Assembly: GCA_021737785.1 (NCBI GenBank)
Contig: JAIPDI010000010.1
Span: forward strand, 1-64,000
From: Deltaproteobacteria bacterium
Lineage (GTDB): Bacteria; Desulfobacterota; DSM-4660; Desulfatiglandales; Desulfatiglandaceae
Reading direction: 5' to 3'
DNA length: 64,000 nt
The notes below the pieces were generated by a model. That model worked only from the letters and a program-made list of their open reading frames with translations. It was not told the origin of the DNA and ran no database searches. The translations under genes and the position numbers were made by a program. Position 1 is the stretch's first letter; every line of letters starts with the position of its first letter. Below, piece after piece: positions 1 through 64,000 of the stretch.

Positions 1-35
1 TGCGGCTTCGTCCTCTCAAATTTCTTCTTCGCCAT
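1..35 (-). CDS. tuf: Elongation factor Tu, N-terminal fragment cut by window edge
   Basis: Only the first eleven codons and two bases lie inside the window. They read MAKKKFERTKP, the usual start of bacterial EF-Tu, which delivers aminoacyl-tRNA to the ribosome. The ATG ends at 35 and is preceded on the minus strand by the strong Shine-Dalgarno GTAGGAGGAC (41-50). Four tRNA genes lie upstream on the same strand in the order Thr-Tyr-Gly-Thr, as in the E. coli tufB locus, which supports the call and suggests co-transcription from the promoter near 870-896. The GTP-binding motifs are outside the window, so the identification rests on the N-terminus and the context. Confidence 0.93.
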   Translation of the reverse strand, partial: MAKKKFERTKP

Positions 36-169
36 CTCGTGTCCTCCTACATCAATCAGCAGAAACAAACCGGTAAGCTTTCCCCAATACCATCCCCACA
101 ACACTCACCTTATGTCATCCCGAATACATGGGGCCTACCTGTTGCCTACTGCCCGTACGTTGATTTTGG

Positions 170-246
170 TGGAGCCCACGACCGGGATCGAACCGGTGAA
201 CCTCATCCTTACCAAGGATGCGCTCTACCTACTGAGCTACGTGGGC
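170..246 (-). tRNA. tRNA-Thr (GGT)
   Basis: The minus strand folds into a full cloverleaf: acceptor GCCCACG/CGTGGGC, anticodon stem CATCC/GGATG around TTGGTAA (anticodon GGT), T arm ACCGG-TTCGATC-CCGGT and an encoded CCA end. It is the last tRNA before tuf, about 120 bases upstream of the EF-Tu RBS. Confidence 0.97.
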
Positions 247-369
247 ACTCCATAAATCGTGCATCACCGAACTAATGACATTACTAATGACATTGTCCTC
301 TGAATGTCAAAGGGCAAATATCGTACGTATTTCAGAAATTAAAGGATTTAAATTAATCCTCTATGTAAA

Positions 370-446
370 TGGAGCGGGAAACGGGATTCGAACCCGCGAC
401 CCTCAGCTTGGAAGGCTGACGCTCTAGCCAACTGAGCTATTCCCGC
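370..446 (-). tRNA. tRNA-Gly (TCC)
   Basis: The minus strand gives acceptor GCGGGAA/TTCCCGC, anticodon stem TCAGC/GCTGA around CTTCCAA (anticodon TCC), a normal T arm with GGTTCGAATCC, and an encoded CCA. It is third in the four-tRNA cluster. A spacer of about 200 bases without visible features separates it from tRNA-Tyr. Confidence 0.97.
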
Positions 447-652
447 CCTGTATCAACCCAACGCTGCTCTCAACCGATAAACGGAAACCCTCTCCTTGAA
501 TTATCTCCAAAGAGCTGCAGCAAAATCCCACCGATATCCCCTTTTGCCCGATGTACCAAAAATGATCCGCTCTTTTTTACATCCCTTGTTCATTCTGCGG
601 GCAAATACAAACCACATTCAAGTGAAAAATATAAAAAAGTTAAGCTGGAAGC

Positions 653-737
<85 letters not shown>

Positions 738-764
738 AGTTCGAGGTCTTGATTGATCGTGTCT

Positions 765-840
765 TGGAGCCAGCGAAGGGAATCGAACCCCCGACCCACT
801 GATTACAAATCAGTTGCTCTGCCATCTGAGCTACGCTGGC
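765..840 (-). tRNA. tRNA-Thr (TGT)
   Basis: This is the first gene of the minus-strand tRNA-tuf cluster. Acceptor GCCAGCG/CGCTGGC, anticodon stem ACTGA/TCAGT around TTTGTAA (anticodon TGT), T arm GGGTTCGATTCCC and an encoded CCA. With tRNA-Thr(GGT) it frames Tyr and Gly exactly as thrU-tyrU-glyT-thrT does in E. coli. Confidence 0.97.
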
Positions 841-1376
841 ACCCTACCTGGCGATGCATAAATAGTCAATATAATTTTTTTTATATTCTATTTCAATGTC
901 TATACGAGTTCAAAAATGCCCTTTAGATGATGAAAAAATGATTTTTTCTTTGATATGCTTAGGAATACATCAAAATGCTTCCACATCGACCTGTTAACTG
1001 ATCTCAAGCGACAAATCATATGAGGGAACATACTTTGTGAAACTTCGCGGTTTAAGCGTTCCCTGTTCAAAGCATTGGGTATCATCTTTGCCTTTTCTTA
1101 TGGGGTGGGACCGGCTTTTAGAGTTGTTTTTTTGGTGCACATGTACGGCTTGCCGTCTGCTCTGCAGGGCCTGGTTTACGGCCAATATATCACATCGTAC
1201 AAAAATAAGGGCCACATAGTGGGTGTCAACTTCTATTTTCACAATCGCAGTAATAAATACTTGAAAAGCCCAAGTGTTTGTGTTAACTTTACCGCCATAT
1301 CGCCGGATGCATCGAATAAGCATTGGATATATCATACAATAATCAATAATGAAACAGGCAAAAGGAGGTATGGCGA
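841..1376. other. Intergenic region, divergent promoters only
   Basis: About 535 bases between the minus-strand tRNA cluster and the plus-strand small membrane protein. It holds the tRNA promoter (868-896). A weaker plus-strand candidate, TTGAAA (1261-1266) with TAACTT (1284-1289) at 17-base spacing, could serve the gene at 1377. The short open frames inside lack RBS sites and resemble nothing I know. Confidence 0.5.
868..896 (-). promoter_or_regulatory. Sigma-70 type promoter of the tRNA-tuf cluster
   Basis: On the minus strand a -35 box TTGAAA (891-896) and a -10 box TATATT (868-873) are separated by 17 bases. Transcription would start near 861, about 20 bases before the 5' end of tRNA-Thr(TGT). 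The AT-rich upstream tract fits a strong stable-RNA promoter. Spacing and position are good, but the assignment is by pattern only. Confidence 0.6.
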
Positions 1377-1664
1377 ATGGCAGCGTTAGGAGGAGGACTG
1401 GCAGCTCTTATATTGGGGATTATAGGTATCGTCCTGTGGTTCGGGTATTTTGTCAAGGCCCTGCAGGCCGGAGTTCCCATCATGTTGATCCTGGGAGGCG
1501 CCTTGGCCGTTTACTTAGGCTTTGAAGAGCTCAAAGACAAACGAAACACCCCGGAAACCTTTGATGACAGTGCGAGCACCCTCAAGAGCGAAGTTGAAAC
1601 CCTAAAAGACGAGATCAAGCAACTGAAGGAAGAGAAGAAGGAAAGCGAAAATAAAGACCTATAA
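1377..1664 (+). CDS. Small membrane protein with C-terminal coiled coil
   Basis: A 95-residue protein of unknown function. Residues 6-50 are two hydrophobic, glycine-rich segments separated by a short KALQAG turn, so it probably spans the membrane twice. Residues 52-95 are highly charged with regular heptads (SEVETLKDEIKQLKEEKKE), a clear coiled coil likely facing the cytoplasm. AGGAGGT lies seven bases before the ATG. It stands alone between the tRNA promoter region and a shared hairpin with ndk. I do not recognise a named family; phage-shock PspC/PspD-like or envelope-stress scaffold roles are only guesses from the architecture. Confidence 0.75.
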   Translation: MAALGGGLAALILGIIGIVLWFGYFVKALQAGVPIMLILGGALAVYLGFEELKDKRNTPETFDDSASTLKSEVETLKDEIKQLKEEKKESENKDL

Positions 1665-1722
1665 GCCCAGTCGAGGACAAAAATACACTCGCTGACCCGG
1701 TTTCCAGACAAATAAATCTGCA

Positions 1723-1773
1723 TTTCACCCTCCTTGGATATACCTGACGGAACGGCTCCAAGGACGGGTGAAA
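1723..1773. terminator. Bidirectional hairpin between convergent genes
   Basis: TTTCACCC-TCCTTGG (1723-1737) pairs with CCAAGGACGGGTGAAA (1758-1773), giving a long stem with one bulged base and a 20-base loop. It sits between the ends of the coiled-coil protein and ndk, which converge. The A/T ends could provide U-tracts in both directions. It is a plausible but unusual terminator because of the large loop. Confidence 0.5.
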
Positions 1774-1777
1774 TTCT

Positions 1778-2197
1778 TTACCTCCCGACTATCTCCAATG
1801 CATTGAAAAAATAGTTGATTTCATATTCAGCGGTTTCCACTGAATCGGAGCCGTGCACCACGTTTTTTTCGATGTCCGTAGCGAAATCCTTCCGGATGGT
1901 TCCCTCCTCAGCTTTCTTGTAATCGGTTGCACCCATGAGTTTTCGGTATCTGCGGATCCCTTCTTCCCCTTCCAGTATCATCACCACACACGGCCCTGAA
2001 GACATAAAATCCGTTACACTCTCAAAAAAGGGTTTTCCCTCGTGCACCTTGTAGAACCCCTTTGCTTCGATCTTGGTCATCCTGATCATCTTCATGGCCA
2101 CTATTTTTAGCCCTTCCCCTTCCAATCGGCTGATAACAGCCCCGATCACCCCCTTTGAAACCCCATCCGGTTTGATGATCGATAATGTTCTCTCCAT
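1778..2197 (-). CDS. ndk: Nucleoside diphosphate kinase
   Basis: Transfers the gamma phosphate of ATP to other NDPs through a phosphohistidine, balancing NTP pools in the cytosol. The protein begins MERTLSIIKPDGV, the family's usual start, and has the catalytic histidine in NVVHGSDSVE and the HEGKPFF loop. At 139 residues it has normal family length. An in-frame extension upstream (to 2290) has no family similarity, so I start at the second of two adjacent ATGs (2195-2197). GAGGAT and AGGAGG lie just upstream. It is a single gene sharing a hairpin terminator with its convergent neighbour. Confidence 0.95.
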   Translation of the reverse strand: MERTLSIIKPDGVSKGVIGAVISRLEGEGLKIVAMKMIRMTKIEAKGFYKVHEGKPFFESVTDFMSSGPCVVMILEGEEGIRRYRKLMGATDYKKAEEGTIRKDFATDIEKNVVHGSDSVETAEYEINYFFNALEIVGR

Positions 2198-2479
2198 CAT
2201 ATCCTCAATATCCTCCTCGCATAATTTGATTGACCCGGTCCTTTTGTTGTTGATATAGAGCACCATGTATAAAAGACAACTCGGCGGCATTAGTCAAGGG
2301 ATTTCAACCTGCGGACCCACTCAGATAGCCTTCTAACGTCCGTTTCACTCGAATCTGAAAATCCAAACGCCTGAATTTATTACTTGTGGCGTTTGATCCT
2401 GTCATTTAATGGAGTCAATAAACCAAAATCAACTCACGACGAATTGGACTCTGGTCAATTCGTCACTATTTGAAAGGAA

Positions 2480-3265
2480 ATGCACGGAATGAATACATCG
2501 CACCCCATAGACACCCAGGACAAAAGGGAAAGGATGGATGCGGAACACATCTTTTGCTTCGACTGCGGCTCCCATGTCCCCTGCTTTACCGAATGCTGTC
2601 AGGATATTACAATTTTGCTGACGCCCTACGACGTCCTGAGGCTCAAAAATGCGCTTGAGATCCCCTCGGAGGTGTTTCTCGATACGCATACGCTCATTAT
2701 TCCCAAGAAAAAGCGCCTGATTCCCATGATTGTTCTCAAGATGAATGAAACAGACAAACGATGCCCTTTTGTCACAAAGAATGGGTGTTCTGTCTATGGG
2801 GACAGACCCTGGCCGTGCCGGATGTATCCGTTGGATATGAACGATGACGGCACGTTCAGCCGGATACAGGATGCCTCCAGGTGCAAAGGTCTTAATGAAA
2901 CCAAGACCCACCGGATTTCAAACTGGCTGGTCGAGCAGGGAGTTCCGATGTACGACGAAATGAACCAGCTATTCTCGGAGATTACCACCCCCCTGCAGGC
3001 CCAGGAACTGGATATCGATAACCCCAAGATCTATCAAATGACCTTCATGGCCTTGTACAACCTGGATATTTTTAGAAAATTTGTCTTCGAGAGTTCATTT
3101 ATGGATAGGTTTGAACTAGATCCTCTCATGATCGAAAAACTAAAACGAAGTGATCTGGAACTTCTTAAATTCTCCTTTGACTGGATTAAATTCGGCCTTT
3201 TTGGTCAAAAAACTCTGCAAGTCAAGGAGAGCGCCATGCCCAAGACGGGTCCGTCCAATGACTAG
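2480..3265 (+). CDS. YkgJ-family cysteine-cluster protein (copy 1)
   Basis: A 261-residue protein of the YkgJ-type (zinc or iron chelator) family. Cysteines occur in family order: CFDCG near residue 26, CFTECC near 35, then CPFVTKNGCSVYGDRP and PCRMYPL near 95-115. These are proposed metal or Fe-S ligands; the biochemical role is unknown. The C-terminal third is rich in aromatics and shared with the next gene. AAAGGA lies five bases before the ATG; a second Met three residues later is an alternative start. The stop overlaps the start of copy 2, so the two are translationally coupled. Confidence 0.85.
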   Translation: MHGMNTSHPIDTQDKRERMDAEHIFCFDCGSHVPCFTECCQDITILLTPYDVLRLKNALEIPSEVFLDTHTLIIPKKKRLIPMIVLKMNETDKRCPFVTKNGCSVYGDRPWPCRMYPLDMNDDGTFSRIQDASRCKGLNETKTHRISNWLVEQGVPMYDEMNQLFSEITTPLQAQELDIDNPKIYQMTFMALYNLDIFRKFVFESSFMDRFELDPLMIEKLKRSDLELLKFSFDWIKFGLFGQKTLQVKESAMPKTGPSND

Positions 3266-4016
3266 CCGTCAGGAACAGGCTGAATTCAGACCTCTGACAG
3301 AAGCGCACTTCCACTTTTCCTGCCACAAGGGGGTGTCGTGTTTTACCGAGTGCTGCGCCAGACTCCGCCTCATCTTGAATCCGTATGACATCGTCCGAAT
3401 GAAGCAGCGGCTGAAACTGTCATCAGATCAGTTCTTAAGCGATTACACGGAAACCGTCATCGACCGGCACCACCGTTTTCCTTTGGTCAAATTAAAGATG
3501 AACCCCGACCCTAAAGGCGCCTGCCCATTTGTGACCGAGGAGGGGTGTACCATCTATCAAGACCGCCCGGAGGCCTGTCGCCTCTATCCCATAGGGAGGG
3601 CCTCGGCCATGCCCGACGGGGCCAGTGGGGTCCACGAGAAATTTTTCGTGGTGGCCGAATCCCACTGCCAGGGCTTCAGGGAGAAGAAGGTCTGGACCCT
3701 GGAGGAATGGATGGACCATGAGGGGGTGAGAGAATACGCTGAGATGAATGATCCCTGGCGCGGCATCATGACATCAGCCAGAAGTCTCGGACCCGAGGCC
3801 CATCTCCCGCAGAAGCATCAGATGTTTTTCATGGCCTCCTATAACCTGGATAAGTTCAGGAATTTCATCTTCAAAAGCAGGTTCCTGGAACGTTTTCAGA
3901 TCGATTCGGGCCTGAAGGCGCAACTCGGAAGAGATGATGTGACCTTGATGCGGTTTGGGTTTGACTGGCTTCGATTCAGTCTTTTTGGAGAAAAAACCAT
4001 CACGATGAAGAATTAA
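3258..4016 (+). CDS. YkgJ-family cysteine-cluster protein (copy 2)
   Basis: A 252-residue paralogue of the upstream gene with the same order of motifs: CHKGVSCFTECC, CPFVTEEGCTIYQDRP, ACRLYPIG, and a similar C-terminal end (SFDWIKFGLFG upstream, GFDWLRFSLFG here). The ATG at 3258 lies inside the last codons of copy 1 (8-base overlap). An in-frame extension back to 3150 merely reads copy 1 in another frame and is rejected. Conservation of both copies side by side suggests a hetero-oligomer or two related substrates, but the function is not known. A strong hairpin follows at 4066-4107. Confidence 0.85.
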   Translation: MTSRQEQAEFRPLTEAHFHFSCHKGVSCFTECCARLRLILNPYDIVRMKQRLKLSSDQFLSDYTETVIDRHHRFPLVKLKMNPDPKGACPFVTEEGCTIYQDRPEACRLYPIGRASAMPDGASGVHEKFFVVAESHCQGFREKKVWTLEEWMDHEGVREYAEMNDPWRGIMTSARSLGPEAHLPQKHQMFFMASYNLDKFRNFIFKSRFLERFQIDSGLKAQLGRDDVTLMRFGFDWLRFSLFGEKTITMKN

Positions 4017-4065
4017 AGAACATAAAGAACATCAGGATGTTCCATGGCGTCTTTTTCTGATATCC

Positions 4066-4107
4066 GACAAAAGATTGTGCAGCCACCCGGCCGCACAATC
4101 TTTTGTC
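4066..4107. terminator. Perfect 15-bp hairpin between convergent genes
   Basis: GACAAAAGATTGTGC (4066-4080) and GCACAATCTTTTGTC (4093-4107) are perfect inverted repeats with a 12-base loop. AAAA and TTTT lie inside the stem, so it can act as a terminator in both directions, for the YkgJ pair (plus) and the GcvH-like gene (minus). Confidence 0.7.
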
Positions 4108-4170
4108 ATCCTCCACAGGGAAAGGGAAGCAGGGGGAACCACCTTAAGGCGGCTTGCAGCAGCGGCCTGA

Positions 4171-5100
4171 TCATGTCCTGAGAAAAGCCTTGAGAAGTCT
4201 GGCACGGTCTTCTTCTTTCAACTCTGAAAAGATGTCGGTTACCGACTCGCCGCCGTCCGCAACGATCCTCAGATCTTCATTGGCCATGGCGAAGAGCTTA
4301 TCCTTTTCCTCATTGAGAAAGCGCCGAGCTTCTTCCCCGTAATAGAGTCCTTTCAGATTTTTTCGAAGCTTCGTCGGTTCAACAATGAACACCCAGGCAT
4401 CCTGATAAGGAGACTCGTTGATTAGTTCCGGGTGATCCAGGAGCCTATGGTTTACGTGTGACACAATGCCGTCCACAGGAGAAAGGACATGCGCCGTCTC
4501 ATTGCTGCATCTCACTTTAAACCCGACCTCGCCCTGCGCCACCTCACGTCCCACCTCCGGGATTTCGATGTTGTTGAGACGTCCCATGAGCTTCTGGGCG
4601 AAATCGTCCAGCCCCACCCTGATACGGCCTCCGTATTCCGGTCTGGCCCAGGTGTGCCCCTCATGGTAGTAGGCGTCTTCCGCCAGATCAAACCCCGCCG
4701 CTTCACTCTGAGTCGTTACAGGAAGGGGTTCTGCCTGCAACCGTTCCTGCATCATCTGGTCGAATGAACAATTGCCGCACTCATATGCATTGGGGCATAT
4801 CTTGCGGCCGATTTCACCGGTAATCATATATCGACACTTGCGCTGGGATGCAGGGAGTTGCATCATGGTTTCCACCCAGGTCCGGGTGATTTTGTCGGGA
4901 GACATCTCGAGGCTGGATAGCTGCGCCGCCTCTTTTTGCCGGGCGACCTTAAGCTGCATGCCCTGGTCGTAGACACACGTGGAACAATCATAATTGTTGT
5001 CGCAGAGCTTGTACGAAACGACCCCCGCCTCCATCCAGATACATTTCTTCTTTCCCGGCGGCACGATCTTCATGGATTCTCTTCCTGCCTTTGCTTCCAT
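4171..5100 (-). CDS. GcvH-like domain protein with two N-terminal Cys motifs, no lipoyl lysine
   Basis: A 309-residue protein. Residues 20-50 and 89-118 are two copies of a cysteine motif (C-x13-C-x5-C-x2-C followed by xxDQxMQ): CIWMEAG..KLCDNNYDCSTC and CRYMITG..KICPNAYECGNC. Residues 140-260 align without gaps to glycine-cleavage H protein (HTWARPEYGGRIRVGLDDFA, SPVDGIVSHVN, PELINESPY). In H protein the lipoylated lysine sits in ESVKA; here the matching stretch is RCSNE, so the lysine is replaced by Asn200. It therefore cannot carry lipoate at the normal site. I start at 5100 because GAGGAGGAAGAAA lies directly upstream; an ATG at 5136 lacks an RBS. No glycine-cleavage genes are nearby. A sensory or adaptor role is inference. 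Confidence 0.8.
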   Translation of the reverse strand: MEAKAGRESMKIVPPGKKKCIWMEAGVVSYKLCDNNYDCSTCVYDQGMQLKVARQKEAAQLSSLEMSPDKITRTWVETMMQLPASQRKCRYMITGEIGRKICPNAYECGNCSFDQMMQERLQAEPLPVTTQSEAAGFDLAEDAYYHEGHTWARPEYGGRIRVGLDDFAQKLMGRLNNIEIPEVGREVAQGEVGFKVRCSNETAHVLSPVDGIVSHVNHRLLDHPELINESPYQDAWVFIVEPTKLRKNLKGLYYGEEARRFLNEEKDKLFAMANEDLRIVADGGESVTDIFSELKEEDRARLLKAFLRT

Positions 5101-5666
5101 TTTCTTCCTCCTCGCTAAAAAGCCTCTTGTTTTCATGCATTGTTACCAGAAGAATAAGCAATGATGGTGCCAACGGCCCCTTTTTTTCTCCAGGCACTCA
5201 TTTAACTGTTTGGTTTTAAAGTAAATAAAAGAAAATCATTAGAGGAAGCGACCCCTTTTTTGCTTGACCTTAATATGTCAATATTCTCGGCACCGATTTC
5301 TTGAGACAATCAACTTCCTAGGTAAGCATTAGATAAATAGGGATTTTTCTGTAGTGCCGAAAAGTGCGGCATGCTGCCTACTAATTCGACGCCTTTTATT
5401 ATGTCCGGGGGGTGAAACCTAAACAGTGCCTGAATCACGCCTTGGCGTGATTCAGGCACTATTGAAGATTGAAGAATTGAATATTGAAAATTGATGGAAT
5501 AAATTTAAGCTTAACAAACCGGATTCTCACATTTGACTGTTTCTTGATTCCCGGGTTTCCGTTCAGACACTAAATAAAGCCCTGAGACGCTCGAATACCG
5601 GTGGGAAAAGATGGATATTACCCCACCCCCCAAAAAAAATGGGTTCCGAACTATCGAAATCAGCAG
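5101..5666. other. Intergenic region containing a dispersed repeat
   Basis: About 565 bases between the archaemetzincin stop and the GcvH-like start, both on the minus strand. The central part (5425-5571) is the dispersed repeat described separately. The remainder is AT-rich with no supported gene. Confidence 0.6.
5425..5571 (+). repeat. Dispersed MITE-like repeat, copy 1
   Basis: A 147-base element that recurs in inverted orientation at 45347-45489. It begins with a perfect hairpin AGTGCCTGAATCACGCC-TT-GGCGTGATTCAGGCACT (5425-5460), continues with an ATTGAAGATTGAA-rich stretch and the shared blocks AATTGATGGAA, TTTCTTGATT and GGGTTTCCGTTC, and ends with TTCAGACACT. The first and last ten bases are inverted repeats with one mismatch (AGTGCCTGAA against AGTGTCTGAA). 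No open frame is present, so any movement would need a transposase in trans. No clear target-site duplication is visible. Confidence 0.75.
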
Positions 5667-6227
5667 TTACCGCCGGGGGGAGGAAAGACATGATTCCACA
5701 CGCCAGGTGAACAACTCCGAACAGGCGGGGCAGAAGTCCATCCGCTTCATATCGGTATCTTCGATCCGGACGGAAGAATACATGACGCAGCGGCGGTTTC
5801 TGCAGTGGGTCAAACCGAGGCAATGCCCCAGTTCATGCAAGGCCGTTTTTATCAGCCGTTTCTCCAATAGTTCCTGGTCGGGGGGTCGATCATAGAATTC
5901 GGGGCGAAGCCGATACATCGAAATGATCGAACATCGCCCTTCCATTTCTGCCAATCCAAAGACATACTTGAGGATGGGAACAAACAGATCCTCACAGGTA
6001 ACCCCCATAAATCCCAAGACTTCCTCAGGACAACATCTGATAAGACGTTTCAAAATGGTTGCTGAATTGTATTGGCATCTCCTTTCCTCATAGGCATATC
6101 CAGGTCTGTCCATTTTCGGGGATACCCTGCACATGACGTTGCACCGGATCTCAATATGCTTTGCGATACGTTCAAGCATTCCCGGATCCACAGCACCGAT
6201 CGGGCAGATGATAACGCGTTTGGCCAA
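5667..6227 (-). CDS. amzA: Archaemetzincin-type zinc metallopeptidase
   Basis: A 186-residue predicted soluble metalloprotease. The signature HELGHCLGLTHC with CVM following gives the HExxHxxGxxH zinc site and the extra cysteines typical of archaemetzincins; CPAC further on completes the second, structural zinc site. Family members act as aminopeptidases; the natural substrate is unknown. The start is a TTG (6225-6227) five bases after the stop of the sigma-54 activator, with AAAAGGGG upstream; the product then begins MAKRVIICPIG, matching the family's N-terminus. It is the last gene of a three-gene minus-strand operon with two regulatory genes, so its expression is probably tied to that system. 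Confidence 0.9.
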   Translation of the reverse strand: MAKRVIICPIGAVDPGMLERIAKHIEIRCNVMCRVSPKMDRPGYAYEERRCQYNSATILKRLIRCCPEEVLGFMGVTCEDLFVPILKYVFGLAEMEGRCSIISMYRLRPEFYDRPPDQELLEKRLIKTALHELGHCLGLTHCRNRRCVMYSSVRIEDTDMKRMDFCPACSELFTWRVESCLSSPRR

Positions 6228-6232
6228 ACGAT

Positions 6233-7582
6233 TTACGAATCCCCTTTTCTGATCTCATATTTTTCGAGTTTGTTATAGAGGGTCTGCCGGTCGATATCCA
6301 GGTCGCGGGCCGCCTGGCTGATATTCCATCCGGCGGCCTCAAGCACCCTCTCGATATGCATTTTCTCCATTTTTTTTAATGACTTAGGAAATGTTTCCAG
6401 TCCCGTCTTCCCCCGTGAAAACGGAAGATCGTCCGCCGATATCTCTTTGCCCTGACCGATCACCAGGGCCCGTTCTATGATATTTTCCAACTCTCTCACG
6501 TTTCCGGGCCAGTCATATGCCATCAACTGCTTCAACGCGGAAGCCTCCACCTTTGCCTCTTCACGATTCATCTCCAGGCAGTATTTTCGAACAAAAGCAT
6601 CGGTTAAAAGGGGAATGTCGTCCCTGCGCGCTCTCAGGGGAGGGACCTCGATATGAATAACATTTAGACGATAATAGAGATCCTCCCGGAACCGCTTTTC
6701 CTGAATAGCCTTTGCCAGATCACGGTTGGTGGCTGCAATGATGCGGACATCCACCTCCATCACCTTCTCACTGCCCAGGCGCTGCACCTCCTTCTGCTGC
6801 AGCACTCTCAGGAGATTCACCTGGGTCTTGAGGCTCACATCACCGATCTCATCCAGAAAAAGAGTCCCCCTGTGAGCCATCTCAAAACGCCCTTTTTTCG
6901 TGTGTTCGGCCCCAGTGAATGCACCCTTTTCATAACCGAAAAGTTCGCTTTCCAGCAGAGAGTCCGGGAGCGCGCCACAACTTACGGCGATGAACGGCAT
7001 GAAACAGCGATGGCTGTTCCCATGGATCGCCCTGGCGATCAGTTCTTTCCCCGTGCCGCTCTCCCCGGTGATAAGGACAGTCGAATCCGTGGGCGCGACC
7101 CGGGCAATCAGGGCGAAGACCTCCTGCATGGCATCGCTTTTACCGATGATTTCATCAAACTGATAGGACTCCTCCAGCTTTTTTCGCAGCAGGATGTTCT
7201 CCAGAACCAATTCCTTATGGGCAAGAATTTTTTTGATCTGCACCTCCACTTCATCAGGATCAAAGGGCTTCACCAGATAATCAAATGCCCCTTCTTTCAT
7301 GGCCTGGACCGCTGTTTCCACGGTGGCATAGGCGGTCATCATGAGGACCTCCGCATCGGGTCTCACCTCCTTCAGTTTCTGGAGGGTCTTGAGCCCGTCC
7401 ATGCCGGGCATCTTCAGATCCAGCAGTATCACTTCCCAGGGTTCTTTCCGAGCCATGTCGATCGCCTCCTGCCCGCTTGCGGCCAGACCGACCCGGTACC
7501 CATCCTCCTTGAGCCAGTCATTGAGGCTTTCCCGCATGGGCCGTTCATCGTCCACCACGAGGATACGGGGCATTTTGGACAT
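6233..7582 (-). CDS. Sigma-54-dependent response regulator (NtrC family)
   Basis: A 449-residue transcriptional activator. Receiver domain at residues 4-118 with the phospho-acceptor Asp in LLDLKMPGMDG and the conserved Lys in YLVKPF. AAA+ sigma-54 interaction domain at about 140-370 with GESGTGKE (Walker A), the ESELFGYEKGAFTGAE loop that contacts sigma-54, and LFLDEIGD (Walker B). C-terminal Fis-type helix-turn-helix (NISQAARDLDIDRQTLYNKL). GGAGGAGGAGACT precedes the ATG at 7582; the longer frame to 7624 is rejected for that reason. It lies downstream of the receiver-kinase hybrid and is probably its phosphorylation partner. No clear -24/-12 site is visible ahead of the divergent Hdr operon. 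Confidence 0.95.
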   Translation of the reverse strand: MSKMPRILVVDDERPMRESLNDWLKEDGYRVGLAASGQEAIDMARKEPWEVILLDLKMPGMDGLKTLQKLKEVRPDAEVLMMTAYATVETAVQAMKEGAFDYLVKPFDPDEVEVQIKKILAHKELVLENILLRKKLEESYQFDEIIGKSDAMQEVFALIARVAPTDSTVLITGESGTGKELIARAIHGNSHRCFMPFIAVSCGALPDSLLESELFGYEKGAFTGAEHTKKGRFEMAHRGTLFLDEIGDVSLKTQVNLLRVLQQKEVQRLGSEKVMEVDVRIIAATNRDLAKAIQEKRFREDLYYRLNVIHIEVPPLRARRDDIPLLTDAFVRKYCLEMNREEAKVEASALKQLMAYDWPGNVRELENIIERALVIGQGKEISADDLPFSRGKTGLETFPKSLKKMEKMHIERVLEAAGWNISQAARDLDIDRQTLYNKLEKYEIRKGDS

Positions 7583-7780
7583 AGTCTCCTCCTCCATTTC
7601 AATCCCGAACCGGACTGTCGGCAAAACCGTACATCTGGCCCGGGTTGAGGGATTGCGGTTGTCTATCGTTGGTTACTTCTCAGAGGATCAGGCGTTTATC
7701 CACGATGGGGAAACCTCTTTCCCTATGAAAGGGGCAATCCCTTTCAAGGATCAGCCATTCACCTTGGGTGAAGGCCTGCC

Positions 7781-10216
7781 TCAGGCGACAGGAAGCAGTA
7801 TCCTGAAGGTGCTTCCCTTGCCTGTTTCGCTTTCCACCTCTATGGAACCCATGTGATTGGAGATAATTCCATAAACCACGGACAGTCCTAATCCGACCCC
7901 TTTTCCTTCCGCCTTGGTGGTAAAGAACGGCTCGAAGATACTCTTCTGATCTTCCTTGGAAATACCGCACCCGGTGTCCGCGATCGAGATTTCCATGAAA
8001 CCGCTCTTCTCTGCCGGGGCCGCTGACACCGTTAAGGTGCCCCCATTTTCCATCGCCTCTGAAGCATTGCTGATGAGGTTCAGAAGGGCCTGCTGAATCT
8101 GTCTGAAATCGCACTTTACCTGGGGCAGATCCGGCGCAATGTTTACGCTTAACGTGATTTCTTTCAGTGCCAGATCGTGAGACAGCAGATCCAGGGTCCT
8201 CCGGATGATCGGGTCTATATCCTGCGCCTTTACCTCGGTTCTGGCCTGTCTGGAAAAGGCCAGGAGATTCTTGACGATATCCCCGCATCTCGTCATTTCC
8301 GACGACATGGTCTTCAAGTACCTTGAGATATCGTCGATCCTGTCCTGAGAAAACCGGCCGCGGCTCACCAGTTTCATCATCAATTTGATGTAGGTAAGGA
8401 CCGCAGCGATGGGGTTGTTGATCTCATGGGCAATGGTCGCGGACAGCTTCCCCAACGACGCCAGCTTTTCAGACCGGATGACCTGTTCCTGAACATCCTT
8501 GAGCTCCTGGTAAGTCCGGTTGGTACGCTCATAGAGGATGGCATTGTGCACGGCCATACCGATCTGATTCCCGATAGCAGCAAGAAAATCCACATAATCC
8601 TCTGAAAATGTGAACGGTTCATGGCTGCACGTACACATCACCCCCACCGCCTCTCCCTTCAACAGAAGGGGGACATAGACCGTAGATTGGATCCCTTCTT
8701 CCACGATAGCCTCCACATAGGGCTCATCCGACCGGAGAAAATTGTCCACGATCCTCGGTTCCCGCGTGAGCACGGTTTTTCCCAGCAGACCCTCACCCAC
8801 CCGCCGCGACTGCATGAAGTCCTTATTGATAAAGCCCGAAGAAAACCCCCGGTGAGCCACCAGGTTGAGGATCTCTCGGTTATCATCCAGAAGGTAGATA
8901 CGAACACAGTCCGTTCCCAGGATCTCAAGCATCTTGTCAATGGTTCTGTTCAGGACCTCATCCAAGTCCAGGCTGCTGCTCACGGTCATGGAGATGGCAT
9001 TTAAGACGGCAAGCCGGAAATTCCTGTTTTCAATCTCCTGCTGTGCGCTTTTTTTGGTGGTAACATCCCGAACGATGATCACATATCCGGTAATCTGACC
9101 GATGATGTCGAGAACCACGCTGGAGGTGATGACGGCATCAAATGGTTTCCCGTTTTTTGCAGACATCCGGGTTTCAAAATCCATTACAAAGCCATCGGTG
9201 AGAAGCTGTTTCTGAATCCGGTAAAGGTCATCCCTGTCCAGGAAAAAATCCATGGCCGAACCTGCGGAACGAAGCTCGTCTTTAGCTCTGTATCCCAGGA
9301 GTTCGAGACCTGCCGGATTGATCTCCAGGATGTCTCCCTTACCGTCTGTCAGGATCATGGCATCCCATGAGCGTTCGAATATGGTTCGATATTTTTCCTC
9401 TGATTCTTCCAGCTTTCGCATGCGGGTGCCGATCATATCCTCCAGTTTGCCGGACATCTTGCGCAATTCTTCCTGCATGCGCCGCTTGAGCGTGATATCC
9501 GTCGCCGTTACCAGGACATACGCAACGCTCCCTTTCGCATCCAAGACCGGCGTGGACCTGACGGAAAGGCGGGCCGTTTGCCCGTCCTTTCGCACAACGC
9601 TCTCTTCACTGGTGTGAGGCTCCCCATCCTGAAAGGATTCTTCCACAAGGCAGCTGCCGCACGGGTCATTTCTGCCCTTCCATGCCCTGTAACAATAGAC
9701 CCTTTGATTGTTTCCGAATTCATTCTTGAAGAGATTATTGCACATGATAATCTGATGATTCCTGTTGATGGCGATCACATAATCGGTGACGCTCTGGAGC
9801 AGGGTTTGATATTTTGATTCCGCCTCCCTTCGATCCGCCTCCGCGATCCGGCTCCTGGAGTAGGCTTGCTCTATCTTGCACACAAGATGTTCCGGGTCTA
9901 ACGGTTTGGTTAAATAATCAAAGGCGCCTGACCGAATCCCTTCAACCCCGTCCTGGATCGACTCATGACCGGTCAGGAGGATAACCTCGGTTCCCGGATA
10001 GCCGGCCTTGATATGCCGGAGCACCTCAATCCCATCCATGCCGGGCATCTTGACATCCAGGATCACCACATCCACCGGCGCCTTTTCGAGCATGGAGAGG
10101 CATGCCTCCCCGCTTTCCGCCTGTTCAGGGGAGATGCCTCTTTTGGCCAGACGCCTGACAAGAACGTTTCGGAAATTCTCGTCGTCATCAACAAGAAGGG
10201 TGCGGATGTCCGCCAT
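7781..10216 (-). CDS. Receiver-PAS-PAS-GAF histidine kinase
   Basis: An 811-residue soluble sensor kinase with no membrane segment. Order: receiver at 5-118 (Asp in ILDVKMPGMDG); PAS at about 135-245 with a cysteine pair in NDPCGSC; PAS at about 275-390; GAF at about 400-560; HisKA with phospho-acceptor His in ATIAHEINNP; HATPase_c near 690-808 with NLISNASEA and GLGLSVVYG. An N-terminal receiver suggests control by an upstream kinase. The cysteine-bearing PAS is a candidate redox or metal sensor. It leads the operon with the sigma-54 activator and archaemetzincin and is divergent from the selenoprotein Hdr operon, 455 bases away. AAAAAGGGG precedes the ATG. Confidence 0.93.
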   Translation of the reverse strand: MADIRTLLVDDDENFRNVLVRRLAKRGISPEQAESGEACLSMLEKAPVDVVILDVKMPGMDGIEVLRHIKAGYPGTEVILLTGHESIQDGVEGIRSGAFDYLTKPLDPEHLVCKIEQAYSRSRIAEADRREAESKYQTLLQSVTDYVIAINRNHQIIMCNNLFKNEFGNNQRVYCYRAWKGRNDPCGSCLVEESFQDGEPHTSEESVVRKDGQTARLSVRSTPVLDAKGSVAYVLVTATDITLKRRMQEELRKMSGKLEDMIGTRMRKLEESEEKYRTIFERSWDAMILTDGKGDILEINPAGLELLGYRAKDELRSAGSAMDFFLDRDDLYRIQKQLLTDGFVMDFETRMSAKNGKPFDAVITSSVVLDIIGQITGYVIIVRDVTTKKSAQQEIENRNFRLAVLNAISMTVSSSLDLDEVLNRTIDKMLEILGTDCVRIYLLDDNREILNLVAHRGFSSGFINKDFMQSRRVGEGLLGKTVLTREPRIVDNFLRSDEPYVEAIVEEGIQSTVYVPLLLKGEAVGVMCTCSHEPFTFSEDYVDFLAAIGNQIGMAVHNAILYERTNRTYQELKDVQEQVIRSEKLASLGKLSATIAHEINNPIAAVLTYIKLMMKLVSRGRFSQDRIDDISRYLKTMSSEMTRCGDIVKNLLAFSRQARTEVKAQDIDPIIRRTLDLLSHDLALKEITLSVNIAPDLPQVKCDFRQIQQALLNLISNASEAMENGGTLTVSAAPAEKSGFMEISIADTGCGISKEDQKSIFEPFFTTKAEGKGVGLGLSVVYGIISNHMGSIEVESETGKGSTFRILLPVA

Positions 10217-10671
10217 AATGAACCCCTTTTTAGGTCTCTTTCCGAACCATCAGACAGCACGGGAAGGGTGCGATGAGATTCAAAGAGAGTCTCCCAAAGC
10301 GGCCTGACAGCCGCAACCGAAAAGGTATGGGTGCAAATCCCGGCAACTTTTGAGCGCTTACCCATATGGCGCCAACTTCTCCGCGTGGTGCAGAGAAGTT
10401 GCCACCAAACACTCTAAAGCAAAGTACTGATTTCATACTCAGCCCCACGTTTTGGGGTATACCTGGATGGCCATCCTTTCACATCGATGAATGGCTCAAG
10501 AATCGATTTATTACATCACAAAAGGGATTTCGGATCAAGGAGATTGGAGCTTGTGAAATATTTCTTGACAACAAAAAGCCCACTTCTATATAAGTCCAAC
10601 TGAATACTGATTTCTGTTCGCCCAGTGATGAAAGATAAATAAACATGTTTTCACTAGTCAGGAGCTAACCA
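10217..10671. other. Divergent regulatory region between the kinase and Hdr operons
   Basis: About 455 bases. It contains the plus-strand promoter at 10565-10592, a hairpin CAACTTCTC/GAGAAGTTG (10373-10381 and 10393-10401), a smaller one CCCCA/TGGGG (10443-10457), and a run of short complementary segments at 10290-10345. No coding frame is convincing. The hairpins lie in the leader of the kinase gene if it is transcribed from this region. Confidence 0.5.
10565..10592 (+). promoter_or_regulatory. Sigma-70 type promoter of the selenoprotein Hdr operon
   Basis: A perfect -35 box TTGACA (10565-10570) is followed by TATATA (10587-10592) at 16-base spacing, or TATAAG (10589-10594) at 18. The predicted start near 10600 leaves a leader of about 70 bases before the RBS AGGAG and the ATG at 10672. 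Confidence 0.7.
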
Positions 10672-13600
10672 ATGACAGCAGAAAATGCCCAGAAGGTCCG
10701 GGGTTCGGTGATGGTGGTCGGCGGCGGCATCGCCGGCATGCAGGCATCCCTGGACTTGGCAGATTCCGGCTTTTTTGTCCATCTGGTGGAAAAGACCCCT
10801 GCCATCGGCGGGGTCATGTCTCAACTGGACAAGACCTTCCCCACCAATGATTGCGCCATGTGAATCATCTCGCCGAAACTGGTCGAGGTCGGCCGGCACA
10901 TCAATATTGAGCTTCACACATGTTCTCAGATCCAAGCGATCGACGGTGAAAAGGGTGATTTCACGGTAACACTGCACAAAACCCCGCGGTTTATCGATGC
11001 CGATGCATGCACTGCCTGTGGAGATTGTGCAGCGGCCTGTCCCGTTGTCAGGCCCAGCGAATACGACATGGCACTGGCGGACCGCCGGGCCACATACAAG
11101 CCATACGCCCAGGCCATTCCCGGGTCCTTTGCCATAGAAAAGCTGGATAAAGCCCCATGCAGGATGGCCTGCCCGGCCAACCTGCATGTGCAGGGTTATG
11201 TCCAAATGGTCAAGGAGGGCAAGTACAGGGAGGCGGTTGAAATCATCATGCGGGACCTGCCGCTTCCCGGAATACTGGGCCGTGTCTGCCCCCATCCCTG
11301 TGAAAAGAGCTGTCGGCGGTTGGAGGTGGATGAGTCCATCTCCATCAGGGAACTCAAGCGGGTGGCTGCTGACCACACCGACCTCAGCGACATCCCGGTA
11401 CCGGAGATGGAACCGAAGGATGACAAGGTGGCCATAGTGGGTTCGGGGCCCGCGGGCCTTACGGCGGCGTACTTCTTAGCCCTTCAAGGCTACAAGGTCA
11501 GTATCTACGAGGCCATGCCCGAGGCCGGCGGCATGATGCGTTACGGGATCCCCGAGCACCGGCTGCCCCGTTCTGTCATAGATAGAGAAATCGCCAATCT
11601 CAGACGCTACGGAATTGAGATCCACACCCAAACCGCCATCGGCAAAGATATTACGATTGAAGAACTGAAAGACCATGGCGCCAAGGCCGTTTTCCTCGGG
11701 GCGGGGGCCTGGAAGGGGCTCAAGCTTCGCGTTCAGGGAGAAGAGGCCCAAGGGGTCTATGATGTCACCTCTTTTCTGAGAAATGTCCATCTGGGAGATC
11801 TGAAAAAAATCGAAGGAAAAGCGGTCATTATCGGCGGGGGCCATTCTGCCCTGGATGGCGCCCGGGTAGCGCTTCGACTGGGTGCGGACGAGGTTCACAT
11901 TATTTATCGACGGTCGCTTCCGGAGATGCTGGCGGAACCGGAGGAGGTGGAGGAGGCACAGAATGAGGGCATCAAGATCCATTTCCTGGTTGCCCCCTTA
12001 AAGATTTCCAATGAAAACGGCAAGGTCACAGGGATTGAATGCATTCGCACCCGTCTCACGGATCCCGATACCACCGGTCGGCGGAAGCCTGTCCCGGTCG
12101 AAGGTTCCGAGTTTTTTATTGAGGCGGAACACATCATCCCTGCCATCGGACAGGAGCCCGACCTCGACTTTTTGGGCAAAAATCTGGATGTGGACATCTC
12201 CAAATGGAATCTCCTGACGGTCAACCCCGAAACCCTGCAGACGAGCGTACCCTGGATATTTGCCGGCGGAGATGCGGTGACCGGACCTGCCACGGTAATT
12301 GAAGCCGTGGACGCAGGCAAGCGTGCCGCCCGATATATGGCCAAATTCCTGCAGGGAGAAACGCTTCCCACGGAATGGCAGGAAGAACCCCCCATCGGAA
12401 CCAACTGGGTGGAAATCCGGGATGATGAACCGACCCTCCATCGCATGAAGGCCCCCACCCTCCCGGTGGAGAAACGGCTTTCCGGTTTTGAGGAGGTCAA
12501 TCTCCTGGTGGATGAGGAGACGGCCAGGGCCGAAGCAGCCCGCTGCCTCAACTGCGGGGGATGTTGTGAATGTTACGAATGCGTCAAGGCCTGCAAGGCC
12601 CAGGCGGTCACCTTTGAGACCCATCAACAGAAGGAGGAGACCGTTTCAATCGATGTAGGATCAGTAATACTGGCCCCGGGCTTTTCCCCGTTTGATCCCA
12701 GCCGGTTTGACACCTACCAGTATGCGGCCTTTCCGAATGTGGTCACCAGCATGGAGTTTGAGCGGATACTGAGCGCCACCGGTCCCTTCCAAGGACACCT
12801 GTCCAGGCCTTCGGACCACAAAGAACCGTCCAAAATTGCCTTTTTCCAATGCGTCGGATCCAGAGACATCAACCAATGCGACCACGCCTATTGCTCTTCT
12901 GTCTGCTGTATGTATGCCATCAAGGAGGCCGTGATCGCCAAGGAACATGCTGCGGGAGACCTGGACACGGCCATCTTTTTCATGGATATGCGCACCCACG
13001 GAAAGGACTTTGACCGGTACTACAACCGCGCCAAGGATGAGGCCGGGGTCCGGTTCCTCCGTTCCAGGATCCACACCATCAACGAGGATCCTGAAACCCA
13101 TGACCTGATCATCCAGTATGCCGATGAGGGGGGCGCGATACAGACCGAGACATTTGATCTGATCGTGCTGTCGGTGGGGCTGGAAACCCCCGGATCTCTC
13201 GTGGACATGGCAGAACGCCTGGATATCCAATTGGACGCAGATCACTTTGTCAAGACCGGAACCTTCCAACCGGTCGCCACCTCCCGCGAAGGGATCTATG
13301 TGTGCGGCGCGTTTCAGGAACCCAAGGACATCCCCTATTCGGTCATGGAGTCAAGCGCCGCAGCCAATGAAACCAAAGGGATCCTATCCACTGCCCGGGG
13401 GACGATGGTCAAGGAAAAGACCTATCCCGGGGAACGGGATGTGTCGACACAAGCGCCCCGCATCGGCGTCTTTGTGTGCAACTGCGGCACCAACATCGGC
13501 GGCATCGTGGATGTGCCCAAGGTGGCTGAATACGCCCGCACCCTGCCGGGCGTCGCCTATGTGGAGGAGAACCTCTTCACGTGCTCCCAGGATACCCAGG

Positions 13601-15126
13601 ACAAAATCAGAGACGTCATCGAGAGAGAGGGATTGAACCGGGTCGTGGTCGCCGCCTGCACCCCAAGGACCCATGAACCCCTGTTCCAGGAAACCCTCAG
13701 AGACGCAGGGTTGAACAAATATCTCTTTGAAATGGCCAATATCCGGAACCAGTGTTCGTGGGTCCATTCCAAGGAGAAGGAGAAGGCCACGGAAAAGTCG
13801 ATGGATCTGGTGCGCATGGCCGTTGCCAGGGCCCAGTTGATCCAGCCTCTCCCCCAGCCGACCATTTCTGTGGACAACAAGGCCCTGGTCATCGGGGGCG
13901 GGATTACCGGCATGACCGCGGCCCTGGGTCTGGCCGACCAGGGGTATCACACCTACCTGATCGAAGAGTCGAAGGAATTGGGTGGAAATGCCCTGAAACT
14001 CATTGACACCTGGCAGGGAGAAGATATTGCCGAGAACGTCACGCACCTGGTCAAGAAAGTCATGGATCATGCCTTGATTGACGTTTACACCGGGTCTTCC
14101 ATCAAGGCATCTGAAGGATTCGTGGGAAACTTCGAGACCCTTATTTCACAAAACGGTTCCGACCTGTCGCTGAAGCATGGGGCCGTTGTCGTGGCCGTGG
14201 GCGCCGAGGAATTGAGGCCCACAGAATATCTCTATGGACAGGATGATCGGGTCCTGACCCACCTGGAGCTGGATGCGGCCATAAAGTCGGCATCCCCAAA
14301 GATCACGGGGGCCAGGGCGGCGGTCTTCATCCAGTGTGTGGGATCGAGGGAACCGGACAGGCCCTATTGCTCGAAGGTATGCTGCACCCACTCCGTGAAA
14401 TCCGCCCTCCAATTGAAAAAAATGAACCCGGAAATTGACGTCTATATCCTTTACCGGGATATCCGCACCTATGGCCAGAGGGAAGCCCTTTACAGGGAGG
14501 CCAGAAGACAGGGCGTCATCTTTATCCGGTATGGTCTCGACCGGAAACCAGCCGTTCTAAAGGGGACGGATGCAATAGCCGTCACGGTCAAAGACCCTAT
14601 CCTGAACCGGGATATCCTTATCAACGCCGATCTGGTCATATTGGCCTCGGCCATTGTTCCCCGTGACAACGCCACCCTTGCCCAGATGTTCAAGCTGTCC
14701 CTCAATCAGGACGGTTTCTTCATGGAGGCCCACGCCAAGCTGCGGCCTGTTGAATTCGCCACAGAGGGCGTTTTCCTGGCCGGGATGGCCCACTATCCAA
14801 AACCGATCGAGGAGAGCATTGCCCAGGCCAAGGCAGCTGCCTCGAGGGCCTCTGTGGTGCTCTCCAAAGAACATATTACTGTTGAAGGGGTGGTCTCCCA
14901 CATCAACGAGGTCCTTTGCCGGGGCTGCGGCAAGTGCGTGGATGCCTGTCCCTTCAGTGCCGTCTCCCTGGTGGAGCGAGAAGGGGGCAAGACCGTGGCA
15001 TTCGTGCAGGCGGCCCTCTGCAAGGGGTGCGGTTCCTGTGCCGTGGCTTGTCCCACAGGAGCGGCGTCCATATTCCACTATGATGATCAGGAAGTGCTGC
15101 ACATGGTGGAAGCGGCCCTAAATTGA
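10672..15126 (+). CDS. hdrA: Giant HdrA with inserted GltD/NfnB-like domain, selenoprotein (Sec64)
   Basis: A 1484-residue flavoprotein read through an in-frame TGA at 10861-10863. The context [18 protein letters not shown] matches HdrA, where this residue is Cys, and a SECIS-like hairpin follows. Domains: HdrA N-terminus and first FAD motif (GGGIAGMQ) with ferredoxin-type [12 protein letters not shown] at 1-130; GltD/NfnB-like part at about 159-565 ([10 protein letters not shown] Fe-S motif, FAD site GSGPAGL, NAD(P)H site [12 protein letters not shown]); HdrA continuation with [17 protein letters not shown] near 624 and [10 protein letters not shown] near 725; back half from 926 with [11 protein letters not shown], a further FAD motif GGGITGMTA near 1072 and [17 protein letters not shown] near 1220; two ferredoxin motifs at about 1416 and 1450. 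It probably links NAD(P)H to flavin-based bifurcation. First gene of the operon; ATG with AGGAG upstream. Confidence 0.92.
10872..10893 (+). promoter_or_regulatory. SECIS-like hairpin for Sec64 of the giant HdrA
   Basis: Eight bases after the UGA, GCCGA (10872-10876) pairs with TCGGC (10889-10893), and an inner CT/AG pair closes a GGTCG apical loop. The loop guanines lie about 17 bases after the UGA, within the range known for bacterial SECIS elements read by SelB. Confidence 0.6.
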
Positions 15127-15211
15127 GAATTGAATATTGAAGACCTGATAATATTTTCGAATCTCTTGTGTAGCTGCTTAACATTTCTCAATATTCGATT
15201 AAGGAGGTGTC

Positions 15212-15631
15212 ATGTCTCAGGAGTTTAGCCCAAAAATCGTCGCCTTTGCCTGTAACTGGTGTGCGTATTCGGCTGCTGACCTTGCAGGCGTCAGCCGGTT
15301 TCAGTATCCGCCCAATATGCGGATTATCCGGGTCATGTGTTCGGGCCGGATCAACCCTAATTTCATCCTCAAGGCATTTCAGAAGGGCGCCGACGGCGTA
15401 CTGGTGTCAGGGTGACACATCGGCGACTGCCATTACCTGGATGGTAATGTAAAGGCCGAAAAGATGTTCCATATGACCGAGGAGTTGATCAAGATTCTCG
15501 GAATTGATGCGGGAAGACTTCGCCTGGAATGGATTTCTTCTGCCGAAGGGACGCGCTTTGCCGAGGTCGCGAGAGAATTCACGGAACAGGTGCGGGCGCT
15601 CGGCCCCTCCGCCCTGAAAGAGGCGGCTTGA
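15212..15631 (+). CDS. mvhD: MvhD-type [2Fe-2S] protein, selenoprotein (Sec68)
   Basis: A 139-residue MvhD-family protein, which passes electrons between a partner dehydrogenase or hydrogenase and HdrA. The frame crosses a TGA at 15413-15415. Before it: [19 protein letters not shown] and MCSGRI; after it: [11 protein letters not shown], then a frame ending [10 protein letters not shown]. Relatives, including the MvhD at 20306 in this window, have Cys at the UGA position (GCxxxDCHY). So Sec replaces one of the conserved cysteines that would bind or shield the cluster. The strong RBS AAGGAGGTGTC precedes the ATG. A perfect stem-loop at 15431-15449 can serve as SECIS. Second gene of the operon, 85 bases after the giant HdrA. 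Confidence 0.93.
15431..15449 (+). promoter_or_regulatory. SECIS-like hairpin for Sec68 of MvhD
   Basis: CATTACC (15431-15437) and GGTAATG (15443-15449) form a perfect 7-bp stem with the loop TGGAT. The GG lies 23-25 bases after the UGA. The guanines in a small apical loop at this distance match the bacterial SECIS consensus. Confidence 0.75.
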
Positions 15632-15692
15632 CAGACGGCCCCTCATCCTAATGAGAAGCGGTGAGACCGCATGATGTTACGAGGCGATAGGA

Positions 15693-16814
15693 ATGACTGC
15701 AATAGCTGAACTGATTGACGTCACACAGACCTACTTCTGTCTTGACTGCGGGGTATGCACGGGGTCCTGCCCTGTTGCCAGGGTGTTTCCCGATTTTTCC
15801 CCCAGACAGATCATCGAGCGTTCCCTTTACGAACTGGAGGCGCCTTCCGACGACACCATCTGGAGCTGCCTGACCTGTGCCCAGTGCAGCGTACGGTGTC
15901 CTGCCAACATCGATTTCCCCGAATTCGTCCGCCTGATGCGGGACGAGGCCCATGCCCAGGGATTCGACGGGGTCCCGGCCCACAATGGAATGCTCCAGAC
16001 CATTACCGCCATCCAGACAGGAGACGTTGTCCAGAACCGGAATTTCTGGGTTGAGGATGGAAAGACCGCCGAAACCGGGGACCTGTTCTATTTTGTGGGG
16101 TGCCGTCCCTATTTTGACGTGGTGTTCCGGGATATCGATGCCGGTTCCATCGACAGCGCCCGGAATGTGCTTAAGATCCTGAACGCCTGTGGCGAAACGC
16201 CGGTGGTGAGCAATGCGGAACGATGCTGCGGGCATGACGCCCTCTGGAACGGGGACGAGGAAAAGTTCAAGAAACTGGCTGAATTGAACCTCAAGACGAT
16301 TCGGGACTCTGGTGCCAAACAGGTGGTTTTCAGTTGCCCTGAGGGATATTACACCTTCAAACACTTTTATCCCAAATACTTTGGCGAATTGGGTTTCGAA
16401 CCGATCCATATCCTTGACCTTCTGGCCAGGAAGGTGGAGGAGGGGGTCATTGAATTTGAAGAAAAACAGGAACAGGTGACCTATCATGACCCCTGCAGGC
16501 TGGGAAGGCTGGCCGGTATTTATGACGCTCCCCGCAGTCTCCTGAAGGCCATTCCCGGTATTACGCTTACGGAGATGCCCCGTTCCCGGGAGAACGGCGT
16601 ATGCTGCGGGACCACCGGATGGATGAATTGCTCCAGTTGTTCAAAGGAGATACAGATGGAACGTCTCAAGGAGGCGGGCAGCACCGGCGCAGGCACTCTG
16701 ATAACGGCATGCCCCAAGTGCCAGATCCATTTCCGTTGCGCCAAGGCCGCGTTTGACCTGGATATAGAGATCAATGATCTCTTTGATACCATTGCCGAAC
16801 AGATCAAGGGATAG
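15693..16814 (+). CDS. HdrC-HdrB fusion (HdrD-like), CCG-domain Fe-S protein
   Basis: A 373-residue predicted disulfide-reducing subunit. N-terminal HdrC part: [15 protein letters not shown] (residues 16-30) and [12 protein letters not shown] (near 60-71), two [4Fe-4S] sites. HdrB part: two CCG domains, the first with GCRPYFD and CCGHDALW, the second with [21 protein letters not shown] and CPKC. In HdrB these bind two noncubane [4Fe-4S] clusters that cleave a disulfide. The last motif of the first domain is CPEG instead of the usual CPxC, so one ligand is missing there. It sits between the selenoproteins MvhD and HdrA. RBS GAGGCGATAGG. The true substrate disulfide is unknown. Confidence 0.88.
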
Positions 16815-16879
16815 ATGTTCTACACGGAAGACCGCATCATGTGAATTGCAGGCGGTTATCTTATCGGAGGAAACAGATC

Positions 16880-18421
16880 GTGACTAAAGATATACTGGTT
16901 ATCGGGGGGGGAATCGCAGGCATGCAGTCGTCGCTGGACCTGGCCGACATGGGCATCAAGGTCCACCTGGTGGAAAAGCTCCCCAGCATCGGCGGCAAGA
17001 TGGCCCAATTGGACAAGACCTTTCCCACCAACGACTGTGCCATCTGAATACTCTCGCCCAAGATGCTGGATGTCGGTCGACATCCCAACATTGAACTTCT
17101 GGCCTACAGCGAAGTCGAGAAGGTCGAAGGGGAGGCAGGGGATTTCAGGGTCACGGTCCGCAGAAAGGCCCGCTATGTCAAGGAAGACCGATGCACCGGC
17201 TGCGGGGCGTGTGCGGAGAAATGTCCCACGGTGGTGCCCGATGCCTTCAACGAGGGCTTGGGAAACCGAAGGGCCATCTACAGCCTTTTTGCCCAGGGCA
17301 TACCCTCAACCCACACCATTGATCCGGACCATTGCCGGCAGTTGAACGGCAAGAAATGCGGTATCTGTGCAAAAACATGTCAGGCAGAGGCCATTGACTT
17401 CGATCAAAAGGACAGAATCGTCGAGTTGGATGTGGGGGCCATCATTATCGCCGCCGGATATGATGTATTCGACCCATCGCAGATCCCGGAATACCGGTAC
17501 CGCGAAATCCCCAATGTGGTCACGGCCATCGAGTTTGAGAGACTCCTGAGTGCCAGCGGTCCCACGGGGGGTCACCTGGACCGTCCTTCAGACCGTGCGG
17601 TTGAGGCGGAAATCGAAGAATTGGAAAAAAGCGCTAATAAATCGCAGAAGGTCCTCTCCAAACTCGAAGAAAAATACGGGGAATCTTCTGCCGCGTTCTA
17701 TGAGAAGTACCAATCCGGGGCATACCCGGACGATGAGGACCGGAAGAAGTGGGCTGACAAATATGCCGCCCATCTGGCCGTTGTGGAACCCCTTGAGGCG
17801 CTTAAGAAAAAGGCTGAGGGGTTCGACGTTGCCAAGAGGCTTGCCTTTATCCAGTGCGTGGGATCGCGGGATTTCAGATTTTACCCCTTCTGCTCCGGCT
17901 ATTGCTGCATGCACTCCATAAAGGAGGCCATCATTGCCCATGAACACGGCCCCGAGACCACATCCACCATCTTCGGCATGGACATCCGTGCCGTGGGCAA
18001 GGGATTTGAGGAGTATAAGATACGCGGGGGCAATCACTCCAATATCACCTATGTGCGCGGCCGGGTGGCTGAGATCGCGGAGGGGCCAGACAACAACCCG
18101 GTGGTGATTTATGAGGACACCCGGGAGAGAAAGGTCAAGCGCCAGGAATTCGATATGGTGATTCTGGCCACTGCCTGCGCGCCTTCAAAGGGGATCGCCG
18201 CTCTTGCCGAAACCGTGGGCGTTGAGCTGGACAAGTACAGCTTCCTGAAGACCAGCCCCCTCTCTCCGGTGGACACCACCACCCCCGGCATCTTTGTGTG
18301 CGGCTGTGCAGAGTCGCCCATGGATGTGCCGGAATCGGTGGCCCAGGCGTCCAGCGCTGCGGAACGAGCCGCTGAAATCGCGTTTCAACCGGATTTAGAA
18401 AAGGAGAAAGCCGTTGCCTGA
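16880..18421 (+). CDS. hdrA: HdrA front half, selenoprotein (Sec56)
   Basis: A 513-residue HdrA N-terminal half read through TGA at 17045-17047. The context [21 protein letters not shown] is the same conserved site as in the giant HdrA, where most relatives have Cys. First FAD motif GGGIAGMQ; ferredoxin-type motif [12 protein letters not shown], then [26 protein letters not shown] cluster motif. Between [13 protein letters not shown] and [10 protein letters not shown] lies a charged insertion of roughly 70 residues rich in Lys and Glu that the giant HdrA lacks. The start is GTG at 16880 with GGAGGAAACAGATC upstream. Its stop overlaps the next gene, which supplies the HdrA back half, so the pair is a split HdrA. 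Confidence 0.92.
17068..17085 (+). promoter_or_regulatory. SECIS-like hairpin for Sec56 of HdrA
   Basis: GGATGTC (17068-17074) and GACATCC (17079-17085) form a perfect 7-bp stem closed by a GGTC tetraloop. The loop is 27 bases after the UGA. GGUC in the apical loop is the same element as in the E. coli fdhF SECIS. Confidence 0.78.
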
Positions 18422-20096
18422 AAAAAATGATGATATCCGGATCGGCGTATTTCTCTGCCATTGCGGATCCAATATCGCCGGATACCTGAATATGGAGGAA
18501 CTGGGGGATTATGCCGAGACGCTCCCCCACGTGACCTTTGTGCAGAGAAATCTCTATACCTGCTCGGAGGGCGGCATCAATGAGATTAAAAAAGGGATAA
18601 AAGAGCAGAATCTTAACCGGGTGGTGGTCGCCTCCTGCACCCCACGGACCCATGAACCCCTCTTCCGGAGCTCCTGCGGTGAGGCCGGACTCAACCCGTA
18701 TCTCTTTGAGATGGTCAACATTCGGGACCAGTGCTCCTGGGTTCATATGAAGGAGGAGGAGAACGGCACCAATAAGGCCAAGGATCTTATCAGGATGGGT
18801 GTGGCCAAGGCCGCCCTGCTGGAACCTCAGGAAGTGATTATATCCGAGGTCCAGGTCCGGGCACTCGTGATCGGCGGCGGCATTTCCGGTATGACCGCGG
18901 CCCTCGCCCTCGCCACCAGGGGGTATGAAGTGGTCCTGGTTGAGAAGGAAGAGGCCTTGGGGGGGATGCTGAACCGACTGAACCGGCTGGGGCCCACCAT
19001 GACGCCGGCAAGTGATTTTGCAGCAGAAAAGGTTCGGGCCGTGACCGATCATCCCAATATTACGGTGTTCACCCATGCCAAGGTTGCCGAGGTCCAGGGA
19101 TTCATCGGCAAGTATAAGGTGGACATTGAAACTGAATCGGGCGTCAAGAATATCGATATCGGCGTAATCATCGTTGCCACCGGGGCCCGCGCCTTTGTGC
19201 CGGAGGGTCTTTACCATTACGATGGAAAACGCGTGATAACCCAGTTCGAGATGGAAACGCTTCTCAAGGAGGGATTGAACCCTGATATCAAGAACGTCGT
19301 CATGATCCAGTGTGTGGGAAGCCGCAATGAAGAAAGGGCCTACTGCTCCAGAATCTGTTGTCAGACCGCTGTCAAGAACGCCATGCTTATCAGGGAACAG
19401 AACCCGGACGCAAAGGTTTCCATCCTTTACCGGGACATGCAGATGTATGGCGTGGAAAATGAAGAGATGTTCCGGGATTCCAAGGCCGGGGGGGTCCGGT
19501 ATATGTACTACGATCCTGAGAGACCCCCTCAGGTGGAACCTGACAAGGTCCGAACATATCACGCCCTCCTGGGGCGCGAGATAGAACTACCCGCCGATCT
19601 TGTCGTCCTTTCCACCCCTCTTGTCTCACAGGAAGACGCCGAGATCACCTCCCGGCTCCTCCGGGTCCCCATTGATAAAAACGGGTTTTTCCTGGAGGGA
19701 CATGTCAAACTGAAACCGCTCGATTTCGCCACGGACGGCATCTTTCTCTGCGGCAGCGCCCGGTTTCCGGCCAATATCCGAGAGGCCGTGGCACAGGGCC
19801 TGGGCGCCGCCTCCAGGGCATCCATCCCCCTGTCCAAGGGATCGGTGGTGGTGGAGCCGATTATATCGGTGCTGGCCGATGAGGATGCCTGCCGCGGGTG
19901 CGGGCTGTGCGTGGCCCTCTGCCCTTACGGGGCACTGGAGATTCAGCGTACGGAAACGGGGAGAAAGGTCCATGTGATAGACGTGGCCTGCAAGGGATGC
20001 GGCGTCTGCGCTGCCACATGTTACCAGCACGCCTTGTCCATAAACTCCTTCACGGACCGGCAGATCAGGTCCCAGCTGGAAGCGTACTTGGGTTGA
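18414..20096 (+). CDS. HdrA back half (FAD and ferredoxin domains)
   Basis: A 560-residue flavoprotein homologous to residues 926-1484 of the giant HdrA. It starts with IGVFLCHCGSNIAGYL and the [10 protein letters not shown] motif, then an FAD motif GGGISGMTAALALA near residue 150, CVGSRNEERAYCSRICC near 300, and two C-terminal ferredoxin sites CRGCGLCVALCP and CKGCGVCAATC near 490-540. The start is TTG at 18414, inside the last codons of the preceding gene (8-base overlap) with AGGAGAAAGCCG upstream, so the two halves are translationally coupled and probably form one HdrA unit. A hairpin begins in its stop codon (20093-20130). Confidence 0.9.
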   Translation: MPEKNDDIRIGVFLCHCGSNIAGYLNMEELGDYAETLPHVTFVQRNLYTCSEGGINEIKKGIKEQNLNRVVVASCTPRTHEPLFRSSCGEAGLNPYLFEMVNIRDQCSWVHMKEEENGTNKAKDLIRMGVAKAALLEPQEVIISEVQVRALVIGGGISGMTAALALATRGYEVVLVEKEEALGGMLNRLNRLGPTMTPASDFAAEKVRAVTDHPNITVFTHAKVAEVQGFIGKYKVDIETESGVKNIDIGVIIVATGARAFVPEGLYHYDGKRVITQFEMETLLKEGLNPDIKNVVMIQCVGSRNEERAYCSRICCQTAVKNAMLIREQNPDAKVSILYRDMQMYGVENEEMFRDSKAGGVRYMYYDPERPPQVEPDKVRTYHALLGREIELPADLVVLSTPLVSQEDAEITSRLLRVPIDKNGFFLEGHVKLKPLDFATDGIFLCGSARFPANIREAVAQGLGAASRASIPLSKGSVVVEPIISVLADEDACRGCGLCVALCPYGALEIQRTETGRKVHVIDVACKGCGVCAATCYQHALSINSFTDRQIRSQLEAYLG

Positions 20097-20130
20097 AAAC
20101 CGACGATGAACACCCGTCGCCCGTTTTCAA
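20093..20130 (+). terminator. Intra-operon hairpin at the HdrA stop codon
   Basis: TTGAAAAC (20093-20100) pairs with GTTTTCAA (20123-20130), and CGACG (20101-20105) with CGTCG (20115-20119), separated by a CCC bulge and a 9-base loop; TTTT follows. It sits in a 209-base gap before the next selenoprotein gene and may act as a partial terminator or RNA-stability element. Confidence 0.4.
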
Positions 20131-20305
20131 TTTTGATGCATCCGTAAAGAATGAGAATCTCGCGCAAAGACGCAGGGCTCGCGAAGATGGAGACAATAAT
20201 TTTAATGGGAGATTTCTGTGCTCTCTGAGGGCCTGGTGAGGAACCCGATCTTTTACGAGACCATCATTTTTCAATGTTCAATTTTCAATCTCATAGGGGG
20301 TTAAA

Positions 20306-21088
20306 TTGGCCGACTTCGTTCCTAAGATATTGACGTTTTGCTGCACATGGTGAGGATACGCAGCCGCAGACTTAGCTGGAGTTTCCAGACTACAGTATTC
20401 ACCGGATATCAAAATTGTTCGGCTCATGTGCACAGGAAGGATTGACCCGGCCCTGGTAGCAGAAGCGTTCGGAAGGGGCTTGGACGGCCTGCTGGTGGTG
20501 GGCTGCTATTTCGGAGACTGCCACTACATCACAGGAAATTACCAGGCAAAGGCCAAGCTGGACATGACCCGCAGGCTGTTCAAACACATCGGGATGAATG
20601 AAGACCGGCTGGCATTCCGGCAGTGTTCCTCAGGAGAGGGCTCCGTATTCGTCGACATCGTCACCGAATTCGACACCAAATTGCGCGGCCTGGGTCCGCT
20701 GGGTGGAGACGGAGACCGGGTAGCGGCCCCTGAACTCTACAAAAAGCTGGAGGCGGCCAGGGCCGTACTCGCCAGTGAAAAGATTCGATGGGTCATCGGG
20801 AAGCGAACCCCTTTCCTCACATCCGGAAACATGTATGGCGAGATCTTTACGGAACATGAGTTCAACCGCGCCATCGACATGATCATCGTGGAAGAGATGG
20901 AGACCCAGGAAATCCTCGCCAGCCTTCGTCAGGGCGCACAATCCGTCAAGGATCTGTCCGGCAACCTGGCCATTCCATCCGAAAGGGTATTCCGGTATAT
21001 CACCGCTCTCAAGCGAAAAGGGATGGTGGCCCTGGACAAGATCGCCGGCCAATCGCCAACCTTTCAGGTAATTCCCCAAGAGGTGTAA
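20306..21088 (+). CDS. mvhD: Long MvhD-type protein, selenoprotein (Sec16)
   Basis: A 260-residue MvhD with Sec at residue 16. The TTG at 20306, preceded by AGGGGG, begins MADFVPKILTFCCTW, then TGA (20351-20353), then [18 protein letters not shown]. In the short MvhD of the same operon this position is Cys ([15 protein letters not shown]). The second site is normal Cys here (GCYFGDCHYITGN), the reverse of the short MvhD. Residues 1-135 are the MvhD domain. The remaining 125 residues are an extension whose last 60 (SVKDLSGNLAIPSERVFRYI, ALKRKGMVAL) look like a winged helix. Without readthrough the ATG at 20426 would leave a protein lacking the first cluster cysteines. Confidence 0.9.
20373..20392 (+). 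promoter_or_regulatory. SECIS-like hairpin for Sec16 of the long MvhD
   Basis: TAGCTGGA (20373-20380) pairs with TCCAG(A)CTA (20384-20392) around a GTT loop, with one bulged A. The loop G lies 28 bases after the UGA. It is weaker than the other three because the loop is short. Confidence 0.55.
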
Positions 21089-21093
21089 CAAAA

Positions 21094-22767
21094 GTGGATG
21101 ATAAAAGCGTATTGATTGTGGGTGGAGGGATCGATGGGGTCAGCGCGGCCCTTGAAAGGGCAAAAAACGGGGAACAGGCGACCATCGTGGAAAAATTTCC
21201 CACTCTCGGCGCCGAGCGGATCCCCAGAGACCGGCTCATCAAACCCGGAGAGGCGTTTATCAATCCGGATTTGGACGCCGTGCGTCATCACGATAGTATC
21301 AGGATCCTGACCTACAGCGACCTAAAGAAGGTCAAAAAGGATAACGGGAAGATTCAGGCCCGCGTTCTGAAGCATAGCCTTAGAGTGGACAATACCAAGT
21401 GCACCGACTGCAAGGCCTGCATCAAGGTCTGCCCTGTCAACATGTTTGATGATTTTGACGAAGGGTTTACGTTCCGGACGGCGGTGGATTATTTTAATCC
21501 GGCCACGGGCGAGTACAACATATTTAAAGAAGACATGCCCGTCTGCCAGCGAAGTTGTCCGGTCAATCTGGACATCCGGACCTATGTCGGTCAAATCGCC
21601 GACGGGAACTATCTCGACTCTTTGGCCACCATCAGGGACCGGCTTCCTCTTCCGGGAAGCATCGGCCGGGTCTGTCCTCACCCTTGTGAGACGGCCTGCA
21701 ACCGGCAATACCTGGATGAACCGATCAGCATCTGTTTCCTGAAGCGGTTCGTAGCGGATGTGGAGCTGAACAAAGGGATTGAGCCGGTCTATGAAGTCCC
21801 TGAAAAGAAATACCCCGAGAAGATCGCCATAATCGGGGCCGGGCCCGCGGGCCTGACCTGCGCCTATCACCTGGCACGAAAAGGATATCAACATATTACC
21901 ATTTACGAAACACTCCCCGTGCCGGGGGGCTACCTCTGGGTGGGAATCCCGGAATACCGGCTTCCCAAAAAACTCCTGAAACGTGAAGTGGACCTTATTG
22001 CCGGTATGGGCATTGATATCCGCTACAACACCCGCGTAGGTGAAGACGTCTCTTTTGAAGATCTCAGAAAAGACAACGACGCCCTGTTTATCGGAGCGGG
22101 CTGTCACCGCGGGCTTAAGCTTCGGGTGCCCGGCGAAGATGAATATGAGGGCAAGGGGATTGTGGACTGCGTCACCTTTTTGAGAGAGCAGGCCCTTGGA
22201 AAACCCTTTGATGTCAAAGGCAAACTCATCGTGATCGGCGGCGGAAACGCGGCCATCGACTCGGCGCGGGTGGGATGGCGGATGGGTTTTGACGAGGTGT
22301 ACATCCTTTATCGACGGACCAAGAAGGAGATGCCCGCCAATCCGTGGGAAATCGACGCAGCCGAACACGAGGGGGTCATCCTCCAGTATCTGGCTGCTCC
22401 TGTTGAGATATTGGGAAAAGATGGGCGGGTCTCGGGCATGAAGTGCATCAAGATGGAACTGGGAGAGCCCGATGCCTCCGGGCGGCGCAGGCCTGTAGCC
22501 ATTCAAGGTTCGGAATACGTCATTGATGCGCAGACCATTGTGCCGGCCATCAGCCAGGGCACCAACCTTGATTTCTTAGGCGAAGATCATGGGATTGACA
22601 TCAATCGCTGGAATACATTTGACATCGATCCGGAAACAGGAGAAACCAATGTCCCGGGCGTTTTTGCGGGCGGAGACGTGGTAACCGGTCCTGATATCGC
22701 CATTCGTGCAGTTGCTGCGGGCAAGAAGGCGGCAGACGGCATTCATACCTATCTCAGGAGCAAATAG
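21094..22767 (+). CDS. Degenerate HdrA N-terminus fused to GltD/NfnB-like oxidoreductase
   Basis: A 557-residue flavoprotein matching residues 1 to about 565 of the giant HdrA. Residues 1-80 keep the FAD motif (VGGGIDGVSAALE) but have lost the NDCxxC/U motif: the segment reads PTLGAERIPRDRLI. A ferredoxin motif CTDCKACIKVCP follows. From about residue 150 it is GltD/NfnB-like: SCPVNLDIRTY, VCPHPCETAC, FAD site GAGPAGL, NAD(P)H site IGGGNAAIDSARV, and AGGDVVTGP near the end. It probably oxidises or reduces NAD(P)H. The start is GTG at 21094, six bases after the MvhD stop, with AGAGGTG upstream. The next gene starts at the base after its stop. Confidence 0.88.
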   Translation: MDDKSVLIVGGGIDGVSAALERAKNGEQATIVEKFPTLGAERIPRDRLIKPGEAFINPDLDAVRHHDSIRILTYSDLKKVKKDNGKIQARVLKHSLRVDNTKCTDCKACIKVCPVNMFDDFDEGFTFRTAVDYFNPATGEYNIFKEDMPVCQRSCPVNLDIRTYVGQIADGNYLDSLATIRDRLPLPGSIGRVCPHPCETACNRQYLDEPISICFLKRFVADVELNKGIEPVYEVPEKKYPEKIAIIGAGPAGLTCAYHLARKGYQHITIYETLPVPGGYLWVGIPEYRLPKKLLKREVDLIAGMGIDIRYNTRVGEDVSFEDLRKDNDALFIGAGCHRGLKLRVPGEDEYEGKGIVDCVTFLREQALGKPFDVKGKLIVIGGGNAAIDSARVGWRMGFDEVYILYRRTKKEMPANPWEIDAAEHEGVILQYLAAPVEILGKDGRVSGMKCIKMELGEPDASGRRRPVAIQGSEYVIDAQTIVPAISQGTNLDFLGEDHGIDINRWNTFDIDPETGETNVPGVFAGGDVVTGPDIAIRAVAAGKKAADGIHTYLRSK

Positions 22768-23580
22768 ATGATCTACGAAAAGCAAAAAAGGTATATTATC
22801 CCATTCGACGATGTCCCAACACCGAGGGCAGAGATGCCCGAGATTTCGGTGGATGAGAGGCGGGGAAACTTTGCAGAGGTGGAGACCGGGTTTCCCGAAG
22901 CGGTGGCACTGGCTGAGGCCAAACGATGCCTGAGCTGCCGACGTTGTCTGGGATGCGCCCTGTGCTGGGCCGAATGCGGGCCTGAAGCCATCGATTTCTC
23001 CCTCCCCGATGAGGAACTGGACCTTCAATTTGATGAGGTGGTTATCACAAAGGGACAGGACAACGCTTTTTATCCGATTGCCGCCGAGCTGGGCTTCGGA
23101 ACCTACGCAGACGTGATCACCGATCTCCAGTTCGAGCGGATGCTCTCACCCACCGGACCCACGGACGGTCTGGTGGTCTCCCCCCTCAACGGAGACATCC
23201 CCCGGCGTCTGGCCATTATCAAGGCCGATTCTAAAAAGGATGACGACGGGCGGTCCTCAGCACTGGTCTTGGGCGTCAACGAGGCGATCATCGCCCTGGA
23301 CAGGGTGGAGGGATTGGAGGCGGTCCTGGTGGCCCCTCTCAGCCAGGGATTCAAGGAGGAGTTCCTTTCAGAGGCTGAGCGGGTCTCCGGGCTCAGGATA
23401 GTGGACGGGGCCCCTGATTCTGTTGAAAGGACGGCCGAAGGAACCCCCCTGGCCCTCCGCTACTCCATGAATGGTCAGCAACAGGAAGAGGCGTTTGATC
23501 TGGTCGTGGTCCTCACCACGCCAAAGACTCTCCCCGAACTCGTTTCGTTGAGTAAACGGCTGGATGTGAATATCTCGTAA
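22768..23580 (+). CDS. Degenerate HdrA middle-region protein
   Basis: A 270-residue protein matching the part of the giant HdrA that follows its GltD domain. It keeps the ferredoxin-like CLSCRRCLGCALCWAEC (near residue 54) and the FERMLSPTGPTDG block. The next HdrA cluster motif (CVGSRD..YCSSVCC) is replaced by KADSKKDDDGRSS, without cysteine. With the preceding gene it forms a split, partly inactivated copy of the giant HdrA lacking the back half. It begins directly after the upstream stop, so the two are coupled. Its likely role is to wire the GltD module to the neighbouring HdrA and MvhD proteins, an inference from order and retained clusters. Last gene of the operon. Confidence 0.8.
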   Translation: MIYEKQKRYIIPFDDVPTPRAEMPEISVDERRGNFAEVETGFPEAVALAEAKRCLSCRRCLGCALCWAECGPEAIDFSLPDEELDLQFDEVVITKGQDNAFYPIAAELGFGTYADVITDLQFERMLSPTGPTDGLVVSPLNGDIPRRLAIIKADSKKDDDGRSSALVLGVNEAIIALDRVEGLEAVLVAPLSQGFKEEFLSEAERVSGLRIVDGAPDSVERTAEGTPLALRYSMNGQQQEEAFDLVVVLTTPKTLPELVSLSKRLDVNIS

Positions 23581-23935
23581 ACGGGAAGACGACCCTCTTT
23601 CCACCGGCCGTGACCCTGCCAGGCATCTGTTGAGATCCGGCTATCTCCCTGCGACGTTAAGCGTCTCTTGGCGTTCCGGCCGTTTCAATGGCCGGCAGCT
23701 GCATTGACTGAGGGAATCTCAGGGAAAATGCGATTCTCCACACCAATTTCCACGACTCGCACTCGCATATCGCAGCATTTCACGTCGATTCAAGATGATG
23801 AAGGGTCCTGTGACCGCAGAAGAGGGGGCCTCCTTTGAACCGAGGCCGTCACTTTGTAACCTTTTGACTTTTTTGTCTCTATAGTAAATACTCATCAGAG
23901 TGAATCGACATCAACTCTTGAATAAAAGGAACCCC
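23581..23935. other. Intergenic region after the Hdr operon
   Basis: About 355 bases. CCGGCC (23676-23681) and GGCCGG (23690-23695) can form a GC-rich hairpin with an 8-base loop, but no U-tract follows, so intrinsic termination is uncertain. No gene is supported; no clear promoter pair was found for the thioredoxin gene. Confidence 0.4.
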
Positions 23936-24454
23936 ATGAAGCTGAATAAAAGTATTTTATCTATCGTGGTATTCATCTGTTTTAGTTTTTTTATGTTGTC
24001 TTTGGGATGCAATAATAATGTTGAAGCCGGCCCGTTGGCACCCGATTTTTCCCTTTCAGATCTTTCAGGTCAGACAATTTCTCTGGAACAACACCGCGGC
24101 AGTGTCGTACTCCTGGATTTCTGGGCCACATGGTGCGGTCCGTGCAAGATGACCGTCCCTTTACTGGCCAAACTCCATGAGCAATACAAGGACAACGGCC
24201 TGGTCATCCTCGGCATTTCAGTGGATGATCCGCAGCTGATTAAGGACGCGGATCTACGCAACTATAAAAAAATGACTCAGATTGACTATCCGCTCATGCG
24301 ATTCAACCAGGAAATAATGGAGGACTATTTTTCGAGCGGGCAGATCGCCATACCCACCATGTTCGTCATTGACCGCAGCGGGCGGATCCGCGATAAGATT
24401 GTTGGATTCCAGCCTGATGCCCTTGAAAAATCCGTGGCCGCAGTGATTCGATGA
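23936..24454 (+). CDS. Thioredoxin-like (TlpA/ResA type) lipoprotein
   Basis: A 172-residue exported thiol-disulfide oxidoreductase. Residues 1-25 are a signal sequence ending SLGC, a plausible though imperfect lipobox, so it is probably anchored to a membrane outside the cytoplasm. The thioredoxin fold follows: APDFSLSDLSGQ, then FWATWCGPCKM with the catalytic CxxC, and the cis-Pro region IAIPTMFVID. Members of this family reduce disulfides during cytochrome c maturation or protect exported proteins; the exact target is unknown. AAAAGGA lies five bases before the ATG. Its stop overlaps the next start (ATGA), so the two genes are coupled. Confidence 0.88.
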   Translation: MKLNKSILSIVVFICFSFFMLSLGCNNNVEAGPLAPDFSLSDLSGQTISLEQHRGSVVLLDFWATWCGPCKMTVPLLAKLHEQYKDNGLVILGISVDDPQLIKDADLRNYKKMTQIDYPLMRFNQEIMEDYFSSGQIAIPTMFVIDRSGRIRDKIVGFQPDALEKSVAAVIR

Positions 24455-25290
24455 TTATCGATTTCCATACCCACCTTTTCCCCCCCGCCTTCAGGCAACA
24501 GAGGGATCAACTCGTTCATGAGGACCCTGCGTTTCAATCCATCTACAGCTTTCCCGATGCCAGGCTTGCAAGTGCAGAGGACCTCATCCGGAGTATGGAC
24601 GAAGAAGGGGTCCAGCGGTCGGTCGTCTTCGGGTTCCCCTGGGAAAAAGCCGGGCTTTATACCAGGCATAATGATTATATTATCGAATCGGTCCATCGAT
24701 ACCCCGATCGGTTAACCGGCTTCTGCACCTTTTCGCCCCGCGCCCCGGGGGGCGCCCGGGAGGCCGAACGCTGCCTGGAACAGGGACTTTCAGGCGTGGG
24801 GGAATTAGCGGTTTACGGCTCCGGGCTCACTTCAGAAGTGGTCAAGGGCATGAAAGACGTCATGGATCTCTGCTCTCGAACCAACGCACCGCTCCTCCTC
24901 CATGTAAATGAACCGGTGGGACACGCCTATCCGGGAAAGACCCCCAACACCCTCAAACAGATATACGACTTTGTCAGGGAATATCTCTCCAACCGGATCG
25001 TGCTGGCCCATTGGGGAGGGGGTCTTTTGTTCTACGGCCTCATGAAAAGAGAGGTGAAAGAGGCATTACACAATGTCTGGTTTGACACGGCGGCCTCGCC
25101 CTTTCTTTACACCCCTGAGATCTACCGGATTGCCGGGGAGATCGTCGGTTTCGAAAAGATCCTCTTCGGAAGCGATTATCCCCTCCTCAGTCCGGGGCGT
25201 TATTTCAAAGAAATGGTCTCAGCAGGCCTGTCTTCCGAACAAATGGACCAGGTCAAAGAGGTAAATGCCGCACGATTGCTGAAATTCTGA
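24451..25290 (+). CDS. Amidohydrolase-family (TIM-barrel) hydrolase or decarboxylase
   Basis: A 279-residue Amidohydro_2-type protein. Metal-binding motifs: DFHTHLFPP at residues 4-12, LLLHVNEPVGH near 150, LAHWGGG near 190 and GSDYPLL near 250. This family includes hydrolases and non-oxidative decarboxylases acting on cyclic or aromatic acids; the substrate cannot be read from sequence. It overlaps the thioredoxin lipoprotein by four bases. The last 72 bases and the following roughly 95 bases are duplicated at 28305-28470, on the other side of the sensor kinase gene. Confidence 0.85.
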   Translation: MIIDFHTHLFPPAFRQQRDQLVHEDPAFQSIYSFPDARLASAEDLIRSMDEEGVQRSVVFGFPWEKAGLYTRHNDYIIESVHRYPDRLTGFCTFSPRAPGGAREAERCLEQGLSGVGELAVYGSGLTSEVVKGMKDVMDLCSRTNAPLLLHVNEPVGHAYPGKTPNTLKQIYDFVREYLSNRIVLAHWGGGLLFYGLMKREVKEALHNVWFDTAASPFLYTPEIYRIAGEIVGFEKILFGSDYPLLSPGRYFKEMVSAGLSSEQMDQVKEVNAARLLKF

Positions 25291-25384
25291 CCTCCGGGCG
25301 ATTCCTTTCCTCTATTCTTCTTTTGTCCACCCCGCCCGCTGCCTCTGGATTCAACTCGTAAATCATCAAAAGGCCCTCATTACG
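25219..25384 (+). repeat. Direct duplication flanking the sensor kinase, copy A
   Basis: The 3' end of the amidohydrolase gene (from AGCAGGCCTGTCTTCCGAAC) plus about 95 downstream bases, ending near AAAGGCCCTCATTACGAT, recurs in the same orientation at 28305-28470. The coding part differs at only a few positions; the trailing part is more diverged. Confidence 0.75.
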
Positions 25385-25419
25385 ATTGAGAATGAGATTG
25401 GGCATGTTTCGCCTGAGTC

Positions 25420-27990
25420 TCACTTCCTACACCTTCCACGTCGATCGTCCAGAATCTCTCGCAATTTCTGTGATAGGTCAGCTATCCTGATGGGTTTCTG
25501 AATAAAGCCGTTACACCCCCGATCCAATATTTCTTTGACCTGGCCATTCATGCTGTAACCGCTGGATAGAATGACTTTCATATCTGGATTGATCGCCTTC
25601 AGCCGGTTAAATGTCTCACTGCCGCTCATACCCGGCATGATCATATCCAGGATGATGATGTCAATTGTTTCCCAGGATGCTCTGTATGTTTCTATGGCTT
25701 CGGTGCCGCTTCTGGCCAGAAGAACCGTGTAACCCAATGTTTCCAGCAATTCCTTCACAATTTTAGTGATCATCTCCTCATCATCGACCAAAAGAACTGT
25801 TTCGGATCCCTTTTGAATCCCTGCACGTTGTGCGTCTTCCTCGGGTGCCGCATTTCCAGTCACTTTTAGACAAATATGAAAGGTAGTTCCATGCCCCTTT
25901 TCACTATAGACGTTAATGAAGCCGCCATGATTTTTGATGATCCCGAAGGCAGAGGCCAGTCCCAGCCCCGTCCCTCTCCCCATCTCCTTGGTGGTAAAGA
26001 ACGGGTCAAATATTCTCTGCCGGGTTGCTTCATCCATCCCAATCCCAACATCCGTAACAGATATCCTGACATACCTCCCCGGATCCACCGCATAGGATAT
26101 GCTATCCTCTTCATCGATTACGACGTTTCTTGTTTCAATGTACATCTCTCCGCCCCCAGGCATTGCATGCCAGGCGTTGACATACATATTCAGCAACACC
26201 TGCTCTATCTGCCTCCGGTCTGCCTCCACAATCCAAATATCATCCTGATAGGTGGAGTGAATGGTAATCTCTTTCTTTGTCCTTCCGAACATCTCAGAGG
26301 TCCTCGATACAATTTCATTCAGGTTCACGGGTTTCACTTCATACTTTCCACCTCTGGCGAGGCCCAAAAGCTGTTTGGTAAGATTTGCCGCATTTTGAAC
26401 ATAATCTTCTATGATCTTGAGATGCTCAACAGGAGGATAAGATTCATCCATATTCATCAACATCAAGGAGATCCTTCCCTGGATCCCCATGAGGATATTG
26501 TTGAAGTCATGGGCGATACCGCCGGCCAGCGTACCTAAAGACTCAATCCTTTCGGCCACCTGGATATGATTCTCAAACCTTTTTTTGGTCTCCTCTGCGA
26601 GCCTTCGTTCAGTCACATCCCGTATGATACCTCTATATCCGAGCGGCTGACCTTCCATGTTCCTGACAAGAGATACAGAAGCTTCCACATCTCTCCTGGA
26701 ACCGTCCGGCCTCAAAACTCGCCACTCCGCACTTTGTTCGGGTTCCACGGTATTGTAGACCTTGTCGAATGCCTTTTGTACTTGTTCAATATCTTCTGTA
26801 TCCACATAGTCTCTGGTATTCATCCCCATCAGCTCATCTCTGGGATACCCCATGATTTTAGACAACGCGTCATTAACAAGGGTAAAATTACCTTGAAGAT
26901 CAACTTCATAGTAGCCTTCTTCGATATTTTCCAGGATGGTTTTGTATTTTTCCTCACTCTCCCGAAGGGCCTTTTCAGACTGTTTTTGCTTCAAGATATC
27001 ACGGACTGTGGCAATGATATATGTATTGTCCCCAAATGAAATCTCGCTTGAGTAGACCTGTACATCTACAAAGGATCCGTCGCGACGGAGATCTCTTAAT
27101 TCGTAAAGACGATCTTCATAATGCGGCCATCTTTCTCGACGTTCCAGAAGTATTTTACGGTCTTCCTGACAAATAATATTTGAGATATCCATCCCAAGCA
27201 CGTCGCTCTTTACCTCGAATCCGTGCATCTGCAGCCATGCCTGGTTTACATCGATGATCTTTCCATCCAGCGTCAGACTCATCGCTTCCAAGGAACCTTG
27301 AAACAGCGTCCGGTACTTCTCTTCAGATTCAGCCAAATCGTTTATGGCGCGTTTCCGCTCTGTAACCTCCTGTTCAAGTTGTTCATTGATAGAGGTTAGC
27401 CTCGCGGTGAAGGCCTGCTCTTTTAGCAGGGCCTTTTCCAAGTTTCGAACCAATATGGCCAGAGAGACGACAATCACACAGCTCAGAAAGGCAAACGTTA
27501 CTGAAGTCGTTCTCCATGTACCCAATGTGTATGGCATGGTTAACAGCCACTTCAAGTGGCCCGCACTCATTTGCTGTGCCAAAATGAATAACGTACATAT
27601 GTTAAGGGCTGAGGCGGTGAGTCCGGCCCAAAGGCCCAGTAAAAGCGTGGCCGTTACGGCAAAGGTGAAGAGCCAGATGGAACTGGTTCCCATCGGTCCC
27701 ACGGTCAGCAGAGTGGCTAACCCAAGTATATATAAGATAAAGAGACCAATTCCCGCACGAACGGCGAAGGGAATGGGACGCACCAGTAAAATGATGACCG
27801 CACAGAGATAGACCGATGTATAGAAGATTGCACTGCCGGGAAGGTGTCCTCTCGTTACGGCATACCTGAGCGTCGATACGTAGCTTAGCAGCCCAAAGAG
27901 GATACCGCTTGAGAAAATTACAAAAAAAATGCGCTCACGCCAGACATGCAGGGGGCTGTTTGAATTGCCGACATCCGTATAGGAGTGCAT
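25420..27990 (-). CDS. Membrane hybrid histidine kinase (TM-PAS-PAS-HisKA-HATPase-REC)
   Basis: An 856-residue sensor. Residues 20-180 hold about six hydrophobic segments, so the input is at or in the membrane. PAS domains lie at about 220-335 and 345-460. HisKA with the phospho-acceptor His in GGIAHDFNNIL near 495; HATPase_c near 600-720 with GLGLASAFGI; a C-terminal receiver near 735-850 with Asp in ILDMIMPGMSG. The HDFNN-type H box is typical of kinases that hand over to a diffusible regulator; none lies next to it. GAGG precedes the ATG. The gene is flanked by a 165-bp direct duplication, suggesting that it was inserted or rearranged into this locus. Confidence 0.93.
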   Translation of the reverse strand: MHSYTDVGNSNSPLHVWRERIFFVIFSSGILFGLLSYVSTLRYAVTRGHLPGSAIFYTSVYLCAVIILLVRPIPFAVRAGIGLFILYILGLATLLTVGPMGTSSIWLFTFAVTATLLLGLWAGLTASALNICTLFILAQQMSAGHLKWLLTMPYTLGTWRTTSVTFAFLSCVIVVSLAILVRNLEKALLKEQAFTARLTSINEQLEQEVTERKRAINDLAESEEKYRTLFQGSLEAMSLTLDGKIIDVNQAWLQMHGFEVKSDVLGMDISNIICQEDRKILLERRERWPHYEDRLYELRDLRRDGSFVDVQVYSSEISFGDNTYIIATVRDILKQKQSEKALRESEEKYKTILENIEEGYYEVDLQGNFTLVNDALSKIMGYPRDELMGMNTRDYVDTEDIEQVQKAFDKVYNTVEPEQSAEWRVLRPDGSRRDVEASVSLVRNMEGQPLGYRGIIRDVTERRLAEETKKRFENHIQVAERIESLGTLAGGIAHDFNNILMGIQGRISLMLMNMDESYPPVEHLKIIEDYVQNAANLTKQLLGLARGGKYEVKPVNLNEIVSRTSEMFGRTKKEITIHSTYQDDIWIVEADRRQIEQVLLNMYVNAWHAMPGGGEMYIETRNVVIDEEDSISYAVDPGRYVRISVTDVGIGMDEATRQRIFDPFFTTKEMGRGTGLGLASAFGIIKNHGGFINVYSEKGHGTTFHICLKVTGNAAPEEDAQRAGIQKGSETVLLVDDEEMITKIVKELLETLGYTVLLARSGTEAIETYRASWETIDIIILDMIMPGMSGSETFNRLKAINPDMKVILSSGYSMNGQVKEILDRGCNGFIQKPIRIADLSQKLREILDDRRGRCRK

Positions 27991-28643
27991 AATTCAACCT
28001 CGGAATATTTCATGGGTCGTTGATGAATAATACAGAGTATTGATTTATTTTTCCATATATTAATTATTTTTTTCAAGATGACCTGATTGCCAGAGGATAG
28101 AAAAGGGCTTCCGCCCACCGGCAGCGAGCATCGGTCCGGTAGATCCGGCTCAGGATATGATTAAGAAAGATTAAGAAACAATCTGTCGCTCGCCAATCGG
28201 GCAGCGGGAAACGCTCCCTCCACCGGCCAACTGACAGAAATGGGTGTGCGCCCCGAGTTTTATCTTGGGCTGAAATTGATCGGTTAAAATAGTCAAAATA
28301 TTCATCAGCAGGCCTGTCTTCCGAACAAATGGACCGGATCAAAGGGGTAAATGCCGCACGATTGCTGCACGGCTGACCCTGATGCAACCAGTCTTTTCTC
28401 TCTTTTTATGACCAACCCTCCCGTTTCTTTGGAATTCAATCCACAAATAATGAAAGGCCCTCATATCAATCTACCCTCCGCCATTGAAAATGGAGAGCAG
28501 TTCTGATATGCTGATTTCGGCAGTTTATCCCTTCCCGCCTTTGCTTGGGATTTACCATCAATAGAAATCAAGATGACCATGACGCTCAAAGAGGAAAGTC
28601 ATCCAAACGCCGGTTCTTCTCCTTTTAGACGGAAAGTGCTCTT
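27991..28643. other. Intergenic region with a truncated amidohydrolase 3' end
   Basis: About 650 bases upstream of the kinase and the DUF2914-like gene. Its second half contains copy B of the duplication (28305-28470). The rest (28070-28300) has no recognisable gene. The first 80 bases are AT-rich and probably hold the kinase promoter. Confidence 0.5.
28305..28470 (+). pseudogene. Duplicated 3' fragment of the amidohydrolase gene, copy B
   Basis: This stretch repeats the last codons of the amidohydrolase at 24451 (in frame it still reads SAGLSSEQMD, then NAARLL) and ends with a stop at 28374-28376. About 95 bases of downstream sequence, up to AAAGGCCCTCATATCAAT, are also shared with 25291-25384. 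No start or catalytic region is present, so it is a non-functional remnant. Confidence 0.75.
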
Positions 28644-29093
28644 ATGGAAACAAGTCATACTCGAAGATCAACAGGGTTCTTGATTGCCGCCATCCTCCTT
28701 ATCCTCTTTCAGGGCGCCTGGGCCCAGGAAGATGACACGGCCCGACCCTCGCCCCCCGAGAGACCCGCCTCACTGACCCTAATCAGGGCCCTCATGTGCG
28801 AGGAGATGAGAGAATTCGAACCCCATAACGAAACCATTATTTTCTCCGCAACCTTGGGACAGGCCATCTGTTTTACAGCCTTCGACCCGGTCCCTGAAAA
28901 AACAGAGATCTACCACAACTGGTTCAAACGGGACCTCCCTCAAGGCAGAATCAAACTAACGCTCAAGCCGCCCAAATGGGCCAGCTTCAGCAAGATCCGC
29001 CTGCCAAGTTCTGATGCGGGTCCGTGGAAGGTTGAGATCACCGATGCGAACGGAAAGATTTTCCAGACCTTGCGTTTCAGTGTAACGGAGTAA
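28644..29093 (+). CDS. Secreted DUF2914-like protein
   Basis: A 149-residue protein with a cleavable signal peptide (residues 1-27, ending GAWAQ). The mature part has the DUF2914 layout: RALMCEEMREFEPHNETIIF, the TEIYHNWF strand, and the closing GPWKVEITDANGKIFQTLRF. Function is unknown; the fold looks like a small beta domain in the periplasm. CGGAAAG lies just ahead of the ATG. It ends immediately before the diadenylate cyclase gene, so it may share its transcript. Two cysteines (in ALMCEE and AICFTA) could form a disulfide. Confidence 0.75.
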   Translation: METSHTRRSTGFLIAAILLILFQGAWAQEDDTARPSPPERPASLTLIRALMCEEMREFEPHNETIIFSATLGQAICFTAFDPVPEKTEIYHNWFKRDLPQGRIKLTLKPPKWASFSKIRLPSSDAGPWKVEITDANGKIFQTLRFSVTE

Positions 29094-30533
29094 TTGTTGT
29101 TGCAAAAAATCCTGATGCTTATCTCCACCATTCGATGGCAGGATATTGTTGATATCGCTTTCAACAGTTATATCCTATTTCGTCTCTATGCGCTTTTTCG
29201 AGGGACGGATGCCTTCCGGGTCCTCACCGGCATTGCCTTCCTTTGGGTGCTGCAACGAATAGCCGTGTCCATCGGCCTTATTCTCACGAGTTGGATGATG
29301 GAAGGCATCATCGCTGTGGCAGCTCTTATTGTGATCGTTGTCTTTAGAAACGAGATCCGATCCGTTTTCCGGGTCAGGAATATCTGGGCTATTCTCTGGG
29401 GTCTGCCCCAGAAACAGGCCAGGACACCCATTGATATCATCACACAGAGCGTTTATGGACTGGCGCAGCAGCGTATCGGCGCCCTCATTGTGTTACCTGG
29501 CAGGGAAGACATAGAAGAGGTCGTTCAAAAGGGCGTGCCCTGGGATGGGAAGATCTCCACGGAGATGATCAAGAGCATCTTCTGGCCGAACAATCCGGTG
29601 CATGACGGGGCCGCCGTTATTCGGGGAAACCGGGTAGTGGAGGTCTCAGCCATTCTGCCCCTTTCCCAAAGAAAGAATTTACCCTCCGTTTATGGGACGA
29701 GACACAGGGCCGCTGCGGGATTGTCTGAGATAACGGATGCCCTGATCATTGTCGTGTCCGAGGAAAGAGGCACGGTGACCATAGCCCAGGGCGGCGACCT
29801 GAACAATATCCATTCGGAAAAAGACCTCACCATGGTTCTCAAAAGGCATCTGGGCATTCGGGAAAACAGGACCCGTTATCTGAAAGAAAGACGCGAGCTT
29901 TATGCTGCCGCCTTCGTCTCCCTTCTCATTGTGTCCGTTGTCTGGTTCAGTATCAGCAGAGGCTTTGACGCCATCAAGACTTTTGATATTCCCATCGAGT
30001 ATGCCAACCGTAATCCGAATCTGGAGCTGTTGAACACATCCACGGCCTCGGTTCGCCTATATTTGAGGGGATCCAGGGCACTGTTGAGATCCATTCAGCC
30101 CGAACAAATCCGAGTAGGAATAGACCTAAGCAATGCCGTCTCTGGTTCTAACACGTTCGCCATCACCAATGAACACCTCTCTATCCCGCCCGGACTTTCA
30201 TTGAAAGAGGTCAGGCCCATGGTCGTCGATGTCACCATTGATGAACGTGCCCAGAAGGCTCTTCCCGTGCAGGCGGATTGGGTGGGGAAACTGGCGCCGG
30301 GGCTTATTCTTGTCCGATCAACTATTATTCCTTCAAAAGTGGAATTGATCGGACCCAGGACCATCCTTGACAGCATGTCGACGCTCTACACCACCCGCAT
30401 CCCCTTGAACGACATCACCCGTACGGGGAAGACAGACGCCAAACTGGTCATCCCTTCCGCCCTTCTGACGCTGAAACCCGGCTCAAAAGACAAAGTGGTT
30501 GTGGAGTACGAGGTGAAGGAAAGGAATGAGTAG
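29094..30533 (+). CDS. cdaA: CdaA-type diadenylate cyclase fused to YbbR domains
   Basis: A 479-residue membrane enzyme that makes cyclic di-AMP from two ATP. Residues 10-80 contain three hydrophobic helices. The DAC domain (about 95-250) has NPVHDGAAVIRGN and YGTRHRAAAGLSE, the DGA and RHR active-site motifs. A further hydrophobic segment near 268-288 is followed by YbbR-type repeats that would face outside the cytoplasm. In Firmicutes CdaA and YbbR are separate neighbouring genes; here they are one protein. Three TTG codons in a row (29094, 29097, 29100) follow GGAG; the third has the best RBS spacing, so the true product may be two residues shorter. Confidence 0.9.
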   Translation: MLLQKILMLISTIRWQDIVDIAFNSYILFRLYALFRGTDAFRVLTGIAFLWVLQRIAVSIGLILTSWMMEGIIAVAALIVIVVFRNEIRSVFRVRNIWAILWGLPQKQARTPIDIITQSVYGLAQQRIGALIVLPGREDIEEVVQKGVPWDGKISTEMIKSIFWPNNPVHDGAAVIRGNRVVEVSAILPLSQRKNLPSVYGTRHRAAAGLSEITDALIIVVSEERGTVTIAQGGDLNNIHSEKDLTMVLKRHLGIRENRTRYLKERRELYAAAFVSLLIVSVVWFSISRGFDAIKTFDIPIEYANRNPNLELLNTSTASVRLYLRGSRALLRSIQPEQIRVGIDLSNAVSGSNTFAITNEHLSIPPGLSLKEVRPMVVDVTIDERAQKALPVQADWVGKLAPGLILVRSTIIPSKVELIGPRTILDSMSTLYTTRIPLNDITRTGKTDAKLVIPSALLTLKPGSKDKVVVEYEVKERNE

Positions 30534-30853
30534 GCAGCGATTCCAGTTTGTGGTTTCCATTGAAATAACCTTTTCTTTCATATATATTCCCATCTGAAAT
30601 GAACGACTCCCGCTTCAATGTCCAAAGCACATAAAATTATATCATGCTGATATTATTTATTTTCTTTGTTACCTTGGGTGCGAGGATCCACTTGGACACC
30701 TTTGTCCGTTCTTTTTGAGATAACATGTGGCCCTGTACATACAACAGGGGGAATTCCAGGAGTGCTTTCCATAGCCCTTTAAAGGGATCAGCCACGTATG
30801 ATAATGGGCGACTGACAAATGACACGTCAATCGTTATAAGGGGAGAATAGGAC
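30534..30853. other. Intergenic region
   Basis: About 320 bases, AT-rich in its first half. A short hairpin CCCTGT/ACAGGG lies in the second half. No gene or convincing promoter pair was identified; GGGGAG lies just upstream of the next ATG. Confidence 0.4.
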
Positions 30854-31642
30854 ATGGATCAACCGGTAAACCTGGAAAAAAGAGGGGGGATGGCGCTTGT
30901 TACATTAAACCGTCCGAAGGCCTATAACGCATTCGGTCTCGACATGATTAAGGTGTTGGCCGACATGCTGATTGAACTGGCCGTTGACCGGAATGTGACC
31001 GGGGTGGTGATTTCAGGCGAGGGGAAAGCCTTCTGCGCCGGTGGCGATTTGAGATGGATCAGTCAATGCGGGGAGCGTCACGGATCGGCATTTCATGAAC
31101 TGGCCGCCCGGTATCATCAGGCCATATTGGAGATACGACGCATGCCCAAGCCGGTGGTGGCGGCCATCAACGGACTGGCTGCTGGAGGGGGGTTTTCCAT
31201 GACACTTGCCTGCGATTTCAGAATCATGGAGGCCTCGGCCCTCCTCAGACAGGCCTATACCGCAAACGGTCTGAGCATCGACGGTGGCGGGACCTATTCC
31301 CTCCCGCGACTCGTGGGGATGGCAAGGGCCCTGGAGATTGCCGCATTCGACCCGCCCATTGATGCTGAAAAGGCCCTCTCCTGGGGTCTCGTGACTGAGG
31401 TGGTGGAGGACGGAAAGGCGCTCGACAGGGCCATTGAAATGATCCAGGTCATACAGCGGGGCTCTCTCACCTCCTTTGCCGCGTCAAAACGCCTGATGAC
31501 AGACTCCTTCAATACCTCCTTTGAAACCCAGCTGGAAAAGGAGCGGCATCTCCTGGCATGGGCCGCGGACCAACCGGGAGGCAGAGAAGGAATCGCGGCC
31601 TTTCTGGAGAAAAGAAGGCCCATTTTCAATACGGATTGTTGA
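30854..31642 (+). CDS. Enoyl-CoA hydratase/isomerase family protein
   Basis: A 262-residue crotonase-fold protein. The oxyanion-hole segments are visible: GEGKAFCAGGDLRW near residue 56-70 and AINGLAAGGGFSMTLACDF near 105-123. The usual catalytic glutamate region reads LRQAYTANGLSIDGGGTYSLP, with Asp where hydratases often have Glu, so an isomerase or other crotonase activity is possible. GGGGAGAATAGGAC lies before the ATG. The next gene starts 20 bases downstream on the same strand, but its function is unrelated. Confidence 0.88.
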   Translation: MDQPVNLEKRGGMALVTLNRPKAYNAFGLDMIKVLADMLIELAVDRNVTGVVISGEGKAFCAGGDLRWISQCGERHGSAFHELAARYHQAILEIRRMPKPVVAAINGLAAGGGFSMTLACDFRIMEASALLRQAYTANGLSIDGGGTYSLPRLVGMARALEIAAFDPPIDAEKALSWGLVTEVVEDGKALDRAIEMIQVIQRGSLTSFAASKRLMTDSFNTSFETQLEKERHLLAWAADQPGGREGIAAFLEKRRPIFNTDC

Positions 31643-31662
31643 GAGATGGGTCCAGGGTAACC

Positions 31663-33465
31663 ATGTATACGGCATATTTCGGTCTCAATGAAAATCCCTT
31701 TTCCCTTACGCCCGATCCCCGCTTTCTTTTCATGAGCCAGCGGCATCGAGAAGCCCTGGCCCATCTCCTGTATGGCATGGGCGACAAAGGGGGCTTTGTC
31801 CTCCTGACCGGTGAGGTGGGGACCGGCAAGACCACATTGTGCCGGAGTCTGCTGGACCAGGTCCCTGAAGGGGTGGAGGTGGCCCTGGTCCTGAACCCCA
31901 AACAGACGGCCCTCGAACTGGTGGCCTCCCTCTGCGACGAGTTGAAGATCGCCTATCCCGCCGGTACAGACAGCCTCAAGGTCCTCATCGACCGGCTCAA
32001 CCGACATCTATTGGATATTCATGCCGGCGGCCGTCGCACCGTACTGATCATCGACGAGGCCCAGAACCTGAGCATCGATGTATTGGAACAGGTCCGGCTC
32101 CTGACCAATCTGGAGACCTCCACCCGCAAACTCCTGCAGATCCTCCTCATCGGTCAACCCGAGCTTCAGATCATGATGGCCCAGCCCGAGTTGAGGCAGA
32201 TAGGCCAGAGGATTACGGCCCGTTACCACCTGAGCCCGCTCCTCTCTGATGAAACAGCCGCCTATATCCGACACCGCCTGGAGGTTGCAGGCTGCAAAAG
32301 ACAGTTGTTCACAAAGGGATCCCTCCGGCTGGTGCATACCCTTTCCGGGGGCATTCCTCGACTGATTAACACCATTTGTGACCGCGCCCTCTTAGGCGCC
32401 TATGCCAAACAGCTTGAACGCGTCGACCGGCAGTTGCTGCGAAAGGCTGCATCAGAGGTCATGGGTCCCAAAGTTATCGCCCGGCCCCGCAGATTGATCG
32501 GCTGGGCCCTGGCCCTTTGGGCCTGTGCACTGGCGTGGGCGGGATGGCAGTTCATCGTCCACCCGATGATCGAAAACCAGATGATGATATCAGAGGAAGG
32601 ACCCCACAGCGCCCTTTCCGAGGCGGCTCCCACAGTCCCGAAGCCGCAGTCGGAGAAGCTGGAAAGAGCCGATGGAAAGACTCTGAGCGCCGGGCCCTCA
32701 GCCGAGGCGGGGGAAAAGCCTTTTACCCCCGAACGTCTCAGCCATAATATGAAAGCAGAGGAAGAAAAGACCGACGATCCGGATGCGCTGACTGGATTGC
32801 TGGCAACCGGGACAGTCAGAACGGACATGGACACGGCATTTGCGGCCCTCCTGAGACAATGGCAGGCCGACTATCCAGGGTTAACCGGAACCACTCCGTG
32901 TGAACGTGTCGGAAAGATCGGACTCCGCTGCTATATGGACAAGGGCAACTGGACCACCTTGCGTCATCTGAACCGGCCCGTGATCCTGAAGCTGCTCGAC
33001 CGTGATCAGCGACCGCATCATGTGGCGGCCATTCGGATGAAGGACCAGATGATTACGCTGGTCTTGGATGATCAACAGGTCACACTGAACCAGGCCGCGA
33101 TCGAACCCTTCTGGTTTGGAGAATTCATACTGTTATGGAAACCGCCGGTCCTGGCTTCATCTGTGATCAAGGAGGGGGACAGGGGGTCGGACGTGCTGTG
33201 GCTGCGCGTTCAACTGGACCGGGCACAGGGAACCGGGTCTGCGGATTCCGATCTGAGCGGATCACAGGACCCGTCGCCCAGCCCATTGTTTGATGAACAG
33301 CTAAAAAGGCGGGTCATGGAATTTCAGCGAACCAACTTTGTGAAAGCGGATGGCATCGTGGGAGAGCAGACATTGATTCAATTGAACAAGGCGAGCGCAG
33401 ACAATGCCACTCCTTTGTTATATACCCGGGCAACGAAGGGAGAGAAGCATGTCGTTTATCCTTGA
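31663..33465 (+). CDS. gspA: GspA/ExeA-type AAA+ ATPase with peptidoglycan-binding domain
   Basis: A 600-residue inner-membrane protein that in type II secretion remodels peptidoglycan for secretin assembly. It starts MYTAYFGLNENPFSLTPDPR, the family hallmark. AAA+ domain at 30-270 with Walker A GEVGTGKTTL and Walker B VLIIDEAQNL. One membrane segment near residue 285 (WALALWACALAWAGWQFIV). The periplasmic part has a predicted C39-like region and a C-terminal peptidoglycan-binding domain (GDRGSDVLWLRVQL, MEFQRTNFVKADGIVGEQT). The ATG at 31663 fits the conserved start; an extension to 31558 overlaps the crotonase gene and is rejected. It overlaps gspB by 17 bases. Other secretion genes are not in the window. 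Confidence 0.9.
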   Translation: MYTAYFGLNENPFSLTPDPRFLFMSQRHREALAHLLYGMGDKGGFVLLTGEVGTGKTTLCRSLLDQVPEGVEVALVLNPKQTALELVASLCDELKIAYPAGTDSLKVLIDRLNRHLLDIHAGGRRTVLIIDEAQNLSIDVLEQVRLLTNLETSTRKLLQILLIGQPELQIMMAQPELRQIGQRITARYHLSPLLSDETAAYIRHRLEVAGCKRQLFTKGSLRLVHTLSGGIPRLINTICDRALLGAYAKQLERVDRQLLRKAASEVMGPKVIARPRRLIGWALALWACALAWAGWQFIVHPMIENQMMISEEGPHSALSEAAPTVPKPQSEKLERADGKTLSAGPSAEAGEKPFTPERLSHNMKAEEEKTDDPDALTGLLATGTVRTDMDTAFAALLRQWQADYPGLTGTTPCERVGKIGLRCYMDKGNWTTLRHLNRPVILKLLDRDQRPHHVAAIRMKDQMITLVLDDQQVTLNQAAIEPFWFGEFILLWKPPVLASSVIKEGDRGSDVLWLRVQLDRAQGTGSADSDLSGSQDPSPSPLFDEQLKRRVMEFQRTNFVKADGIVGEQTLIQLNKASADNATPLLYTRATKGEKHVVYP

Positions 33466-34303
33466 CGCGCTCAAACGCGCTGAGCGTGACCGCCGACTGG
33501 AGCGGCCGCCTGATTTGACCGCGGTTTACGAGGAAGATCATCTTCCACAAAGGGGCATTCGGCCGTGGCTCTGGATTGTCGGCATCTTTCTGGTCAGTGC
33601 CATTGTGGTCGGACTTATCCTGTGGCCCGACGGCCCCGATCCTCCCCCTCCCGTCGTGCCGACAGAGGCTTCTATCGCCCGGGCCGCATCTGAGACAGCC
33701 CCGCCGCCTGCAAAGATAGACGCACCCGCTTCCCCGGCTTCACCGGAGAGGAGTGTCCCGAGCCCGCCAGGTCCCTCCCCGGCCCCGAAGCAGGAAGCCC
33801 CGCCTGCCCCTCCCCCGAAGACGGCGGATGACACAGGGGCCAAGGCCCTTCCGGAGACAGGGTCCAAACCAGCCGGCGAAACACCGGATGTGAAGCCCCC
33901 ACCCTCGGATGAAGGCACTCCCCCGGCTCCGGCCCCGTCTGTTCCGTCAACCAGGGAGATCGAACCTGTTGAACCGGCGGCGCCCCAGACAGAGGCGGAT
34001 CCGGACAGCCCCCCTCCCCCGCTTCCGGCCGACCTGCAGACCGAGGCGAGTCCCGTCAAACCGGCATCCATCCCCTTGCTCAGCGAACTCCCCTTCGAGG
34101 TCCGGGAAAAAGTGGGCGAACTCCAGATCAATGTCCATTCATACTCGGAGAATCCGGCCGAGCGTCTGGTCTTTATCAATATGAAAAGTTTCAAGGCCGG
34201 AGATCAACTCAAGGAGAACGGGCCGATCCTGAAAGAGATCACGCAGGAGGGGGTGATTATCGATTACGGAGAGGGTCAGGCCCGGGTGCAGGTCTGGCGA
34301 TAG
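33449..34303 (+). CDS. gspB: GspB/ExeB-like protein
   Basis: A 284-residue partner of GspA. It begins MSFILDALKRAERDRRLER, the typical GspB N-terminal helix, then a single membrane segment near residues 48-67 (WLWIVGIFLVSAIVVGLILW). A long proline-, alanine- and glutamate-rich linker (about 70-200) reaches through the periplasm. The C-terminal domain (ELPFEVREKVGELQINVHSY, NPAERLVFINM, EGVIIDYGEG) is the T2SB fold that contacts secretin assembly factors. Its start lies inside the end of gspA, with GAAGGGAGAG upstream, so the pair is translationally coupled. Confidence 0.9.
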   Translation: MSFILDALKRAERDRRLERPPDLTAVYEEDHLPQRGIRPWLWIVGIFLVSAIVVGLILWPDGPDPPPPVVPTEASIARAASETAPPPAKIDAPASPASPERSVPSPPGPSPAPKQEAPPAPPPKTADDTGAKALPETGSKPAGETPDVKPPPSDEGTPPAPAPSVPSTREIEPVEPAAPQTEADPDSPPPPLPADLQTEASPVKPASIPLLSELPFEVREKVGELQINVHSYSENPAERLVFINMKSFKAGDQLKENGPILKEITQEGVIIDYGEGQARVQVWR

Positions 34304-34319
34304 GGATAAACAAACGGAT

Positions 34320-36353
34320 TCAAGACCGGTCATAATGACTGAACTGCATGGTGAAGGTGCCTCTTCCGTGGGTGACCGAACGAAGGGCCGTGGAATATCC
34401 GAACATCTTGGACAGGGGCACACTCGCGGTCAGGACCTGGATCACGCCGGTACTGGAGATCTGCTCGATCTTTCCCTGCCTGGCATTGAGATCGCCGATC
34501 ACCTCGCCGGTGAATTCCTCCGGCGCCAGTACCTCGGTTTTCATGATGGGCTCTAAAAGGACAGGCTCGCCTTTCTGAAATGCACTCCTGAAGCCCATGT
34601 TGGCAGCCGCCTTAAAGGCCATCACATCGGTGAGATTCTCCTTTATCTGAACGCCCAGCAGCGTGGTTTGAACATCGCATACCGGATACCCCAGCAGGGT
34701 CCCCCCGGCCTGGGCCTCGGCAATACCGTTGCTGATGGCCTCCACAAAGGCCTCTGTGAGCATCGGATCGTCGCACTGGTTGACAAACAGATTTCCGGTT
34801 CCCCTCGGCAAGGGGGATATGCGGATCCGAATGCCTGCAAAATGCTCCTGACCCGCCAGTTCTCTCTTAAAGAGGTTTTCCTCTTCCACCGGCACGGTGA
34901 TGGTCTCCCTGTATACGACCTGGGGTTTGCCCTGATTCACGGGAACCAGATATTCCCGTTTAAGCCTTCCCACAATGATCTCTATGTGCAATTCACCCAT
35001 TCCGGAAATGAGTGTCTGGCCGGTCTCTTCATCGATCCTGAACTTGAATGTGGGATCCTCATCCGACAGCTTTTCCAAGGCATCCAGAAGCCTGTCATGA
35101 TCCTGTACGCCCTTGGGCTCCACAGCCACACTGATCACCGGCTCATTGAACTGGATCGTCTCCAGCAGGATGGGGTGCGCTTCGTCGCACAGGGTATCGC
35201 CGGTGCTCGTGAGCTTGAGGCCCATTGCCGCAACAATATCCCCTGCAGAGGCCTCTCCGATCCGTTCCCGCTTATTGGAATGCATCTTCAGCAAGCGTGC
35301 GGGCTTTTCAGTAAGACCCCTCCCCGGATTGTAGACCGGACTCCCGGCCGCTATTGTGCCCGAATAGACCCGCAAGTACGTCATCTTTCTCCCCTGGTCC
35401 ATCATGACCTTGAAGGCGAGGGCGGAAAAAGGTCCCTTGGCCTTTGGGGGCCGGGATTCCACTTCCCCTGTCAGAGGATTCATTCCGGTGATGGGTGGAA
35501 CATCCAGGGGTGACGGCAGGTAGTCTACAATCCCGTCAAGAAGGGGCTGGATGCCCTTGTTTCTCAAGGCGGCCCCACAAAAGACCGGGACCAGTTTCAT
35601 GTGGGTAACGGCCTTACGAATGGCCGCTTTGAGTTCCTTAACCTGGACCTCCTCTTCCGCCAGATACCGCTCCATAATGAGATCGTCCTTATCCGCCAGT
35701 GTCTCCAGAAGCAGATCTCTGTAACGGTCAGCCTCCGCGGCCATTTCCTCCGGTATCGGCACCATAGCCAATCTCGCACCCAGAGAATCGTCTTCCCAGA
35801 GGATAGCTTTCATGTTGACAAGATCGATCACTCCCTTAAAACTGTCTTCCACCCCCCAGGGCAACTGCAGAACCAGGGGAACCGCGGCCAGTCGGTCCTT
35901 GATCATCTGGACGGCCCTGAAAAAATCCGCGCCGATCCGGTCCAGCTTGTTGACGAAGGCAATCTTGGGGACCTTGTATCTATCGGCCTGATGCCACACC
36001 GTCTCAGATTGCGGTTCCACGCCCCCCACTGCGCAGAAGACGCCGATGGCCCCGTCCAATACCCGGAGGGAACGCTCCACCTCAATGGTAAAATCCACAT
36101 GACCGGGGGTATCGATGATGTTGATGGTATGCCCCAGCCATTCGCATGATGTTACGGCAGAGGTGATGGTGATGCCCCGTTCCCTCTCTTCCACCATCCA
36201 GTCCATGGTGGCCTCGCCGTTGTGGACCTCGCCCATCTTGTGAACACGGCCCGAGTAGAAAAGGACACGCTCCGTCACCGTGGTCTTGCCCGCATCGATG
36301 TGCGCAATGATTCCGATGTTTCGAGTATTATTTAGGGATGGACCTTTTGCCAT
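34320..36353 (-). CDS. fusA: Elongation factor G, non-str-operon copy
   Basis: A 677-residue translational GTPase. G motifs: HIDAGKTT (G1), RGITITSAV (G2), DTPGHVDF (G3), NKLD (G4). Domains II-V follow, with [11 protein letters not shown] in domain III and the SHYDRS C-terminus. It catalyses ribosome translocation or, as some second copies do, recycling. It is not next to tuf or ribosomal genes, and its GTPase region differs from the canonical sequence ([20 protein letters not shown]), so it may be an EF-G2-type paralogue. Its 3' end is 16 bases from the convergent gspB. No strong RBS precedes the ATG. Confidence 0.93.
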
Positions 36354-36419
36354 GATAGATCACTTTTTCTGTTGTCACCATATGGTTGCTCAATTCATAA
36401 AAGCAACTCGGGGTGTCTG

Positions 36420-36537
36420 CAGCAATTCTCATCTTAAGACGGGAGGAAGCGGCTTTCCGGTCCCGCCGGAGCAGGATGGCAGAATGCCGCTCTCAACCGT
36501 TTTGGGACAAAAACAGATATTGTAATGAGAATTGCTG
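36420..36537. repeat. Perfect 13-bp inverted repeats 92 bp apart
   Basis: CAGCAATTCTCAT (36420-36432) and ATGAGAATTGCTG (36525-36537) are exact reverse complements bounding a 92-base GC-richer core (GGGAGGAAGCGGCTTTCCGG and onward). They lie between the divergent fusA and endonuclease III-like genes. They could be the ends of a small non-coding mobile element or a long hairpin in the fusA leader. Confidence 0.6.
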
Positions 36538-36554
36538 ACTTGGCGGTTGCTTTG

Positions 36555-36584
36555 TTGACATGAAGGAAAAATCTAAGGTATCTT
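36555..36584 (+). promoter_or_regulatory. Sigma-70 type promoter of the endonuclease III-like gene
   Basis: TTGACA (36555-36560) and TATCTT (36579-36584) at 18-base spacing, with a predicted start near 36591, about 40 bases before the TTG start codon. Confidence 0.55.
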
Positions 36585-36630
36585 CATTCGCCTGTCAAGC
36601 GATAAGATCTTTATTTCGGGAGAACATGCC

Positions 36631-37341
36631 TTGAAACAGCCACCCTGCCCCGCAAAAGAACCACCGGATCAGCCATTCATCCCCTTCACCCATACGGGTC
36701 GACGGTTGCTGGAGATGTTCCAACTCCTCCTGGCCCATTTCGGTCCTCAGAACTGGTGGCCGGCAGAAACGCCCCTGGAGGTCATGATCGGGGCGATCCT
36801 CACCCAGAATACCAACTGGACAAATGTGGAAAAGGCCATTTCAAATCTCAAGGGCAAGGGGCTCATCTCCCTCGATCGTCTGGCTTCTCTGCCGACAGCG
36901 GAACTGGCTCAGGAAATCCGTCCGGCAGGCTATTATAACATCAAGGCAAAGCGGCTGAAGAATCTGCTCAATTACATCGCCGATCAGTACGACGGAGACC
37001 TGGCATATTTTTTCAATCAGGAGACCGATGCCATCAGAGAGGGGCTGCTCTCCGTCAACGGTGTGGGGCAAGAAACCGCGGACAGCATTGTCCTCTATGC
37101 CGCCAACAGGCCCCTCTTTGTGGTGGACGCCTACACCCACCGGATACTGAGCCGGCACAGCATGGCCCCGGAGGAGGCGACCTACCACGACATACAGTCC
37201 CTCTTTATGGACCATCTCCCCGAAGAGGTATCCCTGTATAACGAGTTTCATGCCCTGATCGTGCTGACCGGAAAGCACTACTGCCGCAAAAACCCGCTCT
37301 GCCCGGAGTGTCCCCTGCACCGATGGGAGGAATCCGAGTAG
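36631..37341 (+). CDS. Endonuclease III-related HhH-GPD DNA glycosylase
   Basis: A 236-residue base-excision repair protein. The helix-hairpin-helix LSVNGVGQETADSIVLYAANRP is followed by FVVDAYTHRIL, containing the catalytic Asp. The C-terminus CRKNPLCPECPL resembles the [4Fe-4S] loop of endonuclease III but shows only three cysteines; the fourth seen in Nth is absent, as in the endonuclease III-related subfamily. Its preferred lesion is unknown. The start is TTG (36631) with GGGAG at good spacing; the ATG at 36625 is closed at once by a stop. Confidence 0.87.
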   Translation: MKQPPCPAKEPPDQPFIPFTHTGRRLLEMFQLLLAHFGPQNWWPAETPLEVMIGAILTQNTNWTNVEKAISNLKGKGLISLDRLASLPTAELAQEIRPAGYYNIKAKRLKNLLNYIADQYDGDLAYFFNQETDAIREGLLSVNGVGQETADSIVLYAANRPLFVVDAYTHRILSRHSMAPEEATYHDIQSLFMDHLPEEVSLYNEFHALIVLTGKHYCRKNPLCPECPLHRWEESE

Positions 37342-37776
37342 ATATCGGCCCCAAAGGCCGGTGTTATATTCCCCGATGCGGCCGGAACCACGACTTGAGA
37401 CGGGCGGGCCAGTAACGTAGACTCCGCACCCTGTTCAACGAATGCCGGGCCGACATGATCTGTTTCTCATTGGGCTGAGTCACGCCATAAACACTTTGAT
37501 TATACAGTTCCACAATCCATGAGATATCATTTCCAAGGGTCGGGAATCGTCTTGCCAGATGAACGCCGTATTCCAGCGGCGTTTCATTGGGGGTACGGGG
37601 CAGCCCGCAAATTTTCAAAAACAATCACAAAAAACCGCCATATCGCAAGAGAGATGCACCAGCGTTTTCAAACGTCTCCATCATTCCCTCAACCGCCCTT
37701 CAAGGGACGGCGGGTTGACAGGACACGGCAAAGGAAATAGGGTAATCCTAAATGGGCATAAACCTGGGGTTGCCAT
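37342..37776. other. Intergenic region with decayed gene fragment
   Basis: About 435 bases between two plus-strand genes. It contains the minus-strand DUF4129-like remnant described separately and CCGCCCTTCAAGGGACGGCGG (37691-37711), a short hairpin. No other gene is supported. Confidence 0.45.
37364..37684 (-). pseudogene. Remnant of a DUF4129-like protein C-terminus
   Basis: The minus strand reads GLPRTPNETPLEYGVHLARR, then ISWIVELYNQSVYG, resembling the C-terminal DUF4129 region of transglutaminase-type membrane proteins. The frame is interrupted by TGA at 37625-37627 after only about 19 codons from an ATG at 37684, and nothing upstream encodes the rest of such a protein. I therefore read it as the tail of a lost gene. 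A short functional protein from the TTG at 37624 cannot be excluded. Confidence 0.45.
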
Positions 37777-38799
37777 ATGTATCTGAAGAGACGATTCGTC
37801 AATCATGAAAGACATTACATCCTCTGCGAATCCTACTGGGATGTGGATTGCTGGAGGTCCCGCCAATTGATGGACCTCGGTCCCGACCCTGAGCAGCACG
37901 TTGTCTATCCTGGGGGCAACAGCTTCTACGTGGACCAGGTCCTGGAAGAGCGGCTTCAGGCCAAGGGGAGCCCTGTTGACAGCGATGCGCTGGAAGCGCT
38001 CTTCATGCCCTTTATCGATCCGAGAATACGCAGGATCGTGGAGATGTTTCAGCGGCCCAAAAACCGCAGCGGCCGCCATTCCCGGCTGAATCGAGATGAA
38101 CTGATGGCGGCGCAGCAAAGGCTCCATCCCTTTGACAAGCGCCGGCTTCACTATCTCCGTTGCGGAAGAGTGGACATCGGGAATCTCGATGCACGGCCTT
38201 GGAAGTTCCTGAACATACTCCTGGATAAGAGCCGTGATGAACTTGAGCACCTCCTTGAAGAGATGGAAAGGGATCTGCCGCCTCACGAGATGGGGGACTA
38301 TATTTATACGGCCCTCCACATGCAGCGTCATTTCAGTCATCTCCTGACCCGGCATCACCCGGCATTCCTGGGGTCGGAGAAACTGGATGCATATCTCCTG
38401 GAAGACCTCTGCCAACTGAACCGGGATCCGGAATTTTTTATGGGAGTAGGGCGTTATGACCCGGATACCCTCCATCCCTATCTCACCAAGTACCTGATCC
38501 TCTATTTTGACAACCCCTTCGATCCGCAGAACATCTGGCAGGAGACCGTCGAGGACTTCATCAGGAAACACCGCTTTCACAGTCCCCCCCGGTCCCGAGC
38601 CCCGGAGTTCATGCCGGAGGTGGAGGCCTGTCGCTGTCTCGGCATCCTGCCCGAGGATTTCAAAAAAATGGACCGGAAGGCCCTGCGTCGCTGTTACCGG
38701 AGGCGTGCCAAAGAAAGCCATCCTGACCAGGGGGGTGATGAAGGGACCTTTATTCAGATCACACAGGCCTATGAACGCCTGCGAACCCTGAAAAGCTGA
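37777..38799 (+). CDS. J-domain protein with novel N-terminal region
   Basis: A 340-residue protein with a C-terminal J domain (about 280-338): CLGILPEDFKKMDRKALRRC, then SHPDQGGDEG with the HPD motif that stimulates Hsp70 ATPase, and QITQAYERLRTL. The N-terminal 270 residues match no family I recognise; they are rich in Arg, His and Asp (RRFVNHERHYILCESYWD, LHPFDKRRLHYLRCGRVDIG) and look soluble. A C-terminal J domain on a large specific N-terminal part suggests a dedicated co-chaperone for one client. No dnaK lies nearby. Confidence 0.85.
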   Translation: MYLKRRFVNHERHYILCESYWDVDCWRSRQLMDLGPDPEQHVVYPGGNSFYVDQVLEERLQAKGSPVDSDALEALFMPFIDPRIRRIVEMFQRPKNRSGRHSRLNRDELMAAQQRLHPFDKRRLHYLRCGRVDIGNLDARPWKFLNILLDKSRDELEHLLEEMERDLPPHEMGDYIYTALHMQRHFSHLLTRHHPAFLGSEKLDAYLLEDLCQLNRDPEFFMGVGRYDPDTLHPYLTKYLILYFDNPFDPQNIWQETVEDFIRKHRFHSPPRSRAPEFMPEVEACRCLGILPEDFKKMDRKALRRCYRRRAKESHPDQGGDEGTFIQITQAYERLRTLKS

Positions 38800-38826
38800 C
38801 CGGCTGTCTCCCTCCTCCTTTTCCCG

Positions 38827-40404
38827 CTACCTTTTTGGGATTTGAGACATGATGTATTCGGCGAGCGCCGTAATGGTCAAACTCGGATTGACCCCCAGAT
38901 TGGCCGGCACAACAGATCCGTCCGCCACGAAAAGATTGGGATAGCCAAAGACCTCGCCGTTCATCCCTGCCACGCCCTTTTTAGGGGATCCGCCCATGCA
39001 ACACCCGCCCAGGATATGGGCGGTGGTGGATGCATTCAAAACCACCTCAGGAAAGGAACTCAGGGGCGTGCCGTTCATTTTGCGGGCCAGGCGACGGGTG
39101 ACCTCGTTGGCGATCGGTATGTAGGCGGGCGACCTGAGCATTCCGGAAGGGACGGTTGAGTTCACGCTTCGCCCGCCCAGCCGCCACCATCTGGGGCGGT
39201 AATCGAGTCTGAGATAGTTTTCATCCGTCTGCATGACCAGGACCACGGTTGTGGTGGAGGCCATCCCCAAGGGCCATAGAAGTCTGATAAACCGGACCGG
39301 ATGTCTGGCCACATTTCCCAGAAATCTCACCGGCCGCGGAACCCTTCCACCCCCGTCGGTCATCAGGGTGAGGAGATTGAGCAGGACATCGGATCCTTTA
39401 TTGTATCGCACCATCTCCACATGGGTGGTGTCGTCCGCATAGATGCCGGAAGTGATGGCGATCTGATCGTTCCAATCCGTTTCAGTATCCCTGGATTTCA
39501 CTCCGAGCAGGGCCTCGGAGTTGGTGCGGACACAGTTGCCAAGCTGATCCGATAGGTCCGGCAGAAACCCTTTCTGCTGAGATATCATCAAAAGCTTGAC
39601 CGAACCCAGGACCCCGGCGCTGAGAATGACGCCCCTGGCCCGATAGGTTCTCACAGAATGGACCGGCCTGGTTGATTTTCTGGCGGATATCTCATACCCA
39701 TTGTTCCAGGGTCTGAGAACGGTCGCTTCGGTCTCGGGAATGATCCGGGCCCCCAGACCTTCGGCCAGGTAGAGATAGTTTTTGTCCAGGGTGTTCTTGG
39801 CGCCTACCGGGCAACCCACCATGCAGGACCCGCAAAACTTGCACCCGGTTCGATCCGGCCCCCTCCCTCCGAAATAGGGATCTGGGACGGTCTGTTCCGG
39901 CGTGCCGAAGAAAATGCCGACATCATTGACATGAAACGTATCCTTACCCCGCAGTTCCATGCCGACCTCCCTGAGGTATCGGTCGGCAATGCCGATCTGA
40001 GGGCTGGGGTTCGCGCCAAGCATCTGTCTCGCTGTTTCATAATGGGGCATCAATCGGGCCTTGCAATCGGGCATGCCCCAGTCCGGTCTCTCAAACACCC
40101 CGTCGGGCGGAACCAGTAACTGGTTGGCATATACCAGACTGCCGCCCCCCACTCCCCCGCCATGCAAGATCATGACATGTTTCAACTGGGTCAGCATCTG
40201 ATAGCCGTAGCACCCCAATCGCGGCAGCCACAGGTATTTCCGTATATTCCAGTTGGTCTCCGGAAAATCCTCCTGCGCCCATCGCTTGCCTTTCTCTAAT
40301 ACGGCGACCCGATATCCCTTTTCAGAAAGACGTAGCGCCGATACGCTTCCGCCGAACCCTGAGCCGATGACGATGAAATCATAATCAAACCCTTGCGTAT
40401 TCAT
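38827..40404 (-). CDS. GMC-family FAD-dependent oxidoreductase (cholesterol-oxidase-like)
   Basis: A 525-residue flavoprotein. FAD-binding motif IVIGSGFGGSVSALRLSEKG at residues 11-30; the second FAD stretch GGGVGGGSLVYANQ; C-terminal GMC block HILGGCCMGGSP and LFVADGSVVPANLGVNPSLT with the conserved NPSLT end. An internal cysteine cluster CKFCGSCMVGCPVGAKNT (near residue 188) is typical of the cholesterol-oxidase-like subgroup and may bind Fe-S. It presumably oxidises an alcohol group of a hydrophobic substrate. The gene stands alone. Confidence 0.88.
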   Translation of the reverse strand: MNTQGFDYDFIVIGSGFGGSVSALRLSEKGYRVAVLEKGKRWAQEDFPETNWNIRKYLWLPRLGCYGYQMLTQLKHVMILHGGGVGGGSLVYANQLLVPPDGVFERPDWGMPDCKARLMPHYETARQMLGANPSPQIGIADRYLREVGMELRGKDTFHVNDVGIFFGTPEQTVPDPYFGGRGPDRTGCKFCGSCMVGCPVGAKNTLDKNYLYLAEGLGARIIPETEATVLRPWNNGYEISARKSTRPVHSVRTYRARGVILSAGVLGSVKLLMISQQKGFLPDLSDQLGNCVRTNSEALLGVKSRDTETDWNDQIAITSGIYADDTTHVEMVRYNKGSDVLLNLLTLMTDGGGRVPRPVRFLGNVARHPVRFIRLLWPLGMASTTTVVLVMQTDENYLRLDYRPRWWRLGGRSVNSTVPSGMLRSPAYIPIANEVTRRLARKMNGTPLSSFPEVVLNASTTAHILGGCCMGGSPKKGVAGMNGEVFGYPNLFVADGSVVPANLGVNPSLTITALAEYIMSQIPKR

Positions 40405-40748
40405 GTCGCCCCGCGCCTCGATTTTCTGTTGATCTGTTGGTCACGAATGGAGGGCCTCTATGGCCCATTCATCCGAACACGCTTGAATGACCGATCATTT
40501 CCAAAGCGGATAACCGCAACCAAAACGGCTGTGTGCTGTCCTGTCATTCCGGCATGCCCTCAGCCGGAATCCAGTCCGCCGTATTTCTGGATTCCGGCCC
40601 AAAACCGTGCCGGAATGACGGAAAGGTAAGTGTGCGATTGAAGGATGGCCATATTTTCTTGGTTTTCATGACAGAAGACCAGGGAATAAGGTGCTGAATT
40701 ACCCGCTCTGACGCTTGCGGTTGAAAAGGGACCTCAGCCCGCAAACGG
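40405..40748. other. Intergenic region with ATTCCGGC repeat
   Basis: About 340 bases between two minus-strand genes. It contains the repeat at 40543-40619. The remainder has no gene and no clear promoter. Confidence 0.5.
40543..40619. repeat. ATTCCGGC-type dispersed palindromic repeat, copy 1
   Basis: GTCATTCCGGCA (40543-40554) is the reverse complement of TGCCGGAATGAC (40608-40619), and inside them GCCGGAATCCAG is inverted by CTGGATTCCGGC. The whole can fold into a long cruciform. The motif CTGGATTCCGGCCTTCG...GGAATGACG is a familiar interspersed repeat in proteobacterial genomes. Confidence 0.7.
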
Positions 40749-42494
40749 TTATATCCCCACCAGGTCCCCTTCTCGAAATCGTGCATATCCCTTTTCGGTC
40801 ATCTTGATGAAGGGGATGGCCGCCGAGGTCAGGGTGCATAAGGTGAGATGGGCGGATTCAAGGCCTGAACCCAGATCCCTCAGAATCTTCTGGAATCTCT
40901 TCAACTCTGAGACCAAGGTTCCTATCTCCATGCCGGACACATATCCCCCCGCCTCACAGGGGATCTCCACAAGGGATGTCCCCTCCTTCACCAGTACGGT
41001 GCCCCCCTGAATCTCGATAACCCGGTTAATGGCCGTGGCAATATCCCGATCGTCGACCCCTATGGCGATAAGCCCGGAGCTATCCCAGCAGAGGCTGGTG
41101 GCTGCGGCCCCTTTTTTCTGCCCCCACCCCCTCACAAAACCGATGAACTTCTCGGAAGCGCCGCTCGCCCTCTCAATGAAGACGCACTTGCAGAGATCGG
41201 TTGCCGGATCTGCCGAGAGTTCCCCATCTACCAGGACCGCCGTTGCCTTCCCCTCCCGGGTAACCAGGCCGCCTTCCTGTATATCGATGGTTCGAACATA
41301 CCCGTTCCCGGCCGAAACCCGTAAGGCTGAAGCGGAGACAGGGGCCACATTCAGCGTCCTCATAAACCGGTCCGGATGGGGGACCCTGGACAGGGGCACG
41401 GTACATCGCCCGGTTTCGGCGACCACACGGCCTTTGGATATGACCAGATCCGGCATCATGATGCCCGGTTCCGGCAGGAGGAGGATGTCGGCCATCCGTC
41501 CCGGGGAGACGCCCCCCACCAGATGATCGATGCCCAGGTGCTCTGCCGGATTGAGGCTCGCCATCTGGACCACCCGCATAAGGTCCAGCCCGAGATCAAC
41601 CGCCTTTTGGATCACATCCACAAAATATCCCCTCTCCACCAGGAGTTCAGGGCTGATCCCGTCCGTCACCAGGCCCACCCGTCGCATGTCCAGCGCATTC
41701 CCTATGGAGGAAATGATTTCGAGGTCGCCCCGGATGTAGCCTTCTCGAACCATCACAAAATAGCCCAGCTCCAGCCGGGACAGGACATCTTCGGTTGAAA
41801 TGGCCTCATGACAGGATACGGCCCCGGCAGCGGCATAGGCGGCAAGTTTTCTGTCAAAGGCCCCGGCGCCGTGCCCCTGAACAGACTTTCCGGCCCGACG
41901 GGTTTCTTGAATGAGTTCCAATACCCGGTTGTCAGGGGTCAGGACGGCCCCCTGCCAATAGGACTCCCCAAGCCCGATGACGAGGTCGGACGTCAGAAGC
42001 CCTCTGGCCTCTTCCCGGGTGATGCACCAGGATCCGGAGGCCGGGCTGAGGGTGATCATTGGCGGTATCAGGCTGTAGATCTTGACCGGCCGGTCGCGGG
42101 TCTGCTCCAGGAAGACCCTGAAGCCTTCGGCCCCCAGGGCAAAGGCATAGCTTTCCGCTTCGGTGATATAGGTGGTCGTCCCCCCCGGGATTGCATGGGC
42201 CAGAAAATCGGTCAGATCAAAGAGGTAGGGTAGATGGGTATGCGCATCGATATACCCGGGGGATATGATTCTCCCATCCGCCTGAATCACCTCAGTATGA
42301 TTCCCGATGCAATAGGAGGCATCCGGCCCCACATAGGCAATCCACTCGTCTTTGACAGCCACGGACCTGTGGGGGAGCATCCGTCCCGTGTAGACGTCCA
42401 GCAGCGTGCCGTCCTGAATCACCATATCGGCCGGTTCATTGCCCAGGGCCGTCTCCACCAGTTTTCGATTGGGAACGTCGGCGGTCATCTTCAT
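40749..42494 (-). CDS. ade: Adenine deaminase
   Basis: A 581-residue amidohydrolase that deaminates adenine to hypoxanthine for purine salvage. Metal-site motif GYIDAHTHL near residue 80-90; GHGAGAF and SCHEAIS further on; SLNPAEHLGIDHLVGGVSPG and the C-terminal Ade-type domain (GGYVSGMEIGTLVSELKRFQ). Length is normal for Ade. It is alone on the minus strand between repeat-bearing intergenic regions. Substrate specificity within the family varies, so other 6-aminopurine or amidohydrolase substrates are possible. Confidence 0.9.
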   Translation of the reverse strand: MKMTADVPNRKLVETALGNEPADMVIQDGTLLDVYTGRMLPHRSVAVKDEWIAYVGPDASYCIGNHTEVIQADGRIISPGYIDAHTHLPYLFDLTDFLAHAIPGGTTTYITEAESYAFALGAEGFRVFLEQTRDRPVKIYSLIPPMITLSPASGSWCITREEARGLLTSDLVIGLGESYWQGAVLTPDNRVLELIQETRRAGKSVQGHGAGAFDRKLAAYAAAGAVSCHEAISTEDVLSRLELGYFVMVREGYIRGDLEIISSIGNALDMRRVGLVTDGISPELLVERGYFVDVIQKAVDLGLDLMRVVQMASLNPAEHLGIDHLVGGVSPGRMADILLLPEPGIMMPDLVISKGRVVAETGRCTVPLSRVPHPDRFMRTLNVAPVSASALRVSAGNGYVRTIDIQEGGLVTREGKATAVLVDGELSADPATDLCKCVFIERASGASEKFIGFVRGWGQKKGAAATSLCWDSSGLIAIGVDDRDIATAINRVIEIQGGTVLVKEGTSLVEIPCEAGGYVSGMEIGTLVSELKRFQKILRDLGSGLESAHLTLCTLTSAAIPFIKMTEKGYARFREGDLVGI

Positions 42495-42868
42495 CTATTT
42501 CGGTCATCCTTTCGCTTGGGTCTGAGATGCAGTCGATCATAGGAGAAACAGTGCCCGGTGTCAAACAGACATAACGATCGGGGTCACAGAATGCCTCTCC
42601 TTGAAGAGATGATGTTCGGTGAATATTCGTTGATAAAGCTCAAGCCGGCCTTGCGGGGGAGATCTTCTGTCTTATCTTGATGCCATCACATACACCTTAA
42701 CCCTGCAACGCAACTTGCCACTCCGTCATTGCGACGAAGGCCGGAATCCAGCCAGAGGGAGATGCAAGATGGCTTATTTTTGGTTCGGTGCTTACGGCAT
42801 GACAGGATGCAAAATAGGGTTATCACGGTAACATTCGTTGTAGGGTTAATATCCTCGGAAAGAACATA
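42495..42868. other. Intergenic region with second ATTCCGGC repeat
   Basis: About 375 bases between divergent genes. Contains the partial repeat at 42723-42751. No gene supported. Confidence 0.5.
42723..42751. repeat. ATTCCGGC-type repeat, copy 2 (half element)
   Basis: Read on the minus strand this is CTGGATTCCGGCCTTCG followed by TCGCAATGACGG, one half of the palindromic element at 40543-40619. The second half is missing or too diverged to recognise. Confidence 0.6.
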
Positions 42869-43294
42869 ATGAGAAAAGATAAAGATCGAACGCCTGTTGC
42901 CCAGGATCTGGTTACAAGGTGCTCCAGATGCGATCTGGAACTGGCGCACGTGGTGGTTTACCACAATCTTGCAGGCATTGTTGACAGGGTAAAATGTAAG
43001 ACCTGCGGGAGCGAGCACAAATACCATCCTGACAAGAAAAAGGCTCCTGCCAGGACCCTCAAACAGAAGAAACGTCCGGTCCCCAAAAAGAAGGATTTAA
43101 CCAGGGACTTTGCGAACCTGGCTGAAAAGTTCAAGGAAAAGCCATCAATAGCGTACAGCATATCGGCATCGTTTGAGCCGGACGATGTGATCGACCACAA
43201 GACCTTTGGAAGGGGGATCGTGACAAGTGTCTCCCATGAAAAGATGGAGGTCGTTTTTTTCGAAGGACCCCGCATCCTTGCATGCAACCGGTAG
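42869..43294 (+). CDS. Small zinc-ribbon-like protein of unknown function
   Basis: A 141-residue protein. Residues 18-21 (CSRC) and 43-46 (CKTC) form two CxxC knuckles, a probable zinc ribbon. A lysine-rich linker (PDKKKAPARTLKQKKRPVPK) follows. The C-terminal part ISASFEPDDVIDHKTFGRG, then VEVVFFEGPRILACN-like sequence, resembles the small barrel found at the end of UvrD/PcrA-type helicases that contacts RNA polymerase. I infer nucleic-acid or RNA-polymerase binding, without proof. No strong Shine-Dalgarno is visible; GGAAAG lies about ten bases upstream. Confidence 0.7.
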   Translation: MRKDKDRTPVAQDLVTRCSRCDLELAHVVVYHNLAGIVDRVKCKTCGSEHKYHPDKKKAPARTLKQKKRPVPKKKDLTRDFANLAEKFKEKPSIAYSISASFEPDDVIDHKTFGRGIVTSVSHEKMEVVFFEGPRILACNR

Positions 43295-43391
43295 AAAACA
43301 TATCCCTTATTTGGGCAGCCCCCACGGTTGATCTTTCAACCAAATAACCTCATCCCCGGTGTGTTCGCAAATACACGGGAATGGGTTTTAT

Positions 43392-44183
43392 TCAAGGCAC
43401 TTCCTCCCACGAAAAGGTCCCCTGACGGGTGATGACGTTGCATGCCCTGGCCACAGAGACCGTGTGGTGATGAGACACGTCCATCAGGGCCCAATCCAAC
43501 CCGGCCGAGGCAACCATCGGGAGGTACACGGCCTCCATCACTCGTCTTTTTTCTTTCGGACCTCTGCCGCTTGTCAGATTGGACAGCCCCACGACGGTCT
43601 TGACCGGACAACCCAGGAGTTCCGGCAGCATCCGGATGACCGTCAGAAGTTCCATGGCCTGCCTTGGCCCATCCTCCCACATCAGGGGGACCAGTACCGG
43701 ATCGATAATCAGCCGCTCAGGTTCAATGCCCTTTTCATGCAATGCCTCAAGTAGCTGAACCGCCAGTGAGAGGCGTTCGTCGGCATTGCCCGGCACCCTC
43801 CCGGTTGGATCAAGGAGAAAGCCTATGATATCGCAATCAAACCTTGAGGCGAGGGGGAGGATTTTTTCGATCTTGGCTGGCTCCAATGAAAACCCGTTGA
43901 GGATCGGTTTCTGTCTGCATACCCGAAGACCAGCGGCCATGGCCGAAGGATTGGAGGTATCCAGCGAGAGGGGAAGATGACATACCTCCTGAACCGCCTC
44001 CACAAGAAAGGCCATTTTCGTTTCACCATCCCGCGTCAGCAGGCCTGGATTGATATCAATGATGTCGGCCCCCGCCTGTTCACAGTGTCTTGCCAGGGCC
44101 TGAATAGGCAAGGGGTCCATCTCATCCAAGGCCTGTGCGATCCGTGGATCCGTAATCTGAATATTGTCGGCAATAATCTGCAT
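43392..44183 (-). CDS. Pterin-binding methyltransferase (AcsE/MtrH/DHPS superfamily)
   Basis: A 263-residue TIM-barrel protein of the dihydropteroate synthase-like superfamily. DIIDINPGLLTRDGETKM and LPLSLDTSNPSAM match the methyltetrahydrofolate:corrinoid methyltransferase branch (AcsE-like) rather than true DHPS, which would show GGESTRPG. Later motifs GFLLDPTG, IDPVLVPL and VVGLSNLTSGR fit the pterin pocket. It would transfer the methyl of methyl-THF to a corrinoid protein, linking to the MetV-MetF operon at 63 kb. I start at the ATG at 44183 because the family begins MxII; an ATG six codons upstream is possible. No CODH/ACS or corrinoid gene is adjacent. Confidence 0.82.
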   Translation of the reverse strand: MQIIADNIQITDPRIAQALDEMDPLPIQALARHCEQAGADIIDINPGLLTRDGETKMAFLVEAVQEVCHLPLSLDTSNPSAMAAGLRVCRQKPILNGFSLEPAKIEKILPLASRFDCDIIGFLLDPTGRVPGNADERLSLAVQLLEALHEKGIEPERLIIDPVLVPLMWEDGPRQAMELLTVIRMLPELLGCPVKTVVGLSNLTSGRGPKEKRRVMEAVYLPMVASAGLDWALMDVSHHHTVSVARACNVITRQGTFSWEEVP

Positions 44184-44262
44184 AGATGACCCTACATCCA
44201 AGGCCAGGCCTTATTTACGATATCGGCGCACGGCCTTTTGTCCATGACTCCGGAATTCTGGA

Positions 44263-45225
44263 TTACACCGCTTCGATGGTGGAAGGCGGCTTTGTGGCAA
44301 TATTGTAGGTGACGCTGACGATGCCGGGGACCTCGCGAATAATGTCGCTGGCAAGTTGTTCAAGGGTTTCGAACGAAAGACGTGTCGGTGTCGCGGTCCG
44401 CGCGTCCACGCTGTCCCAGCAGCGCACCTCGATCTGCCGGCCGAAATCCCGCTTGCCGTCGCGCACGCCGGTGACGCGATCTTCATGAAGAATTCCCATG
44501 TACTGGAAAGCGCCGGTGTTTTTCAGCAGCCGCTCCACAACGACCGTTGCCTTGCGCACCGTCTCAATGCGTTCCGGGGTGGCTTCTCCGATCACCCGCG
44601 CAGAAAGCGCCGGACCCGGAAAGGGGATGCGCTCAAACAGTTCGGAAGGGAGACCAAGCGCCTTGCCGATCTTCCGGACGCCGTCTTTGCGAAGCTGGAT
44701 CAGCGGCTCGATGATCTGATAGCCGAAGGCCTCCTGTGGATCAATGCCGAGCTGTTCGAAAACATTGTGTTGCCGTTTGATCCCTGCAACGGTTTCATCC
44801 ACGTCTGTCAGAATCGTCCCCTGAAGCAGATGTTTGGCGCCGCTTTCTTTGACAATGCGCCCGAAGACCGTACTGTAGAAGGTCTGCCGGATCGCTTCCC
44901 GCTTCTCTTCCGGGTCGGTGATCCCTTTGAGGGCTGAAAAAAACGCCTCCCTGGCATCCACCACGTCAACCATGACACCGAGGTCCCTGAAAAAACCGAC
45001 CACCTGTTCGGATTCCCCTTCGCGCATGAGACCGTTTTCGATGAATACGGTCTTCAGCTGATTTCCCAGGGCGCGATGCCCGAGCATGGTCACGGTGGAC
45101 GAATCGACGCCCCCGGAGAGGGCGTTTATGGCCATCCCTTCCCCCACAGCGGCCTTGATCTCCCCAACCTTTTCCTGGATGAAGTGTTCGGTGTTCAAGT
45201 CTTGCACAGCGATTTCCCTGATCAT
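44263..45225 (-). CDS. guaA: GMP synthase ATP-pyrophosphatase subunit without glutaminase domain
   Basis: A 320-residue protein that adenylates XMP and aminates it to GMP. PP-loop motif ALSGGVDSSTVT near residue 36; GTILTDVDETV; the C-terminal GMP synthase dimerisation domain (FPGPALSARVIGE, KRDFGRQIEVR) and KPPSTIEAV end are complete. The class I glutaminase domain normally present at the N-terminus of bacterial GuaA is missing. I start at 45225, where AGAGGAGGATGCCCC precedes the ATG; the longer frame to 45435 runs through a dispersed repeat and is non-coding. As in archaea, a separate amidotransferase or free ammonia must supply nitrogen; none is in the window. Confidence 0.93.
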   Translation of the reverse strand: MIREIAVQDLNTEHFIQEKVGEIKAAVGEGMAINALSGGVDSSTVTMLGHRALGNQLKTVFIENGLMREGESEQVVGFFRDLGVMVDVVDAREAFFSALKGITDPEEKREAIRQTFYSTVFGRIVKESGAKHLLQGTILTDVDETVAGIKRQHNVFEQLGIDPQEAFGYQIIEPLIQLRKDGVRKIGKALGLPSELFERIPFPGPALSARVIGEATPERIETVRKATVVVERLLKNTGAFQYMGILHEDRVTGVRDGKRDFGRQIEVRCWDSVDARTATPTRLSFETLEQLASDIIREVPGIVSVTYNIATKPPSTIEAV

Positions 45226-45346
45226 GGGGCATCCTCCTCTGAATGGTGAACTTTTATTTAGAATTCCTGGTATTGTCATACAACAATTCGTCTTGACCTC
45301 AAATGGCCACCCATCCCTGTAACAATAAAGGGCTAAACTGTTACTT

Positions 45347-45489
45347 AGTACCCGAACGGAAACCCGAAAAATCAAGAAACTGTGAAATATGAGAAGAGGT
45401 TCTGTTAATGAAAATTTTGTTCCATCAATTTTCAATTTTCAATTCTTGAATATTCAATTGTGCCTGAACGGGGTTTTCGTTCAGGCACT
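45347..45489 (-). repeat. Dispersed MITE-like repeat, copy 2
   Basis: A 143-base element, the reverse complement of which matches 5425-5571. Read on the minus strand it starts AGTGCCTGAACG-AAAACCCCG with TTCAGGCAC closing the first hairpin, continues with AATTGAAAATTGATGGAA, then TTTCTTGATT, GGGTTTCCGTTC, and ends CGGGTACT. Its ends AGTGCCTGAACG and AGTACCCGAACG are imperfect inverted repeats. It lies immediately upstream of guaA and next to a truncated gene. Confidence 0.75.
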
Positions 45490-45491
45490 TC

Positions 45492-45638
45492 TTATACGCA
45501 CGATGCCTCTGCATACGCCCTTCTCGCTTCAATGACAATCTTGATGCCGCCACTGGGCACCACCACCGAAATGATTAACCCTATGGCGAGGTCAGGAAGG
45601 CGTGCCGGCTGGGTGTTGATTACGATGGATACGAATAC
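45492..45638 (-). pseudogene. Remnant of a cation-efflux-like membrane protein C-terminus
   Basis: In one minus-strand frame the sequence reads VFVSIVINTQPARLPDLAIG, LIISVVVPSGGIKIVIEARR, resembling the last membrane helix of cation diffusion facilitators (SxxPDLxIGLII...GGxxILxEAR). A stop lies directly upstream in the same frame, and no start or metal-binding part is found. The remnant ends in the dispersed repeat. Confidence 0.4.
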
Positions 45639-45815
45639 CTAACAGTCGACGAGGGCGGGCGGATTGGGCCAAGGGGAGGCATTGCCGGATTGTGGAGTCC
45701 CGGCCTCTGGTGTGCTGCTGGAGACTGAAAACCCGGGCGTCCTGAAGGGGCAGCCCATAGATGGGCTTGTCCTTATGTGAAAATCCTTGGCTGCAGTCCA
45801 TCCGGGTCAGCCGGA

Positions 45816-46241
45816 TCATTCCAGAAGGACCTTGTTGAAGCTGACCTCCATGGCACCGGCCGGGCAGGCGGGAACGCACCATTCGCAGGCGCTGCACCGT
45901 TCATTGTCAAATATCACCTCCATCTCGGGCCGCTTGATATAAAGGGCCCCCGTGGGGCATACCGCCGTGCAGGCCCCGCACTGAATGCATTTCTTTTCAT
46001 TGCGCCGGATATCCTGCCCGATGCTCTCCACCTTGATCCCGATGCTCTTCAAGTATTGGACGCCCTTTTGAAAATTCTTCCGGTGACCGCTCAGTTGCAG
46101 CACCATCAGACCTTCTTTTCTCGGATAGATGACGGCCTTGAGGATATTGAAAGAGAGATCGAATTTCTTGACGAGATTGACCGCGATCGGTTCATCCACG
46201 ATCTTTTTGGGAAACCTGAGGGAAAGCATTTTTGAATACAT
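45816..46241 (-). CDS. NIL-domain ferredoxin (2 x [4Fe-4S])
   Basis: A 141-residue protein. N-terminal NIL domain (MLSLRFPKKIVDEPIAVNLV, then VLQLSGHRKNFQKGVQYLKS), a ligand-binding fold also found in methionine ABC transporters. C-terminal ferredoxin domain with CIQCGACTAVCPTGA and CSACEWCVPACPAGAM, each binding a [4Fe-4S] cluster. Similar proteins are common in anaerobes and methanogens and are implicated in sulfur transfer to homocysteine or in methionine synthesis; here the role is open. It is 20 bases from the aminotransferase stop on the same strand, so the two are probably co-transcribed. Confidence 0.88.
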   Translation of the reverse strand: MYSKMLSLRFPKKIVDEPIAVNLVKKFDLSFNILKAVIYPRKEGLMVLQLSGHRKNFQKGVQYLKSIGIKVESIGQDIRRNEKKCIQCGACTAVCPTGALYIKRPEMEVIFDNERCSACEWCVPACPAGAMEVSFNKVLLE

Positions 46242-46260
46242 TTCTTTTCTCCGTGGATCG

Positions 46261-47439
46261 TCAATACCTCTCGATCACCCTCTTAAACCCCGGCAGCGCC
46301 CCTTCGATGACCCGGTCCGAGACGCAGTAGGCGATCCGGAAGTGACCCGGACCGCCGAAACCGGTCCCCGGAACGGTCAGGATATTCTCCTCCTGGAGCG
46401 CGGCCACAAAGGCCACATCGTCCGCCATGGGCGTCTTGGGAAAGAGATAGAAGGCCCCTTCCGGCTTTATGATGTCGTAACCAAATGATGCCAGGGCCTC
46501 GCACAGCCGGTCTCGCTTCTGCTGATAGATCGAAATGTCCACACTCTCGTTGAGGAGCCGCGCAATGGCCCGCTGCATCATGGCCGGGGCATTCACATAT
46601 CCCAGGACCCGGTTACAGAGGACCATCCCGGACAGGACCATGGCCTTGTCCGAGATCTCCGGATGGGCAGCGGCATAGCCGATCCGTTCACCCGGAAGCG
46701 ACAGGTCCTTTGAAAAGGAGGTCACCAGAAAGGTCTCAGGATATGCATCAAAGACGCTCGGCACTGAAATGCCGTCATAAACGATCTTCCGATAGGGTTC
46801 ATCAGAGATGAGATAGATCGGCTGACCGAACTTTCCGGTGTAATGGGTCAGGAGACGGCCCAATTCTTTCAAGTCCTCTTCCGGGTAGACCTTTCCCGTC
46901 GGATTGTTGGGGGAATTGATGAGGACGGCACGTGTCTTTTCATTGATGGCCGCTTCCATCGCATCAAAATCAAATGAAAAATCGGGTTGGGTCTCCACCA
47001 GCCTCGGCACGCCCTGATGATTATCCAGGTAGAAATTGTATTCCACGAAATAGGGTTTCGGGATCACGACCTCTTCTCCGGGGTTCAGGATCGTCTTCAA
47101 GACCACGTTGAGGGCCCCCCCGGCCCCCACGGTCATCACGATCTCATCGGGCGAAAAACGGGGCCTGTTATACGTATTCAGATACTCAGCAACGGCCTGT
47201 CGCGTCTCCACCAGGCCGGCATTGGACATGTAGGCATGCTGTCCGGGAGTCGTATCCCTCACCAGATCCTCAAAGACTTCCCGGACCTTGGCAGGGGGTT
47301 CCAGATTGGGGTTCCCCAGGCTGAAGTCAAAGACCCTATCGGCGCCGTATCGGGCCTTCCTTTTGGCGCCTTCTTCAAACATCTTTCTGATCCAGGACGA
47401 TTTTTCGATGGCCCCTTGGATTTTCTTGGATACGGACAT
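46261..47439 (-). CDS. Class I/II PLP-dependent aminotransferase
   Basis: A 392-residue fold-type I aminotransferase. Key motifs: FDFSLGNPNLEPP near the N-terminus, INSPNNPTGKVYPEEDL, SDEPYR (PLP-binding Asp and Tyr), and the Schiff-base lysine in VTSFSKDLSLPGERIGY. GHFRIAYC carries the substrate carboxylate Arg. It belongs near the aspartate/alanine aminotransferase group; the amino acid used cannot be named. It is upstream of the NIL-ferredoxin, which hints at sulfur amino-acid metabolism. Confidence 0.9.
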   Translation of the reverse strand: MSVSKKIQGAIEKSSWIRKMFEEGAKRKARYGADRVFDFSLGNPNLEPPAKVREVFEDLVRDTTPGQHAYMSNAGLVETRQAVAEYLNTYNRPRFSPDEIVMTVGAGGALNVVLKTILNPGEEVVIPKPYFVEYNFYLDNHQGVPRLVETQPDFSFDFDAMEAAINEKTRAVLINSPNNPTGKVYPEEDLKELGRLLTHYTGKFGQPIYLISDEPYRKIVYDGISVPSVFDAYPETFLVTSFSKDLSLPGERIGYAAAHPEISDKAMVLSGMVLCNRVLGYVNAPAMMQRAIARLLNESVDISIYQQKRDRLCEALASFGYDIIKPEGAFYLFPKTPMADDVAFVAALQEENILTVPGTGFGGPGHFRIAYCVSDRVIEGALPGFKRVIERY

Positions 47440-47715
47440 ACGCTTCTCCTTGATGACTAAGGTGGGATTTCCGGCTCGACAACGGGAATCAAATAATCAG
47501 GGGAGTTTGCCCTCTCTTCCTTGCGCCTTGCGCCTTGCGCCTTTAGAGCATAACCTTTTGGTTCCGCTTGTCAACAAAATATTGCGCCAGGGACCCTGCC
47601 GCGGTGCGGGCAGGCGCTGAAATCATCTTGACACGGTTTCAGGGTTCTTTTATAGCTTTATATAGGAAATCAGACGCCCCACATGCTGACAAGAGAGGGC
47701 GTCGACATACGAAAC

Positions 47716-47749
47716 GGAACCCCCGGCAGACGTCATCTGCCGGGGTTCC
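47716..47749 (+). promoter_or_regulatory. Strong GC hairpin in the leader of the phosphofructokinase gene
   Basis: GGAACCCCCGGCAGA (47716-47730) pairs with TCTGCCGGGGTTCC (47736-47749), with one bulged C and a CGTCA loop. It ends 30 bases before the ATG. No U-tract follows, so it is more likely a translational or stability element than a terminator. Confidence 0.5.
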
Positions 47750-47778
47750 GATCTATGCTCAAGGACGGAGACAATTCC

Positions 47779-48954
47779 ATGAAAAAAAATGCGAAGAAAA
47801 AACCGACGATTGCCATTCTGACCGGTGGTGGGGACGTCCCCGGCCTGAATCCCTGCATCAAGACGCTGGTATATCGGGCCGCGAGCGAAGGGATTCAGAC
47901 CTTCGGTATCCGACGGGGATGGGCCGGGATACTCAATTATAATCCGGATAATCCCAAGGCCTCCAAGGGCTGGGTCCAGAAACTTACGCCCGCGGAGGTC
48001 CGCACCATCGACCGTTCCGGAGGGACCTATCTCCACACCTCAAGGACCAATCCAAGCGCTGTCAAGGAAAAGGATGTCCCTGAATTTCTCAGGAGTGAAT
48101 TTAAGGAGGGAGATTTGGCCCATGATTTCACCTCCCACTGCATCAGGGGCCTCGAACATCTCGGGGTTGACGCCGTAATCCCGATCGGCGGGGACGATAC
48201 CTTGAGTTTCGCAGAACGGCTCCACAAAGAAGGCTTCCCCGTCATTGCCATCCCTAAGACCATGGACAACGATGTCTTCGGCACCGATTACTGTATCGGG
48301 TTTTCCACTGCCGTGACCCGCGGGGTAAGCTTTATCCATGCCCTCCGGACATGCACCGGTTCCCATGAGCGGATAGCGGTGATCGAACTCTTCGGGCGGT
48401 ACTGCGGGGAGACCTCCCTGATATCGGCCTACCTGGCCGGAGTCGACCGGGCCATCATCTCCGAGGTCCCCTTCGAACCAGAGAAACTGGCCCACCTGAT
48501 CATGAAAGACAAGAAGGACAACCCGAAAAATTATGCCATGATCACCATATCCGAGGGCGCCAGGATCATCGGCGGGGACATGTTCCTCTCGGGTGAATGC
48601 GATGCCTTCGGACATCGGCGTCTCGGCGGTATCGGCGAAGAAACAGGCGCCATTTTAAAGACACTGACCGGTCAGGACGTGCTCAATCAGCGGCTGTCTT
48701 ACCTCATGAGGAGCGGGTCTCCAGACTCCCTGGACCTCATGGTCGCCGTCAACTTCGCCAACATGTCCATCGACCTTTTTCTGAAGAAGACTTTCGGCCG
48801 GCTGGTGGCCCTGACCAACGGGAACTATGTGGACATCCCCCTGAGCAGCATTACCACAGGCCAGAAGCGGGTGGACGTGCGTGAACTCTACGACATTGCG
48901 GAATACCGCCCCAAGGTAAGGCATGTGAGCGGTAAGCCCATGTTTTTGTATTGA
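47779..48954 (+). CDS. 6-phosphofructokinase, PPi-type signature
   Basis: A 391-residue PfkA-superfamily enzyme. [11 protein letters not shown] at the N-terminus; the phosphoryl-donor motif is GGDDTLSF, and the catalytic block is [12 protein letters not shown]. In ATP-dependent enzymes these read GGDGS and PGTIDND; Asp and Lys at these sites are the known markers of pyrophosphate-dependent PFK. I infer a PPi-dependent, reversible enzyme, which suits an energy-limited anaerobe. The ATG at 47779 follows ACGGAG; an extension to 47683 reads through the leader hairpin and is rejected. Confidence 0.9.
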
Positions 48955-49082
48955 GATGTAACAAAAAAAGCTAAAGCAGGTAGTCTGGAGAGCCTCAAGC
49001 TGAAAGGGCAGGAATTGCGATATCAACTTCTGCTTTCACACTTCACACTTCATACTTGTTTTCCGGATTGGAGCAACACCTC

Positions 49083-50150
49083 ATGCCTTTTACTGAAGAC
49101 CGAAAACAGACGCGCCAGATCCATGTGGGCAATGTCCCGATCGGCGGAAATGCGCCCATTGCGGTGCAGTCCATGACCAACACCGATACCCGGGATGTCT
49201 TTGCCACGGTCCATCAGATCGAGCGGCTCTCAGGGGCCGGGTGCGAGATAATCCGGCTGGCCATCCCCGACGAGGAGGCCGTGACCGCCTTCGGTCTTAT
49301 CCGGGGAAAGGTGGATGTTCCGCTTATCGCCGATATTCATTTTGATCACCGTCTGGCCCTGGGCGTCCTGAAGGCCGGGGCCGACGGGCTCAGGATCAAC
49401 CCGGGCAATATCGGGACCCGCAACGCGGTGGAAAAGGTGGTCCGGGCGGCCCGGGAACGGGAGGCCCCGATCCGGATCGGGGTCAACGGGGGATCCCTCC
49501 ACAAAGATATTCTCGCCAGATACGGAGGGCCTACGCCTGAGGCCATGGTCGAAAGCGCCATGGAACATATCCGATTCCTGGAGTCGATGGACTTCGGCCT
49601 GATGAAGATATCCCTGAAATCATCCCATGTGAAGAATACGATTCGCGCATATGAGCTACTGAGTGAACGGGTCGATTATCCCCTCCACCTGGGCGTTACA
49701 GAGGCGGGCGGCCTGATCGCCGGCACCGTGAAAAGCGCCATCGGGATAGGGTATCTTCTGGCAGAAGGGATCGGGGACACCTTCCGCGTCTCCCTGACCC
49801 GCGACCCGGTGGAGGAGGTCCGGGTGGCCTATGAGATCCTGAGAAGTCTTGAACTCCGGTCCCGGGGGCCCGAGATTATCTCCTGCCCCACCTGCGGCCG
49901 GTGCGAGATCGACCTTTTTTCGTTGGTCGAACAGGTGGAAAATGCCCTTTCGAACATGACGGCCTCCCCAAAAATCGCCATCATGGGCTGTGTGGTCAAC
50001 GGCCCGGGTGAGGCCAGGGAGGCCGACATCGGCATAGCAGGGGGGAGGGGGCAGGGGATCTTGTTTAGAAAGGGAAAGGTAGTGCGGAAGATTCCGGAGA
50101 ACCAGTTGGCCGAGGTGCTCATCGAGGAGGTCCGGCAACTGGCAGGATAA
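49083..50150 (+). CDS. ispG: 4-hydroxy-3-methylbut-2-enyl diphosphate synthase
   Basis: A 355-residue [4Fe-4S] enzyme of the MEP isoprenoid pathway, converting MEcPP to HMBPP. TIM barrel at the N-terminus (PIAVQSMTNTDTRD, LIADIHFDHRLAL, LRINPGNIG), then the cluster-binding part with CPTCGRCEIDL and GCVVNGPGEAREADIGIAGG. It is close to the usual length. The ATG at 49083 gives the standard start; nine upstream codons in frame are not conserved. It is followed on the same strand by proS and a RelA/SpoT gene after a 210-base gap that contains an inverted repeat. Confidence 0.95.
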   Translation: MPFTEDRKQTRQIHVGNVPIGGNAPIAVQSMTNTDTRDVFATVHQIERLSGAGCEIIRLAIPDEEAVTAFGLIRGKVDVPLIADIHFDHRLALGVLKAGADGLRINPGNIGTRNAVEKVVRAAREREAPIRIGVNGGSLHKDILARYGGPTPEAMVESAMEHIRFLESMDFGLMKISLKSSHVKNTIRAYELLSERVDYPLHLGVTEAGGLIAGTVKSAIGIGYLLAEGIGDTFRVSLTRDPVEEVRVAYEILRSLELRSRGPEIISCPTCGRCEIDLFSLVEQVENALSNMTASPKIAIMGCVVNGPGEAREADIGIAGGRGQGILFRKGKVVRKIPENQLAEVLIEEVRQLAG

Positions 50151-50220
50151 ACCACGACCTGTGGCAAGGCGTTTTAAAAGGTTTATGCGCATGCCCGCAA
50201 CCAATCCCGCCCAGGCGGGA

Positions 50221-50310
50221 CTCACACAAAGCCACGAAGCCACAAAGAGGTTATATTTTCGGCTGTTCACATGAATCATTTCTGTTCTTCTTCGTGCGTC
50301 TCTGTGTGAG
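50221..50310. repeat. Imperfect inverted repeat between ispG and proS
   Basis: CTCACACAAAGCCACGAAG (50221-50239) is mirrored by CTTCGTGCGTCTCTGTGTGAG (50290-50310). TCCCGCC-CA-GGCGGGA (50205-50220) forms a second hairpin right before it. Together they look like an intergenic palindromic repeat rather than a terminator. Confidence 0.55.
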
Positions 50311-50360
50311 ATATTTTTGATTCCGGTTGATCCGGTTAGGGAGGAAATTTAGAAACCATC

Positions 50361-52088
50361 ATGCGATATACAAGCTATTTCATACCCACCCACAAGGAGG
50401 TCCCGTCGGACGCAGAGGTTATCAGCCACCAACTCATGGTCCGGGCCGGCATGATCCGCAAACTGACCTCCGGGACCTATACCTATCTGCCTTCAGGCCT
50501 CCGTGCCATTCGGAAGGTGGAGGCGATCATCCGGGAAGAGATGAACCGGGCCGGCGCCATCGAGATCCTCATGCCTGCTGTCCAGCCGGCAGAGTTGTGG
50601 CAGGAGAGCGGCAGGTGGGAACACTATGGCCGGGAGCTGTTGCGATTCACGGACCGGCACGATCGGGAGGCCTGTTTCGGCCCTACCCACGAGGAGGTGG
50701 TTACCGACCTGGTGCGGAAGGAAATCCACTCTTACAAGCAGATGCCGATCAATCTCTACCAGATTCAAACCAAGTTCAGGGATGAGATACGGCCCAGATT
50801 CGGGCTCATGCGGGCCCGTGAATTTATCATGAAAGACGCCTACAGTTTTGATGTGGACGAGGAAGGGGCCAACCGAAGTTATGAGGCCATGTACGAGGCC
50901 TACACCAGAATATTTCGGCGTTGCGGTCTCTGGTTCAGGGCGGTGGAGGCGGATACCGGCACCATCGGCGGGAGTTATTCCCATGAATTCATGGTCCTGG
51001 CAGAAACCGGGGAAGACCAGATTGTCAACTGCACCCGATGTGCCTATGCGGCCAATCTTGAGAGAGCTGAGGTCCGCACCGCCGACACCCCCCATTCTCC
51101 GGAAGACGATCCCCTGCGCCCGCTCACAGAGGTTTCGACCCCCGGCATGCGGACAGTGGAAGAGGTCACCGCGTTTCTCTCTGTTTCCCCGGATCAGCTT
51201 GTGAAAACGCTCATCCTTGCCGTCGATGACCAGCCGGTTGCCGTTCTGATCAGGGGGGATCATGACCTCAATGAGGCCAAGCTGAGGAACCTCCTGGGTG
51301 CCCAAACCGTTGAGCTGGCCCCGGAACATATGATTGAAGAGGCCACGGCCGCACCCGTCGGGTTTGCCGGTCCGGTCGGTCTCAAGGTGAAGATCGTGGC
51401 CGATGCCGCGGTCAAGGCCATGAGAAACTTTGTCACGGGCGGAAACAGGAAGGACCTCCATCAGATAAACGTCAATCTTGAAAGGGATTTTCAGGTACAC
51501 CAATTCGGCGATCTGCGCGTTATCACCCCCGGGGATCGATGCCCCAGGTGCGGGGAGGCCGTTGAATTCGGAAGGGGTATCGAGGTAGGACATATCTTCA
51601 AGCTGGGGACCAAGTACACCCGGGCCCTCAATGCCGTGTTCCTGAACCGTGAGGGCAAGGAGTCGCCCATTATCATGGGATGCTACGGCATCGGCGTCGG
51701 CAGGACCGTGGCAGCGGCTATCGAGCAGAACCACGACGCAGACGGCATCCTCTTTCCCATCCCGATCGCACCATTTGAAGTGACGGTCCTTCCCCTTCAG
51801 ATGCACGACTCAAAGGTGGTGGAAACAGCAGAGAAGATCCATGCAGAGCTGACCGGTCACGGGATAGACACACTCCTCGATGACAGAGACGAACGGGCCG
51901 GATTTAAATTCAACGACGCCGACCTGCTCGGTATCCCGGTACGGGTGACCGTAGGGGCCAAAGGGCTCAAAAACGGGGAGGTGGAGATCAAACTGCGCTC
52001 GGAAACCGAAAGCGCGTTCGTCCCTGTTGACGCGGCACTATCTTCTGTCAGGCAGAAAGTGAAATCCCTCTATGATTCGATTGAATGA
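50361..52088 (+). CDS. proS: Prolyl-tRNA synthetase, bacterial type with editing domain
   Basis: A 575-residue class II aminoacyl-tRNA synthetase. It starts [20 protein letters not shown]. Motif 2 and 3 regions are visible ([40 protein letters not shown]). A YbaK/INS editing domain (about 260-380) that removes mis-charged alanine lies between them, as in the long bacterial form. The C-terminal anticodon-binding domain ends at the overlap with the next gene: the RelA/SpoT start lies 17 bases before the proS stop, so the two are translationally coupled. Confidence 0.96.
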
Positions 52089-54213
52089 TATCACCTCTCT
52101 GGTCCAGAACTACCATCCAAAAGCAGATATCGAACTCGTAGAGAAGGCCTATGTGTTTTCAGCCAAGGCCCATCAGGGCCAGATCCGCCTTTCCGGAGAA
52201 CCCTATCTCTCCCATCCGTTAGAGGCCGCCTACATCCTTGCCCAGCTCAAGATGGACGTGGTCTGCATTGCGGCCGGCCTCCTCCACGATGCCGTCGAAG
52301 ACAGCGATGCCAGTCTGGAAGAGATAAGGGAACTCTTCGGCGAGGAGACCGCTACCATCGTGGACGGCGTCACCAAGATCAGCAAGATGAAATTTGTGAG
52401 CAAAGAGCAGCGTCAGGCCGAGAATGTGCGCAAAATGATCCTTGCCATGTCCACGGATATTCGCGTCATTCTGGTCAAGCTGGCCGATCGTCTTCACAAC
52501 ATGCGGACCCTGGGATTCCAGTCGGAGACGAAACAGATCCGCATCGCCACTGAAACCCTCGATATCTATGCCCCGCTGGCAGGAAGGATGGGTATCAACT
52601 GGATCAAGTCGAGTCTGGAAGACCTCTGTCTGTATTACCTGGAACCTGAAATCTATGCCAAGATCAAGGATGCTACGGCTCAGAGACGGGGAGAGATGGA
52701 GAAATTCATGGCCGAGGTCAAAGAGATCCTCTCTGTCAAATTGCAGGAGGCCAACATCCAGGTGACCATCAAGGCCAGGCAGAAGCATTTTTACAGCATC
52801 TATAAAAAAATGCTGGATCAGGACCTTAACGTCAATCAGGTCTACGATATCCTGGCATTTCGGGTCATCGTCAACTCCATCAAGGAATGTTATGAGGTCC
52901 TGGGAAATATCCATTCCATCTGGAAGCCGGTCCCGGGAAGATTCAAGGACTATATCTCGGTGCCCAAGGCCAACATGTATCAGTCCCTCCATACCACGGT
53001 GATCGGGCCCCTGGGTCAGCGGATGGAGATCCAGATCAGGACATGGGAGATGAACCGGGTGGCCGAATCGGGGATTGCCGCCCACTGGAGATACAAGGAG
53101 GGATCCATTGCCACCAAGGCTGACCAAAAGCAGTTCACCTGGCTGCAGCAGCTCCTGGACTGGCAGAAAAACCTGAAGGACCCGCAGGAGTTCCTGGAAT
53201 CCGTCAAGATGGACCTCTTCCCGGATGACGTGTATGTCTTTACTCCGAGGGGAGAGGTAAAATCCTTCCCCAAAGGGGCGACCATCATCGATTTTGCCTA
53301 CAGCATCCACTCCGAGGTTGGGGAAAAGTGCATAGGGGCCAGGGTCAACGGCAAGATGGTGCCCCTTCGCTACCAGCTCAGAAACGGCAACATCGTCGAA
53401 ATCACCACGTCTGCCAAACAACACCCGAATAAAGACTGGCTCAAGTTCGTCAAGACATCGAGGGCCAAGACCAAGATCAGGCAATGGATCCGCACAGAGG
53501 AAAGAGAAGAGGGCATCAACTTAGGGAGGACCATTCTCGAAAAAGCCCTTCAGCAGGAGGGGCTGAGACAGATCAATGTCTTTAAGAGCGAACAGATTGA
53601 GGCCATTGCCAAAGAGCTTTCTTTCCATTCGGTCGAGGACATGATTGCACAGATCGGTTTTGGCAAGACCTCGCCGAGGCAGGTGGTGGGTCGCCTCAAG
53701 CCCAGGCTGGATATTCGGACCGACAGATCACAGGGTCTTGTAAGCAAGATGGTCAGCCGGTTCAAACGTCCCAGGACCGACCACGGAATCAAGGTAAACG
53801 GGGTAAGCGACATGCTTATCCATTTTGCCAAGTGCTGTTCTCCCCTACCCGGTGAACGGGTGGTGGGATTCATCACCCGGGGACGGGGAATCACCGTCCA
53901 TCTGCAGTCGTGCGGGCATGTCCAGAAGGCCGATCCGGACAGGCTGGTTCCAATATCGTGGGATGAAGCGGGAAAAGAGGCCTACCCTGCGACCCTGAGG
54001 GTGACCAGCGTGGAGAGAAAGGGAATCCTGGCTGAAATCAGCACGATTATCAGCCAGAAAGACGCCAATATCATCCATGCCGAAATCAAGACGACCGTGG
54101 ACAATAAGGGCATCTCAGTGTTCACTCTTGAGGTGGAAAACTACAAACAGCTGCAGGATATTGTGAGCGCCATCAAAAAGGTAAAAAACGTGTTGATTGT
54201 AGAGAGGCTCTAA
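52072..54213 (+). CDS. spoT: Bifunctional (p)ppGpp synthetase/hydrolase
   Basis: A 713-residue RelA/SpoT homologue. HD hydrolase domain with [10 protein letters not shown] and [12 protein letters not shown] (active HDxxED motif); synthetase domain with [20 protein letters not shown] and [23 protein letters not shown] domain near 390-450 ([20 protein letters not shown]); a zinc-finger-like CCSPLPGE block; and a C-terminal ACT domain. Both catalytic motifs are intact, so it should make and degrade the alarmone. It starts inside the end of proS, directly coupling the alarmone enzyme to a tRNA synthetase gene. Its stop codon overlaps the rpmB stop on the opposite strand by four bases. Confidence 0.94.
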
Positions 54214-54422
54214 GCCGAGGCAACCCTCTCCTTTGACGGTTTCACCACCAGCCCCGACCGGATGCAGCTGGTACATGCCTTTATCCTGACGGCCTGCCCA
54301 TTGATGACACATCGGACACTCTGGAGGTTGGGGAGCCAGCGCTTTTTGGTCTTGTTGTGGGCGTGACTAACACTATATCCTGTTACCGGCCTTTTGCCGC
54401 AGATTTCGCATACTCTTGACAT
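54210..54422 (-). CDS. rpmB: 50S ribosomal protein L28
   Basis: A 70-residue L28 of the large ribosomal subunit. It begins [20 protein letters not shown] and continues with [12 protein letters not shown] and [10 protein letters not shown]. The four cysteines (CEIC and CTSC) make it the zinc-binding form. AAGGAGACACCC precedes the ATG. It is encoded alone, away from other ribosomal genes, and converges tail to tail with the RelA/SpoT gene with a 4-base overlap. Confidence 0.96.
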
Positions 54423-54463
54423 GGGTGTCTCCTTGGTGCATTCAGAATTTTTAAGAATTTTAT

Positions 54464-54492
54464 AATTTATTTGATATTGAAATAGATATCAA
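54464..54492 (-). promoter_or_regulatory. Promoter of rpmB with embedded palindrome
   Basis: On the minus strand -35 TTGATA (54487-54492) and -10 TAAATT (54464-54469) are spaced by 17 bases. TTGATAT...ATATCAA (54471-54477 and 54486-54492) is a 7-bp palindrome overlapping the -35 and spacer, a possible operator or early hairpin. The region is very AT-rich. Confidence 0.5.
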
Positions 54493-54631
54493 GTATTTTT
54501 TTTATCATGCCTTAGATGTGACACACCCTCAAACATCCTTTGGTCATACGCAACGCCGAAAAAGACGCCAAGATAAGAGAGATGAGACCCCTGAATTCGC
54601 CGATAAACATTTTTTCCGGAGGACATGCACA

Positions 54632-56089
54632 TTGATTACATCCCAAGGAAGGCCAGAGGACGCCCTCCTATCACCCGATCTCAACCGTCTGCCGGACACC
54701 CTGCGCCATATCCATCTCATGGGCATCTGCGGGACAGGGATGGCATCCCTGGCCGGAATGCTGAAAGATAAAGGATATCGGATCACCGGTTCGGATCAGA
54801 ATGTCTATCCTCCCATGAGCCTCTTTCTCGAATCGCTTCAGATCAAGGTATGTAACGGGTATCACGGGAAAAACCTCCATCCCGAACCGGACCTGGTGAT
54901 TGTGGGCAACGTGATCACCCGAAAAAATCCCGAGGCCGTCGCCCTCTCTTCCCTCGGGCTCCCCTACCTCTCCTTTCCCCAGGCCATCGGGCACTTCGCA
55001 CTGAAGGACCGGCAATCCATTGTCGTCAGCGGGACCCACGGAAAGACCACGACCTCCGCCCTCATTGCATGGATGCTGGAAAAGGCGGGCATGGACCCGG
55101 GATTCATGATCGGGGGGATCCCCGGTAATTTCGGGAAAAATTACAAGACAGGCAGCGGCCCCTATTTTGTGATAGAAGGGGATGAATACGACACCGCGTT
55201 TTTCGATAAGGGCCCTAAATTCCTCCATTATCGTCCATGGGTGACCATACTGACCGGTATCGAATTCGACCACGGAGATATCTATCGTGATCTGGAGCAT
55301 GTGATCGAAAGTTTCCGCAAGCTGATCGGGCTGATCCCGGCCGACGGACTTCTCATTGCCAATGGAGACGATGAGATTGTCAGGCAGGAAAGCGAGGGGG
55401 CCGCGTGCCGGACAGAGACCTATGGATATACCGGGGACAATCAATGGCGTGCCGAACACATCTCTGTCCAAGAGGCCTTCACCAGGCTGACCATCGCCAC
55501 AGAAAGGGAAGCGGTGCCCTTTACCACCTCCCTCTATGGCCGGCATAATATCTCCAACCTCCTTTCAGCCGTTGTCCTGGGTCGCTTTCTGAAGATACCC
55601 TGGACGACCCTTGAGGAGGCAGCCAGGACCTTTCGAGGTGTCAAGCGGCGGCAGGAGATCATCGGGGAACAAAACGGGGTCCTGATATTGGATGATTTTG
55701 CCCACCACCCTACCGCGGTGAGGGAGACCCTTCAAGCGGTCAGGGATAAATACAGTGACCGGCGTCTCCTCGCTGTTTTTGAACCCCGTTCAAATACCAG
55801 CAGGCGGAATATCTTCCAGGACCGCTATGCCCGCTCATTTGATGCAGCGGACCGGGTCTTCATCCCCGAGCCCCCTTTAATGGACGGCATATCGGTTGAG
55901 GAACGTTTTTCGTCACGCAAACTGGTCTCAGATCTAAACAGTCGCGGCCTTGAGGCCTCCTATCATGAAACCACGGACAATCTGTTAAGGGCCTTGATTC
56001 AACAGGTCCGATCCGGGGATGTGATCCTGATCATGTCCAACGGCGGGTTTGATAACCTCAATCAGCGGTTGCTTAAGGCACTCGAGTAG
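54632..56089 (+). CDS. mpl: UDP-N-acetylmuramate:tripeptide ligase (Mpl)
   Basis: A 485-residue Mur-ligase-family enzyme that attaches recycled L-Ala-gamma-D-Glu-meso-DAP to UDP-MurNAc. IHLMGICGTGMASLAGMLKD is the N-terminal Rossmann motif; VVSGTHGKTTTSALIAWML is the ATP loop; ILDDFAHHPTAVRETL and LAVFEPRSNTSRRNI are Mpl-type C-terminal motifs. The TTG at 54632 with GGAGGA upstream gives the best start; a GTG at 54518 gives 38 extra unconserved residues and no RBS. A periplasmic recycling supply is implied, but no transporter is nearby. Confidence 0.9.
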   Translation: MITSQGRPEDALLSPDLNRLPDTLRHIHLMGICGTGMASLAGMLKDKGYRITGSDQNVYPPMSLFLESLQIKVCNGYHGKNLHPEPDLVIVGNVITRKNPEAVALSSLGLPYLSFPQAIGHFALKDRQSIVVSGTHGKTTTSALIAWMLEKAGMDPGFMIGGIPGNFGKNYKTGSGPYFVIEGDEYDTAFFDKGPKFLHYRPWVTILTGIEFDHGDIYRDLEHVIESFRKLIGLIPADGLLIANGDDEIVRQESEGAACRTETYGYTGDNQWRAEHISVQEAFTRLTIATEREAVPFTTSLYGRHNISNLLSAVVLGRFLKIPWTTLEEAARTFRGVKRRQEIIGEQNGVLILDDFAHHPTAVRETLQAVRDKYSDRRLLAVFEPRSNTSRRNIFQDRYARSFDAADRVFIPEPPLMDGISVEERFSSRKLVSDLNSRGLEASYHETTDNLLRALIQQVRSGDVILIMSNGGFDNLNQRLLKALE

Positions 56090-56159
56090 TTATAGATGGC
56101 TTCCGCGTTCCGAGTTCCAAGTTCCGCGTTCGCAAAAATGACTGACAAAAGGAGTCCCC

Positions 56160-57857
56160 ATGAACTACACTCTCTCCCGGGTCGGTACGGGTATGGGCGT
56201 AGGCTGGTTCGAGTGTCTACCGGAACCGAAACCCACATTCGAGGAGGCCGTCCTCTACAGCAGAGAACATCCGAACGACCTGTTTATGCGCAGACATCTT
56301 CTGAGCATACTTCGGGACATTGAGCCCACCAAAATGACGGCGCTTATCCGGAATGCCCGCAACAGCGACATGCACCTCCTCGCCCTTGTCTATGAAGCCT
56401 GCTTTCTGAATACGCGATTCGACCCCCTGAAAGCGCATTTTCAGGGTGTGGATCTTGAAAAACTGGCTGGATATACGCCGCTGGTCGTTATCCCGTCATC
56501 ATTAAACGAAAAAGCGGATCAGAACTTTTACTGGCGCAAACAATTTTCCGCAAACGCAAATCTCCTCCGACCCCTCCCCTCCCCGGATGAGGAGGCCAAG
56601 TTCCTCCTTCCTTTTTCACGGAAGGCGATTCAACAGTGGCGAAGAGGGGTGGTCTCTCTCAAGGATATTGCCTCGCCGTCGGCAATACATCGGGCAGTTC
56701 CTGATGGTCCGCCCCTTAAGGAAATCACCAAATTACTGAGGAACAGACTGGAGCAGTTGGGTATCCTGACCGGCTGGGATACGCGGACCGAGGCCACACT
56801 CAGTCCTTTCGCAATAGAAAGGCCGTGGAATCTTCATATAAGCGTCGATGACCGGAGAAATCTATGGCAGTTGTCCGGGACCCAGACCGGATACGGCCGG
56901 GGAATCAATATCTCCCATGCCCGCATGTCGTGTCTCATGGAGATCGTTGAACGCTATTCGGCTTTTGCAAGTATTGCATCTGGCCGGGTCCTGGGATACC
57001 GGAAAGACTACCACCTTATTCAGGGATCCTACGATGATCTTGTGGCCAAAGGACTCAAGGCGGTCAAGCCGGATGATATGTGTCTGGAGGCACCCTATCG
57101 GGGACAGTCATTATCATGGATCGAGGCCGAGCTCGGGCCAGGGGACCAGACAGAGGTCGTCCATGTCCCGGCGCAGATGGTCTTCCTCTTCTCCAACCTG
57201 GATGAGATCAGCCTGACCAGCGGCCTTTCGTCCAACGGCCTGGCAGCAGGCAGCACCCCGGAAGGGGCCAGGCTCTCGGCCCTCTTGGAGGTCATTGAAA
57301 GAGACGCGGAAAAGGTGGTCCCCTATACCAAGGAAAGGTCCTTCCTCTTGAGGTCCGATGACAGGAAGGTGAGCGACATCCTGGACGCCTGCGGCCAGAA
57401 AGGGATCCAGATCCAGGTCCTCGACATCACGCCGGAAATGGGAATCCCCTGCTATAAGGCCTTTGTCCAGGGACCTGGGGGTGTTATCCTGAAAGGGACC
57501 GGGGCGCACCTGGACGGAAAACGCGCACTCCTTTCCGCCTTAACGGAGATCCCCTACCCCTATCCCTACTGGTTCGGGTCCATGCCTGCACCCGAAGGAC
57601 TCGACTTCGTGGACTATGAAGATCTCCCGGATTACGCCTCGGGCGATCCTTCCAGAGATCTTGCCTTCCTGGAAAAACTCTTGTCCCTGAACGGCTACAC
57701 CCCGGTTTACGTGGATCTGACAAGAGAGGATCTGGGAATCCCGGTCGTCAAGGCCCTGGTCCCGGGCCTCGAGATCATGACCGTCCTGGACCGGTTTTCC
57801 CCATTGGGGCTGCGCCAGTTCGGCCATTATCTGCTAAGAACTCGGAAAAATGAATAG
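56160..57857 (+). CDS. Orphan YcaO-domain protein
   Basis: A 565-residue protein. The C-terminal YcaO fold (about 220-555) shows both ATP-binding stretches: SHARMSCLMEIVERYSAF and EGARLSALLEVIERDA, then the closing VVKALVPGLEIM block. YcaO enzymes use ATP to activate amide backbones, making azolines, amidines or thioamides, or assist S12 methylthiolation. The first 200 residues (RRHLLSILRDIEPTKMTALI, LLALVYEACF) are unrecognised. No TfuA, E1-like partner, precursor peptide or transporter lies beside it, and the C-terminus lacks a PxPxP tail. AAGGAGTCCCC precedes the ATG. The substrate is unknown. Confidence 0.85.
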   Translation: MNYTLSRVGTGMGVGWFECLPEPKPTFEEAVLYSREHPNDLFMRRHLLSILRDIEPTKMTALIRNARNSDMHLLALVYEACFLNTRFDPLKAHFQGVDLEKLAGYTPLVVIPSSLNEKADQNFYWRKQFSANANLLRPLPSPDEEAKFLLPFSRKAIQQWRRGVVSLKDIASPSAIHRAVPDGPPLKEITKLLRNRLEQLGILTGWDTRTEATLSPFAIERPWNLHISVDDRRNLWQLSGTQTGYGRGINISHARMSCLMEIVERYSAFASIASGRVLGYRKDYHLIQGSYDDLVAKGLKAVKPDDMCLEAPYRGQSLSWIEAELGPGDQTEVVHVPAQMVFLFSNLDEISLTSGLSSNGLAAGSTPEGARLSALLEVIERDAEKVVPYTKERSFLLRSDDRKVSDILDACGQKGIQIQVLDITPEMGIPCYKAFVQGPGGVILKGTGAHLDGKRALLSALTEIPYPYPYWFGSMPAPEGLDFVDYEDLPDYASGDPSRDLAFLEKLLSLNGYTPVYVDLTREDLGIPVVKALVPGLEIMTVLDRFSPLGLRQFGHYLLRTRKNE

Positions 57858-57942
57858 CATACAACCCCATTTTGTCCAGGCGTTCAACCACCACACACGG
57901 GCAAGCGCGTAGTGCGGTCTATCTGCACAAATAACACGGGAA

Positions 57943-58575
57943 TTATAGCCCCGCCTGCTTGAACAGCCTGGCCACATCGAGTGAATTGACCATATCCGTA
58001 AAGATCTCGCCCATGAGGGTGTCTGCACTGTCGCGCCCGATGACCTTGTAGCGTTTGGCCTCTCCATTGATGAACTGGGTTGCAACTGCACCCCGCTCCC
58101 CGGTTAGTCTGGCCTCATAACTCATTTTGGCCAGCCACTCGCGCCCGGCCAGGTCGAGTGAGAATGTTTTCAGGACAATTTCCAGACCAGGCACTCCCGC
58201 GGTCTTGTCTGAGAGTACCCTCACGCCTGACCGCGCCAGTCGTCTTGTAAAGGCCTCTCTCATAAGGGTAGGGACCTGGAAGATTCCGACGCTCGTTCCC
58301 TTCTGGTCAGGTTCCGCAACCTTTAAGGCAACACTGTTGGAAAACCCCTTGAACTCCTCATGGGCCCCTTTCCCCAGGATTGACTTGTCTGAACGCCGGT
58401 CCTCAATGGTCAAAGCTACGGCGCGTCCCTTTAAAGTATCAGACTGCGTCGGGAGCGTGTACCGGACCTGCAATTCGGGGATGGTCGTGGCGCACGAGAC
58501 CATGCCCATCAAAATCAGCAGGGCCGGCAAATTCCTGACGACGCTCCCCGGCCATGTTCGACATATTCTTTTCAC
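57943..58575 (-). CDS. Putative lipoprotein, YajG-like
   Basis: A 210-residue exported protein. The GTG at 58575, with GGGAGGATAGACCC upstream, gives a basic N-terminus, a hydrophobic core (LPALLILMGMVSC) and a cysteine at residue 26 consistent with lipidation. The mature part LQVRYTLPTQSDTLKGRAVA and LTIEDRRSDKSILG resembles YajG-type lipoproteins. The function is unknown. A longer frame to 58881 lacks an RBS and is rejected. It converges with the YcaO gene. Confidence 0.75.
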   Translation of the reverse strand: MKRICRTWPGSVVRNLPALLILMGMVSCATTIPELQVRYTLPTQSDTLKGRAVALTIEDRRSDKSILGKGAHEEFKGFSNSVALKVAEPDQKGTSVGIFQVPTLMREAFTRRLARSGVRVLSDKTAGVPGLEIVLKTFSLDLAGREWLAKMSYEARLTGERGAVATQFINGEAKRYKVIGRDSADTLMGEIFTDMVNSLDVARLFKQAGL

Positions 58576-58943
58576 GGGTCTATCCTCCCTTTCGATTGGC
58601 GATTGGCGATTGAGTATTGAAAAACCTGCAATCCCCAATCCCGCAACTCGGCATTCCGGCATCCTCGATAATCCTACAGAAGGATACCCATATGTCAAGC
58701 AAAAGCCTCCCCTTCTATTCCGACAGGTGCGCCTCCAGGCCCACAACCACGCCACAATCTTCCGAAATGGATCCAACCTGCCCTTTTGTGAGGCTCCCAA
58801 GCCTCCACCTCCCCCGGGTATGGGTGCCGCTCTCCCACGATCCTCGAGGCTTGCAAGCCGCTCACACAGAAAGGAATGCATAAGAGTTGGAATCCATTCT
58901 ATCTATAACTGCCGGGTAGAAGCCGCTGACACAGAACCATGGA
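58576..58943. other. Intergenic region
   Basis: About 370 bases between two minus-strand genes. It begins with a tandem GATTGGC repeat and GATTGAGTATTGAAAA (58592-58622), similar to the ATTGAA-rich parts of the dispersed repeat. No gene was recognised in the rest. Confidence 0.45.
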
Positions 58944-59378
58944 CTATTTCACGCCCCGGGACAAATTTTCCTTTGATGTCTTCCTCATATAGTCATCCAG
59001 GGCGGCGTGGAGGGTCTCTTCGGCCAGACGGGCGCAGTGGAGGTGATCAGACGGGAGCCCGCCCACGGAACGCTGGATCAGGTCGGCATCTATCTCGAGG
59101 ATCTCGTCCGGATGTCTTCCCCTGGCCAGGTCCGCGGCGGAAGATACGCAGTTGAAGCTGTAGGCGCATCCATCGGTCCAGTGGGAGGTCTTTTCGACAT
59201 GGTCCCCTTTGAATTTCAGACATACCTCCATGGTATCCCCGCAGGTTCCGGTGATGCGCGCCTTTCCGTCAGGATCCTTCACGTGGGGGGACAGCCAGAA
59301 ATAGATGCCGACCCATAGCCCGACGATCACAAAAAGGATCAGGGCGACAATAAAAAACCAGAGTATATACTCTATCAT
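58944..59378 (-). CDS. Membrane-anchored IscU/NifU-like Fe-S scaffold
   Basis: A 144-residue protein. Residues 4-30 are one hydrophobic helix (ILWFFIVALILFVIVGLWVG). Residues 40-135 follow IscU: TCGDTMEVCLKFKG, DGCAYSFNCVSSAADLARG, and LPSDHLHCARLAEETLHAAL. All three scaffold cysteines of IscU (CGD, GC, HC) are present, plus two extra ones. IscU proteins assemble [2Fe-2S] or [4Fe-4S] clusters in the cytosol; a membrane anchor is unusual. It lies directly upstream of, and divergent from, the HdrA-MvhD-MetV-MetF operon, which codes for many cluster-rich proteins. Its substrate proteins are unknown. Confidence 0.82.
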   Translation of the reverse strand: MIEYILWFFIVALILFVIVGLWVGIYFWLSPHVKDPDGKARITGTCGDTMEVCLKFKGDHVEKTSHWTDGCAYSFNCVSSAADLARGRHPDEILEIDADLIQRSVGGLPSDHLHCARLAEETLHAALDDYMRKTSKENLSRGVK

Positions 59379-59681
59379 GGTGCCTTTGCCAAGGGTTTGG
59401 GAATTTGAAAATGTTCATGGCCTTACAACTCAACGGCTTACGATTTGCCCGCAGTTTACACCAGAAACAATCCGATGGTCGAGGGGAAAAAGGAGGCGTT
59501 TCAAACCCCCGAAAAGGAGGGCGTCTGCCCCGCCTGTGCCCCCTTATATATTCCAACATTTTCCTTGACACTCAAGCATGGCATGTGGCATGTAACAAAT
59601 TTCACAAAAGGGGTCAATTCTTGTAAGCAAATGTAGTTTCTAACAAACACCGAACCGGTCAACAAGCAGGAGATAAACATC
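59379..59681. other. Divergent promoter region before the HdrA-MetVF operon
   Basis: About 300 bases. A perfect -35 TTGACA lies at 59565-59570, with only weak -10 candidates (CATGTA at 59589-59594, spacing 18). No gene is supported. AGGAG precedes the HdrA ATG by about 12 bases. Confidence 0.45.
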
Positions 59682-62420
59682 ATGAGTCAAGAAAAACCAA
59701 AAGGTCCTGTCCTGGTTGTGGGCGGCGGGATCGCCGGGATTCAGGCGGCCCTTTCCCTCAGTGATGCAGGCCATGGCGTCCATCTCATAGAACACACGGG
59801 CACATTGGGCGGCATGATCCCCAAACTTCACCGGATCTATCCCCTCTGCGCATGTTGCAAGGTGGATCCGAGGATCGCCGCGTGTGAACAGGATCCCAAC
59901 ATCAACGTCATGGCCAATGCCCGCGTCTCCGGCATTTCCGGGGAAATGGGCAATTTTAGTGTCTCCCTTGAGACAGAGGAAGGGAAAAAGGAACTGAAAG
60001 CCGGCGCCGTGGTTCTTGCCGCAGGGATCGACACATTCGATCCCTCAGCGCACCAGACCTATTCCTACGGAGAACTTCCCAACGTGGTCACCAGCGTGCA
60101 ATATGAGCAGATACAGAAGCCGCTGGGACCCGGAAAAGGGATGCTTCAACGGCCCTCGGACGGCAAGGCCCCGAAAAAAATCGCCTGGCTCCAGTGTGTG
60201 GGCTCCAGAGACATCAACCAGTGCGATGCGCCCTACTGCTCTTCTGTCTGCTGCATGTACGCCCTCAAGGAGGCGGTCAATTCCAAAGATGTTGATGAGG
60301 AGATAGAAACCACTATCTTCTACATGGATATGAGGACTCCCGGTAAGGGCTACGAAGACTATCTGAACACCGCCGTTGACAAAGGCGTCCGTCTGATCCG
60401 CAGCCGGGTTCACACCGTAGACGAGGTTCCTGAAGGGGATGATCTCCTGATTGCCTACGCGGACGAGAGCGGTCACCTCCAAAAGGAGACCTTTGACATG
60501 GTGGTCCTCTCGGTAGGGATCCGTCCGGCCAAAGCCGCAGCCGAGGCCGCCGGACAGATGGGCGTCCGGCTGACCGACGACATGTTCGTGGACGTGGAAC
60601 CCTTTCAACCGGTCTCCACCAATGTCCCCGGCATCTTTGTCTGCGGCGGGATCAGCGGTCCTCATGACATCGCCCAGTCCATGATACAGGCCACTGCCAC
60701 TGTCTCTGAAATTGCATCCATCCTGACGCCTGAATCTTTTTCCCCTCCGAAGGCATACCCGGCCGTGTTGGACATGGAAGACAAGGAACCTCAGGCACTG
60801 CTGGCCTATCACCTCTGTCCGGGCATGGCCCCGGATCTGGGGAAGGAGTTGGAGGCCTGCGGCATGAAGACCCCGGGCATCAAGGCCGTCTCCCGGGTCG
60901 AGGGAGACATCATCAATGCCCTCGTTGACCAGCTGAAGAAGAGCGGGGCCAACCGGCTGGTCTTTGCCAGTTGCACACCCGTCATTCATAAGCCCCTGAT
61001 CGAGGAGGCCTTGAGGATGGCAGGCCTTAATCCCTATCTTTATGACCTGGTCGACCTGAGGGTGATGGATCCCGAGACCGCCACAGCCCAGATTCAGGAC
61101 CGGATCCGTATGGGAGCGGCCCGCGCGCTTCTCATCTCGCCACCGGCCTTGAGGGAAATCCCGGTGGTCAAGAGCGCCCTGGTGGTGGGGGCCGGGGTGA
61201 CCGGTATGGAAAGCGCGCTGGCTCTTGCCAGGGAGGGGTATCCCGTTACTCTGGTAGAAAAGGAAAAGGAGATCGGCGGCCATGGCCGGCACGTGCGCGC
61301 GACCTGGCAGGGATACGACGCCCAGGAGTATCTCAAGGGGCTCATCGCTGCGGTCCGGAATGACCCGAACATCACCCTGATGACCGAGACACGGGTCAGG
61401 GAAAACCGGGGGGTTGCCGGAAATTTTGTGACCACCCTTGAGCAGAAGGGAAAGGCCGTAGAGGTTTCCCACGGCGTTACCCTTCTCGCCTCGGGAGGCG
61501 ATCCCACCCGGCCCAAGGAATACCTCCTGGGAGAGCATCCCAATGTCTACATCTGGTCGGATCTGGAGCAAAAGCTGCTGGAAGACCCCGCCGCCATTGA
61601 AAAGGCCCAAAGTGCGGTCTTCATCCAGTGCGTAGGCTCCCGGGAGCCAGGCTGTCCCCACTGCAGCAACATCTGCTGTACATTTTCAGTGCGGGCCGCT
61701 GTCGACCTGAAGTCCAAAAACCCGGACATGAATATCTATATCCTGTATCGGGACATCCGCACGGTCGGAGAAAGGGAGACGCTTTACCGGGAGGCGCGGT
61801 CAAAAGGGGTCATCTTTATCCGGTACACGACAGACAACAAGCCGGTGGTGACGCCCGGGCCCGATGGGAACAGCCTCCGCGTGGTGGCATATGATCCGGT
61901 CCTCCAGAAATCGATCGCCCTGGAAGCGGATTTCGTCTCCCTCCAGACGGCCATTGTGGGAACCGGCACCCCGGAGCTGGCCGATATCTTCAGGGTCAAT
62001 TTAGACCCGAACGGCTTTTTTGCCGAATCTCCTGAAAAGCTGAAACCGCTTGACGCAACCGAAAAAGGGGTCTATGTGGCCGGTCTTGCGGGCTATCCCA
62101 AGGATACCATGGAGAGCATCGCCCAGGCCAAGGCTGCGTCTGCCAGGGCACTGGAAATCCTTACCCGGAATACCCTCCAGGTCGGGGGACTGGTGGCCGA
62201 GGTCCTGACGGAAAAATGCGCCGTGTGCTGCACCTGCGTCCGGACATGCCCGTTTCACGTACCGGTGATCGACCATGACCGGGGGGCCGCTTTCATCGAT
62301 CCCGGTCTTTGCCGGGGGTGCGGCATGTGCGTGGCCGAGTGTCCCGGAAAGGCCATCGTCATGGGCACCTGCAGCGACCCGATGCTGACCCGGGCCCCGT
62401 CGATCCTTTTGGCAAATTAG
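59682..62420 (+). CDS. hdrA: HdrA-like flavoprotein of the MetVF operon
   Basis: A 912-residue full-length HdrA. First FAD motif GGGIAGIQAALSL; the site that is Cys/Sec in the other operon reads YPLCACCKVDP (residues 53-63), with ordinary cysteines. [10 protein letters not shown] and [15 protein letters not shown] near 170; second FAD motif VGAGVTGMESALALA near 501; CVGSREPGCPHCSNICC near 650; two ferredoxin sites CAVCCTCVRTCP (846) and CRGCGMCVAECP (877). Unlike the giant HdrA it has no GltD insert. It precedes mvhD, metV and metF, so it probably supplies or accepts electrons for methylene-THF reductase by flavin-based bifurcation. ATG at 59682. Confidence 0.92.
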   Translation: MSQEKPKGPVLVVGGGIAGIQAALSLSDAGHGVHLIEHTGTLGGMIPKLHRIYPLCACCKVDPRIAACEQDPNINVMANARVSGISGEMGNFSVSLETEEGKKELKAGAVVLAAGIDTFDPSAHQTYSYGELPNVVTSVQYEQIQKPLGPGKGMLQRPSDGKAPKKIAWLQCVGSRDINQCDAPYCSSVCCMYALKEAVNSKDVDEEIETTIFYMDMRTPGKGYEDYLNTAVDKGVRLIRSRVHTVDEVPEGDDLLIAYADESGHLQKETFDMVVLSVGIRPAKAAAEAAGQMGVRLTDDMFVDVEPFQPVSTNVPGIFVCGGISGPHDIAQSMIQATATVSEIASILTPESFSPPKAYPAVLDMEDKEPQALLAYHLCPGMAPDLGKELEACGMKTPGIKAVSRVEGDIINALVDQLKKSGANRLVFASCTPVIHKPLIEEALRMAGLNPYLYDLVDLRVMDPETATAQIQDRIRMGAARALLISPPALREIPVVKSALVVGAGVTGMESALALAREGYPVTLVEKEKEIGGHGRHVRATWQGYDAQEYLKGLIAAVRNDPNITLMTETRVRENRGVAGNFVTTLEQKGKAVEVSHGVTLLASGGDPTRPKEYLLGEHPNVYIWSDLEQKLLEDPAAIEKAQSAVFIQCVGSREPGCPHCSNICCTFSVRAAVDLKSKNPDMNIYILYRDIRTVGERETLYREARSKGVIFIRYTTDNKPVVTPGPDGNSLRVVAYDPVLQKSIALEADFVSLQTAIVGTGTPELADIFRVNLDPNGFFAESPEKLKPLDATEKGVYVAGLAGYPKDTMESIAQAKAASARALEILTRNTLQVGGLVAEVLTEKCAVCCTCVRTCPFHVPVIDHDRGAAFIDPGLCRGCGMCVAECPGKAIVMGTCSDPMLTRAPSILLAN

Positions 62421-62513
62421 CGAAGGGATAGGAGACACCCCTATTGGTGGCTACTAACTCTTTAATCATCAATCGAAAATCATCAATCGAAAATATCAAA
62501 GGGAGATGGTAGC

Positions 62514-62921
62514 ATGAATGACTTCAAACCCCGAATACTCGCCTTCTGCTGTTCCAACTGCGCATCGTCTGCCGCAACAGTCGCCGAAGGCATGAAAAAG
62601 GCCCTGCCGAACAACGTCAAGGTGGTTCAAGTCCCCTGCACCGGCCGGATCGAGATCCTGCACCTCCTCAAACCCTTTGAAGAGGGTGCGGACGGTGTTT
62701 ACGTGGCCGGATGTCAGGAAGACAGTTGTCAATATATGGACGGCATTGCCAAGGCGGCCAAGCGGGTCGACCAGGTCAAAAAAATGCTGGAGGAACTCGA
62801 TATCGAACCGGACAGGATTCGCCTGTTTCATCTCAGTGCCGGCAAGGGTCAGGAGTATGTGGAAGCCGCCTGTGACATGGTCGATAAGGTTAAGGCATTA
62901 GGCCCTTTCCTGCGGGCATAA
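62514..62921 (+). CDS. mvhD: MvhD-type [2Fe-2S] protein of the MetVF operon
   Basis: A 135-residue MvhD connecting HdrA to its electron partner. Conserved cysteines: ILAFCCSNCASSAATVA, VPCTGRIE, and VAGCQEDSCQYMDG. Here all sites are Cys, in contrast to the two selenocysteine forms near 15.2 and 20.3 kb. GGGAGATGG precedes the ATG. It lies 93 bases after HdrA, in a gap with a tandem 14-base repeat (62464-62491). Confidence 0.93.
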   Translation: MNDFKPRILAFCCSNCASSAATVAEGMKKALPNNVKVVQVPCTGRIEILHLLKPFEEGADGVYVAGCQEDSCQYMDGIAKAAKRVDQVKKMLEELDIEPDRIRLFHLSAGKGQEYVEAACDMVDKVKALGPFLRA

Positions 62922-62949
62922 ACCCCTAAAACGCTGCGAGGAACGAACA

Positions 62950-63618
62950 ATGATTGTTGCACAACCAAAACCCATCAGGGAAATTCTTGAAATGGTAAAA
63001 GATTTCAGGAAAATCCTTGTCGTTGGATGCAAGGGCTGCGTGACCGTGTGTAATGTGGGGGGGGCCAAAGAGGTGGGTATTCTGGCGGCCTCCCTGAGGA
63101 TTGCGAGAAAGCGGAGCGGCCATGCGATCCAGGTGGATGAACACACCCTGGAACGGCAGTGCGATCCGGAATATATCGCTGAACTGAAGGATATCGTCGG
63201 GGATTACGATGCGGTCATTTCCATTGCCTGCGGCGTCGGTCCCCAGTTTCTTTCAGAGAGATATCCTTCCACCAGGGTCTTCCCTGGGGTCAATACCCAG
63301 TTTATGGGAGGGGCCGAGGCGCACGGCGTATGGTCCGAGAGATGCGCCGGCTGCGGGACCTGCGTGGTTCACTACTTTGGCGGGCTCTGCCCCATCGCCC
63401 GGTGTTCCAAGAGCCTTCTCAATGGTCCCTGCGGCGGCTCTTCCCATGGAAAATGCGAGATCTCCAATGAAGTGGAATGCATCTGGGACACCATTGTCAA
63501 CAAGATGACGGAGCAGGGGCGGCTGAACGAACTTCTTGAATTCAGGCCGCCGAAAAGCTGGACCACAGCCAGGGACGGCGGACCGAGGAAAATGATTAGG
63601 GAGGAACTGGTGAAATGA
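62950..63618 (+). CDS. metV: MetV, methylenetetrahydrofolate reductase partner (Fe-S)
   Basis: A 222-residue zinc/iron-sulfur protein that binds MetF and channels electrons to it. Motifs: VVGCKGCVTVCNVGGAKE near residue 25, CAGCGTCVVHYFGGLCPIAR near 137, and GPCGGSSHGKCE near 165. In acetogens and sulfate reducers MetV with MetF and Hdr/Mvh forms the Wood-Ljungdahl methylene-THF reductase. GCGAGGAACGAAC precedes the ATG, and its stop overlaps the metF start. Confidence 0.93.
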   Translation: MIVAQPKPIREILEMVKDFRKILVVGCKGCVTVCNVGGAKEVGILAASLRIARKRSGHAIQVDEHTLERQCDPEYIAELKDIVGDYDAVISIACGVGPQFLSERYPSTRVFPGVNTQFMGGAEAHGVWSERCAGCGTCVVHYFGGLCPIARCSKSLLNGPCGGSSHGKCEISNEVECIWDTIVNKMTEQGRLNELLEFRPPKSWTTARDGGPRKMIREELVK

Positions 63619-64000
63619 GCGACTACAAATCAGGAAGCAATCTGGAAAAGGTCTTGAGGTCCGGACAGTTCGCTTTTACCGGTGAGTGCGGTCCCCCCCA
63701 GGGCGCCAACGTGGAACACCTCAGGGAAAAGGCCCGGCACCTGAAGGGGGTGGTGGACGCCGTCAATGTCACGGACAATCAGACCGCGGTGGTCCGCATG
63801 TCCAGTTGGGCCGCATCCCTTATTCTTGTCCAGGAAGGGATCGAACCCAATTTTCAGATGGTCTGCCGCGACCGCAACCGGCTGGCCATCCAGAGCGATA
63901 TCCTGGGCGTCTATTCATTGGGCATCCGGAACATGCTCTGTCTTTCCGGGGATCATCAGAAGTTCGGGAATCATCCCGATGCCAAGAATGTCTTTGACAT
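63615..64000 (+). CDS. metF: Methylenetetrahydrofolate reductase, cut by right edge
   Basis: The first 128 codons of MetF. The sequence FAFTGECGPPQGANVEHLRE and VDAVNVTDNQTAVVRMSS matches the N-terminal (beta-alpha)8 barrel with the catalytic Glu near residue 25; CRDRNRLAIQSD and MLCLSGDHQKFG follow. It converts methylene-THF to methyl-THF. The ATG (63615) overlaps the metV stop in ATGA. The rest, and any HdrBC genes, lie beyond the window. Confidence 0.95.
   Translation, partial: MSDYKSGSNLEKVLRSGQFAFTGECGPPQGANVEHLREKARHLKGVVDAVNVTDNQTAVVRMSSWAASLILVQEGIEPNFQMVCRDRNRLAIQSDILGVYSLGIRNMLCLSGDHQKFGNHPDAKNVFD

Follow-up and report, generated by a model that had tools for sequence, protein, structure and literature searches.

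Among the systems described so far, the best general parallel to the repeat family presented here is MITEAba12, a short non-coding element derived from an insertion sequence (IS) and spread across a bacterial family; ISAba12 is proposed as its parent, and recent movement into the hns locus is documented (PMC6382973). The IS1202 family, formerly filed under ISNCY, is a second point of reference; close to either end its members offer the transposase one more site to bind (PMC10132070). Dispersed palindromes of another kind are represented by the REPs, which carry GTAG/CGTC tags, the GTAG REPs being linked to Y1 transposases (PMC3733652). In a limited search of the open literature, no MITE turned up for which a parent of ISNCY type had been named.

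The window, by which we mean the whole 64,000-nucleotide stretch of contig JAIPDI010000010.1 that was analysed, comes from an uncultured bacterium related to sulfate reducers and contains just two copies of the family (Table 1). For a neighbouring protein of the window, the best relatives belong to uncultured Desulfobacterota, among them Candidatus Desulfatibia. An earlier note, made from the letters alone, had read them as dispersed MITE-like repeats in opposite orientation, and that reading was right: 49 near-full-length copies exist in the genome, 6-bp duplications border them, and an IS partner has the same ends. Very probably, both stretches belong to one non-autonomous MITE family mobilised by the ISNCY (NF033593) DDE transposase of a 1.9-kb IS with these ends. 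The family shares with MITEAba12 its small size, lack of coding content and derivation from a nameable parent IS; it differs in having another parent and in being known from sequence, where for MITEAba12 movement itself is documented (PMC6382973).

Table 1. Positions of the two MITE copies in the window, with their parts and flanking duplications
Feature	Position	Strand	Basis or remark
MITE copy 1, core subfamily A	5426..5570	+	family-model match, E 5.5e-30
Left target-site duplication TAAACA, copy 1	5420..5425	+	one base off right TAAATA
5' palindromic end (R-loop-R'), perfect hairpin with long insert TCACGCCTTGGCGTGA, copy 1	5426..5459	+	fold
Non-coding core, rich in A/T, with degenerate repeats of ATTGAA type, copy 1	5460..5550	+	copy alignment
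3' terminal inverted repeat CCGGGTTTCCGTTCAGACAC, copy 1	5551..5570	+	complement matches the ISNCY IS end of L166 at 19/20 bases
Right target-site duplication TAAATA, copy 1	5571..5576	+	
MITE copy 2, core subfamily B, short hairpin	45348..45488	-	family-model match, E 1.4e-34
Target-site duplication at 5' end, TAAGAA (minus strand), copy 2	45489..45494	-	
29-nt palindromic 5' end GTGCCTGAACGAAAACCCCGTTCAGGCAC, copy 2	45460..45488	-	same hairpin recurs across the order
Target-site duplication at 3' end, TAAGTA (minus strand), copy 2	45342..45347	-	

Copy boundaries were taken from terminal GTG to terminal CAC, so that copy 1 begins with GTGCCTGAA at 5426 and closes with CAGACAC at 5570, near the limits first proposed. 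Between the two copies, 99 nt are complementary at 82% and a further 26 nt match at 85% at the 3' end; the hairpin, the core and the GGGTTTCCGTTC end are common to both. No coding capacity was seen in either. The terminal inverted repeats are imperfect, as had been claimed, with 15/20 matching bases in copy 2 and 11/20 in copy 1, where the 5' arm has been rebuilt into a perfect palindrome by loss of CGAAAA relative to other long-form copies. Elsewhere in the window, two 74-nt copies beginning TCAGCAGGCCTGTCTTCCGAACAAATGGACC (25219-25292 and 28305-28378) lie 3 kb apart in direct orientation and are 91% identical; a cluster of four tRNA genes was placed at 173-840 (minus strand) by Rfam; and three diverged long repeats (11068-15126, 17063-20096 and 59682-62420), with blocks about 64-79% identical and cysteine-rich motifs, look like paralogous genes for iron-sulfur/flavin oxidoreductases, perhaps HdrA-like.

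A sequence model of the family, built from 15 copies, recovered the 49 near-full-length copies from the 5.33-Mb genome (96 contigs), together with about two dozen further matches that are partial or weak, among them several halves of copies split by another repeat. The search of the whole genome that the earlier note had called for thus yielded further copies, whole and fragmentary. Most are 136-166 nt long, so that the family is short, non-coding and multi-copy, as a MITE should be. A second MITE-like repeat (TTCGTAAAAAGTCGTCACCCCGTTGAAAAACGGGG...GACTTTTTACGA) sits within the core of several copies (L030, L061, L062, L071, L078); since it lies inside cores of the present family, its own movement came later.

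Each copy is laid out as a 5' palindrome, an A/T-rich core and a 3' end, GGGTTTYCGTTCRGRYAC, and the ends of the copies in this genome take the form GTGYCTGAACG...CGTTCRGRYAC. The palindrome has a short form, GTGCCTGAACG-AAAACCC-CGTTCAGGCAC, and a longer one that includes the insert given for copy 1 in Table 1. The core repeats are degenerate, of ATTGAA or AATTGCGAATT types, and the cores fall into three subfamilies about 70-83% alike, with a mean identity of 93% and a maximum of 98% within subfamily B. Short and long hairpins number 11 and 8 on B cores, 5 and 6 on C cores, and 2 and 1 on A cores; with both forms on all three cores, the palindrome must have been exchanged or repeatedly changed. 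In some copies (L011, L024, L025) the 5' end is separated from the target duplication by an additional GCA, which makes a consistent end variant. All MITE cores contain short, degenerate repeats rich in A/T (ATTGAAA, GATTTTG, TTCGAAATC and GGTTCAA types), and such repeats also stand alone between genes in several genera (L049, L053, L054, L055).

Insertion is recorded in the flanks. Direct repeats of 6 bp, with the consensus TANNTA, abut both ends, and the paired flanks agree with at most one mismatch in 25 of 38 copies (66%; 12 perfect, 13 with one mismatch). When the left flank of one copy was set against the right flank of another, 23% of cases reached that level, and the observed degree of matching was reached in none of 20,000 permutations. 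An empty site for copy 2 was sought in relatives and none was recovered, because intergenic synteny is broken there or only coding parts align.

A transposase with the same ends, for which the earlier note had also suggested looking, is found at ISNCY-family loci in relatives and as a remnant here. Four other genomes of the order, and a further two of the phylum, have ISNCY-family transposases (NF033593) next to these ends; the same terminus lies beside the transposase gene in G013, G069, G075 and G072. One transposase (L162:337-1704) scores 475.5 bits against the curated NF033593 cut-off of 325, which places it within ISNCY. In G069 both ends of a 1,931-bp IS are present, and G287, which belongs to a different family within the phylum, has two 1,865-bp IS copies, 99.9% identical, with both terminal inverted repeats and perfect duplications TAAATA and TAATTA. 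TANNTA flanks all 11 of the IS termini read. A partial ISNCY homologue in G003 (L167) showed no recognisable terminus in the stretch examined. Fetching single-ended occurrences of the MITE terminus brought out the remnant in this genome (contig C95, L070), in which TAAATA followed by GTGTCTGAACGAAAACCCC runs on into the final 79 codons of a transposase gene; its closest intact relative is the transposase of G013 (ISNCY family NF033593, E 1.4e-142). Only this locus, among the single-ended matches, carried a transposase end. The others, considered as autonomous elements (L064, L065, L073, L074, L075 and more), look like truncated or degenerate MITEs. In this assembly the ISNCY family model finds only the C-terminal fragment and no intact ISNCY transposase, and the partner has therefore decayed, been lost or is missing from the assembly; current mobility of the family is thus at most putative.

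The ends, the TANNTA target and the 6-bp duplication are thus common to the IS and the MITE, which differs in having no gene, an unrelated core and a 5' end in which the terminus is present a second time, inverted. Compared over 20 bases, the MITE 5' end agrees with the IS ends on the C-terminal side of the transposase at 16-19 positions and the 3' end at 14-19, against 11-15 for the N-terminal IS ends; on this comparison the source of both MITE ends would be the IS end on the C-terminal side. Further in than the terminal 20 or so bases, MITE and IS showed no similarity. The 5' end of the MITE is a palindrome made of two inverted IS-end copies, and this R-R' hairpin is absent from the IS ends examined. 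A subterminal inverted end copy within the IS itself was considered; two ends are suggestive (TGACCG...CGGTCA in L164; TGAACG...GGTTCA in the remnant), but G287 and G013 showed none, and the idea was dropped. Comparison with IS1202 brings out further differences: its Acinetobacter members make 5-bp duplications and the family has 5'-TGT ends, whereas the present family has a 6-bp TANNTA duplication and 5'-GTG (PMC10132070). Within ISNCY the partner may possibly belong to the ISDol1 group. Duplications in that group are 6-7 bp long, a length that would suit the partner's 6 bp. The digIS paper confirms the existence of an ISDol1 subgroup.

In the mechanism that we propose, the DDE transposase (ISNCY, NF033593) encoded by the 1.9-kb IS would recognise GTGYCTGAACGAAAACCC at each MITE end and, acting in trans, would insert the short element into TANNTA with duplication of the six bases. 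Both ends of the MITE would go back to that one IS end, and the fold-back R-R' end may have been kept or exchanged between elements. With ends and landing-site rule common to the MITEs and the full-size ISNCY element, the family is ordinary in kind.

Other readings of the same repeats can be envisioned, and each has some purchase on the data. A low-complexity ATTGAA-repeat region shared by accident, with no mobile element behind it, would draw on the ATT-rich repeats that stand alone in other genomes. The earlier note had named similarity limited to the low-complexity core as grounds for abandoning its reading, and the similarity extends further: both ends and the middle are shared, and copy 1, searched against the whole genome, matched at dozens of places, with E 1.5e-56 for the best other copy and E = 3e-25 for copy 2, so that the likeness of the two copies is not chance. 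These values and the 49 near-full-length copies refute the accidental explanation, to which we give almost no credence. That the repeats instead act as structured RNA or in regulation (as terminator, sRNA or promoter), conserved for what they do to downstream genes and not by transposition, would fit the strong hairpin (z -3.6 for the whole-element fold of copy 1), the intergenic position of both window copies and the retention of the hairpin in many genomes. However, Rfam gave no match to the element above gathering score (in the window, just the four tRNAs), an excess of promoters or terminators is not clear, target duplications are present, the flanks are unrelated, and recognition by a transposase explains why the ends are conserved; we regard such a function as the cause of conservation as very unlikely.

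The palindrome also invites comparison with REP/REPIN sequences, which it resembles in being dispersed and in occurring alone or within a larger element (PMC3733652). A hairpin serving as recognition structure for a Y1 (HUH) transposase (RAYT), and spread as single-stranded DNA, would account for a high-copy intergenic palindrome and for solo hairpins, and the genome does have four Y1_Tnp genes. Yet none of the four is flanked by the family terminus, and the sole Y1-adjacent match had three mismatches and lacked the flanking pattern. No GTAG/CGTC tag stands at the foot of the hairpin, where the position is taken by the NNTA of the duplication. Target duplications of 6 bp and terminal inverted repeats at both ends are unexpected from a single-strand pathway, and these ends are also those of a DDE-type IS; in its duplications and its DDE-type partner the family departs from REP/REPIN with RAYT (PMC3733652). 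Spread by a Y1 enzyme is accordingly most improbable, and mobilisation by the ISNCY transposase is the reading that we carry forward.

Conservation of a one-sided palindrome in similar elements across the order is the family's one unusual feature. Of the order's 85 genomes, 28 contain the 29-nt palindrome (a reversed control pattern gave no match), attached in other genera to different cores such as GATTTTGGATTTTGGATTGCGGATT. It also occurs as solo 29-bp hairpins with perfect duplications in G016 and G072 (both TAATTA), G076 (TAAATA) and G036 (TATCTA). Different cores, exchange between subfamilies and these solo hairpins could together mean that selection and mobility attach to the fold-back end as such, two inverted transposase ends around a 7-nt loop, which we consider unlikely. 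The same data would be explained if a full MITE lost the sequence between its two direct R' copies, an event whose product is exactly the solo form, so that the hairpin need not move independently.

Each copy sits between tandem genes of the minus strand and, as had been observed, upstream of a gene start: copy 1 by 289 bp from the start (5136) of an ORF with a GCV_H domain, copy 2 by 122 bp from the probable ATG (45225) of a PP-loop / GMP-synthase-C-like gene. The listed ORF 44263-45435 begins inside copy 2, at a mechanically assigned TTG (45435); GAGGAGG precedes the ATG at 45225, and the ORF is likely over-extended, with its start at that ATG. An influence of the MITEs on expression of their neighbours is possible. 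The suggestion to that effect in the earlier note found no support here, with no promoter-like site near copy 1 and a weak 9/12 match near copy 2. A promoter or terminator carried by the element was rejected, scans showing no clear excess over shuffles.

For an abundant repeat family in uncultured Desulfobacterota, a transposase partner, the ends, a target rule and the extent of spread can now be named, and repeats as well as gene starts placed too far upstream in such genomes find an explanation in the family. Its conserved palindromic end raises the question of what a DDE transposase does when one end offers it two binding sites in inverted orientation. If the fold-back end does prove to be a mobile module in its own right, the 29-bp hairpin would be among the smallest units movable by a DDE transposase.
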